The notes beneath the pieces were generated by a model, which saw only the letters and a program-made list of their open reading frames with translations, was not told the origin of the DNA and ran no database searches. DNA of 53,758 bases, from assembly GCA_025965975.1 (NCBI GenBank), contig JAOPVX010000058.1, positions 1-53,758 of the forward strand, written 5' to 3'. Positions 1 through 53,758 of the stretch are shown piece after piece; within the stretch, counting starts at the first letter, position 1; the number at the start of each line of letters is the position of its first letter. The DNA is from Mycobacterium sp. Lineage in GTDB: Bacteria; Actinomycetota; Actinomycetes; Mycobacteriales; Mycobacteriaceae. The position numbers and the translations under genes are program-made.

Positions 1-1
1 A

Positions 2-160
2 GCCGTGACTTACGTTGTGGCAGTTGGACTTCTACTATCCAGCGACATCAGTATGTGGCTCACGCTCGCCTTCCCGATCTGGGTACTGGTGGTGAGCTTG
101 CTGCTGTTGATCCGGGCCGGGGTCATCGACATCGACCGCGAGGACCAGTCGACGGGGTAA
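2..160 (+). CDS. C-terminal part of a small membrane protein (partial at window edge)
   Basis: An open frame enters from the left edge and stops at TAA 158-160. Its last residues include a strongly hydrophobic stretch (LAFPIWVLVVSLLLLI) followed by a short acidic polar tail ending DQSTG, so it looks like a single membrane segment with a short hydrophilic end. A GTG at 5 or ATG at 53 could be internal starts, but the frame is open to the edge and the gene probably begins outside the window. The family is not recognised. Confidence 0.4.
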   Translation, partial: AVTYVVAVGLLLSSDISMWLTLAFPIWVLVVSLLLLIRAGVIDIDREDQSTG

Positions 161-289
161 GTCGCTTCAGTCACTGTCTGGGCGACCGTATGTTGACGCC
201 GAACGTGATAACACATGCGATACCACGTTTTATCGAAGGCACATGTCGGGAACTTGGGGCCTGAGTGACGAATGTGAGGATGCGGGTGG

Positions 290-490
290 TCACTGCTCAG
301 AGATCACCCGCAAAGCCTGTGAGGGGCAGAGCTTTACGGCCTCGCGGGCGTGGTCCTCTTCGTCATCGGGCACCTCGTCGACGAGAACCATCACGACGCC
401 ATCGTCATCCTGATCGAACAGCGTGTCCGCGGCCATGACGCAGTTGCCGGCCTGGATGCAGACGTCCCGATCCGCCGCGATCTTCACCAC
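290..490 (-). CDS. 3Fe-4S type ferredoxin, partner of the adjacent P450
   Basis: A 66-residue ferredoxin that would pass electrons to the cytochrome P450 encoded just upstream. Its cysteines fit a 3Fe-4S cluster: Cys11, Cys17 (C-x5-C) and Cys55 followed by Pro. The position that is the fourth ligand in 4Fe-4S ferredoxins holds Ala14. Many mycobacterial P450-linked ferredoxins are of this atypical type with a variable residue there. The start overlaps the end of the P450 gene by 7 bases, so the two are surely co-transcribed. The length is normal for the family. Confidence 0.9.
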   Translation of the reverse strand: MVKIAADRDVCIQAGNCVMAADTLFDQDDDGVVMVLVDEVPDDEEDHAREAVKLCPSQALRVISEQ

Positions 491-1716
491 GTCACCTCCA
501 GGCTCTTCAGCCCGTAGATGAAGTGGAACGACCGGAACTGCACGTCGGCGAAGTCCTCGGCCAACGCCAGATTCGGAAAGCGGTGCAGCAGCGCTGGAAA
601 CGCGCTGCGCATCTCCATCCGGGCCAGCGGGGCGCCAAGGCAGTGGTGCACGCCGTGGCCGAAGGCCAGATGCCCCGGCGCGCCGCGACTGACGTCGAGC
701 ACCTCCGGCGAGTCGATGAATTCCGGGTCGCGGTTACCCGACGGCAGCGATGCGAACACCAGCTGTCCGGGGGGAATCGGCACGCCTGCGATCTCAACGT
801 CGGTGGTGGTGATGCGCGGAATGCCGCTGTGCACGATGGACAACCAGCGCAACAGTTCCTCGACCGCGGGCCCGATGGCGTCGGGGTCGTCGCGAACAGC
901 GGCCAGCTGGTCCTGGTGGCGCAGCAGGGCCAATGTGCCGAGCCCGAGCATGTTGGACGTGGTTTCGTGGCCCGCGAGCAGCAGCAGGCCGGCGATGCCG
1001 ATCAGCTCGTCGTCGGTGAGCTGGTGGCCATGCTCGCGCACCAGCATGCCGAGGATGTCGTCACCGGGGTGCCGCCGAGACCGCTCCACCAACGAGGCCA
1101 TGTACTCGCGGCCCCGCCGGACCAGCTCGAGTCGCTGTGGAATCGGAAGCGACAGATCCAGCTGGCGCGCGCTGCGCCGGTGGAACTCATCGCGGTCGGC
1201 ATAGGGCACACCGAGCAGCTCGCAGATCACCAGCGACGGGATCGGCAGGGCGAAGTTGGCCACCAAATCGGCTGGCGGACCGGCATTTTCCATCGCATCG
1301 AGTTGCGCATCGACGATCTCGACGATACGCGGTTCTAGCCGCCTCATCCTGCGGATCGTGAATTCGGGAGTCAGCATGCGGCGCAACCGCTGATGCTCGG
1401 GCGGGTCGAGGCCCAACAGGTTGCCCGCCCGTGCGCTGGCCTGCTCATCGGCGGGGACGTCCGGCGCCCCTGGCACGACGAAGCCGGGCGGGCGTCCGTT
1501 GGAGAACCGGGCGTGGTCGGAGAGCACCTCCTTGACGTCCTCGTGGCGCGTGACGAGGTACACCGCCATGCCGAAGGCGTTCTCGACGATGCACACGCCG
1601 CTGGATTCGCGGATCTCCCTGAGCTCCTTGGTCGGGTTGAACGCATCGCGCCGCATGTGCAGGGGCGGTAGTGGGAATGCGTCGCCGTCGCGGAGCGCGG
1701 CGGGGGTTCGAGCCAT
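484..1716 (-). CDS. cytochrome P450
   Basis: A soluble bacterial P450 of 410 residues, a normal length. The I-helix oxygen-binding motif AGHETT is at about 249-254, the K-helix ExxR is E287-R290, and the haem-binding loop FGHGVHHCLG carries the thiolate Cys359. The substrate cannot be read from the sequence and I do not assign a CYP family. It overlaps the downstream ferredoxin gene and lies 9 bases after the alpha/beta hydrolase gene, inside a four-gene operon with an antiporter. A ferredoxin reductase is not encoded nearby and must come from elsewhere. Confidence 0.93.
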   Translation of the reverse strand: MARTPAALRDGDAFPLPPLHMRRDAFNPTKELREIRESSGVCIVENAFGMAVYLVTRHEDVKEVLSDHARFSNGRPPGFVVPGAPDVPADEQASARAGNLLGLDPPEHQRLRRMLTPEFTIRRMRRLEPRIVEIVDAQLDAMENAGPPADLVANFALPIPSLVICELLGVPYADRDEFHRRSARQLDLSLPIPQRLELVRRGREYMASLVERSRRHPGDDILGMLVREHGHQLTDDELIGIAGLLLLAGHETTSNMLGLGTLALLRHQDQLAAVRDDPDAIGPAVEELLRWLSIVHSGIPRITTTDVEIAGVPIPPGQLVFASLPSGNRDPEFIDSPEVLDVSRGAPGHLAFGHGVHHCLGAPLARMEMRSAFPALLHRFPNLALAEDFADVQFRSFHFIYGLKSLEVTW

Positions 1717-1725
1717 GTTTCGAAG

Positions 1726-2532
1726 CTACCCGCGCACAAACTCCCCGATGAGCGTGTTGACGACGTCCGGGTTCTCCAATGCAGCCAGGTGTGCGACCCC
1801 ATCGAGCACGGCGATGGCCGCGCCAGGGATCGCCTCGGCCATCGCGATCGTCTCAGACAACGGGAACGTCGCGTCCTCGACACCGGCGACCACCAGCACG
1901 GGCGTCGTCACCCGCGACAGCAGCGCGCGCTGATCGGGTCGGGAGGGCACCACGCTGCGAACCGCCCAGCCACCCGAACGCACGTCGACGCGCTGTACCC
2001 AGTCGCGCACAAACGCCACGACATCGGGCCGGGTGGTAAACGTCGTCGGGCCGAGGAATGCCTTGAGCACCGAACGGGTCAGCGGCGGCCGGATCCCGCC
2101 CAGCAGTCCGGCCATGCGCAACAGCAAGCCGTACTCGATCTTCTGCCGCGTGCCCGCGGGCGACGCGGTGCAGTTCATCAGGACCGCGCTGCCGATTCGG
2201 TCGGGGTAGGTGGCGGCGAACGTCCCGCCGATCATGCCGCCCCACGAGTTTCCGACGAAGTTCGTCCGCTGCACACCGAGACCATCGAGGATGTCGACGA
2301 TGCAGCGGGCGCAGTCGTCGAAACTAAAAGGCGCGGTAAGTTTTTGGCTCTCGCCGAAACCCGGGGGGTCGACGAGGATCACCCGGTGGTCGGTGCCGAA
2401 GTGCTCGGCCTGCGCCGCCCACATGTCGCCCGTCATCAGCAGGCTCGGCCAGAACATCATCGCCTCGCCGGTGCCCCGCAGTTGCACCCGCACCGATCCC
2501 AGCACGGTGTCGATCAAGCGTGATTCAGTCAC
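1726..2532 (-). CDS. alpha/beta fold hydrolase
   Basis: A 268-residue alpha/beta hydrolase. The nucleophile elbow is GNSWGG with Ser96. A DPPGFG segment precedes it, and the distal Asp (VEDATFP region) and His (DGVAHLAALE) complete a plausible triad. The GTG start lies 8 bases inside the end of the antiporter gene, and the P450 gene follows after 9 bases. It may act on the same metabolite as the P450, for example ester or lactone hydrolysis, but the substrate is unknown. The family also contains C-C hydrolases and haloperoxidase-like enzymes. Confidence 0.85.
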   Translation of the reverse strand: MTESRLIDTVLGSVRVQLRGTGEAMMFWPSLLMTGDMWAAQAEHFGTDHRVILVDPPGFGESQKLTAPFSFDDCARCIVDILDGLGVQRTNFVGNSWGGMIGGTFAATYPDRIGSAVLMNCTASPAGTRQKIEYGLLLRMAGLLGGIRPPLTRSVLKAFLGPTTFTTRPDVVAFVRDWVQRVDVRSGGWAVRSVVPSRPDQRALLSRVTTPVLVVAGVEDATFPLSETIAMAEAIPGAAIAVLDGVAHLAALENPDVVNTLIGEFVRG

Positions 2533-4126
2533 GGTTCAGTGTCGCCTCCTCGAGGTCGAGCCCGCGTAGCACGTTCCGCAGCACCTCGTCGTCGATGTGC
2601 CCGCTGTCGCGCTCGGCGATGAACGTCGCGCGTTCGGCCGCCAGCATCTCCAGCCGCAACCGACGAAACGCCGACACGGGGCTCTCGCCGATCTCCTCCT
2701 CGTCGCGGCCCAACCGCTCCCACGCCGAGTTGCGCCTGCGAGTGTTCCAGCCGCGCAACACATCCGCGGCCCGCTCGTGCACGTCGGTGACCTCCTGCTC
2801 TGCCAGCAGCTCGTCGAGCCGCTCGGCTGCCGCTCGCGCCGCCTTGTCCTGAGCGGCCGCCGCGGCGATCGCGTCGGTACGCGCTTCGTCGCCCTGCACG
2901 CCGAGCCGCCGGACCAGCCACGGCAGCGTCAGGCCGTGCAACAACAGCGTGCCGATCACGACGACAAAGGTGAGGAACACCAGATGCGGACGCCCGGGGA
3001 ATGGCTGCCCGGACAACGTCGTCAGCGGTACACCGAACGCGGCCGCCAGCGACACCACGCCGCGCATGCCCGCCCACGCGACGATGAACACCTCGGCCAG
3101 GGTGGGCGTGGGTTCGCGTTCACGGATGTGGCGGAACAACAGCCTCGGCAAGTACGCGAACACGTACACCCAGACGAGCCGGACGCCGATCACTGTCGCC
3201 AAGACCGCGACCGACGAGATCGCGATCACCGATGCGGAGATACCAGCCAGCTCGCCGACCACCGTCGGCAACTGCAGGCCGATCATCAGGAACGCGAACG
3301 ACTCCAGCACCAGCTGGACGGCCCTCCACACCGCCGTGTCCTGCAACCGGGTGGCGTAGCTCGCACGCGTCGAGCGCTGGCCGAGGATCAGCGCCGCGAC
3401 GACGACCGCCAGCACACCCGAGCCGTGCAGTTCCTCGGCGGCCAGGTAGATGATGAACGGCGCCACCAGGCCAAGCGCGCTCTCCACAAGGGGATCGGCG
3501 AGGCGCGACCGGACGAACGCGATGATCGCCCCGAGCGCCACGCCCACCACGACCCCTCCCGATGCCGCCAGCGCGAAGGTGGCCAGCCCGCTGCCCCAGA
3601 TTGAAGAGGAACCAATGCCTGCGCCTATTGCAAGGCCAAGCGACACCTTGTAGGCGGTCAGTGCGGTCGCGTCGTTGAGCAGGCTCTCGCCGCCGAGCAG
3701 CGTCATGATGCGGCGCGGTAGCCCGAGCCGGCGTCCGACGGCGGTGGCCGACAAGGCATCCGGCGGCGCCACGATCGCGCCGAGCGTCAACGCCGCCGCG
3801 ACCGTCAGCTCAGGAACCGTCTTGTACGCCACGAACCCGACCGCGAACGTCGTCGCCAGCGGCAGCCCGACCGCCAACAGTCCGATCGGACGGATGTTGC
3901 GCCGCAGCGCCACATAGCTGCTCTGCAACCCCGCCGACCACAGCAGCGGCGGCAGCAGCACATATAGCACCAATTGAGGGTTCAGCTGGATTTCCTTGAA
4001 GCTGGGGATCAGGCCGGCCGCCAAGCCTGCGACGACCAGCGCCAGCGGGGCCGACACGTCGAAGCGCCGGGCCACCGCGGCCAACAGGACCGACACCACC
4101 AGAACCGCCAGCAGTGAGGCACCCAC
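2525..4126 (-). CDS. Na+/H+ antiporter (CPA1 family)
   Basis: A 533-residue membrane antiporter with about a dozen hydrophobic segments over residues 1-410. The conserved VAPPDALSATAVGRRLGLP stretch carries the ion-binding Asp typical of NhaP/NHE-type exchangers. Residues from about 420 to the end form a charged cytoplasmic tail rich in Ala, Glu and Arg. The start is GTG at 4126, preceded on its strand by a good ribosome binding site (GAGGAGG). It heads the antiporter-hydrolase-P450-ferredoxin operon and is divergent from the zinc-finger gene. A CPA1 transporter in a P450 operon is unexpected, so the link may be only positional. Confidence 0.9.
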   Translation of the reverse strand: MGASLLAVLVVSVLLAAVARRFDVSAPLALVVAGLAAGLIPSFKEIQLNPQLVLYVLLPPLLWSAGLQSSYVALRRNIRPIGLLAVGLPLATTFAVGFVAYKTVPELTVAAALTLGAIVAPPDALSATAVGRRLGLPRRIMTLLGGESLLNDATALTAYKVSLGLAIGAGIGSSSIWGSGLATFALAASGGVVVGVALGAIIAFVRSRLADPLVESALGLVAPFIIYLAAEELHGSGVLAVVVAALILGQRSTRASYATRLQDTAVWRAVQLVLESFAFLMIGLQLPTVVGELAGISASVIAISSVAVLATVIGVRLVWVYVFAYLPRLLFRHIREREPTPTLAEVFIVAWAGMRGVVSLAAAFGVPLTTLSGQPFPGRPHLVFLTFVVVIGTLLLHGLTLPWLVRRLGVQGDEARTDAIAAAAAQDKAARAAAERLDELLAEQEVTDVHERAADVLRGWNTRRRNSAWERLGRDEEEIGESPVSAFRRLRLEMLAAERATFIAERDSGHIDDEVLRNVLRGLDLEEATLNRD

Positions 4127-4154
4127 GTCGCCAGACCTCCTCGGTGTTCGTCCG

Positions 4155-4160
4155 TATCCT
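4155..4160 (+). promoter_or_regulatory. Putative -10 element for a leaderless transcript
   Basis: TATCCT fits the mycobacterial TANNNT -10 pattern and ends 8 bases before the ATG at 4169. A transcript starting at or beside the ATG would be leaderless, which is common in mycobacteria. No clear -35 is seen. Confidence 0.4.
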
Positions 4161-4168
4161 TGTTCAGC

Positions 4169-4486
4169 ATGCTGAGGAGATCACGCCGCGTTGATGCCAA
4201 CTCCACGGCGGTCCCCCAAACATGCGAACATCTCGCCGCCGAGGCTGAATCCGGGGTCGAGCCGGAACCGCTTACCCCCGGCAAATGCCAGGAGTGCATC
4301 GAACTCGGTGACGAGACGTGGGCGCACCTGCGCATGTGCCTGACCTGCGGGCACGTCGGCTGCTGCGACTCGAGCCCGCACCAGCACGCGAGCGAACACT
4401 TCCATGCGTCCGGTCATCCGGTGATGCGCTCCGCCGAGCCGGGAGAGAACTGGCGGTGGTGCTACGTCGACGTCCGCCTTGGTTGA
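4169..4486 (+). CDS. UBP-type zinc finger domain protein
   Basis: A 105-residue protein made almost entirely of one ZnF-UBP domain. The Cys/His ligands run through TCEHL, GKCQECI, RMCLTCGHVGCCDSS and HASEHFHASGHP. In eukaryotes this fold binds the C-terminus of ubiquitin. In actinobacteria its partner is unknown, and prokaryotic ubiquitin-like protein is an obvious but unproven thought. I chose ATG 4169 because a -10-like TATCCT sits just before it; TTG at 4160 is the only longer option. It is divergent from the antiporter and lies 23 bases before purT. Confidence 0.85.
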   Translation: MLRRSRRVDANSTAVPQTCEHLAAEAESGVEPEPLTPGKCQECIELGDETWAHLRMCLTCGHVGCCDSSPHQHASEHFHASGHPVMRSAEPGENWRWCYVDVRLG

Positions 4487-4509
4487 GCATCTGGCAGGCT
4501 GGACGCGCG

Positions 4510-5757
4510 ATGAGTGAAACGACTGAAGGCGATTCGACGACCGCGCCAGGCCCGGTCGCCCACGACAACTCCCCACAGCCCACGGGATCCACGGTGATGC
4601 TGCTGGGCTCGGGCGAATTGAGCCGCGAGTTGGCGCTGGCGTTCCAGCGTCTCGGGGCGGACGTCATCGCTGTCGACCGCTATGCGGACGCGCCCGCGCA
4701 CGGCGTGGCCGACCGCGCCGCCGTCGTCAAGATGCACGACGCCGAAGAGCTGACCGCTCTCATCGAGAAGGAGAACCCGCGCTACGTCGTCGCCGAGGCG
4801 GGCGTCATCGCGGCCGATGCGCTGATCGCCGTCGCCGAGAGCGGCAATATCGAGGTGTTTCCGACGCCGCGCAGCACGCGGCTGTCCATCGACAGGGAGG
4901 GCCTGCGCCGGCTGGCCGCAGACGAGCTCGGGCTGCCAACGGCGCCGTTCTGGTTCGCCGGGTCGGTGGAGGAGCTGACCGCGGTGGCCGAGCACGCGGG
5001 TTTCCCGCTGGTGGTCAAGCCGATCGCGGCGGCGCCCGGCGAGGGCCAGTCGGTGCTGCTGCGCGTCGACGACGTCGAGCCGGCCTGGCACCGCGCCGTG
5101 GCCGCTGGCCGCATCACGCTTAACCGGGTGATGGCCGAGACGGTCGTAGAGGTCGACTTCGAGGTCACGCTGCTGGCCGTTCGCACGACCGGACCCGCGG
5201 GCCCCGCGGTGTACTTCTGCGAGCCGATCGGTCATCGCAGGGCCGATGGCGACGTGCTGGAGTCCTGGCAGCCACAGCAGATGTCGCCCGCCGCCCTTGA
5301 CGCGGCGAAGTCGATCGCGGCGCGCATCGTCAATTCGCTCGGCGGGCGCGGCGTGTTCGGGGTGGAGCTGCTGGTGCGCGGCGATGAAGTGTACTTCGCC
5401 GACGTTCGGCCCCGGCCGTACGACAGCGGCCTGGTTACGCTGCGCTCGCAACGGCTTTCGCAGTTCGAGCTGCACGCCCGGGCGATCCTCGGATTCGCCG
5501 TTGACACCATCATGATCTCGCCGGCCGCGGCGGAAGTCAGCTATGCGGGGGCCGAGTCGACCGGCGCCAAGGACGCGGACCTGCGCGTGGTCGCCGAGGC
5601 GCTGGCCGTCGCCGAGAGCGACGTGCGGCTGTTCGACCGGCCCGACGAGACCGACGGCAGGCGACGACTCGGGGTGGCGCTTGCCACTGCCCCCGACCCG
5701 ATCGTCGCGCGGGACAGGGCCCGACGCGTGTCGGCGGTGCTGCGCAAACTCTGGTGA
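4510..5757 (+). CDS. purT: formate-dependent phosphoribosylglycinamide formyltransferase PurT
   Basis: PurT catalyses ATP- and formate-dependent formylation of glycinamide ribonucleotide in purine synthesis. The 415-residue protein is an ATP-grasp enzyme: an N-terminal pre-ATP-grasp domain with LGSGELSREL, a central ATP-grasp (FPLVVKPI, GEGQSVLL), the conserved ESWQPQQMSP block, and a C-terminal RPRPYDSGLVTLRSQ segment. Compared with the E. coli sequence as I remember it, the glycine loop reads AAPGEGQ rather than SSSGKGQ and SPRPHDTG reads RPRPYDSG. I believe these are usual in the mycobacterial branch. ATG 4510 is preferred over the much longer upstream frame, which runs through the zinc-finger gene. 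Confidence 0.93.
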   Translation: MSETTEGDSTTAPGPVAHDNSPQPTGSTVMLLGSGELSRELALAFQRLGADVIAVDRYADAPAHGVADRAAVVKMHDAEELTALIEKENPRYVVAEAGVIAADALIAVAESGNIEVFPTPRSTRLSIDREGLRRLAADELGLPTAPFWFAGSVEELTAVAEHAGFPLVVKPIAAAPGEGQSVLLRVDDVEPAWHRAVAAGRITLNRVMAETVVEVDFEVTLLAVRTTGPAGPAVYFCEPIGHRRADGDVLESWQPQQMSPAALDAAKSIAARIVNSLGGRGVFGVELLVRGDEVYFADVRPRPYDSGLVTLRSQRLSQFELHARAILGFAVDTIMISPAAAEVSYAGAESTGAKDADLRVVAEALAVAESDVRLFDRPDETDGRRRLGVALATAPDPIVARDRARRVSAVLRKLW

Positions 5758-6194
5758 CCGATCCTGCAGATGCTGACCGGCCGACGATGGCGCCGTTCCT
5801 CGGCGCGTTGGCAATCATTGTTCTCATCGTGATCGCAATCGGGCTGTTGAACATCTTCCGCCACGACAGCCCGCCCGAGGACCAGCAGGTCGGCCGCGCA
5901 GCAGTCGGCCAGAACGACGCGCTGCAACGGCAGAACTACGCCGACTTCCGCACCTACACCTGCCGCGATCAGCAGGGTATTGAAGCTGATATCCTTGCTC
6001 GGCAACGGGATTCGGTCGCACAGCGTGGGGACCGGTTCGTCGACGACGTCACCGACGTTGTCATCGACGGCAACCGCGCCAACGCCAAAGTGACCTATCA
6101 TTTCGGCAAGGCACCCGACGTCAAAACCGGCGTTCCGATGACGTTCGTGCGCGAGGACGGAGCATGGAAGGTCTGTTCGACCGGCCCCAACTAG
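5754..6194 (+). CDS. small membrane-anchored protein, Rv0361-like family
   Basis: A 146-residue protein with one N-terminal membrane segment (about 13-34, LGALAIIVLIVIAIGLLNIF) and an extracytoplasmic domain of about 110 residues. The domain contains two Cys (Cys in YTCRD and in KVCSTGP) that could form a disulfide, and a pattern resembling small NTF2-like or DUF4878-type folds. The GTG start overlaps the purT stop (GTGA), so it is translationally coupled to purT. Its function is unknown. I relate it to the Rv0361-type mycobacterial membrane proteins from the overall pattern only. Confidence 0.75.
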   Translation: MTDPADADRPTMAPFLGALAIIVLIVIAIGLLNIFRHDSPPEDQQVGRAAVGQNDALQRQNYADFRTYTCRDQQGIEADILARQRDSVAQRGDRFVDDVTDVVIDGNRANAKVTYHFGKAPDVKTGVPMTFVREDGAWKVCSTGPN

Positions 6195-6213
6195 CTGTGG
6201 GACACTTCCGACC

Positions 6214-6627
6214 GTGAGCTACGCCGGAGACGTCACGCCTGAGGAGGCCTGGAAGCTGCTGAGCGACAACCCCGAGGCCGTGCTGGTCGATTGCCGAACG
6301 GACGCCGAGTGGCGCTTCGTCGGGGTGCCGGATTTGTCTTCGCTGCAGCGCGATGTCGTCTACATCGAATGGAGCCGCGTCGACGGGACCCGCAACGAGG
6401 CCTTCGTCGACGATCTCGTCGCGGCAGGCGTCACACCGGGCGAGCGGCCTGTGGTGTTCCTGTGTCGCTCCGGCAACCGCTCGATCGGCGCCGCCGAAGC
6501 CGCCACCGGCGCTGGGATAGCACCCTCCTACAACGTGCTGGACGGCTTCGAGGGCAACCTCGACGAGCGCAAGCATCGTGGCGGCACCGGATGGAAAGCC
6601 GTCGGCCTGCCCTGGAAGCAGTCATGA
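6214..6627 (+). CDS. rhodanese-like sulfurtransferase (Rv0390-like)
   Basis: A single-domain rhodanese of 137 residues. The N-terminal DCRTDAEW motif and the active-site loop CRSGNRS, with the catalytic Cys, are both present, so it should carry persulfide sulfur. It starts at GTG 6214, 19 bases after the previous gene, and ends 13 bases before metZ. The purT / rhodanese / metZ order matches Rv0389-Rv0391. Proximity to MetZ suggests that it supplies or handles sulfide for methionine synthesis, which is inference from position. Confidence 0.9.
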   Translation: MSYAGDVTPEEAWKLLSDNPEAVLVDCRTDAEWRFVGVPDLSSLQRDVVYIEWSRVDGTRNEAFVDDLVAAGVTPGERPVVFLCRSGNRSIGAAEAATGAGIAPSYNVLDGFEGNLDERKHRGGTGWKAVGLPWKQS

Positions 6628-6639
6628 CAGCGACACGGC

Positions 6640-6666
6640 GATGAGCGACTCGCGCGAAGAGCAGAC
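6640..6666 (+). repeat. Single copy of the GCGCGAAGARCAGA start-site repeat (metZ)
   Basis: The first 26 bases of metZ contain GATGAGCG, an extra A, then CTCGCGCGAAGAGCAGAC. This matches the 33-bp unit repeated three times before glnH, apart from one inserted A and one A/G change. It encodes the first residues MSDSREEQT, outside the enzyme's conserved core. Confidence 0.7.
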
Positions 6667-7870
6667 GGTACCGTCTGTCCGCAAGCCCGCCGAGCTGCCC
6701 GAAGGGGTCAGCCAGGCCACCATCGGCGTGCGCGGCGGCCTGCTGCGGTCGGGTTTCGAGGAGACCGCGGAGGCGATGTACCTGACGTCGGGCTACGTCT
6801 ACAAGACGGCAGCCGACGCGGAGAAGGCGTTCACCGGCGAAATCGACCGCTACGTCTACTCCCGGTACGGCAACCCGACGATCTCGATGTTCGAGGAGCG
6901 GCTGCGGCTGATCGAAGGCGCGCCGGCGTGCTTCGCGACGGCGACGGGCATGGCGGCGGTCTTCACCTCGCTGGGTGCGCTGTTGGCGGCGGGTGACCGA
7001 TTGGTGGCGGCGCGCAGCCTGTTCGGGTCGTGCTTCGTGGTGTGCAACGAGATCCTGCCGCGCTGGGGCGTGGAGACGGTGTTCGTCGACGGCGACGACC
7101 TGTCGCAGTGGGAAGAGGCGCTGTCGGTGCCCACTCAGGCGGTGTTCTTCGAGACGCCATCGAACCCGATGCAGTCGCTGGTGGACATCGCCGCGGTATG
7201 CGACCTTGCACACGCGGCGGGGGCAAAAGTGGTGTTGGACAATGTGTTTGCCACGCCGATCCTGCAGCAGGGCTTGCCCATGGGGGTCGACGTTGTGGTG
7301 TATTCGGGCACCAAGCACATCGACGGGCAGGGCCGCGTGCTCGGCGGTGCCATCCTCGGCGACAAGGACTACATCGACGAGCCCGTGCAGAAGCTGATGC
7401 GGCACACCGGGCCCGCGCTGAGCCCGTTCAATGCGTGGACACTGCTGAAGGGGCTGGAAACGCTTGCGGTGCGGGTGGACTACCAGAATGCGTCGGCACA
7501 GCGCATCGCCGAGTTCCTCGAAAACCACCCCGCGGTGAGCTGGGTGCGGTATCCGTTCCTGGAGTCTCATCCGCAGTACGACCTGGCCAAGCGGCAGATG
7601 ACCGGCGGCGGAACGGTTGTCACGTTCGAGCTCAAGGGTGGCAGCAAGGAGCGCGCCTTCGAGGTCCTCGACAAGCTGCAGGTTATCGACATCTCCAACA
7701 ACCTCGGCGACTCCAAGTCTCTGATCACCCACCCGGCCACCACCACACACCGGGCGATGGGCCCCGAAGGGCGGGCCGCGATCGGCCTCGGCGACGGGGT
7801 GGTGCGAATCTCGGTCGGACTTGAGGGAACTGACGATTTGCTCGCCGATCTCGAGCTGGCATTGAGCTAG
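6641..7870 (+). CDS. metZ: O-succinylhomoserine sulfhydrylase MetZ
   Basis: A 409-residue Cys/Met-metabolism PLP enzyme that makes homocysteine from O-succinylhomoserine and sulfide. The PLP lysine is K225 in YSGTKHIDGQG. The conserved SRYGNPT (74-80), ETPSNP and late SLGG-type segments are present. ATG 6641 fits the family start; the longer frame from 6578 reads back into the rhodanese gene. The first nine codons lie in a dispersed repeat. MetZ, the adjacent rhodanese and perhaps the monooxygenase cluster downstream form a sulfur-handling neighbourhood. The hypothetical gene follows with no gap. Confidence 0.94.
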   Translation: MSDSREEQTVPSVRKPAELPEGVSQATIGVRGGLLRSGFEETAEAMYLTSGYVYKTAADAEKAFTGEIDRYVYSRYGNPTISMFEERLRLIEGAPACFATATGMAAVFTSLGALLAAGDRLVAARSLFGSCFVVCNEILPRWGVETVFVDGDDLSQWEEALSVPTQAVFFETPSNPMQSLVDIAAVCDLAHAAGAKVVLDNVFATPILQQGLPMGVDVVVYSGTKHIDGQGRVLGGAILGDKDYIDEPVQKLMRHTGPALSPFNAWTLLKGLETLAVRVDYQNASAQRIAEFLENHPAVSWVRYPFLESHPQYDLAKRQMTGGGTVVTFELKGGSKERAFEVLDKLQVIDISNNLGDSKSLITHPATTTHRAMGPEGRAAIGLGDGVVRISVGLEGTDDLLADLELALS

Positions 7871-8290
7871 GTGTCGCGGCAGACCGAGGCCAAGAAGGCA
7901 CGCCGCCAGAAGCGGCGGGCGGTCCGGGACGCGAGATGGATACCGGAACCCGTCCTTGACGACGTCGTCGACAACCTCGAGCTTGCCGACGTCTTGGAGC
8001 GGTTCGATGAACTAGTCGCGCAGCGTGGCTGGGTGTTCAGCGAGGAATTCTCCGATGAAGAGTCGGCGCTGTGGTTCTGGCCGCCGTCGTTGGTTGAGGC
8101 CACTGGCGATGAAGTTACGCCCGTCACAACGATCGTCATGTTCGCGGACGACGACGCAGAGATCGCACATGTCATGTTCGTCGGTACCAAGGACGGATAC
8201 GAGTTCACGATTGACGAGTTGCTCGATCACCTCGATTTTATCGAGGTGTACCGGGTGGATGACCCACTGCCGGAGTTTGACCCTTCGTAG
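7871..8290 (+). CDS. conserved hypothetical protein
   Basis: A 139-residue protein starting at the GTG directly after the metZ stop, so it is presumably co-transcribed. The first about 20 residues are basic (KKARRQKRRAVRDAR). The rest is acidic and mixed alpha/beta, with no membrane segment and no motif that I recognise. The basic start and acidic body suggest a soluble cytoplasmic protein, possibly nucleic-acid associated, but this is a guess. Base composition and codon use match the neighbours. Confidence 0.7.
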   Translation: MSRQTEAKKARRQKRRAVRDARWIPEPVLDDVVDNLELADVLERFDELVAQRGWVFSEEFSDEESALWFWPPSLVEATGDEVTPVTTIVMFADDDAEIAHVMFVGTKDGYEFTIDELLDHLDFIEVYRVDDPLPEFDPS

Positions 8291-8476
8291 TGCCCGCCTC
8301 ACAGCGACAATGTCGCTCCAGCATGGCAGTTCGCTTCGAATCTCGGACCCACGACAACATCCCGGAACACCCCGGCAAAGTAGTATGCGGTCGTTCAAAA
8401 AGGTTGATATCGCATGTGATATGTGCGTTCACGCTGACCTATTGGTAGCCGGCCGCGACGGATGTGGCGGGTGTGG

Positions 8477-9340
8477 TTAGCCCTCTTGCGGTCCCTCGAC
8501 CACGCCTTGCGCGGCTTGCGCGCGCTGCTCGTAGGAGCGCCGCTTATCGGCGTCGAAGTCCAAGAAAACGGTGTCGAGCCCCAAACGCTTGTTGAGCCAA
8601 CGCCTTCCGCGCGGGCCCAGCATCTGCGCGGCCTGCGCGGTGAACCGCAGTGGCGCCGGAACCGACACGTGCGTCTTGGGCTTGTCGAGTGTCTTGACGA
8701 CGGCTGCGGCGATGTCTTCTGGCTCCACCGGCTTGATGGCACCGCTGTTCTTGGTGCCCGAGATGAGTTCGGTGTTGGTGAACGGTGGCATCACCACCGA
8801 TACCTCGACGCCGTGCGGCGCCATTTCATCGGCCAGCGCGGCGGACAAGCCGACCACACCGAACTTGGCGCCCGCATAGACCACCTGACCGGGAAGCGGG
8901 ATCAGTCCTGACAGCGACGCGATGTTCATGATGTGGCCGCTGCGGCGGGCGATCATGTCCGGTAGCGCCAGCTGACACCCGGTCAACACCCCGTAAAGGT
9001 TGACTTCGATCGAGGATCGGATCGCCTGCTCGGACTGTTCGAGGAACGGACCGATCGGCATCACGCCTGCGTTGTTGATCAGCACGTCGATGTGCCCGCC
9101 GCCGTCGGTGCGAGCCTTGTCGAGGAACGTCGCGAACGATCGGCGGTCGCTGACGTCGAGCGGGTAGCCAGAGACCTGGCCGAGTTTGGTGAGGTCGGCG
9201 ACTGCCGACTCCCCCAGCGCGACGTCACGGTCGCCGATGACCACCCGGGCACCACGGGCCAGCAGCGCCTTGGCGGTGGCATAGCCGATGCCGCGGGCGG
9301 CGCCGGTGATCGCGATGGTCCTACCGCTGATGTTGTCCAT
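8477..9340 (-). CDS. short-chain dehydrogenase/reductase (SDR)
   Basis: A classical SDR of 287 residues. The NAD(P)-binding TGAARGIG is at 12-19, NNAG at 89-92, the catalytic Ser lies in IASLSG (about 142-144), and Tyr155-x3-Lys159 sits in YAGAK. An Asp-rich GDRD after the second strand hints at NAD preference. I chose ATG 9340: TAAAGT lies eight bases upstream as a -10, giving a leaderless start, whereas the longer frame (from 9364) would place the start inside a palindromic operator. The substrate is unknown. It faces the metZ block and is divergent from the GNAT gene. Confidence 0.88.
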   Translation of the reverse strand: MDNISGRTIAITGAARGIGYATAKALLARGARVVIGDRDVALGESAVADLTKLGQVSGYPLDVSDRRSFATFLDKARTDGGGHIDVLINNAGVMPIGPFLEQSEQAIRSSIEVNLYGVLTGCQLALPDMIARRSGHIMNIASLSGLIPLPGQVVYAGAKFGVVGLSAALADEMAPHGVEVSVVMPPFTNTELISGTKNSGAIKPVEPEDIAAAVVKTLDKPKTHVSVPAPLRFTAQAAQMLGPRGRRWLNKRLGLDTVFLDFDADKRRSYEQRAQAAQGVVEGPQEG

Positions 9341-9346
9341 GCGGCC

Positions 9347-9368
9347 AAACTTTACATGTGTCAAGTTT
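9347..9368 (-). promoter_or_regulatory. Palindromic operator overlapping the SDR -10
   Basis: A 22-bp imperfect palindrome with six-base perfect arms AAACTT and AAGTTT; 18 of 22 positions are symmetric by eye. On the minus strand it contains TTGACA and then TAAAGT, a TANNNT -10 eight bases before the SDR ATG. A TetR- or MarR-like repressor bound here would block the promoter. No regulator gene is adjacent. Confidence 0.5.
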
Positions 9369-9532
9369 GGGTTGAAAGTGGGCGTCCGCCGACGAAACTC
9401 CGCGTGTGTGTGAGATTCGTCGATCTGTCGAGCGCAACCTCAGTTTCGGCGCCGACCTGGCGCGATTTCGAATCAACCTGAGGGAATCGGCCGCTTTGGA
9501 ATGCGGCCGGGCGGTAGGCGTTAGACATTTAG

Positions 9533-10039
9533 GTGATGTCTCGAGGCATGCGCGTAGCAGTGAACCGGCTTCGCTTCGTTGCGGTCAGCCAGGAAGACCC
9601 GCTGGCCCAGCCGCTGCTGGCCGAGCTTGCCGTCGAGTACGCCAGCCGGTACGGCGCCACCGAGGAAGCGGTGGCGAAATGGCTGCGCGGCTATCCGGCC
9701 GACGAGTTCGGCCCGCCCGGCGGCGGCCTGCTCATCGGACTCCACAACGACCAGCCGGTCACCGGCGGTGCGTTCCGACGGTTCGATGACGCCACGGCCG
9801 AGCTCAAGCGCATCTGGACCGACAGCCGTTATCGGCGCCAAGGCCATGCGAAGGCGTTGCTCGCCGAGCTCGAGGCCGAGGTCGTCGCCCGCGGATACCG
9901 GCGTGTATATCTGACGACGGGCGATCGCCAGCCCGAGGCCGAGGCGCTCTACCTCTCGACGGGGTACATCCGGCTGGCCGAGCCGCTGCCCGCGGAGGGC
10001 GAGGTCTATCCGCTCGCGTTTGTGAAGACGCTGTCATGA
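9533..10039 (+). CDS. GNAT family N-acetyltransferase
   Basis: A 168-residue GNAT acetyltransferase. The acetyl-CoA pyrophosphate loop is RYRRQGHAKAL, preceded by the strand ELKRIWTDS; YLTTGDRQPEAEALYLSTGY is the usual motif B region. GTG 9533, ATG 9536 and ATG 9548 are all possible starts. Its end overlaps the first monooxygenase gene by four bases (ATGA), heading a four-gene cluster with three luciferase-like monooxygenases. By analogy with bacterial S-alkylcysteine salvage operons, it may acetylate the amino group of a substrate before oxidation; that role is inference. Confidence 0.88.
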   Translation: MMSRGMRVAVNRLRFVAVSQEDPLAQPLLAELAVEYASRYGATEEAVAKWLRGYPADEFGPPGGGLLIGLHNDQPVTGGAFRRFDDATAELKRIWTDSRYRRQGHAKALLAELEAEVVARGYRRVYLTTGDRQPEAEALYLSTGYIRLAEPLPAEGEVYPLAFVKTLS

Positions 10040-11124
10040 CCGAGCATCTGCACCTGGCGGTCGCGCTCGACGGTTACGGCTGGCACCCTGAGGCATGGCG
10101 GCGCACGCCGGACCTCGAACCCGTCACCAGCGGCCGGTACTGGTCCGGCCTTGCCGCCACCGCCGAACGCGGACTGCTCGATTTCGTGACCTTCGACGAC
10201 GCGCTCACCGCTCAGCGGCGCCGCCGTCCCGGGATCGAGCCCCGTTGGCTCGCGGGCCGACCCGACGCGGTGCTTGTCGCCTCCCGGGTGGCGCCGGTGA
10301 CCAACCACATCGGTCTGATACCCGTCGCCACCGTGACCCACACCGAGCCGTTCCACGTCTCGAAAGCCATTGCCACACTGGACTTCGTCTCGCATGGCCG
10401 AGCCGGTTGGCAGGTGCGGGTCAGCGGCACCCCACACGAGGCCGACCTGTTCGGGCGCCGCGACATCCGGGGGACGGATCTGTTCGACGAGGCCTCCGAT
10501 GCGGTAGAGGTCATCCGCCGGCTCTGGGACAGTTGGGAGGACGACGCGGCCATCCGCGACGTCGCGACCGGACGATTCGTCGACCGGGACAAGCTGCACT
10601 ACATCGACTTCACAGGTAAGTACTTCTCGGTCAAGGGCCCCTCGATCACCCCGCGTCCACCGCAGGGCCAACCCGTCGTTGCGGCCCTGGCGCACGCGGT
10701 GCCGATCTACGAGTTTGCCTCGCGCAGTGCCGATCTAGTCTTCATCACACCGCAGAACGACGACTCTCTTCGAGCCATCCTTGGGGAGATTGCACAGGCC
10801 GGCGGCGCCGGTCTCAAGGTCTACGCCGACATTTTCGTCTCGTTCGACGGCACGACCGACCCTCGCTCGGACGCGTTGGTGTTCGACGGCGCCCCAACCG
10901 AACTCGTGGACCTGATCCTGCGTTGGCAGCAGTCCGGCATCGCGGGCGTTAGGCTGCGGCCCGCAGTCAACGCCACCGACCTGCCCGTGATCGCCGACGA
11001 GGTGGTGCCACTGCTCCAGCAGGCCGGGCGCTTCCGCCGCACCTACATCGACGGCGAGACACTGCGCGAACGGCTCGGATTGCCCATCGCTGTGAACCGC
11101 TATGCGACGGCGGAGCCGTCATGA
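10036..11124 (+). CDS. LLM class flavin-dependent monooxygenase, NtaA/DszA-like
   Basis: A 362-residue luciferase-like TIM-barrel oxidoreductase. N-terminal [17 protein letters not shown], central [13 protein letters not shown] and the following [20 protein letters not shown] are typical of the NtaA/SnaA/DszA branch of FMNH2-dependent two-component monooxygenases. These attack C-S or C-N bonds, as in nitrilotriacetate, dibenzothiophene sulfone and N-acetyl-S-alkylcysteines. It is shorter than DszA. Start and stop overlap the neighbours by four bases on each side, implying translational coupling. No flavin reductase gene is nearby, so FMNH2 would come from elsewhere. The substrate is unknown. 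Confidence 0.85.
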
Positions 11125-12242
11125 GCGTTCCGCTGTCGATCCTCGACCTGGCGCCGATCAGCGAAGGCTGCGATGCCGCGTCCGCGCTGCGCAACACAGT
11201 CGACCTCGCCCAGCACGCCGAGCAGTGGGGGTTCAAGCGCTACTGGATCGCCGAACATCACTTTGTCGCCGTCGCCAGCTCGTCGCCTGCGGTGCTGATC
11301 GGTCAGATCGCCGCCGCCACCGACAGGATTCGCGTCGGCGCCGCCGCGGTGCAGCTCGGCCAGACCACTGCCGTGGCTGTCGTGGAGAGCTTCGGCATGC
11401 TCGAGGCGTTTCATCCTGGCCGTATCGACCTCGGCGTCGGACGATCCGGCCAGCGACGCAGGGAAGCCCAGAAGCCTCGCGGGCCCAAACCGCCACCCAA
11501 GCCCCCCCGCGAATGGCGCGATGTTGACGGGGTGGTCGTCCCGCCGCCGTTCGACATCAGTGCCCTGATGCGCAACCCGAGACTGCGCGCGCGGATGTCG
11601 GTGCTGCAGCAGCCCGAAGCCATCACGCCCGATTTCGGCCAGCAGGTCGGCGACATCCTTGCCATGCTGGACGGCAGCTACGAGATCGACGGTGTCGACG
11701 CCCACGCCACGCCCGGAGAGCGGTCGGCTCTGACACCGTGGATATTCGGCAGCAGCAAGGGTCAGAGCGCGCAGGTGGCCGGCGCGCGGGGGCTGCCGTT
11801 CGTCGCCAGCTACCACATCACACCTGCTACCGCGCTGGAGGCGATCGACGTCTACCGCGCCGCGTTCAAACCGTCGGCCGCGCTGTCCGAGCCGTATGTC
11901 GTGGTGTCGGCGGATGTGGTGGTGTCCGACGACACCGCCACCGCCCGACATCTCGCATCCAGCTATGGACAGTGGGTGTACTCGATCCGCGCCTGCGACG
12001 GCGCGATCCCCTACCCCGACCCCGACAAGGTCGCGGCGCTGACGGCCGAGCAGATGGCGGTGGTAAAGGACCGCACCGCAACGCAATTCGTCGGTGATCC
12101 CGACGAGGTTGCCGACAAGCTGGAAACTCTGCAGCGGGTCACCGCGGCCGACGAACTGGTCATCACCTCAGTGACCCACCGTCACGCCGACCGGCTGCGC
12201 TCGCACGAACTGATCGCGAAAGCGTGGGGATTGAGCGGATGA
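11121..12242 (+). CDS. LLM class flavin-dependent oxidoreductase
   Basis: A 373-residue protein of the luciferase-like superfamily, closest in pattern to the single-component luciferase-like (MsnO8-type) group. It shows [15 protein letters not shown] near residues 38-52, [13 protein letters not shown], and the barrel motif [14 protein letters not shown]. An unusual Pro/Lys-rich loop ([15 protein letters not shown]) follows at about 117-131. It is coupled to both neighbours through ATGA overlaps. Flavin or F420 cannot be decided from the sequence. It is a different subfamily from the NtaA-like enzymes on both sides, so the cluster probably carries out successive oxidations. Confidence 0.82.
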
Positions 12243-13567
12243 GACAAGGCAAGCACCGCAAACCCATTCATCTGGCCGCGCACTTCCCTGGTGTCAACAA
12301 CACCACGGTGTGGACGGATCCGGAGTCGGGCAGCCAGATCGAGTTCGACTCGTTCGCGCACCTCGCGAAGACGGCGGAGCGCGGCCTTTTCGACTTCTTC
12401 TTCCTCGCCGAGGGCCTGCGGCTGCGGGAGCATCGTGGCCGCATCCACGACCTTGACGTGGTCGGCCGCCCCGACACCTTCGCCGTCCTCGCCGCGCTCG
12501 CCGGCGTCACCGACCGATTGGGGTTGGCAGGCACCATCAATACCACGTTCAACGAACCATTCGAAGTGGCAAGGCAATTCGCCACCCTCGACCACCTGTC
12601 CGACGGCCGCGCAGGCTGGAACATGGTCACCTCGTCGGACGCGTTCACCGGCGAGAACTTCCGTCGCGGCGGCTTCCTCGACCACTCCGACCGCTACAAG
12701 CGCGCCGAGGAGTTCATCATCGTCGCGCGCAAGTTCTGGGGCAGCTGGGCGCCCGACGCTGTGGTCGCCGACCGTGACAGCGGAATCTACGTCGATCCGG
12801 GCCGCATTCGGCAGGTCGAGCACAACGGTGCACACTTCGACGTCCGCGGCGTCGCGACGTTGCCGCCACCGCCGCAGGGCCATCCGGTGCTGTTGCAGGC
12901 CGGCGACTCCGCCGATGGCCGCGCGTTCGGCGCCAAACACGCCGACGCGTTGTTCACGCTGCACTCCGCGCTGCAGGCAGGGCAGCAGTACTACGCCGAC
13001 GTCAAGGGTCGCGCGGCGTCTCTTGGCCGAGATCCCGACCAGCTCAAGGTGTTTCCCGCGGCAACGTTCGTGCTCGGCGACACCCCCGAGGACGCGGCCG
13101 ACAAGGCACGTCACATCCGCCTGCAGCAAGTCAGCGGGCCGACCGCGATCGCGATGCTCGAGCAGGTCTGGCAGCGTGACCTCTCGGCCTACGACCCGGA
13201 GGGCCCACTGCCCGACGTCGAACCGGTCGACGACCCGACCATCACGCAGGGCCGGGTCCGGCACGGCGACCCGAAGGCCGTCGCCGCCGCCTGGCGGGAA
13301 CGCGCGGAGGCCGACAACCTGAGTATCAGGCAACTGGTCATCGCCGTCACCAGTCGTCAACAATTCGTCGGCACGCCGGCTCAAGTGGCCAACGAGATCG
13401 AACTGCACGTGCAGTCCGACGCCTGTGACGGCTTCATCCTCGTGCCTCACCTGACCCCGCACGGGCTCGACGACTTCGTCGACCGGGTGGTCCCGTTGCT
13501 GCAGGAGCGCGGCGGCTTCCGCACCGAATACACCGGCCACACCCTGCGCGACCACCTCGGCCTATAG
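12239..13567 (+). CDS. NtaA/DmoA family FMN-dependent monooxygenase
   Basis: A 442-residue two-component flavin monooxygenase of the NtaA/SnaA/DszA group, of normal length. Recognisable segments are HLAAHFPGVNNTTVW at the start, GLFDFFFLAEGLRLRE, DGRAGWNMVTSSDAF and the PPQGHPVLLQAGDS block. Family members cleave C-N or C-S bonds with FMNH2 and oxygen. ATG 12239 overlaps the preceding stop (ATGA) and is chosen over GTG 12224. It is the last gene of the GNAT-LLM-LLM-LLM set. B. subtilis YxeK, which works on N-acetylated S-(2-succino)cysteine, belongs to this family. Confidence 0.9.
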   Translation: MRQGKHRKPIHLAAHFPGVNNTTVWTDPESGSQIEFDSFAHLAKTAERGLFDFFFLAEGLRLREHRGRIHDLDVVGRPDTFAVLAALAGVTDRLGLAGTINTTFNEPFEVARQFATLDHLSDGRAGWNMVTSSDAFTGENFRRGGFLDHSDRYKRAEEFIIVARKFWGSWAPDAVVADRDSGIYVDPGRIRQVEHNGAHFDVRGVATLPPPPQGHPVLLQAGDSADGRAFGAKHADALFTLHSALQAGQQYYADVKGRAASLGRDPDQLKVFPAATFVLGDTPEDAADKARHIRLQQVSGPTAIAMLEQVWQRDLSAYDPEGPLPDVEPVDDPTITQGRVRHGDPKAVAAAWRERAEADNLSIRQLVIAVTSRQQFVGTPAQVANEIELHVQSDACDGFILVPHLTPHGLDDFVDRVVPLLQERGGFRTEYTGHTLRDHLGL

Positions 13568-13603
13568 GCTGGCCCGAGGTGTCGGCGACACCGGGGGTGG
13601 GAT

Positions 13604-13900
13604 GTGGCGATTTCACAGACGACGGTGGGGTGGCTGCTCCTTGGCGCGGCCGCCCTGACATTCGTCGTGGGATTCGCCTCACGGACGTTCATCGGCCGCA
13701 GGCGCGACACCAAGGCGGTGCGCAGCCTCGTGCGTACGTTCCGCAAGACCGGGGTCGCGCGGGTGTTGTTCGGACGATTCGAGGGCGACGTACTCGACGA
13801 CGACGAACTCGACAGCATGATCCTGATGCCAACGGTCGTCATCGGTTGTGGGTTGTGCCTTACCGCGATCTTCCTGCTTGGCTACGAAACCCTCGCCTAA
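13604..13900 (+). CDS. small membrane protein, two TM segments
   Basis: A 98-residue protein starting at GTG 13604. Hydrophobic segments lie at about 8-26 (VGWLLLGAAALTFVVGFAS) and 74-94 (MPTVVIGCGLCLTAIFLL), separated by a basic then acidic loop. I do not recognise the family. It lies 36 bases after the monooxygenase cluster on the same strand and converges with the MBL hydrolase gene, 18 bases away. Confidence 0.65.
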   Translation: MAISQTTVGWLLLGAAALTFVVGFASRTFIGRRRDTKAVRSLVRTFRKTGVARVLFGRFEGDVLDDDELDSMILMPTVVIGCGLCLTAIFLLGYETLA

Positions 13901-13918
13901 CGCATCATTCCTAGCGCA

Positions 13919-14653
13919 TCATTTCGGTGTCGCCTGCGCGGCCGCGTCGCGGATCGAGCCCCGCCAGACCGGCCCATGGCCGGGCAGCAGCACCTCGTTG
14001 TCCAGCATTCCCAGCGCGGCAAGGCTGCGCACGCAGCCGTCCTTGTCGTGGTTGAACATGTCCGGCAGCAGCTGCGGGCCGCTACGCGGCGACACCGGGT
14101 GGCCGGTGACCAACGCGTCGCCGGCGACGAGCACACCGTCGACCACGAACGAGCAGTGTCCGCCGGTGTGGCCCGGGGTCGGAATCGAGAGCGGCGCACC
14201 CGGCAGCCCTGCCGCGACGTCTTCGGTGAGTGCCTGCGTGGTCGGGATGCCGTCGCGCGTGAACGCGCCCTTGCGGGAGATCGCCACCGACCACTTCAGC
14301 CATCGCGGTTGCCAGATGTGCATTGCGACGTCCACCGGCGACGCCTGCTCGAGATATTCGCGTTTGGAGTGGCCGACCTCCGAGGCATGGCAATACACCG
14401 GTGTGCCATGGGTTTTCGCGAACCAGATGGCCGAGCCGAAGTGATCGATGTGTGCGTGCGTCAGCAGGATCGCGCGCAGGTCGTCGACGCCCAAGCCCAG
14501 CTGGCGCAGCGAGGCGAGCACATCGTCGCGGCTGCCGGGAAAGCCGGCGTCGATGAGTATGACGCCGTTGCCGTCGGTGACCAGTGTCCAGTTCACCAGG
14601 TCGGTCTGCGCGAAGTGCACGGTGTCGGTGATGGCGGTCAGAGCCGGTGCCAT
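13919..14653 (-). CDS. metallo-beta-lactamase fold hydrolase (Rv0406c-like)
   Basis: A 244-residue MBL-fold metal-dependent hydrolase. The zinc motif HxHxDH is seen as THAHIDHFG, with further His ligands in [10 protein letters not shown] and in LPGHGP. The family includes glyoxalase II-like thioesterases, lactonases and others; no specific substrate is visible. It is divergent from fgd, with 35 bases between the start codons. The MBL / fgd / pta / ackA order matches Rv0406c-Rv0409. Confidence 0.88.
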
Positions 14654-14688
14654 CTCGTGAGTGTAAGCAGTGGAGTAGAAACGAACAC

Positions 14689-15699
14689 GTGGCTGAACTC
14701 AAACTGGGATACAAGGCGTCGGCGGAGCAGTTCGCCCCGCGGGAACTCGTCGAACTGGCCGTGGCGGCTGAAGCGCACGGCATGGACAGCGCAACGGTCA
14801 GCGATCACTTCCAGCCGTGGCGCCACGAAGGCGGTCATGCGCCGTTCTCGCTGGCCTGGATGACCGCGGTGGGGGAGCGCACCAAGCGCCTGGTCCTTGG
14901 CACCTCGGTGCTGACCCCGACCTTCCGCTACAACCCCGCCGTCATCGCTCAGGCATTCGCGACGATGGGTTGCCTGTATCCGGACCGGATCTTCCTTGGC
15001 GTTGGCACCGGCGAGGCGCTCAACGAGATCGCCACCGGGTTCATCGGCGAATGGCCAGAGTTCAAAGAGCGTTATGCCCGCTTGCGGGAGTCCATCAAGC
15101 TGATGCGTGAGCTGTGGCTCGGTGACCGGGTGGACTTCGAGGGCGAGTACTACCACACCAAAGGCGCGTCGATTTACGACGTACCCGAGGGCGGCGTCCC
15201 TATCTACATCGCGGCGGGAGGGCCGCAGGTGGCCAAATACGCAGGGCGCGCTGGCGATGGGTTCATCTGCACGTCGGGCAAGGGCGAGGAGCTGTACAAG
15301 GACAAGCTGATCCCCGCGGTGAAAGAGGGCGCCGAGGCGGCCGGCCGCAACCCCGACGACATCGACCGGATGATCGAGATCAAGATGTCCTACGATCCCG
15401 ACCCCAAGCTGGCGCTGGAGAACACCCGGTTCTGGGCGCCTCTGTCGCTGACCGCCGAGCAGAAGCACAGCATCGACGACCCCATCGAGATGGAGAAGGC
15501 CGCCGACGCGCTGCCCATCGAGCAGGTCGCCAAGCGTTGGATCGTCTCGTCGGATCCCGACGAGGCCGTCGAGAAGGTCGGCCAATACGTGACCTGGGGG
15601 CTGAACCACCTGGTCTTCCACGCGCCCGGGCACGACCAGCGCCGGTTCCTCGAACTGTTCAGCAAGGATTTGGAGCCGCGGCTGCGCCGACTCGGCTGA
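14689..15699 (+). CDS. fgd: F420-dependent glucose-6-phosphate dehydrogenase
   Basis: FGD1 oxidises glucose-6-phosphate and reduces cofactor F420, supplying F420H2 to mycobacterial reductases. The 336 residues match the family length. Residues known to matter in the M. tuberculosis enzyme are present with the same numbers: Asp39, His40 and Trp44 (SDHFQPW), with Glu109 in [11 protein letters not shown] 14689 aligns with the known start and has GGAG about 14 bases upstream. Frames beginning at 14647 are artefacts. This gene is good evidence that the host makes F420, so the LLM oxidoreductases in the window may include F420 users. Confidence 0.97.
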
Positions 15700-15717
15700 T
15701 ACGGCAGGCTCTCAGGC

Positions 15718-17774
15718 GTGCCAACCGCGATCTATGTGGCCTCGCCCGAGGGAGACACCGGAAAGTCGACGATCGCGCTAGGGATCCTGCACCGGTTGGC
15801 GGCTACGGTCGCCAAGGTCGGTGTTTTCCGTCCGATCACCCGCCTTGATGAAGTTCGCGATTACATCCTGGAACTGCTGCTGGCCCACACCACCGCGGGC
15901 CTGACCTACGAGGAGTGCGTCGGCGTCGGCTACCAGCAGCTGCACGAGGATCCGGACGGCGCGATCGCCGACATCGTTGACTCCTACCACCACGTCGCCG
16001 ACCAATGCGATGCGGTGTTGATCGTCGGCAGTGATTACACCGACGTCGCCACCCCGAGCGAGCTGTCGATGAACGGCCGGATCGCGGTCAACCTTGGAGC
16101 GCCGGTGGTGCTGGCGGTAAAGGCCAGGGGCCGCACGCCAGAACAGGTCGCCCAGGTGGTGGAGCTCTGCCTGGCCGAGCTGGCCGCCCAGCACGCCCAC
16201 ACCGCCGCGGTGGTGGCCAACCGTTGCGATCCCGCACAGATGACGGCGGTCGCGGACGCGCTGAAGCGGTTCGAACCGCAGACCTACGTGCTTCCCGAAG
16301 AACCGCTGCTGGTCGCTCCGTCGGTGGCCGAACTGCAGAGCGCGGTGGAGGGCACGGTGTTGCGGGGCGAGCCCGCACTGCTGACGCGCGAGGTAATGGA
16401 CGTCCTCGTCGCGGGCATGACCGCCGAGCACGTGCTGGAGCGCCTCACTGAGGGCGTGGCCGTGATCACCCCGGGCGACCGTTCGGATGTGGTGCTGGCC
16501 GTGGTGAGTGCCCATGCGGCCGAGGGCTTTCCGTCCCTGTCGTGTGTGATCCTGAACGGCGGTTTGGAGTTGCATCCGTCGATCTCGTCGTTGGTGTCGG
16601 GCCTTGGGTTGCGGCTGCCGATCATCACGACCAGGTTCGGAACGTTCGAAACCGCGAGCCGGGTGGCGTCGGCGCGTGGGCGGGTCACGGCGAGCTCACA
16701 ACGGAAGATCGACACCGCGATCGCGTTGATGGACACACACGTCGACCTCGCTGATCTGTTGGCGCGCCTGGCGATTCCTATTCCGTCGGTGGTCACGCCG
16801 CAGATGTTCACCTACCGGTTGCTGGACCGGGCTCGCTCGGACCGCAAGCGGATCGTGTTGCCCGAGGGCGAGGACGACCGCATCCTCAAGGCGGCCGGCC
16901 GGCTGCTGCGGCGGGGTGTCGCCGACCTGACCATCGTCGGCGACGAGCTCCAGGTCCGTTCCCGCGCCGCGGAACTCGGCGTCAACCTGTCGGCGGCGGC
17001 GGTGCTCAACCCTCGCACCAGCGAGCTGTGCGACAAGTTCGCCGAGCAGTACGCCGAGTTGCGCAAGAACAAGGGCGTCACGGTTGAGCAGGCCCGCGAG
17101 ATCATCCACGACGTCTCGTATTTCGGCACCATGCTGGTGCACAACGACATGGTCGACGGCATGGTGTCGGGCGCCGCACACACCACCGCGCACACGGTGC
17201 GGCCCGCGTTCGAGATCATCAAGACGCTGCCCGACGTTTCTACGGTGTCGAGCATCTTCCTGATGTGCCTGGCGGACCGGGTGCTGGCCTACGGAGACTG
17301 CGCGATCGTGCCTGATCCGACTGCTGAGCAGCTGGCCGACATCGCGATCTCATCGGCCCGCACTGCCGCCCAGTTCGGGATCGACCCGAGGGTGGCCATG
17401 TTGTCTTATTCGACCGGTACGTCGGGGACCGGTGCCGACGTCGACAAGGTCAGGGCGGCAACCGAATTGGTGCGCACGCGTGAACCCGATCTGCTCATCG
17501 AGGGCCCGATTCAGTACGACGCGGCGGTAGAACCGTCGGTTGCGGCGACCAAGATGCCTGGCTCGAAGGTCGCGGGCCGGGCGACGGTGCTTATCTTCCC
17601 CGATCTCAACACCGGCAACAACACGTACAAGGCGGTGCAACGCAGTGCGGGCGCGATTGCGATCGGTCCGGTGCTGCAGGGTCTGAACAAGCCGGTGAAC
17701 GATCTATCGCGTGGCGCGCTTGTCGAGGACATCGTCAACACCGTCGCCATCACCGCGATCCAGGCGCAGGACAA

Positions 17775-17778
<4 letters not shown>
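15718..17778 (+). CDS. pta: phosphate acetyltransferase (long form)
   Basis: Pta interconverts acetyl-CoA and acetyl phosphate. The 686-residue protein is the long three-part form: an N-terminal P-loop dethiobiotin-synthetase-like domain ([15 protein letters not shown] at 9-23), a central DRTGG-type regulatory domain, and a C-terminal phosphotransacetylase domain from about 365 ([34 protein letters not shown]). It starts at GTG 15718 and overlaps ackA by four bases, giving the usual acetate operon. Confidence 0.95.
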
Positions 17779-22134
<4,356 letters not shown>

Positions 22135-22137
<3 letters not shown>

Positions 22138-22233
22138 CACCGGCTGTCTGTTCTTCGCGCGAGCGCTCATCACCGGCTGTCTGTTCTTCGCGCGAGCGCT
22201 CATCACCGGCTGTCTGTTCTTCGCGCGAGCGCT
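22135..22233 (-). repeat. 33-bp tandem repeat, three identical units, at the glnX/glnH junction
   Basis: Three perfect 33-bp units at 22135-22167, 22168-22200 and 22201-22233, followed by a 9-base partial unit (22234-22242). On the gene strand each unit reads ATG AGC GCT CGC GCG AAG and ends CCG GTG, so each encodes MSARAKNRQPV in the glnH frame. The glnX stop TGA overlaps the first ATG (TGATG), and the last unit runs into the glnH ATG. The length is a multiple of three, so copy number changes would keep the frame. Confidence 0.97.
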
Positions 22234-22235
22234 CA

Positions 22236-23555
22236 TCACCGGTACTCGCTAAGCCTCGGCCACAACCCCAGCGCCACCGCCAGCGCGGCGACGACGCTGA
22301 GCACCGCGGCGCCGACCGTCGCACCCGACAGCACCCGGCGCGCGTTGAGGATGTCGTTGCGCAACTGGCTGCGGCTCTCCGCGATGCCTTTGGTCAGCGC
22401 CGTATCGAGCTTGTCGAACGCGGGCGTTGAGTCGTCCTCGCCGGTGCCCAACGCCACCTGGGTGGCGGCCTGGTAGTTGCCGACCCCGATGTAGGCGTTG
22501 ATTCGGTCGTCGGCCGCCCGCCACCGCTTGAGCAGTTGCTCGGCGTCGGCCAGGTCGCTCTTGTCGATCGCGTCGCCGCGGGACAGGTAGTCGGACAGTT
22601 GTTGCTGCATGGTGTCAATGCGTTGGTAGTAGGACTGCTTGCGCACGTCCTCGTCGCCGCGCCGGATCAACGACAGCGTCTCGTCGGCACGCGCCTGCTG
22701 CGCGGTGATCGCGAGGTTCGTCACGGTCTTGAGGGACTCAGCCGCAGTGCCTTTCGCGCTGCGGCTGTCCAACGTCGAGATGACGAGGGCGGTGCCCACC
22801 CATATCAACATAATCAAGACGGCAAGGCCGCCCGCGACAAAGCCGATATTCACTCGGCGGCGAGTCCGGCGCGCAAGCCAGCGGTTAGTGAAGGCACCGA
22901 ACAACAGTGTCGCGAGCACCACGAGAATGACCGGCCCGGGAATCCTCGTCGACGCGGTGGTTTCGGCGTCCACCCGCGAGGAAGTCTCTTCGTAGAGCCG
23001 CTGCGCGTCGGGCAGGATCTGCGTCTGCATCAACGACGACGCCTCGGACAGATACGACGAGCCGACCGGGTTTCCTGCGCGGTTGTTGGTGCGGGCGGTT
23101 TCGACGAGCCCGGTGTACACCGACAATTGGGCGTTGACGCGGCCGAGAAGCTGCACCATCGGCTCGTCGGTCAGTCCGCTTGACGCACGGGTGACCGCCA
23201 CCGACGCGTCGGTGATGGCCTGCTCATAGCGCTGCCGGACATCGCGGGGTTCGGCGCCCGCGATGAACGCGGTTGCCGCCGCGGCGTCGGCCACCGACAG
23301 TGTCGTGTAGAGCTGGCCGGCCGCAAACGATAGCGGCTCGGTGTGGTTGAGAACGGTGGTTAGCGCCTGTTGGCGGTTGTTGATCGTCGTCGACGTGGCA
23401 AACGCGCTGGCGATGACGAGCGCGGACAGGACGACCCCGATGGTCAGGATCCGGCCCGGGGTGGTCCAGAGGAACCACCAGCGCGGGTGCGCTGGTGCTG
23501 TCGGCGACCGCGACGCCAGTGGCTCGGTCGAGGGGTGCGCCAACTCCACAGTCAC
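22236..23555 (-). CDS. glnX: membrane sensor GlnX (Rv0412c-like)
   Basis: A 439-residue membrane protein upstream of glnH and pknG. Membrane segments lie at about 34-54, 207-225, 237-260 and 412-433. The two large loops between segments 1-2 and 3-4 are helical and probably extracytoplasmic, like four-helix sensor domains. Published work in M. tuberculosis and corynebacteria places GlnX between GlnH outside and PknG inside; I identify it by position and topology. The stop TGA overlaps the first ATG of the 33-bp repeat. The GTG/ATG start region faces mutT3. Confidence 0.88.
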   Translation of the reverse strand: MTVELAHPSTEPLASRSPTAPAHPRWWFLWTTPGRILTIGVVLSALVIASAFATSTTINNRQQALTTVLNHTEPLSFAAGQLYTTLSVADAAAATAFIAGAEPRDVRQRYEQAITDASVAVTRASSGLTDEPMVQLLGRVNAQLSVYTGLVETARTNNRAGNPVGSSYLSEASSLMQTQILPDAQRLYEETSSRVDAETTASTRIPGPVILVVLATLLFGAFTNRWLARRTRRRVNIGFVAGGLAVLIMLIWVGTALVISTLDSRSAKGTAAESLKTVTNLAITAQQARADETLSLIRRGDEDVRKQSYYQRIDTMQQQLSDYLSRGDAIDKSDLADAEQLLKRWRAADDRINAYIGVGNYQAATQVALGTGEDDSTPAFDKLDTALTKGIAESRSQLRNDILNARRVLSGATVGAAVLSVVAALAVALGLWPRLSEYR

Positions 23556-23689
23556 GTCTGCGCGGACCTCATCTTTTTCGCTGCTCTCCGGCTATCGTCC
23601 CCGACTGCTGACAACTCTATAAAAGAATTCTAAGAGCTCCACGGGTGACGTGCGGGTATTCGAGGGGCACGTCTTGCGTCCGTGTTCCC

Positions 23690-23695
23690 TATCCT
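23690..23695 (+). promoter_or_regulatory. Putative -10 element of mutT3, leaderless
   Basis: TATCCT (TANNNT) ends six bases before GTG 23702. With the usual start point 6-7 bases downstream of a mycobacterial -10, transcription would begin at the GTG itself. No Shine-Dalgarno sequence is visible. Confidence 0.45.
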
Positions 23696-23701
23696 GAACG
23701 C

Positions 23702-24205
23702 GTGCGTGGCGACGGGGACGGCTGGGTGTTGTCGGACAACGGCGCCGCCTACTGGGGCAAGCACGGCGCGGCCGGACTGCTGCTGCGGGCGCCGGGCCCT
23801 GGCGGCTCGCCCGCGGTGCTGTTGCAACACCGGGCACCGTGGAGTCACCAGGGCGGCACGTGGGGTCTGCCCGGCGGCGCCCGCGACAGCCACGAGTCAC
23901 CCGAGCAGGCCGCCGTCCGCGAGGCCCACGAAGAAGCCGGGCTGCCCGCAGATCTGCTGACCGTGCGCACCACCGTCGTCACCGCTGAGATTTCGGGGAC
24001 GGCTGGCAGCCACTGGACCTACACGACGGTCATCGCCGACGCCGCGGAATTGCTCGAGACGGTGCCGAACCGGGAGAGCTCGGAGCTGCGCTGGGTCGCT
24101 GAGGATGAGGTGGTCGAGCTGCCGTTGCATCCCGGGTTCGCCGCAAGCTGGCAGCGGCTGCGCGAGGTGGCGGCGACTATCCCGCTGCTGCAAGCCGAGC
24201 TTTGA
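23702..24205 (+). CDS. mutT3: Nudix hydrolase MutT3
   Basis: A 167-residue Nudix hydrolase, one of the mycobacterial MutT set that clears oxidised or other nucleotides. The Nudix box is complete: [24 protein letters not shown] spans about residues 58-81 with key Gly, Glu, Arg-Glu and EEAGL. I start at GTG 23702 because a -10 lies just upstream and the conserved part begins at once; the frame is open back to 23645. The last 29 bases overlap the thiE end on the other strand. Confidence 0.87.
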
Positions 24206-24848
24206 GCCGTTGCGCCGCGGCCCGCGGGTCCTCGGCGCCGGTGATCGCGCGCACAACGACGATGCGGCGAGCGCCCGCCGCCAGCACCTCGGGCATCCGC
24301 TGCTCGTCGATTCCGCCGATCGCGAACCACGGTTTGTCCGTTGCCAATTCGGCGGTGGCGCGGACCAGGTCGAGGCCGGGCGCTGGCCGGCCCGGTTTGG
24401 TCGGGGTCGGCCAGCACGGGCCGACGCAGAAGTAGTCGACTATCTCGGTGACCGCCGCGCTCGCCTGCGCGCGGTCGTGGGTGGACCGGCCGATGACCGT
24501 GCCCTGGCCGAGGATGCCGCGCGCGATCGGCAGCGGCAGGTCGTCCTGGCCCAGGTGCAGCACGTCGGCGCCCGCCGCCACCGCGATGTCGGCGCGATCG
24601 TTGACCGCCAGTAGCGCGTCGTGGCGGCGCGCCGCCTCGGCGAGTACCTCGAGTGCTTCCAGCTCCTGTCGGGCCTCGAGTGGCCCGAACCGCTGCTCCC
24701 CTGGTGAGCCCTTGTCGCGCAGCTGGATGATGTCGACCCCACCGGCCAGCGCGGCGTCGGCGAATTCGGCCAGGTCACCGCGTTCACGGCGGGCGTCGGT
24801 GCAGAGGTACAGCGACGCCGTGGCCAGCCTTTCACCGGGTTTGTGCAC
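24177..24848 (-). CDS. thiE: thiamine-phosphate synthase ThiE
   Basis: ThiE joins HMP pyrophosphate and thiazole phosphate to thiamine phosphate. The 223-residue TIM barrel shows [57 protein letters not shown] and WFAIGGI, all family motifs. I start at GTG 24848 ([15 protein letters not shown]), matching the length of the M. tuberculosis protein; the frame is open to 24884. It is divergent from thiO, whose riboswitch lies in the shared intergenic region, and converges with mutT3. Confidence 0.95.
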
Positions 24849-24879
24849 ACGGCGACGGTAACGACTAACGTTGATGGCC

Positions 24880-24968
24880 GACACGGGAGTCCCTGGAACG
24901 AGGGCTGAGAGTGGGCACGCCTGCCCTTACCGTCACACCTGATCCGGGTCATGCCGGCGAAGGGAGGG
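24880..24968 (+). promoter_or_regulatory. TPP riboswitch (THI element) ahead of thiOSG
   Basis: The stretch carries the universally conserved TPP-aptamer pieces in order: GGGAGTCCC, GGGCTGAGAGTGG, a variable P3 arm, CACACCTGATCCGGGTCATG and CCGGCGAAGGGAGG. The 3' end GGGAGGG also looks like the ribosome binding site for GTG 24972, four bases away. Ligand binding would therefore hide the site and repress thiO translation. The boundaries are approximate. Confidence 0.95.
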
Positions 24969-24971
24969 ATT

Positions 24972-26047
24972 GTGGGCTCAGGTTCAACTGCCGGCCCGCC
25001 GGCGGGTTCAACTGCCGGCCCGCCGACGGGTTCAACTGCCGGCCCGCCGACGGGATCACTCGCCGTTGTCGGCGGCGGCGTCATCGGGCTTTCGGTCGCG
25101 CGCCGTGCCGCGCTGGACGGTTGGGCTGTGCGTGTGCACAGAGGCGACGAACGTGGCGCGTCGTGGGTGGCCGGTGGCATGCTCGCCCCGCATAGCGAGG
25201 GCTGGCCCGGCGAGGAGCGCCTGCTGCAGTTGGGCTTGGCGTCGCTGGCCCTATGGCACGACGGCTTTCTGGACGGCCTGCCCGACGTCGTCACCGCGCG
25301 CGAATCCCTTGTAGTCGCAATCGACCGCGCCGACGCCACCGACCTGAAGACGGTCGGGGAATGGCTGGCCGCCCAAGGCCAGCCCGTCACGCTGACGTCG
25401 GCCGCCCGCGACATCGAACCGCTTCTGGCACAAGGCATTCGGCACGGATTCGTGGCCGAAACCGAACTCGCGGTTGACAATCGGGCCGTCGTCGAGGCGC
25501 TGGCGGCGCACTGCGAGCGACTCGGCGTGCAGTGGGCACCGCCCGTAGCCGACCTGTCTGAAGCACGGGCCGACACCGTCGTCATCGCCAACGGCATCGA
25601 CGCGCCCGCGTTGTGGCCCGGGCTGCCGATCCGGCCGGTGAAGGGCGAGGTGCTGCGGCTGCGCTGGCGGCGCGGCTGTATGCCGGTGCCGCAGCGCGTG
25701 ATCCGCGCCCGTGTGCATGGCCGCCAGGTGTACCTGGTGCCGCGCGCCGACGGGGTGGTTGTCGGCGCCACCCAGTACGAGCACGGCCGCGACACCGCAC
25801 CAGCCGTGAACGGGGTGCGTGAGCTGCTGGACGATGCATGCGCGGTGGTCCCGGCCCTGGGGGAGTACGAACTCGCCGAATGCGCCGCCGGTTTGCGTCC
25901 GATGACGCCCGACGGGCTGCCGATCGTCGAGCGGCTCGATGAGCGCACACTTGTCGCTGCGGGGCACGGGCGCAACGGATTCCTGCTGGCGCCGTGGACC
26001 GCCGAACGGATCGCGGCCGAACTTAACGTCACGGTGGGAGCGAGTCG

Positions 26048-26051
<4 letters not shown>
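24972..26051 (+). CDS. thiO: glycine oxidase ThiO
   Basis: ThiO oxidises glycine to iminoglycine for thiazole synthesis. The 359-residue FAD enzyme of the DAAO/GlyOx family has the dinucleotide fold VVGGGVIGLSVARRAA near the start, ASWVAGGMLAPHSE, GEVLRLRW and the C-terminal GHGRNGFLLAPWTAE. I start at GTG 24972, right after the riboswitch; ATG 24951 is in frame but lies inside the aptamer. Residues 4-27 are three copies of an eight-residue repeat (GSTAGPPA/T) not needed by the fold. ThiS follows with a four-base overlap. Confidence 0.93.
24981..25052 (+). repeat. 24-bp in-frame tandem repeat at the thiO start
   Basis: Three 24-bp units at 24981-25004, 25005-25028 and 25029-25052, differing by a single base (unit 1 has GGCG where the others have GACG). 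Each encodes GSTAGPPA or GSTAGPPT. It is followed by the start of a degenerate fourth unit (GGATCACT). The unit length keeps the frame. Confidence 0.95.
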
Positions 26052-27790
<1,739 letters not shown>

Positions 27791-27794
27791 AATC

Positions 27795-28712
27795 ATGAGT
27801 TCGATGATCGAGTTGGCGGGTCTGACGAAGGTGTTCGGCCGAACGCGTGCGGTCGACGACCTGACCTGTTCGGTCGAGCCAGGCATGGTCACCGGCTTCC
27901 TCGGGCCGAACGGCGCGGGCAAGTCCACCACCATGCGGCTGATCCTCGGGCTTGACCACCCGACGGCCGGCAGCGCCACCATCGACGGCCGCCGTTACCG
28001 CGAGCTGAGCGACCCGCTGCGCACGGTCGGGGCGCTGCTGGACGCCAGGCAGACGCACCCCAACCGGTCGGCGCGCAATCACCTGCGCTGGATCGCGGCC
28101 ACCAACCGGATCCCGGCAAAGCGGGTCGACGAGGTGCTCGACATGGTCGGGTTGACCTCAGTGGCGGGCAGGAACGCGGGCACGCTGTCGCTGGGCATGA
28201 GCCAGCGGCTCGGCATCGCCGCCGCCCTGCTTGGCGACCCGCCGGTACTGCTGTTCGACGAGCCGGTCAACGGCCTCGACCCTGAGGGCATCCGCTGGGT
28301 CCGCACGCTGATGCGCAACCTGGCCGGCCAGGGCCGCACGGTGTTCGTGTCCAGCCACCTGCTCGCGGAGATGGCCAACACCGCCGACCGGCTTGTCGTC
28401 ATCGGCAAGGGCAAGTTGATCGCGTCGACAACGGTGGCCGAGTTCGTCGGCCGCTCCGCCGCCGACACCGTTCGGGTGCGCAGCCCCCAGCTGGACACGC
28501 TGCGCCGGGTGCTCACCGACGCTGGGCTGAAGGCAGACACCGACGAAGGCTCCGCGCTGCTGGTGCACGGCGCGGCCATCGAGGTCATCGGCGATCTCGC
28601 CGCCCGCAACGCGATCACACTGCACGAGCTCAGTGCGCCGCAGGCCTCGCTCGAGGAGGCGTACATGAATCTCACCGACGAGGCCACCGAATACCGGTCG
28701 GTGAGCCAGTGA
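27795..28712 (+). CDS. ABC transporter ATP-binding protein
   Basis: A 305-residue ATPase with Walker A GPNGAGKST (37-45), signature LSLGMSQR, Walker B VLLFDEPVNGLDPEG and the switch His in VSSHLLAEM. The C-terminal ~85 residues match the extra domain of ABC-2 type exporter ATPases. It pairs with the permease downstream (four-base overlap). Substrate classes for this type include drugs, lipids and peptides; nothing in the sequence narrows this. Confidence 0.93.
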   Translation: MSSMIELAGLTKVFGRTRAVDDLTCSVEPGMVTGFLGPNGAGKSTTMRLILGLDHPTAGSATIDGRRYRELSDPLRTVGALLDARQTHPNRSARNHLRWIAATNRIPAKRVDEVLDMVGLTSVAGRNAGTLSLGMSQRLGIAAALLGDPPVLLFDEPVNGLDPEGIRWVRTLMRNLAGQGRTVFVSSHLLAEMANTADRLVVIGKGKLIASTTVAEFVGRSAADTVRVRSPQLDTLRRVLTDAGLKADTDEGSALLVHGAAIEVIGDLAARNAITLHELSAPQASLEEAYMNLTDEATEYRSVSQ

Positions 28713-29485
28713 GCGCGGTCGCCGTCCTCAGCGACATCCGAGCCGAGCGGATCAAGCTGTCGACGACTCGGTCGGTGTTGTGGATGGCCGCCGCCGCCGC
28801 GGTGCTTAGCATCGGCCTGGCCGCGGTGCAGGGCTCGACCGCGTACGGTGCGGCGCCGCTGCCGCCGGAAAAAGCGGCGATGGGGGCGGCGGTGTTCGGT
28901 GTGCCGGTGCTGATGATCCTTGCCGCGATGACGGTGACCGGTGAGTACCGCAGCGGCATGATCCGAACAACGTTCATGGCCACACCGAATCGCAGTGTGG
29001 TGTTGGTGGCGAAAGCGATTGTCGCGGCGGTTTTTTCCGGCGTGTACGCCGCTGTGATGACCATCGCCGCGGTGGTGGTCGGGCGCCTGATGGCCCCTCC
29101 GCTCGCCGGCTCGCGCCTGTCATTCGCCGACCCCGACACCTGGCGCCTGGTCGGCGCGATCGCGATGTTCGCGGTGCTCGCCGCGGTGCTCGGGGTTGGG
29201 GCCGCGGCGCTGCTGCGGCATTCTGCCGGTGCGGTCGCGTTGCTGTTGCTGTGGCCGCTGCTGGTGGAGCCCGTGCTGGGGAACCTGCCAAGCATCGGTT
29301 CGGAGGTCGGGCCATATCTGCCGTTCGCGAACGCGTTTCGGTTCATCGACGTTCAGTGGCTGTATCCGGCCTACGCGATGCCGTGGGATGTGGTGGGCTC
29401 CCTGCTGTACTTCACCACCGTCGTCGCGGTGGTGTACGCCGCGGCGATCGTCGTGGTGAACCGCCGCGACGCCCGAGGAGGCTAA
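28709..29485 (+). CDS. ABC-2 type transporter permease
   Basis: A 258-residue membrane protein with six hydrophobic segments typical of ABC-2 exporters: about 25-45, 55-80 (AAVFGVPVLMILAAMTVTGE), 100-125, 145-170, 175-200 and 225-250. The YRSGMIRTTFMATP stretch after the second segment is a common feature of this permease class. It starts at GTG 28709 overlapping the ATPase stop. It is the last gene of the thi-linked string; about 300 bases without a recognisable gene follow. Confidence 0.9.
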   Translation: MSAVAVLSDIRAERIKLSTTRSVLWMAAAAAVLSIGLAAVQGSTAYGAAPLPPEKAAMGAAVFGVPVLMILAAMTVTGEYRSGMIRTTFMATPNRSVVLVAKAIVAAVFSGVYAAVMTIAAVVVGRLMAPPLAGSRLSFADPDTWRLVGAIAMFAVLAAVLGVGAAALLRHSAGAVALLLLWPLLVEPVLGNLPSIGSEVGPYLPFANAFRFIDVQWLYPAYAMPWDVVGSLLYFTTVVAVVYAAAIVVVNRRDARGG

Positions 29486-29792
29486 CGTGCCGCCAGCATC
29501 GCCTGATGCAGCATTGTCGGTTCGCCGCAGATAGGGGAGGCGGCGACAGGGCAACCGCTGTCGTTGCGGGTGCTACCCAATCTGTTCTCTATAAGGATGA
29601 GGGGTTACTGCCTCGGGCAGAAAGTGGTCTCCTAATCCTAATGCGGGTCGTCGGACGGCCGCGGTGTTGCCCTTACCTACTGGGGTTGATGTCACGTCGA
29701 CGGAATTCGAGTAGTGCGCTACGCGTGTCGACGGGTGGGTCCATTGGCCAGTGTGATGACATCAGGTTCTCACCGCCGATCGGAAACACTCC
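29486..29792 (+). other. Gene-free stretch after the ABC permease
   Basis: About 307 bases with no convincing coding frame on either strand. Codon bias is lost and GC is lower than in the neighbours. CTATAAGGATGAGG near 29589 is the only AT-rich promoter-like spot. No tRNA, terminator hairpin or attachment site was recognised. It marks the boundary between the conserved thi block and the accessory region. Confidence 0.6.
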
Positions 29793-30020
29793 ATGACTAC
29801 GAATGTGCCTGCCGCTCCCACAACTCTTCCGACAACTCACCTCACGACTGCCGTGCGGATACCGCGCGACTTCACGATCAACGAAGTGCCCTTCAACCCC
29901 GAAGTCGCTGCCCCAAGGTCGCGGACAACGTGTCGCTGAACTTCGCCAGGCTCACCTGGCCCCCACGTCTCGGTGGCCACGCTAGTACCCGCCGATCCGA
30001 TCAAGCTGGCACTCCCATGA
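29793..30020 (+). pseudogene. Frameshifted small ORF upstream of the copper-radical oxidase
   Basis: From ATG 29793 the frame reads MTTNVPAAPTT and on to FTINEVPFNPEV. It then continues sensibly in the -1 frame from about 29912 (PKVADNVSLNFARLTWP) and returns to the first frame near 29962 (HVSVATLVPADPIKLALP), stopping at TGA 30018. The two shifts cancel, and both sit at C-runs (GCTGCCCC and GGCCCCCA). Repaired, it would encode about 75 residues of no family that I recognise. It is either a decayed gene or an intact gene with two homopolymer errors in the sequence. Confidence 0.5.
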
Positions 30021-30080
30021 TGAAACGCACCCGAACCCACGATCGTCTCGCCCACATGAACACCGGAAGGGGTGTGCATC

Positions 30081-32381
30081 ATGGCTAATCCTGTTGCAGC
30101 GCCGGTCCCCGCGGCCGACGTCGCGGCCGTCGACCCGGCCACGCAGGGTAGTTGGCACGTGTTGCCGTTCCAATTTGGATCTGAGGTGCTAGCGGTGCAT
30201 GCGGTGTTGCTGCACACCGGGAAGGTGCTGTTCTCGGCCGGCTCCGGTAACAGCGCTTTCCGCTTCGGGGACAAGAACTTCGGCAACACGGCGTTGAAAA
30301 ACTGGACCAGTGCGGTGTGGGACCCGACGGTGTCCCCACCGCCGGGGGGGCAGGACACCAATTTCTTCCACCCCGACACCACACGCGACGCCCAGGGCAA
30401 GGTGTTGGACTTCTTCTGCGGCGGGGAAACCCCGCTTGAGGATGGGCGGTTGCTGTCCACCGGCGGCACTGCCAGGTATCAGGGCGGGTTCCTTGGCCGC
30501 CCCGACACCCTGCTATTCGATCCGGCCAGCCAGCAGTGGGCGGTGACCCGGTCGATGGCGCACGGCCGGTGGTATCCCTCGGTGATCAGCCTCGGCGACG
30601 GGCGCGTGCTGGCCGCGGCCGGCCTCGATGAGAACGGCCACGCCAACCAGAGCCTGGAGACCTTCTTCCACCACTCCGACTACTGGCAACAGGTGGCGAT
30701 GCCCGACGGATTCAACGGGCTACCGATGTACGCGCACCAGTACCTGCTCGCCGATGGATCGGTGTTCTACGCCGGCGGTCACATGGACGACAACCCCGCC
30801 GCGCCGCTACACCTGGACCTGACCCGAAGCCCGGCCACCACCACCCCGGTAGATGGGCTCTCCCACATCGATGCCCGCGACCAGTGCGCCAGCGTGCTGC
30901 TGCCGCCGGCCCAGGACCAGCGCGTGATGATCATCGGCGGCGCCATCGCCGATAACGCCCCCACCGGCGGGGGAAACGCGATCGACAACGTCGACGTCAT
31001 CGACTTCACCCAACCCCACCCTGCCTATCAGCCGGTGCTGGCCATGCACGTGCCCCGCAAACACGTGAACGCCACCCTGCTGCCCGACCGCACCGTGCTG
31101 GTCACCGGCGGCTCCCAACACGCCGAGACAAGGGACAAGGCCACCAACCACGCCGAGATCTTCGACCCGGCCCATCCCGAACGCGGCTGGACCCAACTCG
31201 CCGCCGCGTCGGTGGTGCGGATGTATCACTCGGTGGCGCTGCTGCTGCCCGACGGACGCGTCATCACCGCCAGCGGCAACCCCACCCAGGCAAACCACGT
31301 CGAGTGGAGAATGGACGACCTGAACGTTGAAGAAATGCGGATGGAGATCTTCTCCCCGCCCTACCTCGCGCGTGGACCGCGTCCCACCATCGACGCCGCG
31401 CCCACCGAATGGCGCTACGGACAAACCGTCACCATCGCCACCCCCGACGCCGCCACCCTGCGCGACGTCAGCCTGATCCGGCCCGGCGCCACCACCCACT
31501 CGTTCAACACCAGCCAACGCCTGATCGACCTGCCCATCACCAGCCGTGACGGCGCCGGCGTGCAGGTACAGGTCACCGGTGAACCCAACCTCGCCCCGCC
31601 CAGCTGGTACATGCTGTTCCTCACCAACACCGACGGTGTCCCCTCCGTAGCCAGTTGGGTGCACCTGGCCGGCGCACCAGCGACCGCCACCCCCGCCGGC
31701 GGCTACGCCCCGACCGTGTTGGGCACCCCGGGGCTGGTCGCCTACTGGCCGCTCGCCGAAACCGGCGGCACCGTGGCCTACGACATCGCCGGCACCCACC
31801 ACGGCAGCTACCTCAACCACCCCCACCTCGGCGCCAGCGGACCGGGCCCGGCGACCGCCGTCACCTTCAACGGGACCGACCAATACGCGCTCGTGCCGCG
31901 CGACGTCCGCAACGACTTCAGCCTGGAAGTGTGGTTCAGCAGCCACGGCGGCGGCGTCGGCACCGGCAACACCCAATGGTGGCAGGGCGCCGGCCTGCTC
32001 GACGGCGAAACCCCCGGCGTCGTCGACGATTTCGGCACCTCGCTGGACGCCACCGGCCAGGTCTGGGCCGGCACCGGTAACCCGGACACCTCCATCCACT
32101 CCGCACCCGGCTTCAACGACGGCGCCTGGCATCATGTCGTGTTCACCCGCAACCAGGCCACCGGTGCATTGACGCTGTACGTCGACGGCGTCTCCGTCGC
32201 TAGCGGGCAAGGCGGCACCCAGCCTCTGTTCAGCCCTCCGGGCCTGCGCCTTGGCGCCCTGCAAAGCGGGGCCGCCTTCTACGCCGGCAGCCTCGTCGAC
32301 GCCGCTGTCTACGACACCGCCCTCCCCGCGTCCACCGTCGCCGCCCACTTCAGCGGCCGACAAACCACCCAGGTGATGTAA
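30081..32381 (+). CDS. galactose/glyoxal oxidase-like copper radical oxidase with LamG-like C-terminus
   Basis: A 766-residue protein. Residues ~25-450 are a kelch-type beta-propeller of the AA5 copper radical oxidase family, followed by a DUF1929 domain (~430-535) and a laminin-G/concanavalin-like domain (~560-766, FSLEVWFSS, WHHVVFTRN). The copper and cofactor residues are all present: Cys113 (DFFCGG) for the Cys-Tyr cross-link, Tyr165 (RWYPS), Tyr382-His383 (RMYHS) and His473 (THSFNTSQR). It should oxidise an alcohol or aldehyde and make H2O2. There is no signal peptide, although relatives such as Streptomyces GlxA are exported. ATG 30081 has GGAAGGGG upstream. A holin-like gene follows. 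Confidence 0.9.
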   Translation: MANPVAAPVPAADVAAVDPATQGSWHVLPFQFGSEVLAVHAVLLHTGKVLFSAGSGNSAFRFGDKNFGNTALKNWTSAVWDPTVSPPPGGQDTNFFHPDTTRDAQGKVLDFFCGGETPLEDGRLLSTGGTARYQGGFLGRPDTLLFDPASQQWAVTRSMAHGRWYPSVISLGDGRVLAAAGLDENGHANQSLETFFHHSDYWQQVAMPDGFNGLPMYAHQYLLADGSVFYAGGHMDDNPAAPLHLDLTRSPATTTPVDGLSHIDARDQCASVLLPPAQDQRVMIIGGAIADNAPTGGGNAIDNVDVIDFTQPHPAYQPVLAMHVPRKHVNATLLPDRTVLVTGGSQHAETRDKATNHAEIFDPAHPERGWTQLAAASVVRMYHSVALLLPDGRVITASGNPTQANHVEWRMDDLNVEEMRMEIFSPPYLARGPRPTIDAAPTEWRYGQTVTIATPDAATLRDVSLIRPGATTHSFNTSQRLIDLPITSRDGAGVQVQVTGEPNLAPPSWYMLFLTNTDGVPSVASWVHLAGAPATATPAGGYAPTVLGTPGLVAYWPLAETGGTVAYDIAGTHHGSYLNHPHLGASGPGPATAVTFNGTDQYALVPRDVRNDFSLEVWFSSHGGGVGTGNTQWWQGAGLLDGETPGVVDDFGTSLDATGQVWAGTGNPDTSIHSAPGFNDGAWHHVVFTRNQATGALTLYVDGVSVASGQGGTQPLFSPPGLRLGALQSGAAFYAGSLVDAAVYDTALPASTVAAHFSGRQTTQVM

Positions 32382-32405
32382 GCCGACTACGACCACAGGA
32401 CGGAC

Positions 32406-32681
32406 ATGACAACCCCACAACCAAACCCGCCGGCTCCGCCCGCTCCGCAATCCTCCACAGCCACCGTCCCGCGCGAAGCCGCGGCCGGCGCCGTCTCCCC
32501 GAAAGTCACCTGGGCCGCCGCCGCCAGCGCGCTGGCCACCATCGCCTGGACCATCATCGCCGCTGTCGCCCCCGACACCTTCAGCGCGACGACCATCGCC
32601 AGCCTCACCGGCAGCTCCGCCACCGTGCTCGCCTTCGCCGGCGGCTATCTGGTGCGCGACACGCTTCGCGCCCAGCCCTAA
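32406..32681 (+). CDS. small holin-like membrane protein
   Basis: A 91-residue protein with a Pro-rich N-terminus (NPPAPPAPQ), then two hydrophobic helices at about 35-56 (TWAAAASALATIAWTIIAAV) and 62-83, and a short basic tail RDTLRAQP. The arrangement recalls small phage holins and similar membrane proteins, but this is a topological likeness only. It lies 24 bases after the oxidase gene and probably shares its mRNA. It could anchor or help release the signal-less oxidase. Confidence 0.65.
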   Translation: MTTPQPNPPAPPAPQSSTATVPREAAAGAVSPKVTWAAAASALATIAWTIIAAVAPDTFSATTIASLTGSSATVLAFAGGYLVRDTLRAQP

Positions 32682-32857
32682 CCCCGCGTTCAGCACTACC
32701 GGCGTAGGCATCCGGGCCGGCGCGTGGTCGGATCAGGGGTGGGGGTACTCGCGGGGCGCAGTCCACCGCTCCCAGCGGCCGCCGCCGGACCCACCTCCCG
32801 CACGCGCCAGCGCCGCCCGCCACCCAAGTCGGACACACCGGATCGCTACGGCCCTCG

Positions 32858-33180
32858 CAGACCGGTCGCCCGATCCCTACATCGACCAGACGCCCTGGAT
32901 TTCCCTGAGCTGTCGATCGTGTGCGGCCACATTGGATACCCGCGGACCGAAGAGATGATCGCGGTGGCCCGCAAGCATCCGGGCGTCTACATCGACACTC
33001 CGCCTGCACCACCAAACGGCAACCAGCCGAACTGGTCTCTACGTGAAGACAGCGAGCGGACAGACCAAAGTGCTCTTCGGCACAAACTGTCCGATGATCG
33101 CCCACCACCATGCGTTGGCCGGCATCGAGGACCTCGGTCTCGACGAGGACGCCCCAGCCGCTACTTGCACGGCAACGCCG
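32858..33180 (+). pseudogene. amidohydrolase-2 (ACMSD-type) relic with several frameshifts
   Basis: Fragments of one amidohydrolase-2 protein appear in order but in different frames: QTGRPIP, then ALDFPELSIVCGHIGYP and EEMIAVARKHPGVYIDT (frame of 32991), then SACTTKRQPAELV (frame of 32999), then GQTKVLFGTNCPMI and HALAGIEDLGLDED (frame of 33040), then RYLHGNA (frame of 33159). At least four frame changes, and the missing N-terminal half, show a dead gene. These are the conserved C-terminal segments of the family. No intact copy is in the window. Confidence 0.85.
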
Positions 33181-33342
33181 ACGCCGAGGGCACCCGTTGG
33201 ACCGCACAGATTCGCCCCACCATCGCCGACGTTTTCAGAATTCATGCACAACGGTATGGTTCTCGGATCCGCCACGAAGATGAGAAACACGCGTCCGCCA
33301 TTTCGATGAGAATTCTGCAAACCTGCAGGTAGAGGAATCGTC

Positions 33343-34881
33343 ATGATCTTTGAGCAGCTACACGTGGTGGCGATGGTGCGCAAATCCCTTGCGGTGATGA
33401 CGGCAGCTCTCGCCGTCGTAGCGCTTGGCGGCTGCGGCCACCCGCTGCGCTCCCAAGCGGGGCAGCCGGCCACCACCTCGACCACCGCCGCGACGCCGGC
33501 CACGGACTTCGGCGCGGTGCTGCAGAAACGGGTGACCGCGGACGCGATGATGGCGCATCTGAAGAAGTTGCAGGAGATCGCCTACGCCAACGACGGCAAT
33601 CGCGCCCTTGGCACGCCGGGATACGACGCCGGCGTCGACTACGTGGCCAACACGTTGCGAGACAAGGGTTTCGACGTGCAGACACCTGAGTTCGAGGTGC
33701 ATCTGCCGTTCGCCGACGAGCCGTCGCTGACCGTCGGCGGCAACACGATTGCCGCGAAGCCGCTCGTATTCACCAAGGGCACCCCGCCCGACGGGGTGAC
33801 GGGCCCACTGGTGCCTGCCCGCGTCGAGGACACTCCTGGCTGCAGCGCATCCGATTACGACGGCCTGCCGGTTGCCGGCGCCGTGGTGCTGGTGGACCGC
33901 GGCAAGTGCCAGTTCGGCGTCAAGCAAGCCGTCGCCGCCGAACGCGGCGCGGTGGCGCTGATCGTCGCCAACAACGAGAACGGCGACGAAATGGGCGGCA
34001 CGCTCGGCGCGAACACCGACGTTAAGATCCCGGTCATCAGCGTCACAAAGGCCACCGGTGAGCGGCTGCGGGCCGGGCCTGCCACCACCACCATCAAACT
34101 CAACGCCGGTGTGCGCAACGAGCGCACGCGCAACGTGATCGCCCAGACCAAGACCGGATCCACCGCCAACATCGTGATGGTCGGCGCGCATCTCGACAGC
34201 GTGCCCGACGGGCCCGGGATCAACGACAACGGCTCAGGGGTGGCAGCGGTGCTGGAAACCGCGCTACAGCTCGGCAATTCGCCGCAGGTGAGCAACGCGG
34301 TGCGGTTCGGATTCTGGGGCGCCGAGGAGCTCGGCCTGCTCGGGTCCAAGAACTACGTTGAGTCGCTGAACGTCGATGCGCTCAAAGACATTGCGCTCTA
34401 CCTCAACTTCGACATGCTCGGCTCGCCAAACCCCGGCTACTTCACGTACGACGGTGACCAGTCAACCCCACCGAATGCCAACGGCGGCGTGCCGCAGGTA
34501 CCCGAAGGCTCGGCGGGCATCGAACGCACGTTGGTGGCCTACCTGAAGGGCGCAGGCAAACCGCCCGAGGACACCTCATTCGACGGCCGGTCGGACTATG
34601 ACGGCTTTACCCTGTCGGGCGTGCCGGCCGGCGGCATCTTCTCCGGGGCCGAGGAGAAGAAATCCGTCGAGCAGGCGCAGCGCTGGGGTGGGCAGTCGGA
34701 CGAGCCGTTCGATCCGAACTACCACAAGGCAACCGACACGCTGGACCACGTCGACCGGCAGGCGCTCGAGATCAACGGAGGTGGGGTGGCATACGCGGTG
34801 GGCTTCTACGCGCAGGATCAGAGCGGCCGCAACGGCGTGCCGATCCGCGACGACCGCTCCCGGCACGTGCTCGAACCATGA
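33343..34881 (+). CDS. lpqL: lipoprotein aminopeptidase LpqL (M28 family)
   Basis: A 512-residue secreted zinc aminopeptidase lipoprotein. The signal MVRKSLAVMTAALAVVALGG ends in lipobox LGGC (Cys31). A PA domain (~150-255) is inserted in the M28 peptidase fold. All metal and catalytic residues are present: His283 (GAHLDS), Asp295 (INDNGSG), Glu328-Glu329 (WGAEELG), Asp357 (NFDMLGS) and His461 (YHKATDT). ATG 33343 has a good ribosome site (AGAGGAA); ATG 33373 would give a shorter, more typical signal peptide. A tandem paralogue follows with a four-base overlap. Confidence 0.93.
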   Translation: MIFEQLHVVAMVRKSLAVMTAALAVVALGGCGHPLRSQAGQPATTSTTAATPATDFGAVLQKRVTADAMMAHLKKLQEIAYANDGNRALGTPGYDAGVDYVANTLRDKGFDVQTPEFEVHLPFADEPSLTVGGNTIAAKPLVFTKGTPPDGVTGPLVPARVEDTPGCSASDYDGLPVAGAVVLVDRGKCQFGVKQAVAAERGAVALIVANNENGDEMGGTLGANTDVKIPVISVTKATGERLRAGPATTTIKLNAGVRNERTRNVIAQTKTGSTANIVMVGAHLDSVPDGPGINDNGSGVAAVLETALQLGNSPQVSNAVRFGFWGAEELGLLGSKNYVESLNVDALKDIALYLNFDMLGSPNPGYFTYDGDQSTPPNANGGVPQVPEGSAGIERTLVAYLKGAGKPPEDTSFDGRSDYDGFTLSGVPAGGIFSGAEEKKSVEQAQRWGGQSDEPFDPNYHKATDTLDHVDRQALEINGGGVAYAVGFYAQDQSGRNGVPIRDDRSRHVLEP

Positions 34882-36326
34882 GGGCCATCGCCGCGGTCAT
34901 GGCCATCGCGGTGACGGCGCTTGCGTCGTGTTCGGCCACCGAATCCGCACCCGCACCCGACTTGCCCCGCGACGTGGCGGGCAAGGTCACCGCGGACGGC
35001 ATGTACGCGCACCTGCGCAAGCTGCAGGAGATTGCCGACGCCAATCGGGGCAGCCGCGCCGAGAGCACGCCCGGCTACGACGCCAGCGCTGACTACGTCG
35101 TCCAGGTGTTGAAGGACAAGGGTTTTGACGTCCAGACCCCAGAGTTCGAGCGGCTCGACCGCACGGAAGGCGGCAACCCCACGTTGACGGTCGCCGGCCG
35201 CGGCTATCACGTCGACCAGGCTTCCCTGCTCGTCACCACGCCGGCAGGCGGACTCAACGCGATCACGCTGCGGCCACGGAAGGCACCGGGGTGCACCGCG
35301 GCCGACTACGGCACCGTGCCGGTGAGGGGAGCGATCGCCGTCGTCGACGACACCGGCTGCTCGGTCGGCGACAAGCAGAACGCCGCGGTCGCCAAGGGCG
35401 CCGTTGGGTTGCTTGTCGTGAGCGCACCGGGCACCAGCGGCGGCCAGGCGGGTCTGTTCGCGCCGGGCTACTACCAGCAGTTGACCATCCCTGTCGGTGT
35501 CATCGGCAACGACGCCGACGCGGCGCTGCGGCGCACCAACGCGCCGGTGCGGCTGGTCCTTGACAGCAAGCCTGTCATGGTGAAGACCCGAAATATTGTG
35601 GCGCAGACCAAGTCTGGCGATACGACGAATGTCGTGCTGGCTGGGGCACAGCTCGACAGCTCTGCGCTCAGCCCTGGCATCAACGACAACGGGTCGGGTG
35701 TGGCGGCTTTGCTGGAAGCAGCAACGGCCCTTGGATCGAATCCACGGATCACCAACGCCGTCCGGTTTGCATTCTGGGGATCCGAGCCAGAGGGACCGAC
35801 GAAATACGTTCGCGGGCTTGCCCGCGACCAACTCGACGACATCGCGATGTATCTCAGCGTTGACATGCTCGGCTCGTCGAACGCCGGATACTTCACATAC
35901 GACGGCGACCAGTCCGGCCAACCCAACCCCGACATCCCGGCACAATCCGTGCCCGCCGGATCGGCCGGCGTCGAGCGGACGCTGGCGGGCTACCTCAACT
36001 TGGCCGGTGTGCGGCCCGCCGACATGCCGTTGAGCCGGACGGCCGACTACGGACCGTTCATGGCCGCAGGCATCCCGGTCGGGGGCCTTACCGCAGGCTC
36101 GTCGCAGCGGAAAACCGAAGTGCAGGCGCGGCTTTGGGGCGGGCGGGCTGGCGTTCCGTTCGACCCGAACTACCACACCGCCCGCGACACGGTCGACGAC
36201 ATCGATCGGCAGGCGCTGTCGGTCATGGGTCAGGCCGCCGCGCTTGCGGTCGTCACCTACGCGCAGTCCGTCGGTGGCGTCAACGGCGTTCCGTCGCGAG
36301 ACCAGCGTCACCGGGGTACGCCTTAG
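34878..36326 (+). CDS. LpqL paralogue, probable M28 pseudo-peptidase lipoprotein
   Basis: A 482-residue tandem copy of LpqL, clearly homologous throughout, with its own lipoprotein signal (MRAIAAVMAIAVTALASC, lipobox LASC) and a PA domain. Two of the five zinc ligands are changed: the first His is Gln258 (GAQLDS), and the Glu-Glu pair reads SEPEG, so Glu303 remains but the ligand Glu is Pro304. Asp270, Asp329 and His433 remain. It probably cannot hold two zinc ions and may bind peptides without cutting them. The reading frame is intact and codon use is normal. It is coupled to lpqL by ATGA. Confidence 0.88.
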   Translation: MRAIAAVMAIAVTALASCSATESAPAPDLPRDVAGKVTADGMYAHLRKLQEIADANRGSRAESTPGYDASADYVVQVLKDKGFDVQTPEFERLDRTEGGNPTLTVAGRGYHVDQASLLVTTPAGGLNAITLRPRKAPGCTAADYGTVPVRGAIAVVDDTGCSVGDKQNAAVAKGAVGLLVVSAPGTSGGQAGLFAPGYYQQLTIPVGVIGNDADAALRRTNAPVRLVLDSKPVMVKTRNIVAQTKSGDTTNVVLAGAQLDSSALSPGINDNGSGVAALLEAATALGSNPRITNAVRFAFWGSEPEGPTKYVRGLARDQLDDIAMYLSVDMLGSSNAGYFTYDGDQSGQPNPDIPAQSVPAGSAGVERTLAGYLNLAGVRPADMPLSRTADYGPFMAAGIPVGGLTAGSSQRKTEVQARLWGGRAGVPFDPNYHTARDTVDDIDRQALSVMGQAAALAVVTYAQSVGGVNGVPSRDQRHRGTP

Positions 36327-36330
36327 CCGG

Positions 36331-38496
36331 TCAGAGAAGTTTCTCCAGCGTGATGGGCAGGTCGGTGACCCGTCGGCCGGTCGCGTTGAACACCGCGTTG
36401 GCGATCGCGGCGGGCACTGCCACGATGACCAGCTCGCCGAGGCCTTTCACGCCAAGAGGATCGGCGATGGTGTCCTTGGCAGGCAGGTAGGCGGCGTCGA
36501 GGGTCGGCACGTCCGCGTTGACCGGAACCAGGTAGTCCGACATGTTGGCGTTGACAACGCGTCCGTCGCGGTAGTCCAGCTTGGTGCCCTCCAGCAGCGC
36601 CATCCCGATACCGCCCACCATTCCGCCGATCGCCTGGCTGTGCGCCAGCTTCGGGTTGATGATGCGGCCGGCGTCGTAACACGCGTAGACGCGCCGTATG
36701 CGCACCGTGCCCAGCGTCTCGTCGACTGCGACTTCGGCGAATACCGCGCCGTAGGCGGACATCGAGAAATGTTGGTCCGCGTCGTCGGGTGACCAGGTTT
36801 GTTGTGCGTCAAGGTTTTCCCAACCGCGGCGGCGCAGTAGTTCCTGGTAGCTCTCTCCACGGGTTGGCTCGCCGGTGTGGAACATCCATCCGTCGCCGAC
36901 CGCGACGTCCTCGGGCCGCAACCCGTTCAATGCTGAGCCGGGATCGACCACTGCGGTGCGGACGAACCGGTCGCGCAGCATGTTGGCCGTGGCGAACACC
37001 GCCGACCCCACGCTCACCATCGTCCTCGACCCCGAATGCGACGGCGCCTCGGGAAACCTACTGTCGCCGAGCGCGAATCGCACCCGGTTCAGCGGCAGCC
37101 CCAGTGCATCCGCGGCCACCTGCGTCATCGATGTGTACGTGCCCGGGCCCATGTCACTCGTGCCGCACTGGATGTCTGCCGTGCCGTCGGCGTTGATCCT
37201 GGCCTCCGCGGCACATTGGCTGCGCGAGGTGTGGTAGCCCGCCGCGGCCATTCCGAGCCCGATCAGTTGGTTCCCCTCCCGTATCGAGCGCGGCGTCGGG
37301 TTGCGGCGTGACCAGCCGAACGTGTCGCCGCCCTTTGCGAAGCAGTCGGTGAGCCGCCGGGTCGAGAACGGCAGGTCCGCGGAAAGATCGCGGTCTGGTT
37401 CGTTGCGAAGTCGCAGTTCGATCGGGTCCATTCCCAACCGGTACGCCAGGTCGTCCATGGCCGACTCCAGTGCGAAGGCACCGGTCGTGGCGCCGGGGCC
37501 ACGCATGAACGTAGGCGGGTTGACGTCAAGCGGGACAACGCGATACGTCGACCTCATGTTCGGCGAACTGTAAAGGAACCTGGCAGCGGTCATCAGGTTG
37601 TCCTCGTAGGCGTTATACCGCGAGGTTTCCGTGTGCGCCTCGTGCACGATGGCACTGATTCGTCCCGAACGGTCGGCCCCGATCGCCAACCGCTGGCGGC
37701 TGGTTGGTCGGTAACCGATGCCGCTGTACATCTGTTTGCGGGTCAGCGCCAGTTTGACAGGGCATCGAATCTGCCTGGCTGCGAAGGCGGCCAGCAGTTG
37801 GTGCGGCCAGGTGGTGCCCGCACTGCCGAACGCGCCGCCGACGAACGGTGAAATCACCCTGACGTGATCGCCGGGGACAGCGAACGCATCGGCGTAGGCC
37901 TTTTGCGCCCCGCTGATGCTCTGCACCTTGTCCCACACGGTGAGCCGATCACCGTCCCAGCTGGCCACCGTCGCCGGGATCTCCATGGGGTTGTGGTTGT
38001 TGCGCATGATCGAGTAGCGCAGGTCGGTGACCACCGCGGCGCCCCGTAACGCGTCGTTGGCGTTGCCTCGCGCGTAGTCACGTGTCCTGCTGCCGGGCTT
38101 CTGCTCTGCCTGCGGTGCATCGATGTTCGTCATCTGCGGGCCTGCTTGATATCGCACATCGACCAGGGAGGTGCCGTGCATGGCCGCCTCGAGCGTGGTG
38201 GCAACCACAACCGCGACGGGCTGGCCGAAGCAGGACACCTGCCGGATGTCATAGGGCAGTCTGACCCCGCCGAAGTCGGTGAGCACGCGCAGCACATCGC
38301 GCTCGCGCACCGCGGCAGCGGGGTCGATGCGCTCCACATTGCCGCGTGCGACGGTGCTGCACACCAACGCTGCGTACACCAGGTCGGGGGCTGGATTGTC
38401 GGCCGCGTACAGTGCCTTGCCGGTTACCTTCAGCCGGCCGTCCACCCGGGTCACCGGCTGACCCGAAACGACTGCTGCCGGCAGTGGCCCGGTCAC
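36331..38496 (-). CDS. molybdopterin-binding subunit of a PaoABC-like aldehyde oxidoreductase
   Basis: A 721-residue large subunit of the xanthine oxidase family that holds the molybdenum cofactor and oxidises aldehydes or N-heterocycles. It has the VTRVDGRLKVTGKALYAAD start, SPFVGGAFGSAG, the MRGPGATTGAFALESAMD block, and the catalytic Glu in KGLGELVIVAVP near the C-terminus. It has no signal peptide of its own; in PaoABC enzymes the complex is exported through the Tat signal of the small subunit. It overlaps the FAD subunit gene by four bases and ends four bases from the lpqL paralogue stop. Confidence 0.92.
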   Translation of the reverse strand: MTGPLPAAVVSGQPVTRVDGRLKVTGKALYAADNPAPDLVYAALVCSTVARGNVERIDPAAAVRERDVLRVLTDFGGVRLPYDIRQVSCFGQPVAVVVATTLEAAMHGTSLVDVRYQAGPQMTNIDAPQAEQKPGSRTRDYARGNANDALRGAAVVTDLRYSIMRNNHNPMEIPATVASWDGDRLTVWDKVQSISGAQKAYADAFAVPGDHVRVISPFVGGAFGSAGTTWPHQLLAAFAARQIRCPVKLALTRKQMYSGIGYRPTSRQRLAIGADRSGRISAIVHEAHTETSRYNAYEDNLMTAARFLYSSPNMRSTYRVVPLDVNPPTFMRGPGATTGAFALESAMDDLAYRLGMDPIELRLRNEPDRDLSADLPFSTRRLTDCFAKGGDTFGWSRRNPTPRSIREGNQLIGLGMAAAGYHTSRSQCAAEARINADGTADIQCGTSDMGPGTYTSMTQVAADALGLPLNRVRFALGDSRFPEAPSHSGSRTMVSVGSAVFATANMLRDRFVRTAVVDPGSALNGLRPEDVAVGDGWMFHTGEPTRGESYQELLRRRGWENLDAQQTWSPDDADQHFSMSAYGAVFAEVAVDETLGTVRIRRVYACYDAGRIINPKLAHSQAIGGMVGGIGMALLEGTKLDYRDGRVVNANMSDYLVPVNADVPTLDAAYLPAKDTIADPLGVKGLGELVIVAVPAAIANAVFNATGRRVTDLPITLEKLL

Positions 38497-39470
38497 GGCA
38501 ACCCCGCTACGGTCGCCAGCTGCCGTTCCACCGTGCGCTTCACCAGCTCCACCTTGAATGCGTTCTCCGACAACGGTTTAGCACCGTCCGCGGCATGTAA
38601 CGCGGCGTCGCGCCACAGGTCGGGGCTCACGGTGCGGCCAATGATGGCCCGTTCGACCGCCTGCAACCGCCACGGCACCGTCCCGACGCCGCCGACAGCG
38701 ACGCGGGCCGCACGCACGCTGCCCGCGGTGATGTCCAGGGCCACTGCCGCAGAGGCAAGCGCAAACTCGAATGATTCGCGATCACGCACCTTCAGATAGC
38801 CCGACCGCCGCGCCTCCGGCACCACAGGCACCTCGACGCCGACGATCAGGGCGCCGGCGCTCAAGTTGTGTTCCTGATCCGGCGTGCCGCCCGGCTGGCG
38901 GAAGAAGTCCGAGACACCAATCCGGTACTCCCCGCTGCGGTCGCGCGTGATCACCACGGCGTCGAGCGCGGACAGTGCAACCGCCAGATCCGACGGGTGT
39001 GTGGCCACACACCCGTCACTCGTCCCGAGGATCGCATGGGTGCGGTTGCGGCCACTGATCGCGGCACAGCCGGAGCCCGGCGCGCGCCGGTTACACGCGG
39101 CCGACACGTCGCGGAAGTACAGGCAGCGCGGCCGCTGCATCAGGTTGCCGCCGATCGAGGCCATGTTGCGGACCTGCGCGGACGCTGACAACTCCAGTGC
39201 CTGCGCGATGACCGGGAACTGTGTGCGCACACCAGGGTGGGCGGCCAACTCGGACATCCGTACCAGTGAACCGATGCGCAGTTTCGACGGCTGCAGGTCG
39301 ATGTCGCGGTAGGGCAGCGCGTTGATGTCGACGACGGCCGCGGGGCGTTCGACCGTCTCGCGCATCAGATCGATCAGCGTCGTGCCCCCCGCGATGAACC
39401 GGGCCCCTGATACGGCCGCAGCCAACGCGGATGCCTCGTCGCGGGCCTTCGAGAAGGTGAATGGGAACAC
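38493..39470 (-). CDS. FAD-binding subunit with PaoB-like 4Fe-4S insertion
   Basis: A 325-residue medium subunit of a molybdenum hydroxylase. The FAD site is ARFIAGGTTLIDLM. A Cys-rich insertion (RCLYFRDVSAACNRR, PGSGCAAISGRN, ILGTSDGCVATHPSD) is what E. coli PaoB uses to hold an additional 4Fe-4S cluster, so this enzyme should carry one too. A CO_deh_flav_C domain follows (~210-325). The gene lies six bases after the iron-sulfur subunit gene and overlaps the large-subunit gene. Confidence 0.9.
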   Translation of the reverse strand: MFPFTFSKARDEASALAAAVSGARFIAGGTTLIDLMRETVERPAAVVDINALPYRDIDLQPSKLRIGSLVRMSELAAHPGVRTQFPVIAQALELSASAQVRNMASIGGNLMQRPRCLYFRDVSAACNRRAPGSGCAAISGRNRTHAILGTSDGCVATHPSDLAVALSALDAVVITRDRSGEYRIGVSDFFRQPGGTPDQEHNLSAGALIVGVEVPVVPEARRSGYLKVRDRESFEFALASAAVALDITAGSVRAARVAVGGVGTVPWRLQAVERAIIGRTVSPDLWRDAALHAADGAKPLSENAFKVELVKRTVERQLATVAGLP

Positions 39471-39476
39471 GGCCGG

Positions 39477-40070
39477 CTACGTGTTGCGCGCCGCGCTCGC
39501 GATCGCGGTGACGATGTTGGTGTAGGCGCCACAGCGGCAGATGTTGCCGCTCATCCAGTCGCGGATCTCGGCAGGGGATCCAGTGTGGCCCTCCTTGATA
39601 CAGCCGACGCCCGACATGATCTGGCCCGCGGTGCAGTAGCCGCACTGGAATGCGTCTTCGTCGATGAAGGACTGTTGCAGCGGGTGAAGCCTGCCGTTGC
39701 GCTCCAGGCCCTCGATCGTGGTGATCTCCGCACCGTCGTGCATCACCGCGAGCGTCAAGCACGAAATGACGCGCTGTCCGTTCATCATGATGGTGCACGC
39801 CCCACATGCACCCTGGTCGCAGCCTTTCTTGGTGCCGGTCAGATTTGCCCGTTCCCGCAGCATGTCCAGCAGCGACGTGCGATTGTCCACCGTGATCTCA
39901 CGGGCTTCGCCGTTGAGCCGCATCCGTACCACCGACGTCGCGGCCTCTTCATGTCGGTCGTCGCCGCAGCCGGCGATGAGGGGGCCGCTCGCCACCGCAC
40001 CACCGACTGCGATGGACGCACCGACGAATGTTCTCCGGTTGATGTCCACCACTGGATCCAGAGTATGCAC
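39477..40070 (-). CDS. 2Fe-2S subunit with Tat signal (PaoA-like)
   Basis: The small subunit of about 197 residues. The N-terminus carries a twin-arginine signal (NRRTFVGASIAVGGAVASG), which ends in IAGC, a possible lipobox. The mature part has the plant-type 2Fe-2S ligands (GCDQGACGAC and a later Cys) and the second cluster motif CGYCTAGQ...CRCGAY. Starts at TTG 40073, GTG 40070 or GTG 40049 are possible; I give GTG 40070. It exports the folded complex in PaoABC-type enzymes. A direct-repeat candidate operator lies 44 bases upstream. Confidence 0.9.
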   Translation of the reverse strand: MHTLDPVVDINRRTFVGASIAVGGAVASGPLIAGCGDDRHEEAATSVVRMRLNGEAREITVDNRTSLLDMLRERANLTGTKKGCDQGACGACTIMMNGQRVISCLTLAVMHDGAEITTIEGLERNGRLHPLQQSFIDEDAFQCGYCTAGQIMSGVGCIKEGHTGSPAEIRDWMSGNICRCGAYTNIVTAIASAARNT

Positions 40071-40113
40071 CAACCCTGTGAGCGCCGTACGCCGTGGAGT
40101 CCAGCCCGCCGGG

Positions 40114-40135
40114 CCTTAGCCTTGCCTTAGCTTAG
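40114..40135 (-). promoter_or_regulatory. 11-bp direct repeat, candidate operator upstream of the oxidoreductase genes
   Basis: On the plus strand CCTTAGCCTTG (40114-40124) is followed at once by CCTTAGCTTAG (40125-40135), 9 of 11 identical, so the half-sites fall on the same DNA face. It lies in the 75-bp gap between the NCS2 permease and the 2Fe-2S subunit. It also resembles a weak iron box, but only about 13 of 19 positions fit. Confidence 0.35.
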
Positions 40136-40145
40136 TGACAGCGGA

Positions 40146-41438
40146 TCATTTTCTGACATCAGCTGATGACGCGCGGTCCTGCGGTGTTGCTCGATCCGTC
40201 CTGAACCCCAGCAGCCGCATGCCGTGATACACCAGCAGCGCGGCGATCGAGCCGAGTGCGATACCGGTGAACGTCAGATCGCCTGCCTGCCAAGTGAAAT
40301 CGGCGATGCCGATGATCAGTGGAATTGCCGCCGTCATCTGGTTGCGCGGCTTGGAGAAGTCGACGTCATTGGTCAGCCAGATCCGCACGCCAAGCACCCC
40401 GACCAGGCCGTACAGCACAACCGTCGCACCGCCGAGCACACCCGGCGGAATCGCCGAGATCGCCGCGCCCACCTTGGGGCACAACGACAACGCGATGGCC
40501 ACCGCGGCGGCGATCCAATACGCGGCGGTCGAATACACCCGGGTCGCGGCCATCACACCGATGTTCTCGGCGTAGGTGGTGGTCGCCGACCCGCCGCCGA
40601 AGCCGGCCAGCGTCGTTGCCACCCCGTCGGCGGCCAGCGCCCTGCCGATCATCGGGTCGACCTCGGTAGCGGTCATCTGGCCCACCGACTTGACGTGCCC
40701 GATGTTCTCGGCAACCAGCGCGATGACCGCGGGCAGGAACATCGGCAGCACGGCCACCGTGAATGTCGGGGTCTGAAACTTTGGCAGGCCCAGCCACGGT
40801 GCGGCCGCGATCGCCGACGTGTCGACGTCGCCCAGGATCAAGGCCAGCGCATATCCCGCGACGACGGCCAAGAAGATCGCCAGCCTGCCGACGATGCCCC
40901 GAAAGAACGCGAGCGTCGCCACCAGCAGCACCAGCGTGACGAGTCCGACGAGCGGGCCCTTCTCGAAATTCGACTTGGCGGCCGGCGCGAGGTTGAAACC
41001 GATGAGAGCAACGATCGTTCCGGTCACCACCGGCGGTAACACCGCGTCGATCCAGCGGGTTCCCACCAGGTGCACGGTCACACCGATGATGATCAGGACG
41101 ACGCCGACCGCGACGAGACCGCCGAGCGCGCTGCCGGTTCCGTGCGAGGTCATGGCAGCCGTCACCGGCGCGATCACCGAGAAGCTCGAGCCCAGATAGC
41201 TTGGCAGCCGGTTGCCGGTGATCAGTAGAAACAGCACGGTGCCGATTCCGGAAAACAGCAGGGTGGTGGCCGGCGGAAAGCCAGTGAGCACCGGCACCAG
41301 GAAGGTGGCGCCGAACATCGCCACCACGTGCTGGGCGCCGATGCCGATCGTGCGGGCCCAGCTCAATCGCTCGTCGGGGGCGACCACGAAGTCGCTGTCA
41401 GCCCGTGACTCGACGGGCTTCCATGTCAGAGGGAGCAC
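40146..41438 (-). CDS. NCS2 family uracil/xanthine permease
   Basis: A 430-residue nucleobase:cation symporter with about 14 membrane segments. Family motifs are GAQHVVAMFGATFLVPVLTG, the substrate-site region VALVAENIGHVKSV, and GGGSATTTYAENIGVMAATRV, which is close to uracil carriers such as UraA/RutG rather than to xanthine carriers. It starts at GTG 41438. It lies directly upstream of the molybdenum hydroxylase genes on the same strand, suggesting that the imported base or a relative is oxidised by that enzyme, although the PaoB-like features speak for aldehydes. Confidence 0.9.
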   Translation of the reverse strand: MLPLTWKPVESRADSDFVVAPDERLSWARTIGIGAQHVVAMFGATFLVPVLTGFPPATTLLFSGIGTVLFLLITGNRLPSYLGSSFSVIAPVTAAMTSHGTGSALGGLVAVGVVLIIIGVTVHLVGTRWIDAVLPPVVTGTIVALIGFNLAPAAKSNFEKGPLVGLVTLVLLVATLAFFRGIVGRLAIFLAVVAGYALALILGDVDTSAIAAAPWLGLPKFQTPTFTVAVLPMFLPAVIALVAENIGHVKSVGQMTATEVDPMIGRALAADGVATTLAGFGGGSATTTYAENIGVMAATRVYSTAAYWIAAAVAIALSLCPKVGAAISAIPPGVLGGATVVLYGLVGVLGVRIWLTNDVDFSKPRNQMTAAIPLIIGIADFTWQAGDLTFTGIALGSIAALLVYHGMRLLGFRTDRATPQDRASSADVRK

Positions 41439-41476
41439 GGTGTTCGACTACACACCATCCCGCCTCGGGGCGCATG

Positions 41477-42343
41477 CTAAATGGCGGCGAGCCTCGGGAT
41501 GACGTCGTCGCCGAGGCGCTTGACGAAGCCGACCGGGTCGGGGTCGCCAGGCAGCGGTCCGACATTGATCTGGTCGATGCCCAGTTCGGCAATGCGCTCT
41601 GCGGTCTTCAGGTACGCGTCGACGTCGTCGAACGGGTTCGTGAATAGGGCCGCGGTCAAGCGGATGTCGGCGGGATCGCGGCCAACCGCGTCGCAATGCC
41701 GGTGCAGCACATCGATCTTGTGCCTCAGTTCGTCGGCGATCGACGTCGTTGCGTTCCACACGTCCGCATACTGGGCGACCAGCCGTAGTGTCTTCTTTTC
41801 GCCGCCACCGCCGATCAGGATGGGTGGGCGCCGAATCGGTTGTGGCTCACAGATCGTCTCCGCCAACCGATAGTGCTTGCCCTCGTAGGGCCCCTGGTCC
41901 TCGCTCCACATCTGCAGGCAGATCTGCAGCGTCTCTTCGAGCATCTCGAATCGCTCGCGAACCGGCGGGTAGGGCACGCCGAGGCCCAGATGCTCGCGCT
42001 CGTACCAGGCCGCTCCGATGCCGAACACTAAACGGCCTCCCGACAACACGTCCACCGTGGTAGCCGTCTTTGCCAACACACCGGGATGGCGATAGGTGAC
42101 ACCCGTGACGAGGGGGGCCAACGCGATGTTTCGTGTCTGACCGGCCAGGAATCCCAGTGTCGTGTAGACCTCGAGGAATGGGTCCTGCGCACGTCCCATC
42201 TCCTCCATCTGGAAAAAGTGGTCGGCCAAGGTGAACATCGTGGCACCGGCCTCTTCGGCGGCCACGGCCGCCTGCGCCACCGTCGTAGCCATCCGGTCCG
42301 GTGCGCCGGGTAAGAAGTCGATGAAATGCACGCTCAATTCCAT
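41477..42343 (-). CDS. LLM class oxidoreductase, probably F420-dependent
   Basis: A 288-residue luciferase-like protein. Segments AEEAGATMFTLADHFFQ, SGGRLVFGIGAAWYEREH and PPILIGGGGEKKTLRLVAQYADVWN are those of the mycobacterial F420-dependent LLM group. Presence of fgd in the window supports F420 use by this host. It follows the MarR gene by 16 bases on the same strand, so a MarR-controlled two-gene unit is likely. The substrate is unknown. Confidence 0.87.
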   Translation of the reverse strand: MELSVHFIDFLPGAPDRMATTVAQAAVAAEEAGATMFTLADHFFQMEEMGRAQDPFLEVYTTLGFLAGQTRNIALAPLVTGVTYRHPGVLAKTATTVDVLSGGRLVFGIGAAWYEREHLGLGVPYPPVRERFEMLEETLQICLQMWSEDQGPYEGKHYRLAETICEPQPIRRPPILIGGGGEKKTLRLVAQYADVWNATTSIADELRHKIDVLHRHCDAVGRDPADIRLTAALFTNPFDDVDAYLKTAERIAELGIDQINVGPLPGDPDPVGFVKRLGDDVIPRLAAI

Positions 42344-42359
42344 TGCTGAATACCGCCTT

Positions 42360-42794
42360 TCAATCTGTGAGTCGTTGCAGCAGCGCTATCGCCTCGTTGA
42401 TGACCTGACGCTCACGCTCCGTGTAACGGTCTTGCATGGCTTGGACCAACCATTCCTCGCGAACCTTGCGATCGCTTTCTGCGTGCCTGCGGCCCCGCGG
42501 TGTCAACGTGATGAGCTGACGCCGTCCGTCGTCGGGGTCGGGTTTGCGCTCGATCAGTCCATGGCGGTCCAGCCCGGAAAGCGTGGTCGCCATCGATTGC
42601 GGACGGACTCGTTCCACCCCAGCGAGCTGACTTGTGGACGCGGGGCCGTCCTTTACGAGCCCGATCAACACCGCAGTCTCCGACGGGGTCAAGTCGTCGG
42701 CAGTCGCCAGCTCCTTGAGCTTGCGGCGCAGCCTGCTGAACATGACCCGCAGCTCGCGGGCGGCGACTACAGAGGATTCGCTGATCTGTCTCAC
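42360..42794 (-). CDS. MarR family transcriptional regulator
   Basis: A 144-residue winged-helix regulator. The HTH runs through TPSETAVLIGLV and STSQLAGVERVRPQSMATTLSGLDRHGLIERKPDPDDGRR, the classic MarR wing. GTG 42794 is the first start in the frame. The frame continues upstream without a stop into an esterase relic, so the true start may have been replaced by a fusion at about RQISESS. It probably regulates the LLM gene 16 bases downstream. Confidence 0.85.
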   Translation of the reverse strand: MRQISESSVVAARELRVMFSRLRRKLKELATADDLTPSETAVLIGLVKDGPASTSQLAGVERVRPQSMATTLSGLDRHGLIERKPDPDDGRRQLITLTPRGRRHAESDRKVREEWLVQAMQDRYTERERQVINEAIALLQRLTD

Positions 42795-42999
42795 AATAGG
42801 AACCGAGCACCCGAGTTGTGTGGCGAGGTCGGTGATGAGTTTCCAGTGTGCGGATTGGATTTCGTTGACGTAGGCGCCACCGTGCAGATAGATGACGGTC
42901 GTCGCCGGCGCGTGGTTTGTTGCTCCGGCGCGTGGCTTGTTGCTCCGGCGCCTTTAGCTTGCACGCTGTAGACATCGAAAAGTGTCGACGAACGGCAGC
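42792..42999 (-). pseudogene. N-terminal relic of an HSL-type alpha/beta hydrolase
   Basis: On the minus strand the sequence encodes FDVYSVQAKGAGA, then, after a 20-bp duplication that shifts the frame, PATTVIYLHGGAYV and HWKLITDLATQLGCSVPIV. YLHGG is the oxyanion-hole motif of hormone-sensitive-lipase-type esterases. The rest of the enzyme, including the catalytic Ser, is missing; the frame runs straight into the MarR gene at GTG 42794. It looks like a deletion that joined an esterase 5' part to marR. Confidence 0.75.
42906..42945 (-). repeat. 20-bp tandem duplication in the esterase relic
   Basis: CGGCGCGTGGTTTGTTGCTC (42906-42925) is repeated with one change (T to C) at 42926-42945 and begins a third time (CGGCGCC). 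The 20-bp length breaks the reading frame of the relic. Confidence 0.9.
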
Positions 43000-43130
43000 G
43001 TCGGCGGTTGCGTAGCTGGGTTTGCGGGCCGGCCGCAGGTAGATGGCGATTGCCCTCATCTGCCAGGACATGTCGCTTCCCATCGCACGGAGTCCACGGA
43101 TGTATCGCTCCTCATGCTCCGGGCCTACCC

Positions 43131-43904
43131 TCATGCGGGCAGCGCGGCGACTATGCGGCCGACAACTTGGCGGCTCAGAAGCATCCCGAGGTGACCGACC
43201 CCGCCGACCGTTACGGTCTCCACGTCGGCGTGGGCCGGCACCGACCGGAGGCCGGGCACGATCATGTCGAGTGGGGCCGTGAACGCTAGCCACCGCACGC
43301 CGTCCGGTATTGGCGCGGAGGCGAGTCGGCGCAATAGAGGCGACCCTTCCCGCAGCGCCCGAACGACCGCCACGAACGGCAGCAGGTTCGCCCACGGCGA
43401 GCCTCCGAACGGTGCCGCGAGGGTGACGACGCTGTCGACCTGCCCGGTGAGGCGACCGCCCGCGATGGCCTGGGCGATGACGACCCCGCCAAGGCTGTGT
43501 CCGACCAGATGCACCTTGTCCGCGCCGGTTTGAGACAACATCCTTTCAACCTCGACGGCGAGCCGGTCGGCGAGCTGCTCCACTGAGGTTCCGAAGGGCG
43601 TGTAGGTGAGCGCTTCGACGGTTCGGCCTCGGGCACGTAGGGTTCGCGCGAGGAAGGACCAGCTTGACTTCGTGCCCCCAAAGCCGTGCACGAGCAGCAC
43701 CGGGCGCGCCGTGTGTGCGGTGTGCGCCTGGACAGGCGGCGGTGTACCGAATGCAGGGTCGAAGCCGCCGCCTGCCCGGTGCAGCGGCGCCGTCGCGACT
43801 ACCGATGCCATCAGTCCCACTTCGTAGGCCTGCACCACCGCGGCACGGCCAATCGTCCGAACCAGCGTGCGGGCGCGCGGGATTGCGGCGAGCGGCGACA
43901 TCAT
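43131..43904 (-). CDS. alpha/beta hydrolase, lipase-like
   Basis: A 257-residue hydrolase. The oxyanion region is VLLVHGFGGTKSSW, the nucleophile elbow GHSLGG, and the final His lies in GGVGHLGMLLS. The TPFGTSVEQLADRLAVEVERML stretch is like bacterial triacylglycerol lipases. The first ~45 residues are weakly hydrophobic (AAVVQAYEVGLMASVVATAP), perhaps a membrane anchor or signal. ATG 43904 (MMSPLAAIPRAR) is chosen over the longer frame to 43979, whose extension lacks coding character. Confidence 0.82.
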   Translation of the reverse strand: MMSPLAAIPRARTLVRTIGRAAVVQAYEVGLMASVVATAPLHRAGGGFDPAFGTPPPVQAHTAHTARPVLLVHGFGGTKSSWSFLARTLRARGRTVEALTYTPFGTSVEQLADRLAVEVERMLSQTGADKVHLVGHSLGGVVIAQAIAGGRLTGQVDSVVTLAAPFGGSPWANLLPFVAVVRALREGSPLLRRLASAPIPDGVRWLAFTAPLDMIVPGLRSVPAHADVETVTVGGVGHLGMLLSRQVVGRIVAALPA

Positions 43905-44254
43905 GTCTCGTCGTTTCCGCGCACCGCAGACTCTGCCGACTGGTGCCCTCTGTTGATCTGCGCCCACGACATGTCTCACCCCTTTGTGTGACGGCTACCA
44001 CTTTTCAGAATCGCGGTCGGACGGTCGTGCGTCATCGAGGCCAGCCGCCATTTGCGTTTCAGGCCAGTCGGTGTCGCGCGCTACCTGCTAGCTGGAAGGG
44101 GAGCGCCCACTGACCGTTCCGGATCGGCGCAACGCGCTGGCCGATCTGGCCTCGCGGACAAGGAGCTTCGACGATTCCGCACACGTCGTCGGACTGGCCC
44201 ACAATCTGGCCCAAACGTCTCTTCCGTCGCCCAACACGAGTCCGCTAAATAGCC
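43905..44254. other. About 350 bases without a recognisable intact gene
   Basis: Open frames here are short and overlap one another. A plus-strand frame around 44110-44250 (DRRNALADLASRTRSFDD, HVVGLAHNLAQTS) has reasonable codon use and may be the decayed 5' part of the sensor-kinase relic that follows, but it matches nothing that I can name. Confidence 0.45.
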
Positions 44255-44875
44255 ATGGCAACCCAGTTCGACATCGGAGGCTCCTGGGCGATGGGCCCGT
44301 TCCACGGTTATTGGCGATGGGTCGATGTTCCCGATCGCGTGGTGGTGGTGGTCGGCACCGATCGACATGCCCGGCGGGCGGGGGCGGTCCTGGCGTTCAC
44401 GGACATCACCGAGCGGCTCGCCTCCGAAAAAGCGATACGGGAGCGCGACGCAGTCGTGATTTGAGCCGCCGAGTCACGGGCGGCCCAGCGACGCATCCTC
44501 GAGAGCGCCACGGGGGCGCGTCATAAACTCGCGCGCGATCTTCACGACGACGCGGCCGGATTGGCTAATGACGCCCGGGTGATCGGCAACCCACACCGGC
44601 TGCGGACGCGTTCCAAGATCCGGGCTAACAGTGCGGTGGGATGGGTGAACGACATGTTCGCGGGCACCCATGACGGCATCTACGGTGCGCCGCAACAGAG
44701 TATCCAGATCGACACCTCTGCAGGGACGGCCACTGCCGTTGCGCTTCCGTTCACGTCGACGAAGACGGTGCGAGCCACTCCGTTTGACGGGCTGTTGTCC
44801 GTGGTCCTCGACCTGGCCCAGAACTTCTTCGTCTATGAACCGCTGGCCGGACGGCCCGGCGCACTTACGACATAG
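44255..44875 (+). pseudogene. PAS-histidine kinase relic with an in-frame stop
   Basis: The frame from ATG 44255 ends a PAS/PAC domain (GAVLAFTDITERLASEKAI) and is stopped by TGA 44462-44464. The same frame then continues with RRILESATGARHKLARDLHDD, the H-box of NarL-type (HisKA_3) sensor kinases with the phospho-accepting His. The following ~100 codons stay open to 44875 but show no kinase motifs, and the ATPase domain is gone. The end overlaps the APC permease gene on the other strand by 43 bases. Loss by a nonsense change plus deletion is most likely. Confidence 0.7.
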
Positions 44876-46107
44876 GCAGCGGCGCCGATAGCCACCACCG
44901 CCGCACCCACCAGTACGGACGAGATCGGCAGCAAGAACGCGAGCACCAGGCAGCCGACCAGGCCGAGCAATGATATGGACTTGTGACGCAGTGTTTGACG
45001 TCGCCGGTCTTCCGGCTCCAGTGTCCACGCCGACGCGTTCGCGATCGCGTAGTACACCAGCACCGCGAACGACGAGAAGCCGATCGCCCCGCGCACATCG
45101 ACCAGCGCTGCGACCACGGCGACGACCACGCCCACCACGACCTCGGCGCGGTGCGGGCTCTTGAAGCGCGGATGCACAGCGGCCAGCGCGTGCGGCAGAT
45201 GACGGTCGCGCGCCATTGCCAAGGTGGTCCTGGAGACGCCGAGGATCAAAGCCAGCAGTGAGCCGAGCGCGGCGACGGCCGCCCCGACCCGAACCACGGG
45301 TTCAAGACCCGGCAGGCCCGCCGCGCGCACGGCGTCGGCCAGTGGCGCCGTCGCCGAAGCCAGTGCGGCGCCGCCTAATTCGCCCACTACCGTGACCGCC
45401 ACCACCGCGTACACCAGCAGCGCGATGCCGAGCGCGATGGGGATGGCGCGCGGAATCGTGCGGGCCGGATCGCGCACCTCCTCACCGAGGGTCGCTATCC
45501 GCGCGTAGCCGGCGAACGCGAAGAACAACAATCCCGCGGCCTGTAACACGCCGCGGACGCTGACGTCGTTGCCGAGCGCCAGCCGTGAGCCGTCCATGTC
45601 GCCGAAGCCGAGGACCACGACCACTACCGCTGCGAGCACCGCCAGCACCAGAGCGACGATGATCCGGGTCAGCATCGCGGACTTCTGGATACCGGCGTAG
45701 TTCACGGCGGTCAGCGCGACCACGGCGGCCACCGCCACCGCGTGCGCCCAGCCGGGCCACACGTAGTAGCCGACCGTCAGCGCCATCGCCGCGCAGGACG
45801 CCGTCTTGCCGACGACGAAGCTCCACCCGGCGGTATAGCCCCAGAACTCGCCGAGACGCTCGCGCCCGTAGACGTAGGTGCCGCCGGACTGCGGATACAG
45901 CGCCGCCAGCCGAGCCGACGACGTCGCGTTGCAAAAGGCGACCACGGCGGCGACGGCCAGCCCGATGAGCAGACCCGAGCCGGCGGCGGCCGCGGCCGGG
46001 GCCAGCGCAACGAAGATGCCTGCGCCGACCATCGAGCCAAGCCCGATGGTCACCGCGTCGAACGTGCCGAGCCGCCGTTGAAGCGCAGGGCCGTCCGGCG
46101 TGCTCAC
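44833..46107 (-). CDS. APC family amino acid permease
   Basis: A 424-residue transporter of the amino acid-polyamine-organocation family with about 12 membrane segments. The family start GLGSMVGAGIFVALAP, LAALYPQSGGTYVYGRE (TM3) and FFAFAGYARIATLGEEVRDP are well conserved. Substrate preference cannot be told; cationic amino acid or ethanolamine-like carriers are closest in pattern. It is the last gene before a group of small membrane genes on the same strand. Confidence 0.9.
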   Translation of the reverse strand: MSTPDGPALQRRLGTFDAVTIGLGSMVGAGIFVALAPAAAAAGSGLLIGLAVAAVVAFCNATSSARLAALYPQSGGTYVYGRERLGEFWGYTAGWSFVVGKTASCAAMALTVGYYVWPGWAHAVAVAAVVALTAVNYAGIQKSAMLTRIIVALVLAVLAAVVVVVLGFGDMDGSRLALGNDVSVRGVLQAAGLLFFAFAGYARIATLGEEVRDPARTIPRAIPIALGIALLVYAVVAVTVVGELGGAALASATAPLADAVRAAGLPGLEPVVRVGAAVAALGSLLALILGVSRTTLAMARDRHLPHALAAVHPRFKSPHRAEVVVGVVVAVVAALVDVRGAIGFSSFAVLVYYAIANASAWTLEPEDRRRQTLRHKSISLLGLVGCLVLAFLLPISSVLVGAAVVAIGAAAYVVSAPGRPASGS

Positions 46108-46123
46108 GGCAGGTGATGCTACG

Positions 46124-46414
46124 TCAAGCCGTATCGCGATGCGGGACCAGCGATTCGCGGGCCGACGTCATTGCCGACGCGACCACGACCACGAGCAACA
46201 CCAGCGCACCGAAGACGACGAGCGGAATGGTCCACATCCGGCGCACGAGCAGTGCGGTCTCGCATTGGTCGACGAGGTTGTGCTGGCCGACGACGGCCGC
46301 CGCCTGGCTCAGGTCGGTGGCGTATCCAGTCCCGCACTTGATCTGGAATCCCCATTGGTCGTAGGCGTCGAGGAAGACCGGAAAGTTCAGTGCCAGGAGT
46401 CCGATGGCCACCAC
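46124..46414 (-). CDS. small membrane protein, possibly 5'-truncated by a frameshift
   Basis: A 96-residue protein with two hydrophobic segments (VAIGLLALNFPVFL at the start and IPLVVFGALVLLVVVVASAM near the end) and Cys residues in between. The only in-frame start, GTG 46414, lies within the first helix. The coding-like frame continues upstream (LHQRHHRLAYTGISCGVVV), and a missing base in the GGGGG run near 46475 would connect it to ATG at 46481-46483. The family is not recognised. Confidence 0.55.
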   Translation of the reverse strand: MVAIGLLALNFPVFLDAYDQWGFQIKCGTGYATDLSQAAAVVGQHNLVDQCETALLVRRMWTIPLVVFGALVLLVVVVASAMTSARESLVPHRDTA

Positions 46415-46483
46415 GACGCCGCAGCTAATGCCGGTGTAGGCGAGGCGATGATGCCGTTGATGCAGGGTGTTCCCCCGTTCATG

Positions 46484-46701
46484 TCATACCACGTCGGCGA
46501 CGAGCAGCACCTGCCATGACACGATCGACCCCAGATACGACACCACCGGGTCGGCACCGGTCATGTGCTGCAGATGCGCGGTGTGCGTGCTCGACCAGTT
46601 GACACGACGATCAGGTACGGAGTGCCAATAATCAGCGCGACGATGATCAGCTCACCTATCGTCACCTGAAACCCCAACAGTCGTCGCAACGCGCCGAACA
46701 C
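46484..46701 (-). pseudogene. small membrane protein gene with a one-base frameshift
   Basis: The frame from GTG 46701 reads MFGALRRLLGFQVTIGELII and ALIIGTPYLIV. It then shifts by one base near 46605 and continues as VNWSSTHTAHLQHMTGADPV and VSYLGSIVSWQVLLVADVV, stopping at 46484. I recall mycobacterial small membrane proteins with this pattern (GAPYLVVGLIW and FSFLGSIVSWPVL). TAACAT seven bases before GTG 46701 is a plausible -10 for a leaderless start. Real decay or a sequencing error are both possible. Confidence 0.6.
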
Positions 46702-46720
46702 CCTGACTATGTTAATGGCG

Positions 46721-46730
46721 ATTCTAGAAT
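46721..46730. promoter_or_regulatory. Palindrome ATTCTAGAAT between the TetR and membrane genes
   Basis: A perfect 10-bp palindrome flanked by GCG and ACGC, which nearly extends the symmetry. It lies in the divergent region between the TetR start (46806) and GTG 46701, and would overlap TATTCT on the minus strand. It is a candidate binding site for the adjacent TetR protein. Confidence 0.4.
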
Positions 46731-46792
46731 ACGCGAGCACTTTTTCCTGATTTTCCAATCGAAGTGGGCGCCTATGTGTGCGCCCGGTCCGT

Positions 46793-46798
46793 TAAGGT
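46793..46798 (+). promoter_or_regulatory. Putative -10 of the TetR gene, leaderless
   Basis: TAAGGT (TANNNT) ends seven bases before ATG 46806, which places the expected transcription start at the ATG. No ribosome binding site is seen. Confidence 0.45.
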
Positions 46799-46805
46799 GT
46801 TGGCC

Positions 46806-48044
46806 ATGGCGCGCACCAGGCCCACCCGTGGCGAGGGTGTCCGGCGTCGGCCGAAGGATCGCAAGGAGCAGATCGCCCGCGCGTCGGCCGAGTCGTTCAG
46901 CGCGCTCGGCTACTACGGCGTGAGCATGGAGACCATCGCGACGCGGGTGGGAATCTCCGCTGCCGCGCTGTACCGCCACTACTCGAGCAAGTACGAACTG
47001 TTCCGCGACGCGGTGCTCAACCTGGGTCAGCAATTGGTCGACTGCACGGCGTTCGTCGACGACGCAGCCGGCGATCCCGAGTTGACCTTGCGTCGGCTCG
47101 TCTCGGCGGTTATCGACACCGCGATGGCCAACCGCGAGTCGGGCGGGCTCTGCCGGTGGGAAGGCCGTTACCTGCGGGGCGACGACCAGGCCACGCTGAT
47201 CGCGCAGTTGTGCACCGTGCATCACCGGATCCAGAAACCGCTCATGGCAATTCGGCCAGAACTGACCTCGCGGCAACGATGGACTCTGTCGACGTCGGGG
47301 CTGTCCGTGATCGGCAGCATCGTCGATCATCGCGCCAAGCTGCCCGCGATCCAGGTGCGCGCATTGCTCGCCGACCTTGCCGACGCGGTGCTGGCCGCCG
47401 ATCTGCCCGATGTCGCGAACAGCATGGTCGAGGCCCGTCCGCCCGTCGCCACGGTCACGGAGACGTCGAAATACGAAGCGCTGCTCAACGAATCGATGCG
47501 CCTGTTCAACCTCAAGGGCTACCGCGACACCAGCGTTGAGGACATCGCGACGGCCGTTGGCATGCCTGCGTCGGGCATCTACCGGTACTTCTCTGGTAAG
47601 AGCGACATCCTTGCGGTGGCGTTCCGGCGGGCGGCCGACCGGCTGTCGGCGGAGCTGTCCGCGATCGTTGGCGCCGTGCCCGATCGCGAGGAAGCACTGA
47701 CCGCGGTCGTCGACGCTTACGTGACGAGGTCGTTCCACCGGCCCGAACTGGACTACGTGTATTACACCGAGCGGCTCAACATGACAGCTGGCGACCAGAA
47801 GATCCTGCGCAACCTGCAGCGAGCCACTGTGGAGTCGTGGGTGGACCTGGTGGTGTCCGTGCGGTCGGAGTGGACGCCGGGGCAGGCACGGTTCGCTGTG
47901 CACGCCGCGATGTCACTGGTGATCGACTTGGGCCGGTTGATGCGGTATGAGGATTCGGCGCCGACCCGTGCGATCGTGGAACGGCTGGTGGACCTGACGC
48001 TGCTGGGTCACTACCGGCTGCGCGCCGCGTTGCCGGCCAAGTAG
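46806..48044 (+). CDS. TetR family regulator with two TetR domains
   Basis: A 412-residue protein with two complete TetR-type DNA-binding domains: residues ~20-68 (SMETIATRVGISAAALYRHYSSK) and ~222-270 (SVEDIATAVGMPASGIYRYFSGK). Each is followed by a helical ligand-type domain. It is twice the usual TetR length, a tandem fusion in one chain. ATG 46806 is chosen since a -10 lies seven bases before it; the frame is open to 46764. It is divergent from the small membrane genes and converges with the DUF gene (34-base overlap). It may control the monooxygenase operon or the membrane genes. Confidence 0.9.
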   Translation: MARTRPTRGEGVRRRPKDRKEQIARASAESFSALGYYGVSMETIATRVGISAAALYRHYSSKYELFRDAVLNLGQQLVDCTAFVDDAAGDPELTLRRLVSAVIDTAMANRESGGLCRWEGRYLRGDDQATLIAQLCTVHHRIQKPLMAIRPELTSRQRWTLSTSGLSVIGSIVDHRAKLPAIQVRALLADLADAVLAADLPDVANSMVEARPPVATVTETSKYEALLNESMRLFNLKGYRDTSVEDIATAVGMPASGIYRYFSGKSDILAVAFRRAADRLSAELSAIVGAVPDREEALTAVVDAYVTRSFHRPELDYVYYTERLNMTAGDQKILRNLQRATVESWVDLVVSVRSEWTPGQARFAVHAAMSLVIDLGRLMRYEDSAPTRAIVERLVDLTLLGHYRLRAALPAK

Positions 48045-48277
48045 GCCACGTAGCCGACGGTGCCGACGGCCGCAAGCGGCCGGGTCTTCCGCGAACTCAA
48101 GCCAAGCCCGAGCGCCGTTTCGATGCCGCCGTTGATGTAGAGGTGCTGGCGGCTGTTGCGCGGGAACGCCTGTTTGGTGATGCCGTCGAACAGCTGCGGG
48201 CTGGTGAAGTGGGCCAGGCCGATGCCGGCGACCGCCAGCCCGGCGAACTTGGCAGCACGCGAGTTCCTTTTCGGCAC
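48011..48277 (-). CDS. small conserved membrane-associated protein
   Basis: An 88-residue protein with a basic start (KRNSRAAK), a hydrophobic segment FAGLAVAGIGLAHF, the motif LFDGITKQAFPRNSRQHLYINGG and a C-terminal hydrophobic part (PLAAVGTVGYVAYLAGNAA). It resembles small DoxX-like mycobacterial proteins, but the function is unknown. GTG 48277 has GGAAGG upstream and is preferred to the longer frame. It follows the monooxygenase gene by 19 bases and is probably co-transcribed. Confidence 0.72.
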   Translation of the reverse strand: MPKRNSRAAKFAGLAVAGIGLAHFTSPQLFDGITKQAFPRNSRQHLYINGGIETALGLGLSSRKTRPLAAVGTVGYVAYLAGNAARSR

Positions 48278-48296
48278 AGCGTTGGATCCTTCCTGA

Positions 48297-49781
48297 TTAC
48301 GCAATCTTGTAGTCGCTCAGCGGATACTCCGAGGCCTCTTTGATCGCCGTCTTCGTCGACATCGGGCGCAGCAGCGTTGGCTCGCCCTGGGGATTGAAAT
48401 AGTAGGACCGCGAAGTCGCACAGTTACCGATCGTCCACAGCGAGTCGCCCAGCAGCTCGGTCATCCGGTCCCGGTAGTTCGTGTTGGCTTCTTCGGTCAC
48501 CTCGAAGGTGGTGGCGCCGCGCCGCTTGAGTTCACCAAACAACCGAGCCATGTGCCGCATCTGGTACTCCATCGTGTTGAAGAAGTTCAACCCGAGGAAT
48601 GCGAACGGACTGGCGAGGCTGAGGTAGTTCGGGAAGTACGGCATGGTCACACCCTGGTAAGCCTGGAACCGGGTGTCGCGCCACCACTTTCCGAGGTTGC
48701 GTCCCTCGCGCCCGATGACCTCGATCGCGGGGAAGTTGGCCTCCCACAGGTCGAATCCGGTAGCCAGTATCAGGGTGTCGATGACGGTTTTGGAGCCATC
48801 GGCGTTGACGATGCCGTCGGCCTCGATGCGCGCGATACCGTCGGTCTGCAGATGCACGTGCGGTTTGGTGAACGCGCGGTAGTAGCCGTTGGAGAACGTC
48901 GGCCGCTTGCATCCGAAGTCGTAATCCGGGGTGAGCCTGCGGCGCAATTCCTTGTCGCGAATCGACGCGAAGCGGTGCATCTTCGACAGGTCTGCCGCGG
49001 CGATGTTGAGCCGGCGGAAGTGCCGGTGGTGAATCACCGCGGTGTTGATCATGACTTCATAGATCGAATCCGTCAGCCAGCGGACGGCGCGCTGCGTCAG
49101 CGGGATCCGGGCGAACAGCCGCTTGGCGCGTTCGCCGAAGCGCAGGTCGATCTTGGGTACCACCCAGATCGGGGTGCGCTGGTAGACGGTGAGGTCGGCG
49201 ACCTTCTTGGTCAGTTCCGGGATGAGCTGGACGGCGGTGGCGCCGGTTCCGATGACAGCCACCCTTCGGTCCACAAGCGGATAGTCATCGTCCCAGGCGG
49301 TGGTGTGGATGACCTTGCCCGCGAAGTCGGCCACACCCGGGATGTCTGGCGCCTTCGGCTGGGACAGAAAGCCCGTCGCGGTGATCAGATATCGCGCGGA
49401 CAGCGTTTCACCATCGGCCACCGCGACCCGCCAGACGCCCGCCTCTTCGTCCCAGCGTGCGCCCTCGACGACGGCGTTGAACCGCATGTGCCCGCGAACA
49501 TCGAACTTGTCCGCGACGTCGTCGGCGTATTGCTTGATCTCCGTGCCGGTCGAGAACAGCCGCGACCAGTTCGGGTTCGGTTCGAAGAAGTAGGAGTACG
49601 TGGTGGTGGGGACGTCGACGGCCAGGCCGGGGTAGCGGTTGACGTGCCAGGTCCCGCCAAGGTCGTCCTCGCGGTCGACGATCACGAAGTTGTGGTAGCC
49701 CATCCGCTTGAGCTGGATGGCCGCGCCAATCCCTCCGAAACCCGCCCCCACGATGACCGCGTCGTACAGCTCCGAAGTCAT
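48297..49781 (-). CDS. flavin-containing monooxygenase, Baeyer-Villiger type
   Basis: A 494-residue FAD/NADPH monooxygenase. The FAD fold GAGFGG (12-17) opens the protein. The Baeyer-Villiger fingerprint FAGKVIHTTAWD is complete, followed by the NADPH fold VIGTGATAVQLIP. The C-terminal VLATGFDLWEANF-like segment is also typical. Such enzymes turn ketones into esters or lactones; the mycobacterial EtaA group is related. It lies upstream of the small membrane gene. The double TetR gene converges from the left and is a possible regulator. Confidence 0.92.
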   Translation of the reverse strand: MTSELYDAVIVGAGFGGIGAAIQLKRMGYHNFVIVDREDDLGGTWHVNRYPGLAVDVPTTTYSYFFEPNPNWSRLFSTGTEIKQYADDVADKFDVRGHMRFNAVVEGARWDEEAGVWRVAVADGETLSARYLITATGFLSQPKAPDIPGVADFAGKVIHTTAWDDDYPLVDRRVAVIGTGATAVQLIPELTKKVADLTVYQRTPIWVVPKIDLRFGERAKRLFARIPLTQRAVRWLTDSIYEVMINTAVIHHRHFRRLNIAAADLSKMHRFASIRDKELRRRLTPDYDFGCKRPTFSNGYYRAFTKPHVHLQTDGIARIEADGIVNADGSKTVIDTLILATGFDLWEANFPAIEVIGREGRNLGKWWRDTRFQAYQGVTMPYFPNYLSLASPFAFLGLNFFNTMEYQMRHMARLFGELKRRGATTFEVTEEANTNYRDRMTELLGDSLWTIGNCATSRSYYFNPQGEPTLLRPMSTKTAIKEASEYPLSDYKIA

Positions 49782-49824
49782 GCCCCAGACGGTACCTCAG
49801 GTACCGGAAACATTGATCGCCGGC

Positions 49825-50529
49825 TCAGTCCTTCAGCGATCCCGTCCGTGGCGGGTCCAGGGTGGCGATGCAGGTCACCGCCCGGTCGCCCTGCCCCCAC
49901 GTTTCGGCCGTCGGATACAGCACGTACAGCTGCACCGAATCGTCGGCGATCGCGTTGGGTGCATAGGAGGCTAGCTCGGGCTCGCACTTGTTCTGGTACT
50001 CCTCGATCGCGGGCTGGCCAGGAAAAAGACCGTCGGGCATCAGCAGCACCGCGAAGACCTCTCCGGCGTGTGCTTGGTCGCAGCCGACGGTGTCGACCGT
50101 CATCACCCGGGTGCTGCCAGGTATCTCCTTGAGGCAGTCGCCGACCTTGACGTCCGTCGCGGTGACCGTGCCCGTGCCGATCGCGAAATAGAAGATGACG
50201 CCGACGACGAGCAGGACCACCCAGAGCCCCGACAGAACCAGCCCGGCGATCGCCAAACCGCGGCCGCCCTGTCCTTGCTTGGCCTTGTTCAGCCCGACGA
50301 TGCCGCAGACCACGCTGATCAGCACGCCGCCGAGCAGGCCGAAGATCAGCGAGACGATCGCCCACCAGTTGGTCGCTGTCGTCGGCGGCGGCGCGTAGTA
50401 GCCCGGTGGCGGGACCCGATAGGGCATTGGGGGCGGCGGAGGCGGGGGGTAGGGGCTTTGGACGGGCTGGACGTACGGTCCCAGCAGCTGTTCGCCGTAT
50501 GGCGGGGGATTGCTCGGCGGCATCGTCAC
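49825..50529 (-). CDS. DUF4190 / septum-formation-like membrane protein
   Basis: About 234 residues. A Pro/Tyr-rich cytoplasmic start (YPPPPPPPMPYRVPPPGYY), two membrane helices of a DUF4190 domain (about 55-75 and 95-118) and an extracytoplasmic septum-formation-like domain (VKVGDCLKEIPG, DTVGCDQAHAGEVFAV, DRAVTCIATLDPP) with paired Cys. Many actinobacteria carry several such proteins of unknown role. The start is GTG 50529 or ATG 50523. A stray copy of the C-terminal end lies just upstream. Confidence 0.82.
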   Translation of the reverse strand: MTMPPSNPPPYGEQLLGPYVQPVQSPYPPPPPPPMPYRVPPPGYYAPPPTTATNWWAIVSLIFGLLGGVLISVVCGIVGLNKAKQGQGGRGLAIAGLVLSGLWVVLLVVGVIFYFAIGTGTVTATDVKVGDCLKEIPGSTRVMTVDTVGCDQAHAGEVFAVLLMPDGLFPGQPAIEEYQNKCEPELASYAPNAIADDSVQLYVLYPTAETWGQGDRAVTCIATLDPPRTGSLKD

Positions 50530-50544
50530 CCGCTGACAGTAGCG

Positions 50545-50649
50545 TCAGTCGTGGAGCGATGACCATCGCTGATGCTGTGCCATCGCGACGCAGACGACCG
50601 ACCGGTCGCCGTTTGCCCAACCTTCGCAGTTGGGTATTGGCCACCGCGC
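50545..50649 (-). pseudogene. C-terminal remnant of a second septum-formation-like domain
   Basis: The frame ends WANGDRSVVCVAMAQHQRW plus SSLHD. It corresponds to the end of the neighbouring protein (WGQGDRAVTCIATLDPP, then GSLKD). No start or upstream domain remains. It looks like the tail of a duplicated paralogue whose body has been deleted. Confidence 0.65.
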
Positions 50650-50651
50650 CG

Positions 50652-51281
50652 TCACGCCAGAAACTGAAGCGCGGCATCCACCGCCAGCACGGGAACGTCG
50701 AGCGTCTTGGAGCCCAGGTCGTGGCGGGCGCCGGTGACCTCGACGATCTCGGTGGGGGCGCCGATCAGCGCCGCGGCAGGGCGCAGTTCGTCGATGGTGC
50801 CGAACGGATCGGCGGTGCCGTGGGTGAACACCGTCGGCACCGTGATGCGGGGAAGGTGATCGGTGCGCGCGCGTTCGGGCTTGCCCGGCGGATGCAGCGG
50901 GTACGAGAAGAGCGTCAACACGTCGACGGCTGCTGACTGGTCGGCGATCACCATCGACGTCATCCGGCCCCCGTAGGAGTGGCCGCCCGCGATGACCGGG
51001 CCCTTGGTCAGCGTTTGGGCCAGCGCGATGGCCTCCACGACACCGGCCTGGTCGCCCGCGGCGGATCCAGACGGCGGACCTTTGGGCCGTCGTCGCCGGT
51101 ACGGCAGGTTGTACCGCACAGCGAGCCAGCCGCGGCGGGCCCACTCGTCGCAGATCTTCGTCAACAGCGGCGACTCCCTGCTGCCGCCAGCGCCGTGTGT
51201 CAGCACGATCGCGCCTATTGGGGCGCTGTAGCGCTGGTTGTCGGGCTCGTGCGCGATTCCCGCGATCTGATCAAGGTTCAT
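50652..51281 (-). CDS. alpha/beta hydrolase, dienelactone-hydrolase-like (Rv0421c-like)
   Basis: A 209-residue small alpha/beta hydrolase. IVLTHGAGGSRESP is the oxyanion region, GGHSYGGRMTS the nucleophile elbow, THGTADPFG the acid region and GARHDLG the final His. ATG 51281 overlaps the thiD stop (ATGA), so it is coupled to thiCD. The thiC / thiD / hydrolase order matches Rv0423c-Rv0421c. Its position suggests a role in thiamine precursor metabolism or repair, but no substrate is known to me. Confidence 0.85.
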   Translation of the reverse strand: MNLDQIAGIAHEPDNQRYSAPIGAIVLTHGAGGSRESPLLTKICDEWARRGWLAVRYNLPYRRRRPKGPPSGSAAGDQAGVVEAIALAQTLTKGPVIAGGHSYGGRMTSMVIADQSAAVDVLTLFSYPLHPPGKPERARTDHLPRITVPTVFTHGTADPFGTIDELRPAAALIGAPTEIVEVTGARHDLGSKTLDVPVLAVDAALQFLA

Positions 51282-52114
51282 GATCCCAGTCTGAACAGTG
51301 CCGACACGGGGCCATGTCCGTGTCCCAACGGGTATGCGGCGCGCAAACATTCGGTCACCCAGCGTTTGGCGAACGCCACCGCGTCGGGCACGGTGTAGCC
51401 ATGCGCGAGCGCGCTCGCGACGGCGGCGGCCAGAGTGTCGCCGGCGCCATGGTCGTTGCCGGTGTCGATGCGGGTGGCGTCGAACTCGTAGAAGTCGGTG
51501 CCGTCAAAGAGTAGGTCGGGGCTGTGCGACGACGAGCGCAGGTGCCCGCCCTTGACCAGCGCCCACTTGGGGCCGAGTGCGTGTAGGGCCCTGGCGGCCT
51601 CACGTTGCGAAGGGTCGTCGACGACGTCGATGTCGACGAGCAGGCGTACCTCATCGAGATTGGGTGTCACCAGTGTGGCGAGCGGAAAGAGCTGGCCCTT
51701 AAGGGAATCCACCGCGCTCGGGTGTAGGAGCGGGTCGCCATGCATCGATGCGCACACCGGATCGACCACCAGCGGCACCGTGTCGGCCAAGCCTTGTGCG
51801 CGCCAGGTGTCGACGATGGCGTCGATGATCGCCGACGACGCCAGCATGCCCGTCTTGGCGGCCTGCACACCGATATCCGAGGCCACCGCCTCGATCTGAC
51901 CCGCGACCACGTCGAGGGGAATCTCGTGAAAACCCTTGACGCCCAACGAGTTCTGCACCGTCACCGCGGTAACAGCAACGAGGCCGTGCACACCAAGCAG
52001 CGCGAAGGTGCGCAGGTCGGCCTGGATGCCTGCGCCACCGCCGGAGTCCGATCCGGCGATGGTCATTACCCGCGGCGGTGGCTCGCCCGGTGGCGTTAGT
52101 GGAAGGAACGACAT
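51278..52114 (-). CDS. thiD: hydroxymethylpyrimidine (phosphate) kinase ThiD
   Basis: ThiD phosphorylates HMP and HMP phosphate for thiamine synthesis. The 278-residue ribokinase-fold protein has [54 protein letters not shown] and the anion-hole [10 protein letters not shown]. The E. coli enzyme has Cys where this one has Asp in GAGD. ATG 52114 follows the thiC stop by 28 bases; the gap is filled by a repeat element. The hydrolase gene is coupled downstream. Confidence 0.94.
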
Positions 52115-52119
52115 ATCCC

Positions 52120-53758
<1,639 letters not shown>

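Follow-up and report, generated by a model that had tools for sequence, protein, structure and literature searches.

A widespread short repeat, probably MIRU-like, at stop/start junctions of mycobacterial operons

The repeat array at the glnX-glnH junction

The window (the whole 53,758-nt stretch of DNA that was analysed) carries a glnX-glnH-pknG gene order on its minus strand. The upstream gene is glnX (22236-23555, minus strand, 439 aa), a name taken from the initial annotation, the operon order and PMC6069109; its product matched zero Pfam families at an E-value of 1e-5. It is followed by glnH (21181-22137, minus strand, 318 aa from the ATG at 22137), the product of which displays a lipobox-like LSGC motif and a Pfam match to the family SBP_bac_3. 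The third gene of the operon is putatively pknG, named after the initial annotation and the operon order, and occupies an ORF at 18917-21238 (minus strand) whose true start may be internal. The glnX-glnH-pknG operon and its part in amino-acid sensing via PknG are described in PMC6069109.

Exactly at the stop/start overlap of glnX and glnH, the minus strand displays three identical 33-bp units, each of them ATGAGCGCTCGCGCGAAGAACAGACAGCCGGTG with zero mismatches. Unit 1 (22204-22236), unit 2 (22171-22203) and unit 3 (22138-22170) consist of a 24-nt core, ATGAGCGCTCGCGCGAAGAACAGA, and a 9-nt tail, CAGCCGGTG. Tandem Repeats Finder delimited the array at 22134-22242 (period 33, 3.3 copies, 100% matches), with a score of 218, which is the top tandem score of the window. 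The glnX gene ends in ...TAC CGG TGA, and the A of this stop codon (TGA, 22238-22236) is also the A of the first unit's ATG, so that the two overlap as TGATG. At the other end of the array, unit 3 runs into the glnH ATG. The initial annotation had claimed the three units and both overlaps: the units are confirmed from the sequence and by Tandem Repeats Finder, and both overlaps are likewise confirmed. The 3′ end of glnX reads ...TACCGGTGA, and its CCGGTG recurs at the end of each unit.

All four ATGs, i.e. those of the three units and that of glnH at 22137, are in the GlnH frame, and the ORF starting at 22239 reads (M)MSARAKNRQPV three times over, followed by 17 residues. Given this common frame, ribosomes that restart at the glnX stop would make an extended pre-GlnH. 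Restart at the first ATG would add 33 residues before the signal peptide, and restart at the later ATGs would add 22 or 11. Lipoprotein signal peptidase cuts before the cysteine of the lipobox. As the extra residues precede the lipobox (LSGC), they would be removed together with the signal peptide, and the mature GlnH should be unchanged. Hence, of the extended GlnH proposed by the initial annotation, the in-frame extensions of 33, 22 or 11 residues can indeed be read, while an altered mature protein is not expected.

The full 31-mer is found in its own genome only at the glnX-glnH junction. Meanwhile, the core pattern (up to three mismatches) matched the window four times, against 0.02 matches expected in shuffles, so these matches are beyond chance. 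A second copy of the element, a single unit with a decayed first codon (L220), is located at 52120-52143 (minus strand; core-pattern match at 52120-52141). It lies at the thiC-thiD stop/start junction, with ThiC_Rad_SAM encoded upstream and Phos_pyr_kin downstream. The window had zero matches to Rfam 15 at the gathering score.

The window also holds other tandem repeats. One of them, at 24981-25058, has a 24-bp unit (3.2 copies, 96%) whose sequence is unlike that of the element; it is coding and falls into what is predicted to be the N-terminal part of an ORF adjoining likely thiamine genes. Another, at 42905-42951, has a 20-bp unit (2.3 copies, 96%).

Turnover of the array among relatives

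We compared the junction over 88 unique loci, which comprised 78 GlnH relatives picked by protein similarity alone (two of 80, L048 and L081, were omitted, being without glnX), the window, and nine loci added for carrying the repeat. Among the 78 loci picked blind to the repeat, 27 were filled. Considering all 88, zero units were found in 51 loci, one in 18, two in ten, three in eight and seven in a single locus. These numbers include corrections made by hand: L014 and L066 were set to zero (spurious), L092 and L117 to one, L015 to seven, and L055 to three, the first of which is partly N (two if that one is left uncounted). On the protein tree of these loci, presence changed at least 22 times and unit number at least 32 times, counts that cannot separate gain from loss and that come from a rough tree, which leaves 28 of its 85 inner forks unresolved. 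The copy-number change that the initial annotation had read from the identity of the units is thus borne out over evolution, with a range of 0 to 7 units.

Empty and filled junctions lie close together among these relatives. The closest relatives of the window are L009 (95% identity), with zero units, and L008, with one decayed unit. In the same manner, L049 has two units and L050 and L052 have none, L034 has one and L051 none, and L072 has two and L076 none. Records that bear one species name differ as well, namely those of M. iranicum (three units in L058, two in L072) and of M. peregrinum (two in L049, zero in L050), each record being a separate species of the collection. Variation in unit number was scored between species, with one genome per species. 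The occurrence of empty and filled junctions among close relatives, together with the copying of host bases into the tails (see below), fits insertion, and loss can equally explain the empty sites.

The in-frame arrangement claimed for the window extends to its relatives. Out of 37 filled loci, 33 were scored as open and in frame with GlnH, in contrast to other junctions, where units mostly repeat every 32 nt. The scored ATG follows the unit in L063 and L073, and in L055 it lies after the run of N. In L015 and L117, the glnH start itself seems to come from the last unit, which is partial. The glnX-glnH junctions of L013 and L016 contain another inserted sequence (GTGGGGGTACCGCCC...GCAGGGGGA), which precedes a partial unit and might be a junction repeat of a second kind.

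These comparisons bear on two accounts that would confine the array to this locus. The initial annotation had allowed for an assembly artefact, and the assembly of the window is indeed a draft of 449 contigs in which some arrays are located at contig ends. However, the same junction holds one to seven units in 36 of the 87 loci besides the window, and in one of these (G020) it lies 3 Mb into a contig. Such an artefact, or a fixed and unimportant coding minisatellite of one species, therefore has a practically negligible chance of being the explanation. The initial annotation had also proposed a phase-variation-like dial on the GlnX-GlnH-PknG sensor, by which unit number would set the amount of GlnH or the precursor that is made. 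The perfect identity of the units speaks for such a dial, as does the frame of the filled loci, which is kept although the period is 32 nt in 47 of the 70 multi-unit arrays. Furthermore, PMC2734929 describes another mycobacterial stop-start repeat, located upstream of fpg1, whose length correlated with the level of mRNA. Nevertheless, 51 of the 88 glnX-glnH loci are without a unit, the extra residues precede a signal peptide that is cleaved, and the element occupies dozens of unrelated junctions in its own genome, where 61 arrays were read. A dial specific to this sensor is thus unsupported, and we consider it very unlikely.

A repeat family and its junctions

The element is real and unexpectedly widespread, and the glnH case is one instance of it. 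In its own genome, the core pattern GAGCGCTYGCGCGAAGANNARA gave 116 matches (66 + 50, up to two mismatches), and the reversed-pattern control gave zero. The arrays of this genome were read in 60 regions around most of 100 listed matches out of the 116, and 40 of the 61 lie between two co-directional genes as judged by codon-usage calls. Within the genus, 131 of 198 genomes with a completeness of at least 90% displayed at least one match (up to one mismatch), with up to 79 per genome and one control hit overall. Across the order, tandem pairs turned up in 11 of the 150 genomes scanned, and three of these 11 belong to other genera; the control gave none. A shorter pattern, applied to these three genomes and two picked neighbours, gave 27 (G334), 22 (G374), 6 (G326), 1 and 1 matches, again with zero in the control. 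Arrays reach 19 units, with a period of 32 nt, at a junction outside the genus (L322, G334 C82), and G123 displays at least 22 adjacent unit pairs in one array among the matches listed.

A plasmid or phage origin was rejected, as a 116-bp query searched against 72,556 plasmids and 50,697 phages at an E-value of 0.01 had no match. Single RNA folds of the native sequence alone gave -5.6 kcal/mol for one unit and -34.3 kcal/mol for three, and some RNA structure may exist. A literature search that covered few subscription papers yielded no description of the element, and four 15-mers of the core were unmatched in it. In the draft assembly of G000, contigs C5, C24, C50 and C169 have arrays at their ends, which suggests that short-read assemblies may break at the element and miss some of its copies.

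To describe the unit we used 122 arrays from 120 regions of eight genomes, 52 of them single and 70 with 2-19 units. The regions were picked from the pattern hits listed and are thus a sample, in which the search inflates the conservation of the core. The core is 24 nt long, ATGAGCGCTYGCGCGAAGARSARA, and mostly starts with ATGA, while the tail mostly measures 5-9 nt and is site-specific. Between arrays, tails display 46% identity and cores 87%, the latter figure being inflated because cores were found by pattern. The sites are not all independent, since L197/L272, L236/L274, L268/L298 and L278/L303 are orthologous junctions of two genomes (73-92% over 60 nt upstream). In addition, L194/L195 and L196/L237 are each probably one junction present on two contigs.

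A codon-usage model, for which the window served as training set, was used to call flanking genes, and 119 arrays had enough flank for this. Both neighbours were on the element strand in 81 of the 119 and both were opposite in four (p 1e-19), the remainder being mixed or uncalled; in all, both neighbours were not called co-directional in 38. The upstream gene was on the element strand in 97 of 119. Its stop overlapped the element's first ATG in 69 of 119, of which 47 at +1 (ATGA) and 22 at -2 (TGATG). Among control ATGAG sites from the same regions (n=70), which required longer flanks than the arrays did, 14 were co-directional, 14 were opposite and zero overlapped a stop. Pfam assigned a family to 17 of 18 flanking proteins. 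The host operons are unrelated to each other: their junctions involve, among others, acyl-CoA dehydrogenases, a methylmalonyl-CoA mutase before a B12-binding domain, thiC-thiD, a His_biosynth protein before PRA-CH (hisF-hisI by order), and a response regulator before a HAMP protein.

The tails copy the bases of the host junction. Over 83 sites, TG tails were present at 22 of 22 TG junctions and at 5 of 61 other junctions (Fisher 1e-15). The suffix shared by tail and host had a mean of 3.10 over 79 sites, compared with 2.37 in within-class permutations; the maximum of the permutations was 2.77, and 0 of 10,000 reached the observed value. Four of the 83 sites had been dropped before permuting (L217 and L286, with flank/tail matches of 14 nt, L235 and L277), since they look like remnants of an older upstream unit. 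When the remnant sites were kept, the suffix match was likewise above its permutations. The similarity is partial: at 15 of 79 sites no more than one base is shared, and the match weakens farther out than about -6. At glnX-glnH itself, the host TACCGGTG and the tail have CCGGTG in common. A 32-nt unit can close on either type of overlap with equal ease, and a tail that matches its host is therefore not required by function alone. Target duplication does explain this match. A full duplication of 8-14 nt was rejected, the 14-nt matches of L217 and L286 looking like older-unit remnants.

Slippage into the flank could also yield matching tails, and this would suit an element that is not mobile at all, in which local tandem duplication and slippage build the arrays while gene conversion or shared ancestry spreads the core. 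Unit number differs between species, and whole units are more alike within an array (0.92) than between arrays (0.77), both of which are consistent with this explanation. It is nevertheless unlikely: one core stands at unrelated junctions of one genome with differing flanks, the core is also present in three genomes outside the genus, and an identical 24-nt sequence cannot arise anew each time a junction is duplicated.

The length of the unit is biased with respect to the reading frame. The modal period of the 70 multi-unit arrays is 32 in 47 arrays, 33 in 14, 30 in five, 29 in two, and 24 and 31 in one each, with unit spacings of 24-35 nt. Modulo 3, these periods leave 2 in 49 arrays, 0 in 20 and 1 in one (48:20:1 of 69 when the doubled junction is counted once). 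Since the core begins with ATGA, a unit of 3n+2 closes its own ORF on the next start, one of 3n reads through, and one of 3n+1 runs past that start in a different frame. Units of this last kind are few but do occur, with a period of 31 in L235 and one 31-nt spacing inside the 32-nt array of L305; beyond the 70-array tally, G102 and G079 have one 31-nt spacing each. Relative to the last unit, the frame of the downstream gene (83 sites) was 2 at 61 sites, 0 at 10 and 1 at 12. The period bias is what translated units would show. Selection on frame we can only infer from it, since a duplicated target of 8 or 9 nt would favour 32 and 33 too and could instead account for this preference.

The idea that the unit brings along a portable Shine-Dalgarno sequence was rejected: pairing with the 16S tail was -6.17 in units and -7.05 in shuffled sequences (-5.52 in host flanks; unit versus host p 0.10). 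The 17 nt before the ATGs supplied by units (122 windows) had a purine content of 0.76, compared with 0.57 in 106 host flanks. These results also concern the idea of a domesticated relay cassette, the short ORF of which would deliver ribosomes to the downstream start, or hold them there, with copy number tuned per operon. The near absence of 3n+1 periods, the exact placement at stop/start codons and the arrays of 7-19 units, to which the 22 or more adjacent pairs of G123 can be added, would agree with such a cassette. So would the over-representation of coupled small ORFs (RTGA) in mycobacteria given in PMC4633059. However, the Shine-Dalgarno pairing is no stronger than in shuffled sequences, gain or loss is frequent at a single locus, where 51 of 88 junctions are empty, and the purging of harmful insertions alone would also give the frame bias. 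We therefore regard tuning of this kind as rather doubtful.

Likeness to known repeats and a proposed mechanism

We liken the element to the mycobacterial interspersed repetitive units (MIRUs), which reportedly go back to Supply et al. 1997. MIRUs are described as apparently mobile and as inserting at start codons with an ORF coupled at -4 nt (PMC12548453), and they are given as 40-100 bp long (PMC2734929). The same and further sources give 77 and 53 bp for the MIRUs at senX3-regX3, and 41 locations in H37Rv (PMC12548453, PMC2734929, PMC4213456, PMC2453075). They are at odds on range: in PMC4213456 the senX3-regX3 MIRUs are restricted to M. leprae and the M. tuberculosis complex, while in PMC12548453 MIRUs occur in many mycobacteria.

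Like MIRUs, the element is both dispersed and tandem, with many copies in variable number (for the element, the variation is between species). Also in common are the placement at stop/start codons, the strand of both genes and the coupled short ORF, which for the element correspond to overlaps in 69 of 119 arrays and co-directional neighbours in 81 of 119. The coupling follows the same scheme in 49 of 70 multi-unit arrays, whose 3n+2 units close on the next ATGA or TGATG. The difference is in size, since the unit of the element measures 24-35 nt against the 40-100 bp of MIRUs. The initial annotation had drawn this comparison and had noted that MIRUs are longer, and it was right in both respects as far as layout is concerned. 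A MIRU04 primer pattern was found in 0 of 10 and in 0 of 395 genomes searched. The element may thus be said to work like a MIRU, a likeness that refers to the layout as published.

Based on these findings, we postulate that the element is probably a MIRU-like repeat of very short length, which spreads to stop/start junctions without breaking the translational coupling there. The family, its placement and orientation, the frame bias, the copying of tails and the interspecific gain or loss support this reading. We presume in addition that the element inserts with duplication of its target and grows by slippage, that its units are translated, and that its presence is nearly neutral. The unit sits mainly in one orientation at the stop/start of co-directional genes, with its ATG overlapping the upstream stop. 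Its tail ends at the ATG of the next unit or gene and repeats the last bases of the upstream gene, carrying on the TGATG or the ATGA. A 3n+2 unit closes its own ORF of 10-11 codons on the next start, and a 3n unit reads on in frame. A ribosome restarting at the element would then end on the downstream gene, or in frame with it, so that insertion and changes in copy number would do little harm. No transposase or insertion event was seen for the element.

If this MIRU-like reading holds, a repeat able to enter operons via ribosome re-initiation while leaving them unbroken is present in much of the genus. These operons would constitute a natural repeated experiment on translational coupling, with the same module in many operons and in 0 to about 20 copies. 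The start-codon annotation of many genes would be affected, and the arrays would be candidate typing markers for non-tuberculous mycobacteria. It would also raise the question of what moves a 24-nt sequence that is without a gene of its own. A possible but more tentative proposal is that the element represents a minimal mobile element of an undescribed class, with a length of 24 nt, that inserts specifically into overlapping stop/start codons and duplicates the host overlap. Its whole content would be a start codon, an overlapping-frame stop codon and a short ORF. Each copy would be a working ribosome relay, tolerated by operons, and copy number could reach 20 or more.

Other known systems resemble the element in part. 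It shares with VNTRs and coding minisatellites the perfect short tandem array and the changing copy number, but differs from them in being dispersed (116 core matches in its own genome), with one core and site-specific tails, mostly in one orientation and at stop/start overlaps. The RTGA-coupled small ORFs likewise have a short ORF with a TGA that overlaps the next start; in PMC4633059, those reported stand at the head of leaderless transcripts, and conservation of the protein sequence is not required. In the element, by contrast, one repeated sequence supplies both overlaps, and does so inside operons. MITEs and REP elements are short, are present in many copies per genome and are without a gene of their own, and in these generally known traits the element is like them. 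Unlike them, it displayed no terminal inverted repeat or REP-type hairpin evident by eye, its orientation follows the host genes, and it occupies overlapping codons rather than intergenic gaps.
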